From NCBI GenBank assembly GCA_022563215.1, contig JADFNT010000014.1:1-14242 (forward strand): DNA of 14,242 bases. The letters run 5' to 3'. The DNA is from Pseudomonadota bacterium (GTDB taxonomy: Bacteria; Pseudomonadota; Alphaproteobacteria; Rhodospirillales; Casp-alpha2). The notes beneath the pieces were generated by a model. That model was not told the origin of the DNA. It did no database searches and saw only the letters and a program-made list of their open reading frames with translations. A program made the translations under genes and the position numbers. Positions 1 through 14,242 of the stretch are shown in pieces (within the stretch, counting starts at the first letter, position 1; every line of letters begins with the position of its first letter).

Positions 1-1334
1 GCATAGGTGTTGGCGGGAAGCTGCATGTTGTCCTGGATGCGCACCGACGGCATGACGAAGCCAATATCGGAAGCCATCTGGCGCCTGAGCGCCTTGATCT
101 GATCGGTCAGCTTCTGGCCGTCCTTGGGCGCCGAAATCAGCGACAGCAGGCCGTATCCGAGCTCGAGCCGGAGATAATCGATCCTAAGCGCCGTCGAAAT
201 CGGTTCTTCGGCGATGGCCGCTGGATCGATCGCCTTTTCTTCGATCAGGCGGATCTCTTCCTCCTTGATCTGCCGATCCCGGTAGTGGACGAACCAGGCA
301 CCGCCGCCGGTGAGAATGGAAAGCCCGAGGAACGGCACTATCGGCATGCCCGGCAGCAACGCCAGCCCGAAGGACAGGAAAGACACCAGGCCCAGCGCCC
401 TCGGCTGGCCGCCCAATTGCTTGAACAGCGCCTTTTCCGTGGGGCCGGAAATGCCGGCCTTGGTCACCACCAGGCCGGCCGCCGTCGATACGATCAGGGC
501 CGGGATCTGCGATACCAGGCCGTCGCCCACCGTCAGGCGGGTATAAAGGTCGGCCGCTTCGGCGAACGAAAGATCCTTCTGGACGACGCCGATGATCATG
601 CCGGCGATGATGTTGATGAAGGTAATCAGGATGCCGGCGATGGCGTCGCCGCGGACGAACTTGGCGGCGCCGTCCATGGCCCCGAAGAAGGTGCTTTCGT
701 CTTCCAGGTCCCGGCGCCGGGTCCGGGCTTCGTCCTCGTCGATGAGGCCGGTCGACAGGTCGGCGTCGATGGCCATCTGCTTGCCGGGCATGGCGTCGAG
801 GGTAAACCGGGCCGAAACCTCGGCGATACGGCCGGAACCCTTGGTGATGACGATGAAGTTGACGATCACCAGGATGGCGAAAACGATGATGCCGATGACG
901 AAGTTGTTGCCCATGACGAAGCCGCCGAAAGCCTCGATGACCTGTCCGGCGGCGTCGGTGCCTTCGTGGCCGTGGGCGAGGATCAGCCGCGTCGAGGCCA
1001 GGTTGAGGGCCAGCCGGATCATCGTCGCCAGCAGCAGGATCGTGGGAAAGGTGTTGAATTCAAGGGGTTTTTCGACGAACAGCGCGACCATCAGGATGAG
1101 CACCGAAAACGTGATGGAAAAGGCCAGGCTGAGGTCCATGGCCCATGTCGGCAGCGGCAGGATGAGCACCACCAGGATCGTTACGACGCCCAGCGCCAGC
1201 ACGATATCGGTGCGTTTCGACAGGTTCTTGAAGAAGTTGGTGAATGCCGCCATTTCCGCCTTTTGGTCGTCGGCCAGGGCCGGCGTGGCGGGGACGGGGG
1301 TCGGGGCGGAAGTGGCGGGAGAGGCTTCGGCCAT
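1..1334 (-). CDS. flhA: Flagellar export gate protein FlhA, N-terminal part (cut by window edge)
   Basis: FlhA forms the nonameric inner-membrane export gate of the flagellar type III secretion system. About 444 residues are present of a usual 690-700; the cytoplasmic C-terminal part lies beyond base 1. After a roughly 40-residue Ala/Pro-rich leader come hydrophobic segments near residues 44-62, 66-88, 98-118 and 141-163. The FHIPEP-family loop spans about 170-233 and includes SARFTLDAMPGKQMAID, an acidic DEDEARTRRRD stretch and FFGAMDGAAKFVRGD. More membrane segments follow. The ATG at 1334 is chosen because the preceding gene ends only about 70 bases upstream and an AAAGG-like site precedes it at a rather long distance. 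It is the last gene of the minus-strand flagellar operon visible here, downstream of flbD. The family call is secure; only the start has some doubt. Confidence 0.96.
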   Translation of the reverse strand, partial: MAEASPATSAPTPVPATPALADDQKAEMAAFTNFFKNLSKRTDIVLALGVVTILVVLILPLPTWAMDLSLAFSITFSVLILMVALFVEKPLEFNTFPTILLLATMIRLALNLASTRLILAHGHEGTDAAGQVIEAFGGFVMGNNFVIGIIVFAILVIVNFIVITKGSGRIAEVSARFTLDAMPGKQMAIDADLSTGLIDEDEARTRRRDLEDESTFFGAMDGAAKFVRGDAIAGILITFINIIAGMIIGVVQKDLSFAEAADLYTRLTVGDGLVSQIPALIVSTAAGLVVTKAGISGPTEKALFKQLGGQPRALGLVSFLSFGLALLPGMPIVPFLGLSILTGGGAWFVHYRDRQIKEEEIRLIEEKAIDPAAIAEEPISTALRIDYLRLELGYGLLSLISAPKDGQKLTDQIKALRRQMASDIGFVMPSVRIQDNMQLPANTY

Positions 1335-1383
1335 GTTGGTCAATTGCCTTTGGTCGATTTGTTTTCGTTAACGGTCCGTCGTC

Positions 1384-1399
1384 GGCGTTGGGGAACGCC
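1384..1399. other. Small perfect stem-loop between flbD and flhA
   Basis: GGCGTT (1384-1389) and AACGCC (1394-1399) pair perfectly around a GGGG loop (CCCC on the coding strand), just after the flbD stop codon. No T run follows on either strand, so it is not a convincing intrinsic terminator. It could affect mRNA stability or processing between flbD and flhA. Confidence 0.3.
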
Positions 1400-1404
1400 T
1401 GGCG

Positions 1405-2757
1405 TCACGCCGTCGGCCTTTCGGCTTCGCCGGGAGTCGGCACGGTGAAGCCGCTCTCTCCGTACTGCTTAAGCTTGTTCCTGAGCGTGCGGATGGAAAT
1501 GCCGAGAATGGTCGCCGCATGGGTCCGGTTGCCCAGGCAATGATGCAAGGTATCGATGATCAGTTCGCGTTCGACGTCGGCGACGGTGCGCCCGACCAGG
1601 CCGGCGGTGGATCCGTCCTCGCCGTCACCCGCGGGCTGGGTTCCGTCGCTGCCGGCCTCGATGCCGCCCAGGATGATGACCTTGGATTCGATTTCGTCGC
1701 CGGTCGACAATAACACCGCCCGGTGCATGGCGTTCTCAAGCTCGCGGACGTTACCGGGCCAGTTGTACCCGGCAAGCATCTTCAGGACTTCCTTGGTGAT
1801 GGGAAGCGTCGGCATGCCGTTGGCTTCGGCGTATTTGGCGACGAAATGTTCGGCCAGCACGGGAATGTCCCCGGGCCGCTCGCTCAGGGCCGGGATTTTC
1901 AGGTTCATGACGTTAAGCCGGAAATACAGGTCTTCGCGGAAATTGCCCTTGGCGACCTCGTCTTCGATGTTGCGGTTCGACGTGGCGAGGATGCGGACGT
2001 CCACGGGGACCGGCTTCGAGCCCCCGACGCGGTCGATTTCCCTCTCCTGGATGGCGCGCAGCAGCTTGGCCTGGAGATGGGGGTCCATTTCCGAGATTTC
2101 GTCGAGCAGCAGCGTACCGCCGCTGGCTTCCTCGAACTTGCCGAGCCGCCGCGCCACGGCACCGGTGAAGGCACCTTTTTCATGGCCGAACAATTCGGAT
2201 TCGAGCAGGTTTTCCGGGATCGCGGCGCAGTTGATGGCGAGGAACTTACCGCCTTTGCGGCCGCTTTTGGCGTGAACCAGGCGGGCCACCAGTTCCTTGC
2301 CGGTGCCGGACGCCCCGGTGATCAGGATGGTGGCATCGCTGGGCGCCACCTGGACGGCAAGCTTCAGGACTTCCGCCATCTTGGGGTCCTTGTGGATGAT
2401 GGCGTGGTTTTCCTCGGCCACGGCTTCCAGGACGGCGGCGATCAGGTCCGCGCTCGGCGGCAGGGGCACGTATTCCTTGGCACCGGCGCGGATGGCCCGG
2501 ACCGCCGCCTTGGTGTCGTTGCCGATGCCGCAGGCGACGACGGGCAGGGAAATCCTCTCCGATTTCAGGGATTTGATGAACCCGCCGATATCGAGCAACA
2601 CGTCGATCATCACCAGGTCGGCGCCCTGGCCTCTTCTCAGCGCCGCCAGGCCAGCGTCCGTGGTGTCCACCTGTTCGACCTGGGCGCCGCGCTGAAGGGC
2701 GATCTGGCTGGCGGCGCCGATCTGGCCTTCTAAGGTGCCGATAATGAGTAAGCGCAT
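1405..2757 (-). CDS. flbD: Sigma-54-dependent flagellar transcription activator FlbD
   Basis: This is an enhancer-binding protein of the NtrC class that activates sigma-54 promoters of late flagellar genes. Its 450 residues hold three parts. Residues 1-115 are a receiver-like domain. Residues 122-355 are an AAA+ domain with Walker A GASGTGKE (148-155), the sigma-54 contact loop GAFTGA (195-200) and Walker B LLLDE (216-220). Residues 395-432 are a Fis-type helix-turn-helix (HCLGNRTHAATILGISIRTL). The receiver keeps an aspartate at 52 (VMIDV) but lacks the paired acidic residues near the N-terminus, where it reads LLIIGTLEGQ. This is also how I recall Caulobacter FlbD, which is controlled by FliX rather than by classic phosphotransfer. 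No fliX is visible here. The ATG at 2757 has a GGAGG site (2766-2770) eight bases upstream. Confidence 0.94.
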   Translation of the reverse strand: MRLLIIGTLEGQIGAASQIALQRGAQVEQVDTTDAGLAALRRGQGADLVMIDVLLDIGGFIKSLKSERISLPVVACGIGNDTKAAVRAIRAGAKEYVPLPPSADLIAAVLEAVAEENHAIIHKDPKMAEVLKLAVQVAPSDATILITGASGTGKELVARLVHAKSGRKGGKFLAINCAAIPENLLESELFGHEKGAFTGAVARRLGKFEEASGGTLLLDEISEMDPHLQAKLLRAIQEREIDRVGGSKPVPVDVRILATSNRNIEDEVAKGNFREDLYFRLNVMNLKIPALSERPGDIPVLAEHFVAKYAEANGMPTLPITKEVLKMLAGYNWPGNVRELENAMHRAVLLSTGDEIESKVIILGGIEAGSDGTQPAGDGEDGSTAGLVGRTVADVERELIIDTLHHCLGNRTHAATILGISIRTLRNKLKQYGESGFTVPTPGEAERPTA

Positions 2758-2774
2758 CTAAATAACCTCCAAAA

Positions 2775-2789
2775 TGGCCGTTTCGGCCA
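2775..2789 (-). terminator. Terminator-like hairpin between motA and flbD
   Basis: On the minus strand TGGCCG-AAA-CGGCCA forms a perfect 6-bp stem directly after the motA stop codon and is followed by TTTT and then the flbD ribosome binding site. The stem and T run are short, so it probably terminates only partly, or it protects or processes the mRNA, rather than ending the operon. Confidence 0.4.
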
Positions 2790-2795
2790 CCCCGG

Positions 2796-3614
2796 TTAAT
2801 CGAAGTAATGAACCCGTTGCGAAGGCGGCAGCAGGCTGTTCAACAGCATCTCCAGCCGCCTGGGGTTTTCTTGGCGGCCGATCGAGGCGGCGCCCATCAA
2901 ATAGACGTTGTTCACCAACGCCTCTTCCGTTGAATTGCGTTCAAGCTTCGCCGCCAGGGGCAAAAACACCATGTTGGCGAGCACCGCTCCGTAGAACGTG
3001 GTCAACAAAGCCACCGCCATCGACGGCCCAATGGTCGAGGGATCGTCGAGCCTGCCCAGCATCTGCACCAGCCCGATCAGGGTCCCGATCAGACCCATGG
3101 CGGGGGCGAATTCGCCCAATTTGCGGAGCACGTTGGTGCTTTTGGCGTGGCGCTGCACGGTCGAATGCATGTCGCGGCGCATGATGGCCTCGACCTCGCC
3201 GCCGGGAGTGCCGTCGACGACCATGGAAACGCCCTTCAACAGGAATGGTTCCGCCTGAATGGAACTGAGGATGTTCTGCAACGCCAGGACGCCTTCCTTG
3301 CGGGCCATTTCGGCGATTTTCAGGACTTGGATGGCGGCGTCGGACGGGTCGCGGGATGAATAGAAGACGGTCTTCATCACCACCCGGAAGGTGCGTCTCA
3401 TCTCGTCCAGGGAAAAGCATGCCGTGGTGACGGCCAGGGTGCCGCCGATGACGATCAGGATCGCCGGCGGGTTGATGAAGCTTGCGGGCGAACCGCCGAT
3501 GACAATCGCCGCCCCGATCAGGCCGAAAGCGCATATAATGCCGGCCACGGTGGCGATGTCCATGGCCGACCGGGTGCGGCGGATATGCAGGGGGACGACG
3601 GTTTCCTCGGCCAT
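2796..3614 (-). CDS. motA: MotA/PomA-type flagellar stator protein
   Basis: MotA/PomA proteins pair with MotB/PomB to form the ion channel that drives the motor by pushing on FliG. The protein has 272 residues, close to PomA length. Four hydrophobic segments lie near residues 19-40, 48-68, 168-187 and 196-222, with a large cytoplasmic loop between the second and third. The family signature around the third and fourth helices is clear (RKLGEFAPAMGLIGTLIGLV at 164-183, then a P-S-x-A-V-A-L-L-T-T-x-Y-G-A segment). The ATG at 3614 is preferred over a GTG at 3623 because GAGG (3623-3626) sits eight bases before it; this site overlaps the fliN stop codon, suggesting coupled translation. No motB follows. 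The conserved motif argues for MotA rather than ExbB/TolQ. Confidence 0.9.
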   Translation of the reverse strand: MAEETVVPLHIRRTRSAMDIATVAGIICAFGLIGAAIVIGGSPASFINPPAILIVIGGTLAVTTACFSLDEMRRTFRVVMKTVFYSSRDPSDAAIQVLKIAEMARKEGVLALQNILSSIQAEPFLLKGVSMVVDGTPGGEVEAIMRRDMHSTVQRHAKSTNVLRKLGEFAPAMGLIGTLIGLVQMLGRLDDPSTIGPSMAVALLTTFYGAVLANMVFLPLAAKLERNSTEEALVNNVYLMGAASIGRQENPRRLEMLLNSLLPPSQRVHYFD

Positions 3615-3624
3615 CGGGGGCACC

Positions 3625-4050
3625 TCAGTTCGATGATTCGGTCTTGATGATTTCCGTCATCGTCACCCCAAGCCGGTCCTCGACGACGACCACCTCGCCG
3701 CGAGCGACCAGGCGGTTGTTGACGTAGATGTCGATGGCTTCGCCGACTTTCCGGTCCAATTCGATGACCGCGCCGCGGCCCAGCTTCAACAGTTGGCTGA
3801 CCTGCATGGTGGTCTTGCCGAGAATGGCCGAAACCTTGACCGGAATATCGTAAACGGCTTCCAGGTCCTTGGCCGAGCGGGGCAAATCGCCGATATCGGG
3901 TAAACCGCCGGCTTCGCCCAGGGTCTGGGGCTCATCGCCATCGACATCGCCCTCGTCCTTGCCGTCGCCTTCCGCGGCCGGGGCCTCGACTTCTTCCAGG
4001 TCTTGAAGTTCTAAGCTTTTCTCTTCAGGGGGATCGGTTTCTTCAGCCAT
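3625..4050 (-). CDS. fliN: Flagellar motor switch protein FliN
   Basis: FliN forms the lower part of the C-ring, where it binds CheY-phosphate and docks the FliH-FliI export complex. The protein has 141 residues. The first 60 are very acidic and probably disordered. A SpoA (surface presentation of antigens) domain occupies about 63-136, with DIPVKVSAILGKTTMQVSQL near the start and the typical GEAIDIYVNNRLVARGEVVV stretch; the C-terminus matches the usual FliN ending (RLGVTMTEII). The ATG at 4050 has an AGGAGG site (4056-4061) five bases upstream. The stop codon overlaps the motA ribosome binding site. FliM, the other SpoA-domain switch protein, is not in the window. Confidence 0.95.
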   Translation of the reverse strand: MAEETDPPEEKSLELQDLEEVEAPAAEGDGKDEGDVDGDEPQTLGEAGGLPDIGDLPRSAKDLEAVYDIPVKVSAILGKTTMQVSQLLKLGRGAVIELDRKVGEAIDIYVNNRLVARGEVVVVEDRLGVTMTEIIKTESSN

Positions 4051-4073
4051 AGCGGCCTCCTAGAATCAGAGAA

Positions 4074-5111
4074 TCAGGAATCCTCTTGATCGGTTTGGGT
4101 GTCATCCGCGGCGGACGGGTCCGGCGCGTCTTTGGGTGGTTTAGGTTGTTGCGGTTCCGCAGCATGGTCAAGCGGCTCCTGTGGCGGCGCCTCGGCCGGG
4201 GGATCAACCGTTTCTTCCGTGCTGGACTCCACTATAGCGTCCTCGGGCGCCGGTTCCACGTCCGCTGTTTCCGTTTCAGGCGCTTCCGCGCCGGTTTCGG
4301 CTTCAATATCGCCGTCCGATGAAACGGATGGCGCCGGGGCGGCGGGTTCCGGTTCAGGCGCTTCGGGGGCGGCCTCGGCCTCCTCCGTCTCGCCGGAGAG
4401 GTTGCGCTCGACGATTTCGTCGATTTTCTGCCACAACTCGGCGGAATCGCGCTTGGCGCCGCCGCCACTCCATTCGATTCGGCAGTCCCCAGGGGCGATG
4501 TCTTCGCCCGCCGTTACCTTAACCTCGCCCTTGAAACCGGCCTGGGTTTTCAAGGCTTCTATGCGTTCTTCGAAAGGGGCCAGAAGATCGGAATTGAGGT
4601 AAAGGGTAACAAAGGGTTCATCGAGAAGGTGCTCCATGGTTTCGACGACCATTCTTTCGACTTCGCCAAGGGCATTTTTATCATTGAGAGCGGGAAAGAT
4701 CTTGCGGGCGATGCCGACGGCGACGGATATGGCGCTGTCGAGAATCGCGGCGTCGGCGGTTTCCTTGGCCTTAAACAGGTCACTGAACTTCTCGCCCAGT
4801 TGCCCCATGACCGCCAGAATATCCCGCTCCGTCGCTTCGGCGGCCTCGCGGATTCCTTCTTCCTTGCCGGCGGCGAAGCCCTCTTCGCGCGCGGCGTTAA
4901 CTTCTTCCTCGCTGAAGGTGGGAACCACCTCTTCCGGCTCTTCCTCTTTCTCGTCCTCTTCGTGTTCCTGCTCCTCGACGACTTCCGGCATTACGTCGTC
5001 ATCGAAGGATTTTTCAAAGAGGAATTTCCGTACTTCGATCATCGGTGATTGGTCTTTGGCGCTATTCCCATTCTGTGTATCGGCGTTCATTGATTCTTCG
5101 CTTGTTTCCAT
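4074..5111 (-). CDS. fliH: FliH-like flagellar export ATPase regulator with long acidic tail
   Basis: FliH binds and restrains the export ATPase FliI and links it to FliN. The call rests on position between fliG and fliN and on domain layout. An acidic, Glu-rich region (37-70) leads to the GxxxGxxxG helix typical of FliH (G78, G82, G86 in REEGFAAGKEEGIREA), then a FliH/YscL-like alpha-beta domain to about residue 238, ending at an ELWQKIDEIVERNL helix. The remaining 105 residues are almost all Glu, Ala, Pro, Asp, Thr and Ser in EPE/EAP-like runs, so they are probably disordered. Ordinary FliH proteins are about 220-240 residues, whereas this one has 345. The start at 5111 has only a weak ribosome binding site; a second ATG at 5090 is possible. 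In Caulobacter the gene in this position is called flbE. Confidence 0.85.
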   Translation of the reverse strand: METSEESMNADTQNGNSAKDQSPMIEVRKFLFEKSFDDDVMPEVVEEQEHEEDEKEEEPEEVVPTFSEEEVNAAREEGFAAGKEEGIREAAEATERDILAVMGQLGEKFSDLFKAKETADAAILDSAISVAVGIARKIFPALNDKNALGEVERMVVETMEHLLDEPFVTLYLNSDLLAPFEERIEALKTQAGFKGEVKVTAGEDIAPGDCRIEWSGGGAKRDSAELWQKIDEIVERNLSGETEEAEAAPEAPEPEPAAPAPSVSSDGDIEAETGAEAPETETADVEPAPEDAIVESSTEETVDPPAEAPPQEPLDHAAEPQQPKPPKDAPDPSAADDTQTDQEDS

Positions 5112-5131
5112 CGATTTTCAATAACATAAGC

Positions 5132-6151
5132 TCAATAAATGAGATCGCCCTCTTCCTCGCCGGTGGAGATGACGATCTCGCCGGCGTCGGCCAGGTCCTT
5201 GGCGGTAATGACGACGCCGGATTGGGCCTCGTCGACGTCCTTGAGCCGGACCGCGCCCATGGCCTCCATGTCCTCGCGCATCATCTTGCCGGCGCGTTCC
5301 GACATGTTGGAGAAGAACAGCTCCTTGACGTCCTCCGAGGCGCCCTTCAGCGCCATCGCCAGTTGGTCCTTCTCGACCTGGCGCAGCAGCGCCTGGATGC
5401 CGCCGGCGTCCAGGCGCACAAGGTCGTCGAAGGTGAACATCAACTGCTTGATGCGCTCGGCGGCTTCGCGGTTGCGTTCCTCGAGCGCCGTCATGAAACG
5501 GTTTTCCGTGTTGCGGTCCAGGTTGTTGAAGATGTCGGCCATCAGTTCGTGGCTGTCGCGCCGCGTGGCGCTCGCCAGGTTGGTCATGAACTCTGAGCGG
5601 AGCGTGCGCTCGACGTGGTCGAGGATCTCCTTCTGCACCGGCTCCATGCGCAGCATGCGCATGATCACTTCGAGCGAGAAGTTCTCCGGCAGCACGCTCA
5701 AAACCCGCGACGCGTGGTCGGTCCTGATCTTCGACAGCACGACGGCCACCGTCTGCGGGTATTCGTTCTTCAGGTAATTGGCCAGCACCGCCTCGTTGAC
5801 GTTGCCCAGCTTGTCCCACATGGTGCGCCCGGCGGGGCCGCGCATCTCCTCCATGATCTGGTTGACCCGCTCTTCCGGCAACGCCCCGGCCAACAGCCGC
5901 TCGGTGGACGTAAGGGATCCGACCAGGCCGCCGGCCGACGACAACTGGTCGGCGAATTCCACGAACAGGCGCTCGACGATGTTCGACGACATCGCGCCCA
6001 GGCCCGACATCGCTTGGCTGAGGACGCGGATTTCCTCGTCGTCCATGCGCTCGAACAATACACCGGACTGTTCCTGGCCCAAGGAAAGCATGAAAATCGC
6101 CGCCTTCTGGGGGCCCGATAACGCCCGGAAATCGTCCTTGATTTTGGCCAT
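5132..6151 (-). CDS. fliG: Flagellar motor switch protein FliG
   Basis: FliG is the rotor protein that receives torque from the stator and sits between FliF and FliM. The 339 residues match the family length. An N-terminal domain (about 10-105) would bind FliF. The middle domain carries EYPQT (130-134), equivalent to the usual EHPQT with His replaced by Tyr. The C-terminal domain has MFTFDD (238-243) for the usual MFVFED, followed by the charged torque helix with R286, R292, E293 and D294. The last 30 residues are acidic and extend past the torque helix. The ATG at 6151 is preceded by AAAGGA at a long distance. This is the first gene of the operon here: fliF, which often precedes fliG in related bacteria, is replaced by a divergent control region and plus-strand genes. 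Confidence 0.96.
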
Positions 6152-6238
6152 CGATCAACCAGTTCCTTTATACAGGGTCCCGTCGAAAGGTGCGGGGCCC
6201 ATAATACCACCAAAACCCCTGAATCCCTAGGGACCAGG

Positions 6239-6310
6239 CGCTAAAACCGCTAAACATTAACCTTTATTCGTTAACTGAATATTACAAATAAGCGGTTACG
6301 AGTGCTACTC
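6239..6310. promoter_or_regulatory. Divergent AT-rich control region with nested repeats
   Basis: This AT-rich island separates fliG (minus) from the exported-protein gene (plus). It contains a direct repeat CGCTAAA (6239-6245 and 6248-6254), an inverted pair AACCGCT (6245-6251) and AGCGGTT (6291-6297), an inner inverted pair TTAAC (6257-6261) and GTTAA (6270-6274), and a short palindrome GAGT-GCT-ACTC (6300-6310). A plus-strand sigma-70-like promoter is possible (TTACAA about 18 bases before TACTCT with an upstream TG), but the match is weak. It should hold promoters for both directions; which protein binds is unknown. Confidence 0.4.
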
Positions 6311-6350
6311 TTGCATTTAATTTCAGGCGGCATAGGAGGCCACGGGAAAC

Positions 6351-7487
6351 ATGCGCTGGAGACCGGCGGCGACAGGTTTGGCGGCGGGGTTGATCGTCTT
6401 CAACGGGTTAACTTTTTCTCCGCTTGCGGCGGGCGAAACGGTTCTCGCCCAATCCACCCCATCCCAACAACAAGCCCCAAGATTGCCTGGAAAAAGAAAG
6501 CTTGGCGTTTCGAACCAGGTGCAGACGTATCTGCATCCGGTCCGCAAGTTCACCCTGGCCATTCCGCCGGGCATGGAAGTATTCGAACGCGGTGAAACGG
6601 TTCAGGTTTCAATCCGGTCGCGCCAGGGATACATGATCAACGTCCAGACGGGTGACGCCAAGCCCAAGGTGAGCTTGGCACAGATGACGGCCAAGCTTGA
6701 AGCGCAATACCTGGGGCCCGGCAAGCCGTGGTCACAGAAAACCAGTCAGCGAACCTTGAGCGTTGCCGGCCTTGCCGCTAACGAGGTCATTTATGAGGGC
6801 GCCGGAACCCGGGTGAGAGTGGTCATTGCGCGGGGGCAAAAGTCAGACTTCGTTTTCATGTTTTTCGCTCCCCGGGGGGCGTATGAATCCCTGGCGTCGA
6901 AATTCGATTGGATATTGGCCAATTTCCAGCCCAATCCGGCCGAACGGCTAACCGCGGCGGGTGGCGGTCCATCGCCGGGGGCGGGGGCAAAGACGGGCGT
7001 TCCGCCGAAGCGTTTTGCCGAACCCGGGTACGGGTATTCGATCCAGTATCCCGGCGATTGGGTGGTCGCCCTGTCTTCGGCCAATACCGCCACCTTCAGC
7101 GGCAAGAAGGGCACCGATGCCTTCCACGCCATCGTCAGCATCCAAAACGTCAAGCCGCCGGAGGCGAAAACCCCGGCCCAGGCCGCCGTTAGGGCTTTGG
7201 CGGACTTGAAGGCCTCGTTGTCGCGGGAAGCCTCTAATGTTGTCTTTATCGGCGAACAGCCGCTGACCTATAAGAACGAGAATCTCAGTCTCGAAGGCCG
7301 GCAAATAGTCGTCACCTATACCTTTGCCGGCGAACGCTTCCGCAAATGGGCGTTGGTGGTGCCCCGGCCATCCGGCACGGTGGCCCATATCTGGTCCTAC
7401 ACGGCGCCGGATTCGCGATTTAGGACCTTCCGTCCGTTTGCCGACGCCATGCTCAAATCCTGGACCATCCGTCCCGGGAACGGTTAA
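6351..7487 (+). CDS. Exported protein with two PsbP-like units
   Basis: This 378-residue protein begins with a probable Sec signal peptide: MRWR, then a hydrophobic core to about residue 25, with possible cleavage near LAAG-E. After a Gln/Pro-rich linker there are two similar units. Unit 1 (about 60-195) has KFTLAIPPGMEV and ends FDWILANFQP. Unit 2 (about 225-373) has YGYSIQYPGDWVV and ends FADAMLKSWTI. A Gly/Pro/Ala-rich linker separates them. The pattern of an aromatic residue, a Pro-Gly-x-W/M turn and a final amphipathic helix is that of PsbP/DUF1795-like domains, which bind ligands or partner proteins in the periplasm. This assignment is by eye. The start has AGGAGG (6334-6339) eleven bases upstream. 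The stop overlaps the next start (TAATG). The function is unknown. Confidence 0.75.
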   Translation: MRWRPAATGLAAGLIVFNGLTFSPLAAGETVLAQSTPSQQQAPRLPGKRKLGVSNQVQTYLHPVRKFTLAIPPGMEVFERGETVQVSIRSRQGYMINVQTGDAKPKVSLAQMTAKLEAQYLGPGKPWSQKTSQRTLSVAGLAANEVIYEGAGTRVRVVIARGQKSDFVFMFFAPRGAYESLASKFDWILANFQPNPAERLTAAGGGPSPGAGAKTGVPPKRFAEPGYGYSIQYPGDWVVALSSANTATFSGKKGTDAFHAIVSIQNVKPPEAKTPAQAAVRALADLKASLSREASNVVFIGEQPLTYKNENLSLEGRQIVVTYTFAGERFRKWALVVPRPSGTVAHIWSYTAPDSRFRTFRPFADAMLKSWTIRPGNG

Positions 7488-8281
7488 TGCCACGGGTCGC
7501 TTATTTTGCCGCGGTGTTTCTTTGGGCCGCCGCCGTCGGACCGTTACCTTTAAAGGCGGCGGAAACCAAGGGATCCCTGTCCTTGGATGAACTGGTCGAA
7601 TATTTCGATTCCATTGTTTTCCAATCGGAAATTAAGGACGTTCAGCCCTCCCGGGTGGTCAAGAAATGGACCCAGCCCTTGCGCGTGGCGATCCGTTCCT
7701 TCGAGGAGGTTTTAATCGAAAAGGACGGGCGCGAGATACTTCGGTTGAAGCAGGTGAAGGTCAGAAAAACCCACTTGAAGTTCATCAAGAAGCACCTCAA
7801 CAGCCTGATCAAGGCGACGAAACTGAAGACCGAAGACTCCAAAAAGACCGGCGAGCCGCCCAATTTCATGATTAATTTCGTCCCCCGCCGGCAGATGGGC
7901 AATCCCTATCTGGCTAAGGCCAATCCGAAGCTGCTGAGAAGGTTGGCGTCGGAAGGCGGGTGTTACTTTCTGGTTTGGGCCGACGGCACCACCGGCAAGA
8001 TCAAAAACGCCATTATCGTGGTTAATTCAGAACGTTTACTAATTAGGATAAACCATTGTTTATTAGAGGAAATGACCCAGGCTCTGGGGCTGCCAAATGA
8101 CAACAACAGGATCGAGAAATCGATCTTTTCCGACCGCAGCCGCCGCACCGATTTGACCCGCACCGACCTGATTGTCCTGAAGACCCTTTATGATCCCAGG
8201 ATGAAGGTCGGCCTGGTCCGCGCGGAGGCGATGGCGGTGGCCCGCGAGATCATCCGCGACCTGGACGCCGCCTTGCCCTGA
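7487..8281 (+). CDS. DUF2927 family exported protein
   Basis: The 264-residue protein has a short signal peptide (hydrophobic residues 5-20, likely cleavage after LKAA near residue 25) and should be periplasmic or surface-exposed. The C-terminal half fits DUF2927: GNPYLAKANPKLLRRL (138-153), a Cys at 159 followed by FLVWAD, INHCLLEEMTQALGLPND (188-205), SIFSD (212-216) and LYDPRMKVGL (234-243). C159 and C191 could form a disulfide bond. The HCLLEE helix loosely resembles a metallopeptidase helix, but no HExxH is present, so no enzyme activity is claimed. The start overlaps the previous stop by one base, implying translational coupling and a shared role with the PsbP-like protein. The family has no established function that I know of. 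Confidence 0.8.
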   Translation: MPRVAYFAAVFLWAAAVGPLPLKAAETKGSLSLDELVEYFDSIVFQSEIKDVQPSRVVKKWTQPLRVAIRSFEEVLIEKDGREILRLKQVKVRKTHLKFIKKHLNSLIKATKLKTEDSKKTGEPPNFMINFVPRRQMGNPYLAKANPKLLRRLASEGGCYFLVWADGTTGKIKNAIIVVNSERLLIRINHCLLEEMTQALGLPNDNNRIEKSIFSDRSRRTDLTRTDLIVLKTLYDPRMKVGLVRAEAMAVAREIIRDLDAALP

Positions 8282-8303
8282 AACCGTGGACACGTCCTTG
8301 AAT

Positions 8304-8323
8304 CGGCGGACTTTTTACCGCCG
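8304..8323 (+). other. Stem-loop after the DUF2927 gene
   Basis: CGGCGG (8304-8309) pairs with CCGCCG (8318-8323) around an eight-base loop that holds the T run. No T run follows the stem, so it is not a standard intrinsic terminator. It may still mark the end of the upstream two-gene transcript. Confidence 0.25.
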
Positions 8324-8341
8324 CGCTAAGGAAATCTTAAT

Positions 8342-8347
8342 TATACT
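8342..8347 (+). promoter_or_regulatory. Candidate -10 box for the secretion operon
   Basis: TATACT matches five of six bases of the sigma-70 -10 consensus in a short AT-rich stretch about 120 bases before the first ABC gene. No good -35 box lies 16-18 bases upstream, so the call is tentative. Confidence 0.3.
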
Positions 8348-8466
8348 TTTCTAGCCCTATCCAGGGGGCCTCACCAGGGGACCCCGCCAAGGGATCTCGG
8401 GGGAAGGCGCCTCAAGGGTGCGTTCCCGCCCGGGAATTGCATATCGCGGCGGCTGGGAACGTGCGC

Positions 8467-10236
8467 ATGTTCAATCGCAAAGCCAAGGAATACCCGATCG
8501 GCCAACAGCCCCTGGGTACTGTTGCCTTCATGCCCGGCGGCGTTTTCGATATGGCCGTGGCGTCGGTTTTCCTCGGTATCCTGGGGCTGGCCCTGCCGCT
8601 GTCGTTGTTGCAGGTTTTCGACCATGTCATCCCGGAACGTGACCACGGCGCCTTGGTTTGGCTGATCATCGGCATCGGCAGCGCCCTGGTGCTGGAGGCC
8701 CTGTTACGCGTCGGCCGTTCCTATGTCGGCGGCTGGATGGGCGCCCGGTTCGAACACATGACAAGCTGCAATGCCCTGGGCCGGCTGCTGCACACCAATA
8801 TCATCGATTTTGAAAAACTGGGCGCCGGAGCCTATATGGAACGCCTGAACGCCCTGGGGGCGCTCAGGAAATTTTATTCCGGGCCGGCGGCGAACGCGAT
8901 TTTCGATCTTCCGTTCGTGGTTTTTTATCTCGGTGTCATCGCCTATCTGGCCGGGCCCCTGGTTCTTGTTCCGGTGGTTTTGATCGTCCTGTTCTTTGCC
9001 GCCGGATGGGTCTGGGGCCGGCTCGAGAAGGTGTTGGAAGGGCGGATGCAAGCCGATGACCGGCGGCTGGGGTTCATCCTCGAAGTCTTAGGCGGCATTC
9101 ACACGGTCAAGGGATTCGGCATGGAAGAACAAATGCAGCGCCGTTATGAGCGGCTGCAGGAAACCTCGGCCGAGGCCAATTACCGGTTGGCCCGCCACCA
9201 GGGGTTCGTGCAAAGCCTGGGCGCTTTTTTCTCCCTCCTCGTTGTCTTATGCGTTGCCGGTTTCGGGGCTTTCCAGGTTAACGACGCCACCCTGACCGTT
9301 GGCGGCCTGTTGGCTTCGATCGTTTTGGCGGGACGCGCCGTTCAGCCACTGGAAACCGTCGCCGGGCTGTGGACCCGCTTTCAAGCCGCGCGGCTGGCCC
9401 GTGACCGGCTGTCGGTGATTTTCGACATGCCGGTGGAAAAGCCGACGGGGCTTTTGGAACTGCCAACCATTGAGGGCGCCCTTGATTTTAAGAACCTGAG
9501 CTTCAGTTACGGCAAGGGCAAGGACGGCGAGGATCTGCCGCCGATCTTTCAAAACGTCACCCTGCGCATCGAGCCGGGGCAAACCGTCGGCATTGTCGGT
9601 CCCAGCGCCAGCGGCAAAACGACTCTGTTGTACCTAATGATGGGGGTATTGACGCCCAACCACGGGACCGCGCGCATCGACGGCTACGATCTTCGCGAGT
9701 GCGATCCTGCCAACGTTCGCCATCAGATCGCCTACCTGCCGCAGGAAGCGGTGATGTTCCACGGCACGATCCTGGAAAACCTGACCATGTTCCGCGACGA
9801 CCTCGCCAACGACGCCCTGGATATCGGCAAGCTTTTGGGATTGGACAATGTGATCGCCAGTCTGCCCCTGGGCTATGACATGATCATCGGCGAGGGGGCG
9901 GAGGACAAAATACCGCGCGGTACCCGCCAGCGGATCGCCATCGCCCGGGCGCTGGTCGATAAACCCCGGGTGCTTTTGTTCGACGAGGCCAATTCCTTCA
10001 TCGACGGGGCCGGTGACGCCCTGTTGAATGACCTGTTGATGCGCCTGAAGGGCCGGGTGACGCTGATCCTGGTCACCCAACGGCCATCGATGCTCAGGCT
10101 TTCCGACCGGGTCTTCGAAATCCGCGGCGACACCTTGTTCGAACACGATCTTCAAGCCGGCAAAGCGGGGACGCCCGCGGATCAGACCGCGGATCAAACC
10201 GCGGATCAAACCGCCTTGGCCGAGGAGGCGACATGA
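8467..10236 (+). CDS. Type I secretion-like ABC half-transporter with degenerate ATPase motifs
   Basis: This 589-residue protein has one ABC transmembrane domain (about 25-310) and one nucleotide-binding domain (about 335-560), as in type I secretion exporters. It has no N-terminal peptidase-like domain. Walker A is GPSASGKTT (378-386), the Q-loop Gln is 426 and Walker B is VLLFDE (502-507), with E507 in place as the catalytic base. The signature, normally LSGGQ, reads IPRGT (482-486), still followed by RQRIAIARAL. The H-loop His is replaced by Gln538 (VTQRPS). These changes suggest it works as one half of a heterodimer with the next gene. The C-terminus carries three ADQT repeats. The ATG at 8467 is chosen over an in-frame TTG at 8437 because the family match begins soon after and GGGA precedes it; the start is uncertain. 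The stop overlaps the next start. Confidence 0.9.
   Translation: MFNRKAKEYPIGQQPLGTVAFMPGGVFDMAVASVFLGILGLALPLSLLQVFDHVIPERDHGALVWLIIGIGSALVLEALLRVGRSYVGGWMGARFEHMTSCNALGRLLHTNIIDFEKLGAGAYMERLNALGALRKFYSGPAANAIFDLPFVVFYLGVIAYLAGPLVLVPVVLIVLFFAAGWVWGRLEKVLEGRMQADDRRLGFILEVLGGIHTVKGFGMEEQMQRRYERLQETSAEANYRLARHQGFVQSLGAFFSLLVVLCVAGFGAFQVNDATLTVGGLLASIVLAGRAVQPLETVAGLWTRFQAARLARDRLSVIFDMPVEKPTGLLELPTIEGALDFKNLSFSYGKGKDGEDLPPIFQNVTLRIEPGQTVGIVGPSASGKTTLLYLMMGVLTPNHGTARIDGYDLRECDPANVRHQIAYLPQEAVMFHGTILENLTMFRDDLANDALDIGKLLGLDNVIASLPLGYDMIIGEGAEDKIPRGTRQRIAIARALVDKPRVLLFDEANSFIDGAGDALLNDLLMRLKGRVTLILVTQRPSMLRLSDRVFEIRGDTLFEHDLQAGKAGTPADQTADQTADQTALAEEAT
10177..10212 (+). repeat. Three 12-bp tandem repeats (ADQT)
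   Basis: Three in-frame copies of GCGGATCARACC encode ADQT-ADQT-ADQT near the C-terminus of the first ABC protein. The first copy differs from the others by one silent base (CAG versus CAA). Confidence 0.95.
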
Positions 10237-12503
10237 ACGCCGTTCCTCCCCTTGGTGAAATCCCCGGTGAAGCCTTGGCCGCGCCGCCGGCGGGCCCGGC
10301 GGTTTTGTCGGGATCGCCGTTTTCCCTGCCCGTGGCCGCCGGCGATGGGGCATCCCACGGGGCCCTGGCCGGGATCGCCCGGCCCAACGATTTGTCCGCC
10401 TCCCTGCTGCCGTTGCTGGAAACATTGGGCTGGCAGGGGGATCCGCAACAGGTGGCCGAGGCCCTGCCGCATTTCCAGGAAAGCTTCGACATTACCGCGC
10501 TACGCAACGTTCTGGCGGCAATGGGCTACCAAAGCGATGCCGAAAAGACGGCCCTGAATGATATCGTTGCCGATATGGTGCCGTGCCTGTTTCTGCCCGA
10601 GGGCCGCGACGCCCTGGTGGTGGCGGGTCTGGATGCGGACAACGTCGAAGCCTTCGACACGGCCCAGGGACGCTATGTCAGCCTGCCCCGGGAGGCTTGG
10701 ACGGGCACGGCCTACGTTTTTAGCCCCCTTGACGGCGGCGCCCAGGCCTCCGTTGGCGAGGGGGGGGACTGGTTAGGGGCCGTCGTCGAACGGTTCAAGG
10801 GGCTGGCCTTTCTGGCCCTCGGCATAACTTTTCTTCTCAACCTGCTGGCGTTGGCGTTGCCGTTGTTCGTGATGGCGGTTTACGACCAAGCCATCGCCGC
10901 CGGCTCGGTCCAGGCCATGGCCTATCTGGCCATCGGCGCCGGCATCGCGGTTATTTCCGATCTGGTCCTGAGGACCCTGCGTTTCGGTATCTTCTCATTC
11001 GTCGGCGCCCGGCTCGACAACATCGTCGGCATCGAGGTGTTCCGCAAGATCCTGCAATTGCCGGCGGCGATGATCGAACGCGCCGCCATCGGCGCCCAGG
11101 CATCGCGGATCAAGGACTTCGAAACGATGCGCGAATTCCTCACCGGCCCCGCGGCGCCGGTGTTGTTTGAGCTTCCCTTCGTTGTCGTTTTCATTGCCAT
11201 GGTCGCCTATCTGGGCGGGGCCATCGCCTTTGTGCCCATCGTCATACTGGCCCTGGTCGGCGGGCTTGGCCTTGCGGCCATGTCCAAGATCGGCGAGATC
11301 GCGGCCAAGGATTCAGAGGCGGCGGCGAAAAAGCAGGAACTAACCATCGAAATCCTGGGCGGCATGCGGGCGATAAAATATTGCGGCGCCGAGGCCACCT
11401 GGCTTGGGCGTTACCGCCAATTGTCGGCCGACGCCGCGCTCCGGGGTTTTTATTTGGCGCAATTCACCTCCTTGCTGGAAACGGTTTCGTACGTGGTGAT
11501 GGTCGCCTCCGGGTTCGCCACCGTGGCCATTGGGGCTTTCCGGGTCGAGGCCGGCGATATGTCCTATGGCGCCCTGGTGGCGTGCATGATCCTCGTCTGG
11601 CGGGCGCTGGCGCCATTGCAGACCGGGCTGGTTTCGCTGACCCGGGTTACCCAGGTTGAATCCGGCGTCGATCACCTCAATGATCTGATGCGGATCGAAA
11701 CCACACATGAAAAGACGGCCAAACCTGCCGTGCGGGGACTGTCCGGTAAAGAGCCCGATAAAAAGATCGAAGGCCGGATCACCTTTACCAACGTGACCAT
11801 GCAATACGAGGCGGATTCGCTGCCGGCCCTCGATGGCGCCAATTTCGACATCAAAAGCGGAAAGATCATCGCCGTCCTCGGCTCCAACGGGGCCGGCAAA
11901 TCGACGATGTTCAAATTGCTGGCCGGGCTGTACCAAGCGACCTCTGGAAGCGTCCGGATCGACGGCCGGGACGTCCGCGACATTCCGCCGGCGGAGCTTC
12001 GCCAAGCGGTCGCCTACGTGCCCCAAACGCCGCAGTTTTTCTACGGCACCATCGCCCAGAACCTGCGTCTGGCCCATCCCACCGCCACCGACGACGACCT
12101 GCGCTGGGCGGTGCGTCAGGCAGGGGCGCTGGAGGATATCGAAGCCCTGGAACAAGGCTCTGGCGAATGGAAACGCACGGGCTTCGATGTCCGGCTCGGA
12201 GACCGTGGTTCCGGGCAGGTGTCGCCCGGCCTGTTGCAACGCCTGAACCTGGCCCGTGGTTACCTGAAACGGGCGCCGATCATGTTGTTGGACGAACCGG
12301 GCAACGGCCTGGACCAGAAAGGCGATCAAGCCCTGATGCAGGCGATATCGAACATGCGCGGGGAAAAAACCGTTTTCATCGTCACCCACCGGCCCAGCCA
12401 CCTGAAAATGGCGGACAGGATCATTTGGCTTGAATACGGCAGTGTCCGGTCCGTTGGCCGGCCGAAGGTGGTGATGCCGAAAACGCCGGGGAATTTCCTA
12501 TGA
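10233..12503 (+). CDS. Type I secretion-like ABC transporter with peptidase-like N-terminal domain
   Basis: The protein has 756 residues. A 50-residue Ala/Pro/Gly-rich leader is followed by a domain (about 52-165) that resembles the C39-peptidase-like domain of RTX and adhesin exporters. It lacks the catalytic Cys and His; its only Cys, 118, is late in the domain. The transmembrane domain covers about 190-475 and the nucleotide-binding domain about 513-740. Walker A is GSNGAGKST (550-558), the Q-loop Gln is 598, Walker B is IMLLDE (683-688) and the H-loop His is 719. The signature reads VSPGL (663-667) in place of LSGGQ, keeping Ser and the second Gly. It overlaps the upstream ABC gene and downstream HlyD gene by ATGA, with GGAGG (10224-10228) before the start. 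It most likely pairs with the first ABC protein. Confidence 0.92.
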   Translation: MNAVPPLGEIPGEALAAPPAGPAVLSGSPFSLPVAAGDGASHGALAGIARPNDLSASLLPLLETLGWQGDPQQVAEALPHFQESFDITALRNVLAAMGYQSDAEKTALNDIVADMVPCLFLPEGRDALVVAGLDADNVEAFDTAQGRYVSLPREAWTGTAYVFSPLDGGAQASVGEGGDWLGAVVERFKGLAFLALGITFLLNLLALALPLFVMAVYDQAIAAGSVQAMAYLAIGAGIAVISDLVLRTLRFGIFSFVGARLDNIVGIEVFRKILQLPAAMIERAAIGAQASRIKDFETMREFLTGPAAPVLFELPFVVVFIAMVAYLGGAIAFVPIVILALVGGLGLAAMSKIGEIAAKDSEAAAKKQELTIEILGGMRAIKYCGAEATWLGRYRQLSADAALRGFYLAQFTSLLETVSYVVMVASGFATVAIGAFRVEAGDMSYGALVACMILVWRALAPLQTGLVSLTRVTQVESGVDHLNDLMRIETTHEKTAKPAVRGLSGKEPDKKIEGRITFTNVTMQYEADSLPALDGANFDIKSGKIIAVLGSNGAGKSTMFKLLAGLYQATSGSVRIDGRDVRDIPPAELRQAVAYVPQTPQFFYGTIAQNLRLAHPTATDDDLRWAVRQAGALEDIEALEQGSGEWKRTGFDVRLGDRGSGQVSPGLLQRLNLARGYLKRAPIMLLDEPGNGLDQKGDQALMQAISNMRGEKTVFIVTHRPSHLKMADRIIWLEYGSVRSVGRPKVVMPKTPGNFL

Positions 12504-14242
12504 GCGACATGACACCCGACACCGGTATTGCCGAACACCCGGGACTTTCCCGGGGCGCCCGTTCGGCAAGGGTCTTGGCGCAGTCCGTGGCCCTGGCCGA
12601 AGAGGGTGGCCCCAAACTAGGCAAGAAAGCCGCGGCCACGTGCGCCGTGACGGTCTTGGCTCTTACCGTCTGGGCGGGTTTTATCGGTATCGATGACGTG
12701 ACAATAGCCGCTGGCCGGGTCATCCCTTCGGGAGAGCCCCAAATGGTTCGCCATCAGGACGGCGGAACGGTCTCGGAAATCCTGGTCAGCGACGGCGAAA
12801 TCGTCGAGGAGGGGCAAACCCTGATCCGTTTCGATTCCCGTGAAGCCCAAAGCGCGCTTGACAGGATTCAGGTCCAGCGAGTCGAAGTTGGCTTGCTGGC
12901 GGCACAGTTAAGGGCGCTGGGCCGAGGCGGCGAGCCGGATTTCTCCTTCGTTCAGGCAAGCTATCGGCCTTATGTGGAAAAAGAGCGTCTTATCTTTGCC
13001 GCCCTCAAGGAACTGATGGAAAAGCGCCGCCGTGTCCTGGAAGCCAAAGTCACGGACACGCAGGCGAAAATGGACAGCATCGCCAAGCAGGAAATAAAGC
13101 TGTCCAAGGATGCCGATATCCTGGAAGAGGAGCTGTTGCTGCGCGAGGACCTGTTCAAAAAAGGACTGACGCCCAAGGACGTTTACGCCAAAACCAAGCG
13201 CCAGGTCGACAAGGCGTACAGGGACCTGGCTAATTTGGCCGACACCCGTCAGGTCACCGGCAAGGCCCTGGGGGAAGCCAAAAACCGGTATCAGGCCCTT
13301 GAACCCCGTCTCAAGGAAAGGGCGCTGGATGAATTGGCGATCATCACCGAACGATTGGACGCCATCAATCAGTCCCTGGAGGGCCTGAACGAACGAATGG
13401 ACCGTCTGGATGTTACCGCCCCGGTCAGGGGGGTCGTTCAAGGGGCCCAAGTCCACACTCTGGGCGCCGCCGTGGCGCCGGGCAAGGTGGTGGTTGCAAT
13501 CATTCCCCTTGGCGGCGACGCGGTCGTCGAGGCCAGGATCGCCGCCGCCGATATCGACCGGGTCCACGCCGGACAGCCGGTGACCGTCAACGTCAAGGCC
13601 GCCGGGTTTTCCCGTTACGGCGCCTTGAAAGGGACATTAAAGGAAATTTCTTCGTCGACCTTCGTCGACGGCGACGGGGAGCCCTATTACAAGGGGATCA
13701 TCGCCCTGGAGCGGGATTTCGTCGGCCGCGGAGAGAACAAGAAGCGCTTGATGCCGGGGATGGCCGTCGAGGCGCGGGTCAAGACCGGCGACTTCATCAC
13801 GCGCTTGAATTTCGTCTCGCAGAATGCGATTCGAGTGGAGTTTTCTCACTTTGGAGCGCGCCGACCACTGGAAGTACAATTTATTCCGGAAGACGTAGTG
13901 AATAGGCTAATTCATAAGGGGTCACCACCTCACTTGCGCTTTGACACTATTGATCATGTCATGGATGACATTAAAGTAATCGGAGATCACTTCTTGGAGG
14001 TCTCTGAGCATATCAAGCGCGGTGGAAAATTGGCACCTTGTGGGTGGAGCCATATTGAAATAGCTTTGGCTGGATTTCTACGACAGCAAGATTCACCGAA
14101 ATGGAGTAGCTGGAACAAGCTAGATTTTCTTGGTAAAAGAGAAATTGATCTCATGCTGGAACATGAGAAAATAGCTATTGAAGTACAAGGAGACTATTGG
14201 CACACTCTTCCGGGCGCTAAAGAAAGAGACGAGAAAAAGCGT
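12500..14242 (+). CDS. HlyD-family secretion adaptor running in frame into a nuclease-like C-terminus (open at window end)
   Basis: HlyD-type adaptors bridge the inner-membrane ABC exporter and an outer-membrane TolC-type channel. The start ATG at 12500 overlaps the upstream ABC stop. Residues 44-62 form the single membrane helix. The two halves of the lipoyl-like domain are at 82-112 (RHQDGGTVSEILVSDGEIV) and 304-338 (DVTAPVRGVVQG). Between them lies a coiled coil (about 115-300). The beta-barrel part runs from 342 to 431, ending LMPGM-AVEARVKTGD. The family normally continues for about 25 residues with a conserved Leu/Pro-rich tail (YLLxP-like). Here D431 is instead followed by unrelated sequence of much lower GC, which stays open to the window end at residue 581. 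The adaptor is therefore either truncated by an insertion, fused to a nuclease, or joined to foreign sequence by assembly error. Confidence 0.85.
   Translation, partial: MSDMTPDTGIAEHPGLSRGARSARVLAQSVALAEEGGPKLGKKAAATCAVTVLALTVWAGFIGIDDVTIAAGRVIPSGEPQMVRHQDGGTVSEILVSDGEIVEEGQTLIRFDSREAQSALDRIQVQRVEVGLLAAQLRALGRGGEPDFSFVQASYRPYVEKERLIFAALKELMEKRRRVLEAKVTDTQAKMDSIAKQEIKLSKDADILEEELLLREDLFKKGLTPKDVYAKTKRQVDKAYRDLANLADTRQVTGKALGEAKNRYQALEPRLKERALDELAIITERLDAINQSLEGLNERMDRLDVTAPVRGVVQGAQVHTLGAAVAPGKVVVAIIPLGGDAVVEARIAAADIDRVHAGQPVTVNVKAAGFSRYGALKGTLKEISSSTFVDGDGEPYYKGIIALERDFVGRGENKKRLMPGMAVEARVKTGDFITRLNFVSQNAIRVEFSHFGARRPLEVQFIPEDVVNRLIHKGSPPHLRFDTIDHVMDDIKVIGDHFLEVSEHIKRGGKLAPCGWSHIEIALAGFLRQQDSPKWSSWNKLDFLGKREIDLMLEHEKIAIEVQGDYWHTLPGAKERDEKKR
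13793..14242 (+). other. AT-richer segment encoding a Vsr/DUF559-like PD-(D/E)XK nuclease (partial)
   Basis: Reading in the HlyD frame (residues 432-581), this segment has base and codon use unlike the rest of the window: the row starting at 13921 has 24 G/C of 60, versus 41 of 60 in the row starting at 13561. Its C-terminal half shows a recognisable nuclease core. An acidic residue lies in a helix (E519 in SHIEIALAGFL), followed by KREIDLML (D550), IAIEVQGDYWH (E561, Q563, H568) and a downstream D577 and Lys cluster. This E-D-E-x-Q-H-D order fits Vsr-like endonucleases, including the EDxHD homing endonucleases, and DUF559 proteins. The first 80 residues (432-515) are not recognised. The gene runs past the window, and its own natural start cannot be placed. 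Confidence 0.6.

Follow-up and report, generated by a model that had tools for sequence, protein, structure and literature searches.

Does an open reading frame that begins as a HlyD-type periplasmic adaptor and runs on, without interruption, into a nuclease represent a real gene, or was it put together after the DNA had left the cell? The window analyzed here, 14,242 nucleotides in length, is the entire contig C142, the last base of which (14242) is the contig end. It belongs to a bin whose 397 contigs add up to 2.1 Mb, with a completeness of 74% and a contamination of 3.5%. The reading frame in question (12500-14242) encodes 581 amino acids, is still open at the window's last base and follows two ORFs of a type I secretion cluster, which we take to be ABC transporters from inspection of their translations and the ABC ATPase motifs in them. 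The features needed for the argument are listed below.

8437-10236, second ABC transporter ORF of the type I secretion cluster, from the ORF list (presumed name)
10233..12503, plus strand, ABC transporter of the same cluster, from the ORF list (presumed name)
12500..13788, plus strand, genuine part of a HlyD-type periplasmic adaptor (residues 1-430), from TIGR01843 and relatives
13788..13790, no strand, join between hlyD and foreign sequence, from base-by-base comparison with the relatives L004 and L005 and from the nuclease alignment starting at D431
13790..14242, plus strand, internal piece of a nuclease (residues 71-221 of 265), from 90% identity to protein P0001

The model for type I HlyD proteins, TIGR01843, aligns with residues 44-431 of the ORF over its positions 7-400 of 422 (E 1.1e-87), and the score of 294.8 bits, above the curated cut-off of 208.65, assigns the protein to the HlyD adaptors. 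Model positions 401-422 are unmatched, that is the HlyD C-terminus is incomplete. The close relatives L004 (JADFMB010000046.1) and L005 (NZAZ01000080.1), both from a scan of public genome contigs, share 86-87% protein identity with the HlyD part. At the nucleotide level, L005 matches window positions 8275-13788 at 91.7%, and blastn gives one match to L004 over 6537-13788 at 91.5%. In these relatives, hlyD continues for 15 more residues (STTLLGFLLDSIAGS, the L004 version, or STTLFGYLLGSIAGS) and then reaches its stop codon; as judged from these two closest relatives, the gene would lack its last 15 codons and the stop here. Orthologues of hlyD are present in seven of nine genus relatives (45-87% identity), each of them terminating 10-15 residues past the matched part; the remaining two contain only a distant hlyD paralogue (G001) or no match (G004). 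The stretch 12500..13788 is a genuine piece of hlyD, and the contig departs from this gene before its end. A second HlyD adaptor gene, 28% identical to the first, begins contig C105 (G000:C105:15-1181; L003/L006), and the type I secretion adaptors in the bin accordingly number at least two.

The position of the join can be fixed almost to the base. DNA similarity to L004 and L005 (approximately 92%) stops at 13788 in both, and in ungapped comparison the 60 bases that follow are 23% identical to each of them, which is chance level. Codon 430 specifies Gly and fits HlyD, whereas Arg is almost invariant at that site in the nuclease family. D431 (13790), on the other hand, corresponds to an Asp that never varies in this family; L004 and L005 have Ser there. 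Since Gly430 thus lies on the HlyD side and D431 on the nuclease side, the join leads in frame from the middle of one gene into the middle of another. The bases that could be assigned to either side probably number one or two at most, a count made from aligned sequence with the nuclease DNA upstream of the join unseen. The C-terminus of the L004 protein (STTLLGFLLDSIAGS) is absent from all six frames of 13701-14242, where the best agreement is 5 of 15 residues. The GC content amounts to 61.1% before the join and to 44.7% after it. None of 5000 base shuffles of the tail stayed open in the frame concerned; the frame is open because the tail is a real gene fragment.

These results bear on several points of the preliminary description, which had been made from the sequence alone. 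It had reported an abrupt in-frame exit from HlyD, a HlyD tail missing from all plus frames in a way that no simple frameshift accounts for, and a frame open for about 150 further codons; the comparisons confirm all three, the tail comprising 151 residues. The HlyD sequence, which it had followed up to D431, reaches Gly430, D431 itself being on the nuclease side. The GC drop, given there as 65-68% to 40%, is real and smaller than described.

What, then, is the foreign tail? Searched alone, it is 90% identical to P0001 over 151 of 151 residues, 77% identical to P0002 and 53% identical to P0003, all of which are stand-alone proteins of 265 residues; the length limits of the protein search with the whole ORF had excluded this family, and the tail-only search recovered it. 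The nuclease is therefore cut at both ends, its first 70 residues being removed by the join and its last 44 by the contig end. A profile search, which could return only proteins of about 146-464 amino acids, yielded 17 family proteins (P0001-P0017; 204-271 amino acids), all of them stand-alone. PF18741 (MTES_1575) scores 21.0 bits with the tail and 23.6-27.3 bits with P0001-P0003, in each case below the gathering cut-off of 38.2, and does not match the truncated P0004; it is precomputed in the protein database for five of the 17 members. DUF559 lies above its cut-off in P0003 (23.0 versus 20.6), and about the first 160-180 residues of four members tested gave no Pfam match at E 1. The predicted structure of P0001 (mean pLDDT 86.8) finds 1vsr, 1cw0 and 3r3p as its best Foldseek matches with probabilities of 0.97-1.00 but E values of 0.019-0.12, and none of its 284 matches reaches E 0.001; a sequence profile matches 3r3p at E 0.0032. 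P0001-P0017 present themselves as a family of stand-alone proteins, roughly 265 residues long, that carry a Vsr-like nuclease domain at the C-terminus, possibly an uncharacterized nuclease family.

The chromosome itself continues elsewhere in the same assembly. When the stretch that follows hlyD in L005 was searched in the bin, contig C84 was found. Its base 1 aligns with position 7390 of L005 and 7453 of L004, and the break in C142 corresponds to positions 7292 and 7289, respectively, which gives a gap of 97 bp by the spacing in L005 and of 163 bp by that in L004. C84 opens directly in chromosomal sequence, without the second edge of an insert. The 15 missing codons of the HlyD tail, which the preliminary description had suggested searching for in the assembly, were themselves not found and would lie in the unassembled gap before this contig. 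Further along C84, about 1.3 kb (L052:1900-3217) has no counterpart at the corresponding position of L004 and L005; its ORFs resemble membrane proteins on inspection, and it may possibly represent a real indel between species.

The end of C142 is not the only one of its kind. Six contigs were surveyed, a non-random set consisting of C142 as the window, C84, C180 and C349 from the continuation search, C105 for its hlyD paralogue and C141 as the next number. An end was counted as clean when the match to one or more relatives came within 3 bases of it. Eight of the 12 ends are clean (C142 left, C84 left, C180 both, C349 left, C105 both, C141 right), and in comparison with the genus relatives each of the other four passes abruptly, at a single base within a gene, into unmatched sequence. 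The comparison of C349, C105 and C141 covered all genus relatives except G004, eight in total, and unmatched there refers to the candidates scored, at most 37-41 per genome.

At the right end of C84, none of the nine genus relatives has a main match that extends beyond base 4682, which lies inside a gene named recG by inspection. The last 228 bases (L052:4683-4910) carry a piece with metallo-beta-lactamase fold on the minus strand (PF12706, 22.2 bits, below the cut-off of 27) and have one weak match of 46 bases elsewhere in G008 (E 1.4e-4). The true continuation of C84 is C180: the two overlap by 39 bases (95% identity) where the genuine part of C84 ends, and the entire length of C180 matches G001 and G008 at 93-94%. 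C349 departs from all eight relatives searched at base 6259-6262, inside a gene for an FtsJ-domain methyltransferase, which we assume to be TlyA-like; beyond the break (L135:6260-8686) lies a DUF2784 gene (PF10861, 108.4 bits, profile positions 1-94 of 109), and the GC content changes from 64.2% to 53.4%. In C141, 179 bases (L136:1-179) precede the match, which starts at 180-181 in four of the eight relatives and further in for the other four. The host gene is presumably M81/MlrC-like, and the foreign piece, for which no Pfam match was obtained, looks to us like a serine recombinase read antisense.

Taken together, we assign a probability of about 0.95 to the reading that the last 454 bases of C142 are a chimeric contig end and represent neither an insertion nor a fusion protein. 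The two parts are unrelated, both genes are cut, the chromosome continues on C84, and other contig ends of the bin behave alike. The contig would be genuine up to 13788, where part of a nuclease gene belonging to a different organism of the sample would have been attached, either via a chimeric read or by a wrong extension at a place where the assembly breaks. The true chromosome would lead through the last 15 codons of hlyD and the rest of the gap, about 97 bp (L005) or 163 bp (L004) in total, into C84. Such a join would have arisen in the library or during assembly, outside any living cell. Independent insertions, each cutting a gene and always at contig ends, appear much less probable than chimeras produced by the assembly or the library, since the host gene is cut each time and the foreign gene is cut as well where this is visible.

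Some points speak against a chimeric contig end. The sequence common to both sources at the join seems to be no longer than one or two bases, and a repeat or a shared k-mer therefore does not explain it. Furthermore, three of the four foreign joins, that of C142 and two others, continue in frame on the same strand; with equal chances for all frames and strands, three or more such joins in four have a probability of 0.016, and two or more in three one of 0.074 when only the joins not chosen by the reader are considered. This counts only weakly against a chimera. The weak 46-base match of the C84 end in G008 and the failure to find the donor organism are further points on this side. The Background of the GUNC publication (PMC8201837) describes chimeric contigs from misassembly as relatively rare and mis-binning as the larger source of error, and the rarity has to be counted against our reading. 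Another publication holds that k-mer assembly graphs may contain paths matching no real genome (PMC8172020).

The preliminary description had named insertion of a mobile nuclease gene, a real fusion and a chimeric contig join without ranking them. The last is now favored and the first two are disfavored because the nuclease starts in mid-gene, the chromosome lies on another contig, and three of the 11 other ends break alike. Among the alternatives, it is very unlikely that some members of the population really carry foreign DNA (a mobile nuclease gene, a prophage or an island) inserted in the 3' end of hlyD and that the strain mixture broke the assembly. Such an insertion would fit the lower GC content after the join, the fact that contigs break at this place and the nature of the encoded protein, which resembles Vsr and homing endonucleases: besides the sub-cut-off similarity to PF18741, the tail matches PHROG 3339 (homing endonuclease) at E 1.6e-4 and gives 58 weak matches to phage records (E 1 or below, with 1e-3 as the best value), among them several annotated as homing endonuclease. 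However, the 70 N-terminal residues of the nuclease are missing at the join, which therefore does not mark the edge of an intact element; an intact mobile element was rejected on this very ground, the cut at residue 71. Nor does the start of C84 show another insert edge, and the three further ends that break into unrelated genes are not accounted for.

The searches of phage, plasmid and viral records also argue against insertion of a mobile element. P0003, a full-length relative, has no match in phage and plasmid records. In viral contigs the tail, P0001 and P0003 find 25, 36 and 22 distant loci, respectively, with identities of 24-26% in the longer alignments and, within the nuclease motif, of at most about 61% (23 residues), and a search of these contigs with the family profile, using its N-terminal words, returned no match. 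PADLOC gave weak matches only (best E 0.0019). No further nuclease piece was found in the rest of the bin at E 10, and among 398 sampled genomes of the phylum the nuclease profile had a single match at E 1e-6, this contig. A donor organism was thus not found among phage and plasmid records, viral contigs and the 397 other sampled genomes of the phylum; by name, one of the 17 family members comes from a Zixibacteria metagenome genome and one from a 'bacterium'.

It is also very unlikely that, in this lineage, illegitimate recombination produced real joins into the genes for HlyD, RecG, the FtsJ/TlyA-like methyltransferase and the M81-like protein, three of them in frame, and that their presence in part of the population led to the contig breaks. 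A real HlyD-nuclease fusion protein created by illegitimate recombination is exceedingly improbable. The join is in frame and the frame remains open to the contig end, but none of 129 candidates of fusion size (320-1017 amino acids) contained a homologue of the tail at E 0.001, i.e. the arrangement did not recur in an independent genome. Moreover, hlyD has a short normal C-terminus in all seven genus orthologues, and the nuclease is stand-alone in 17 of 17 proteins within the search range of about 146-464 amino acids. One sense join in three is in frame by chance, a figure the preliminary description had taken as weak evidence for a fusion, and two other joins in this assembly are in frame as well. 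A frameshift or local sequencing error masking a normal HlyD tail has practically no probability, for it accounts for nothing beyond the abrupt loss of similarity and was rejected by the six-frame test, the tail being 90% identical to another protein family and 13789-14242 having no DNA match at E 1 in the compared stretches of the relatives, C84 and C180. An intein or intron was likewise rejected, as the foreign part aligns with the stand-alone family from its first residue as plain coding sequence and the hlyD reading does not resume within the window.

The hlyD-nuclease ORF is most likely an ordinary product of faulty assembly at a metagenome contig end and not a real feature, and recognizing it as such prevents a spurious HlyD-nuclease fusion from entering the record. 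The bin has several suspect contig ends (four of the 12 compared), and genes at contig ends need checking before use. Were the join real, it would constitute an unusual gene fusion, for which nothing speaks beyond the open frame.

Each half of the ORF resembles a known system in a different way. With other TIGR01843 adaptors the HlyD part shares the above-cut-off score, the match over residues 44-431 and the position after ABC transporter ORFs, and it differs in missing model positions 401-422 because the contig leaves the gene. The tail and its family share the C-terminal motif REID...IAIEVQGDYWH with Vsr-like nucleases (PF18741, DUF559, I-Bth0305I, E. coli Vsr), and Vsr and I-Bth0305I are the best matches to the fold predicted for P0001, with no E value below 0.019; unlike the known nucleases, the family scores below the PF18741 cut-off and has an N-terminal part of about 160-180 residues without Pfam match. 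As in the chimeric contigs of metagenome-assembled genomes, a term used in the GUNC publication (PMC8201837), fragments from different sources are joined at a contig end, composition and closest relatives change abruptly, and several cases occur in one bin. In contrast to such contigs, no shared repeat is apparent at the join in C142, and the cause may therefore be a chimeric molecule or read rather than a graph error.
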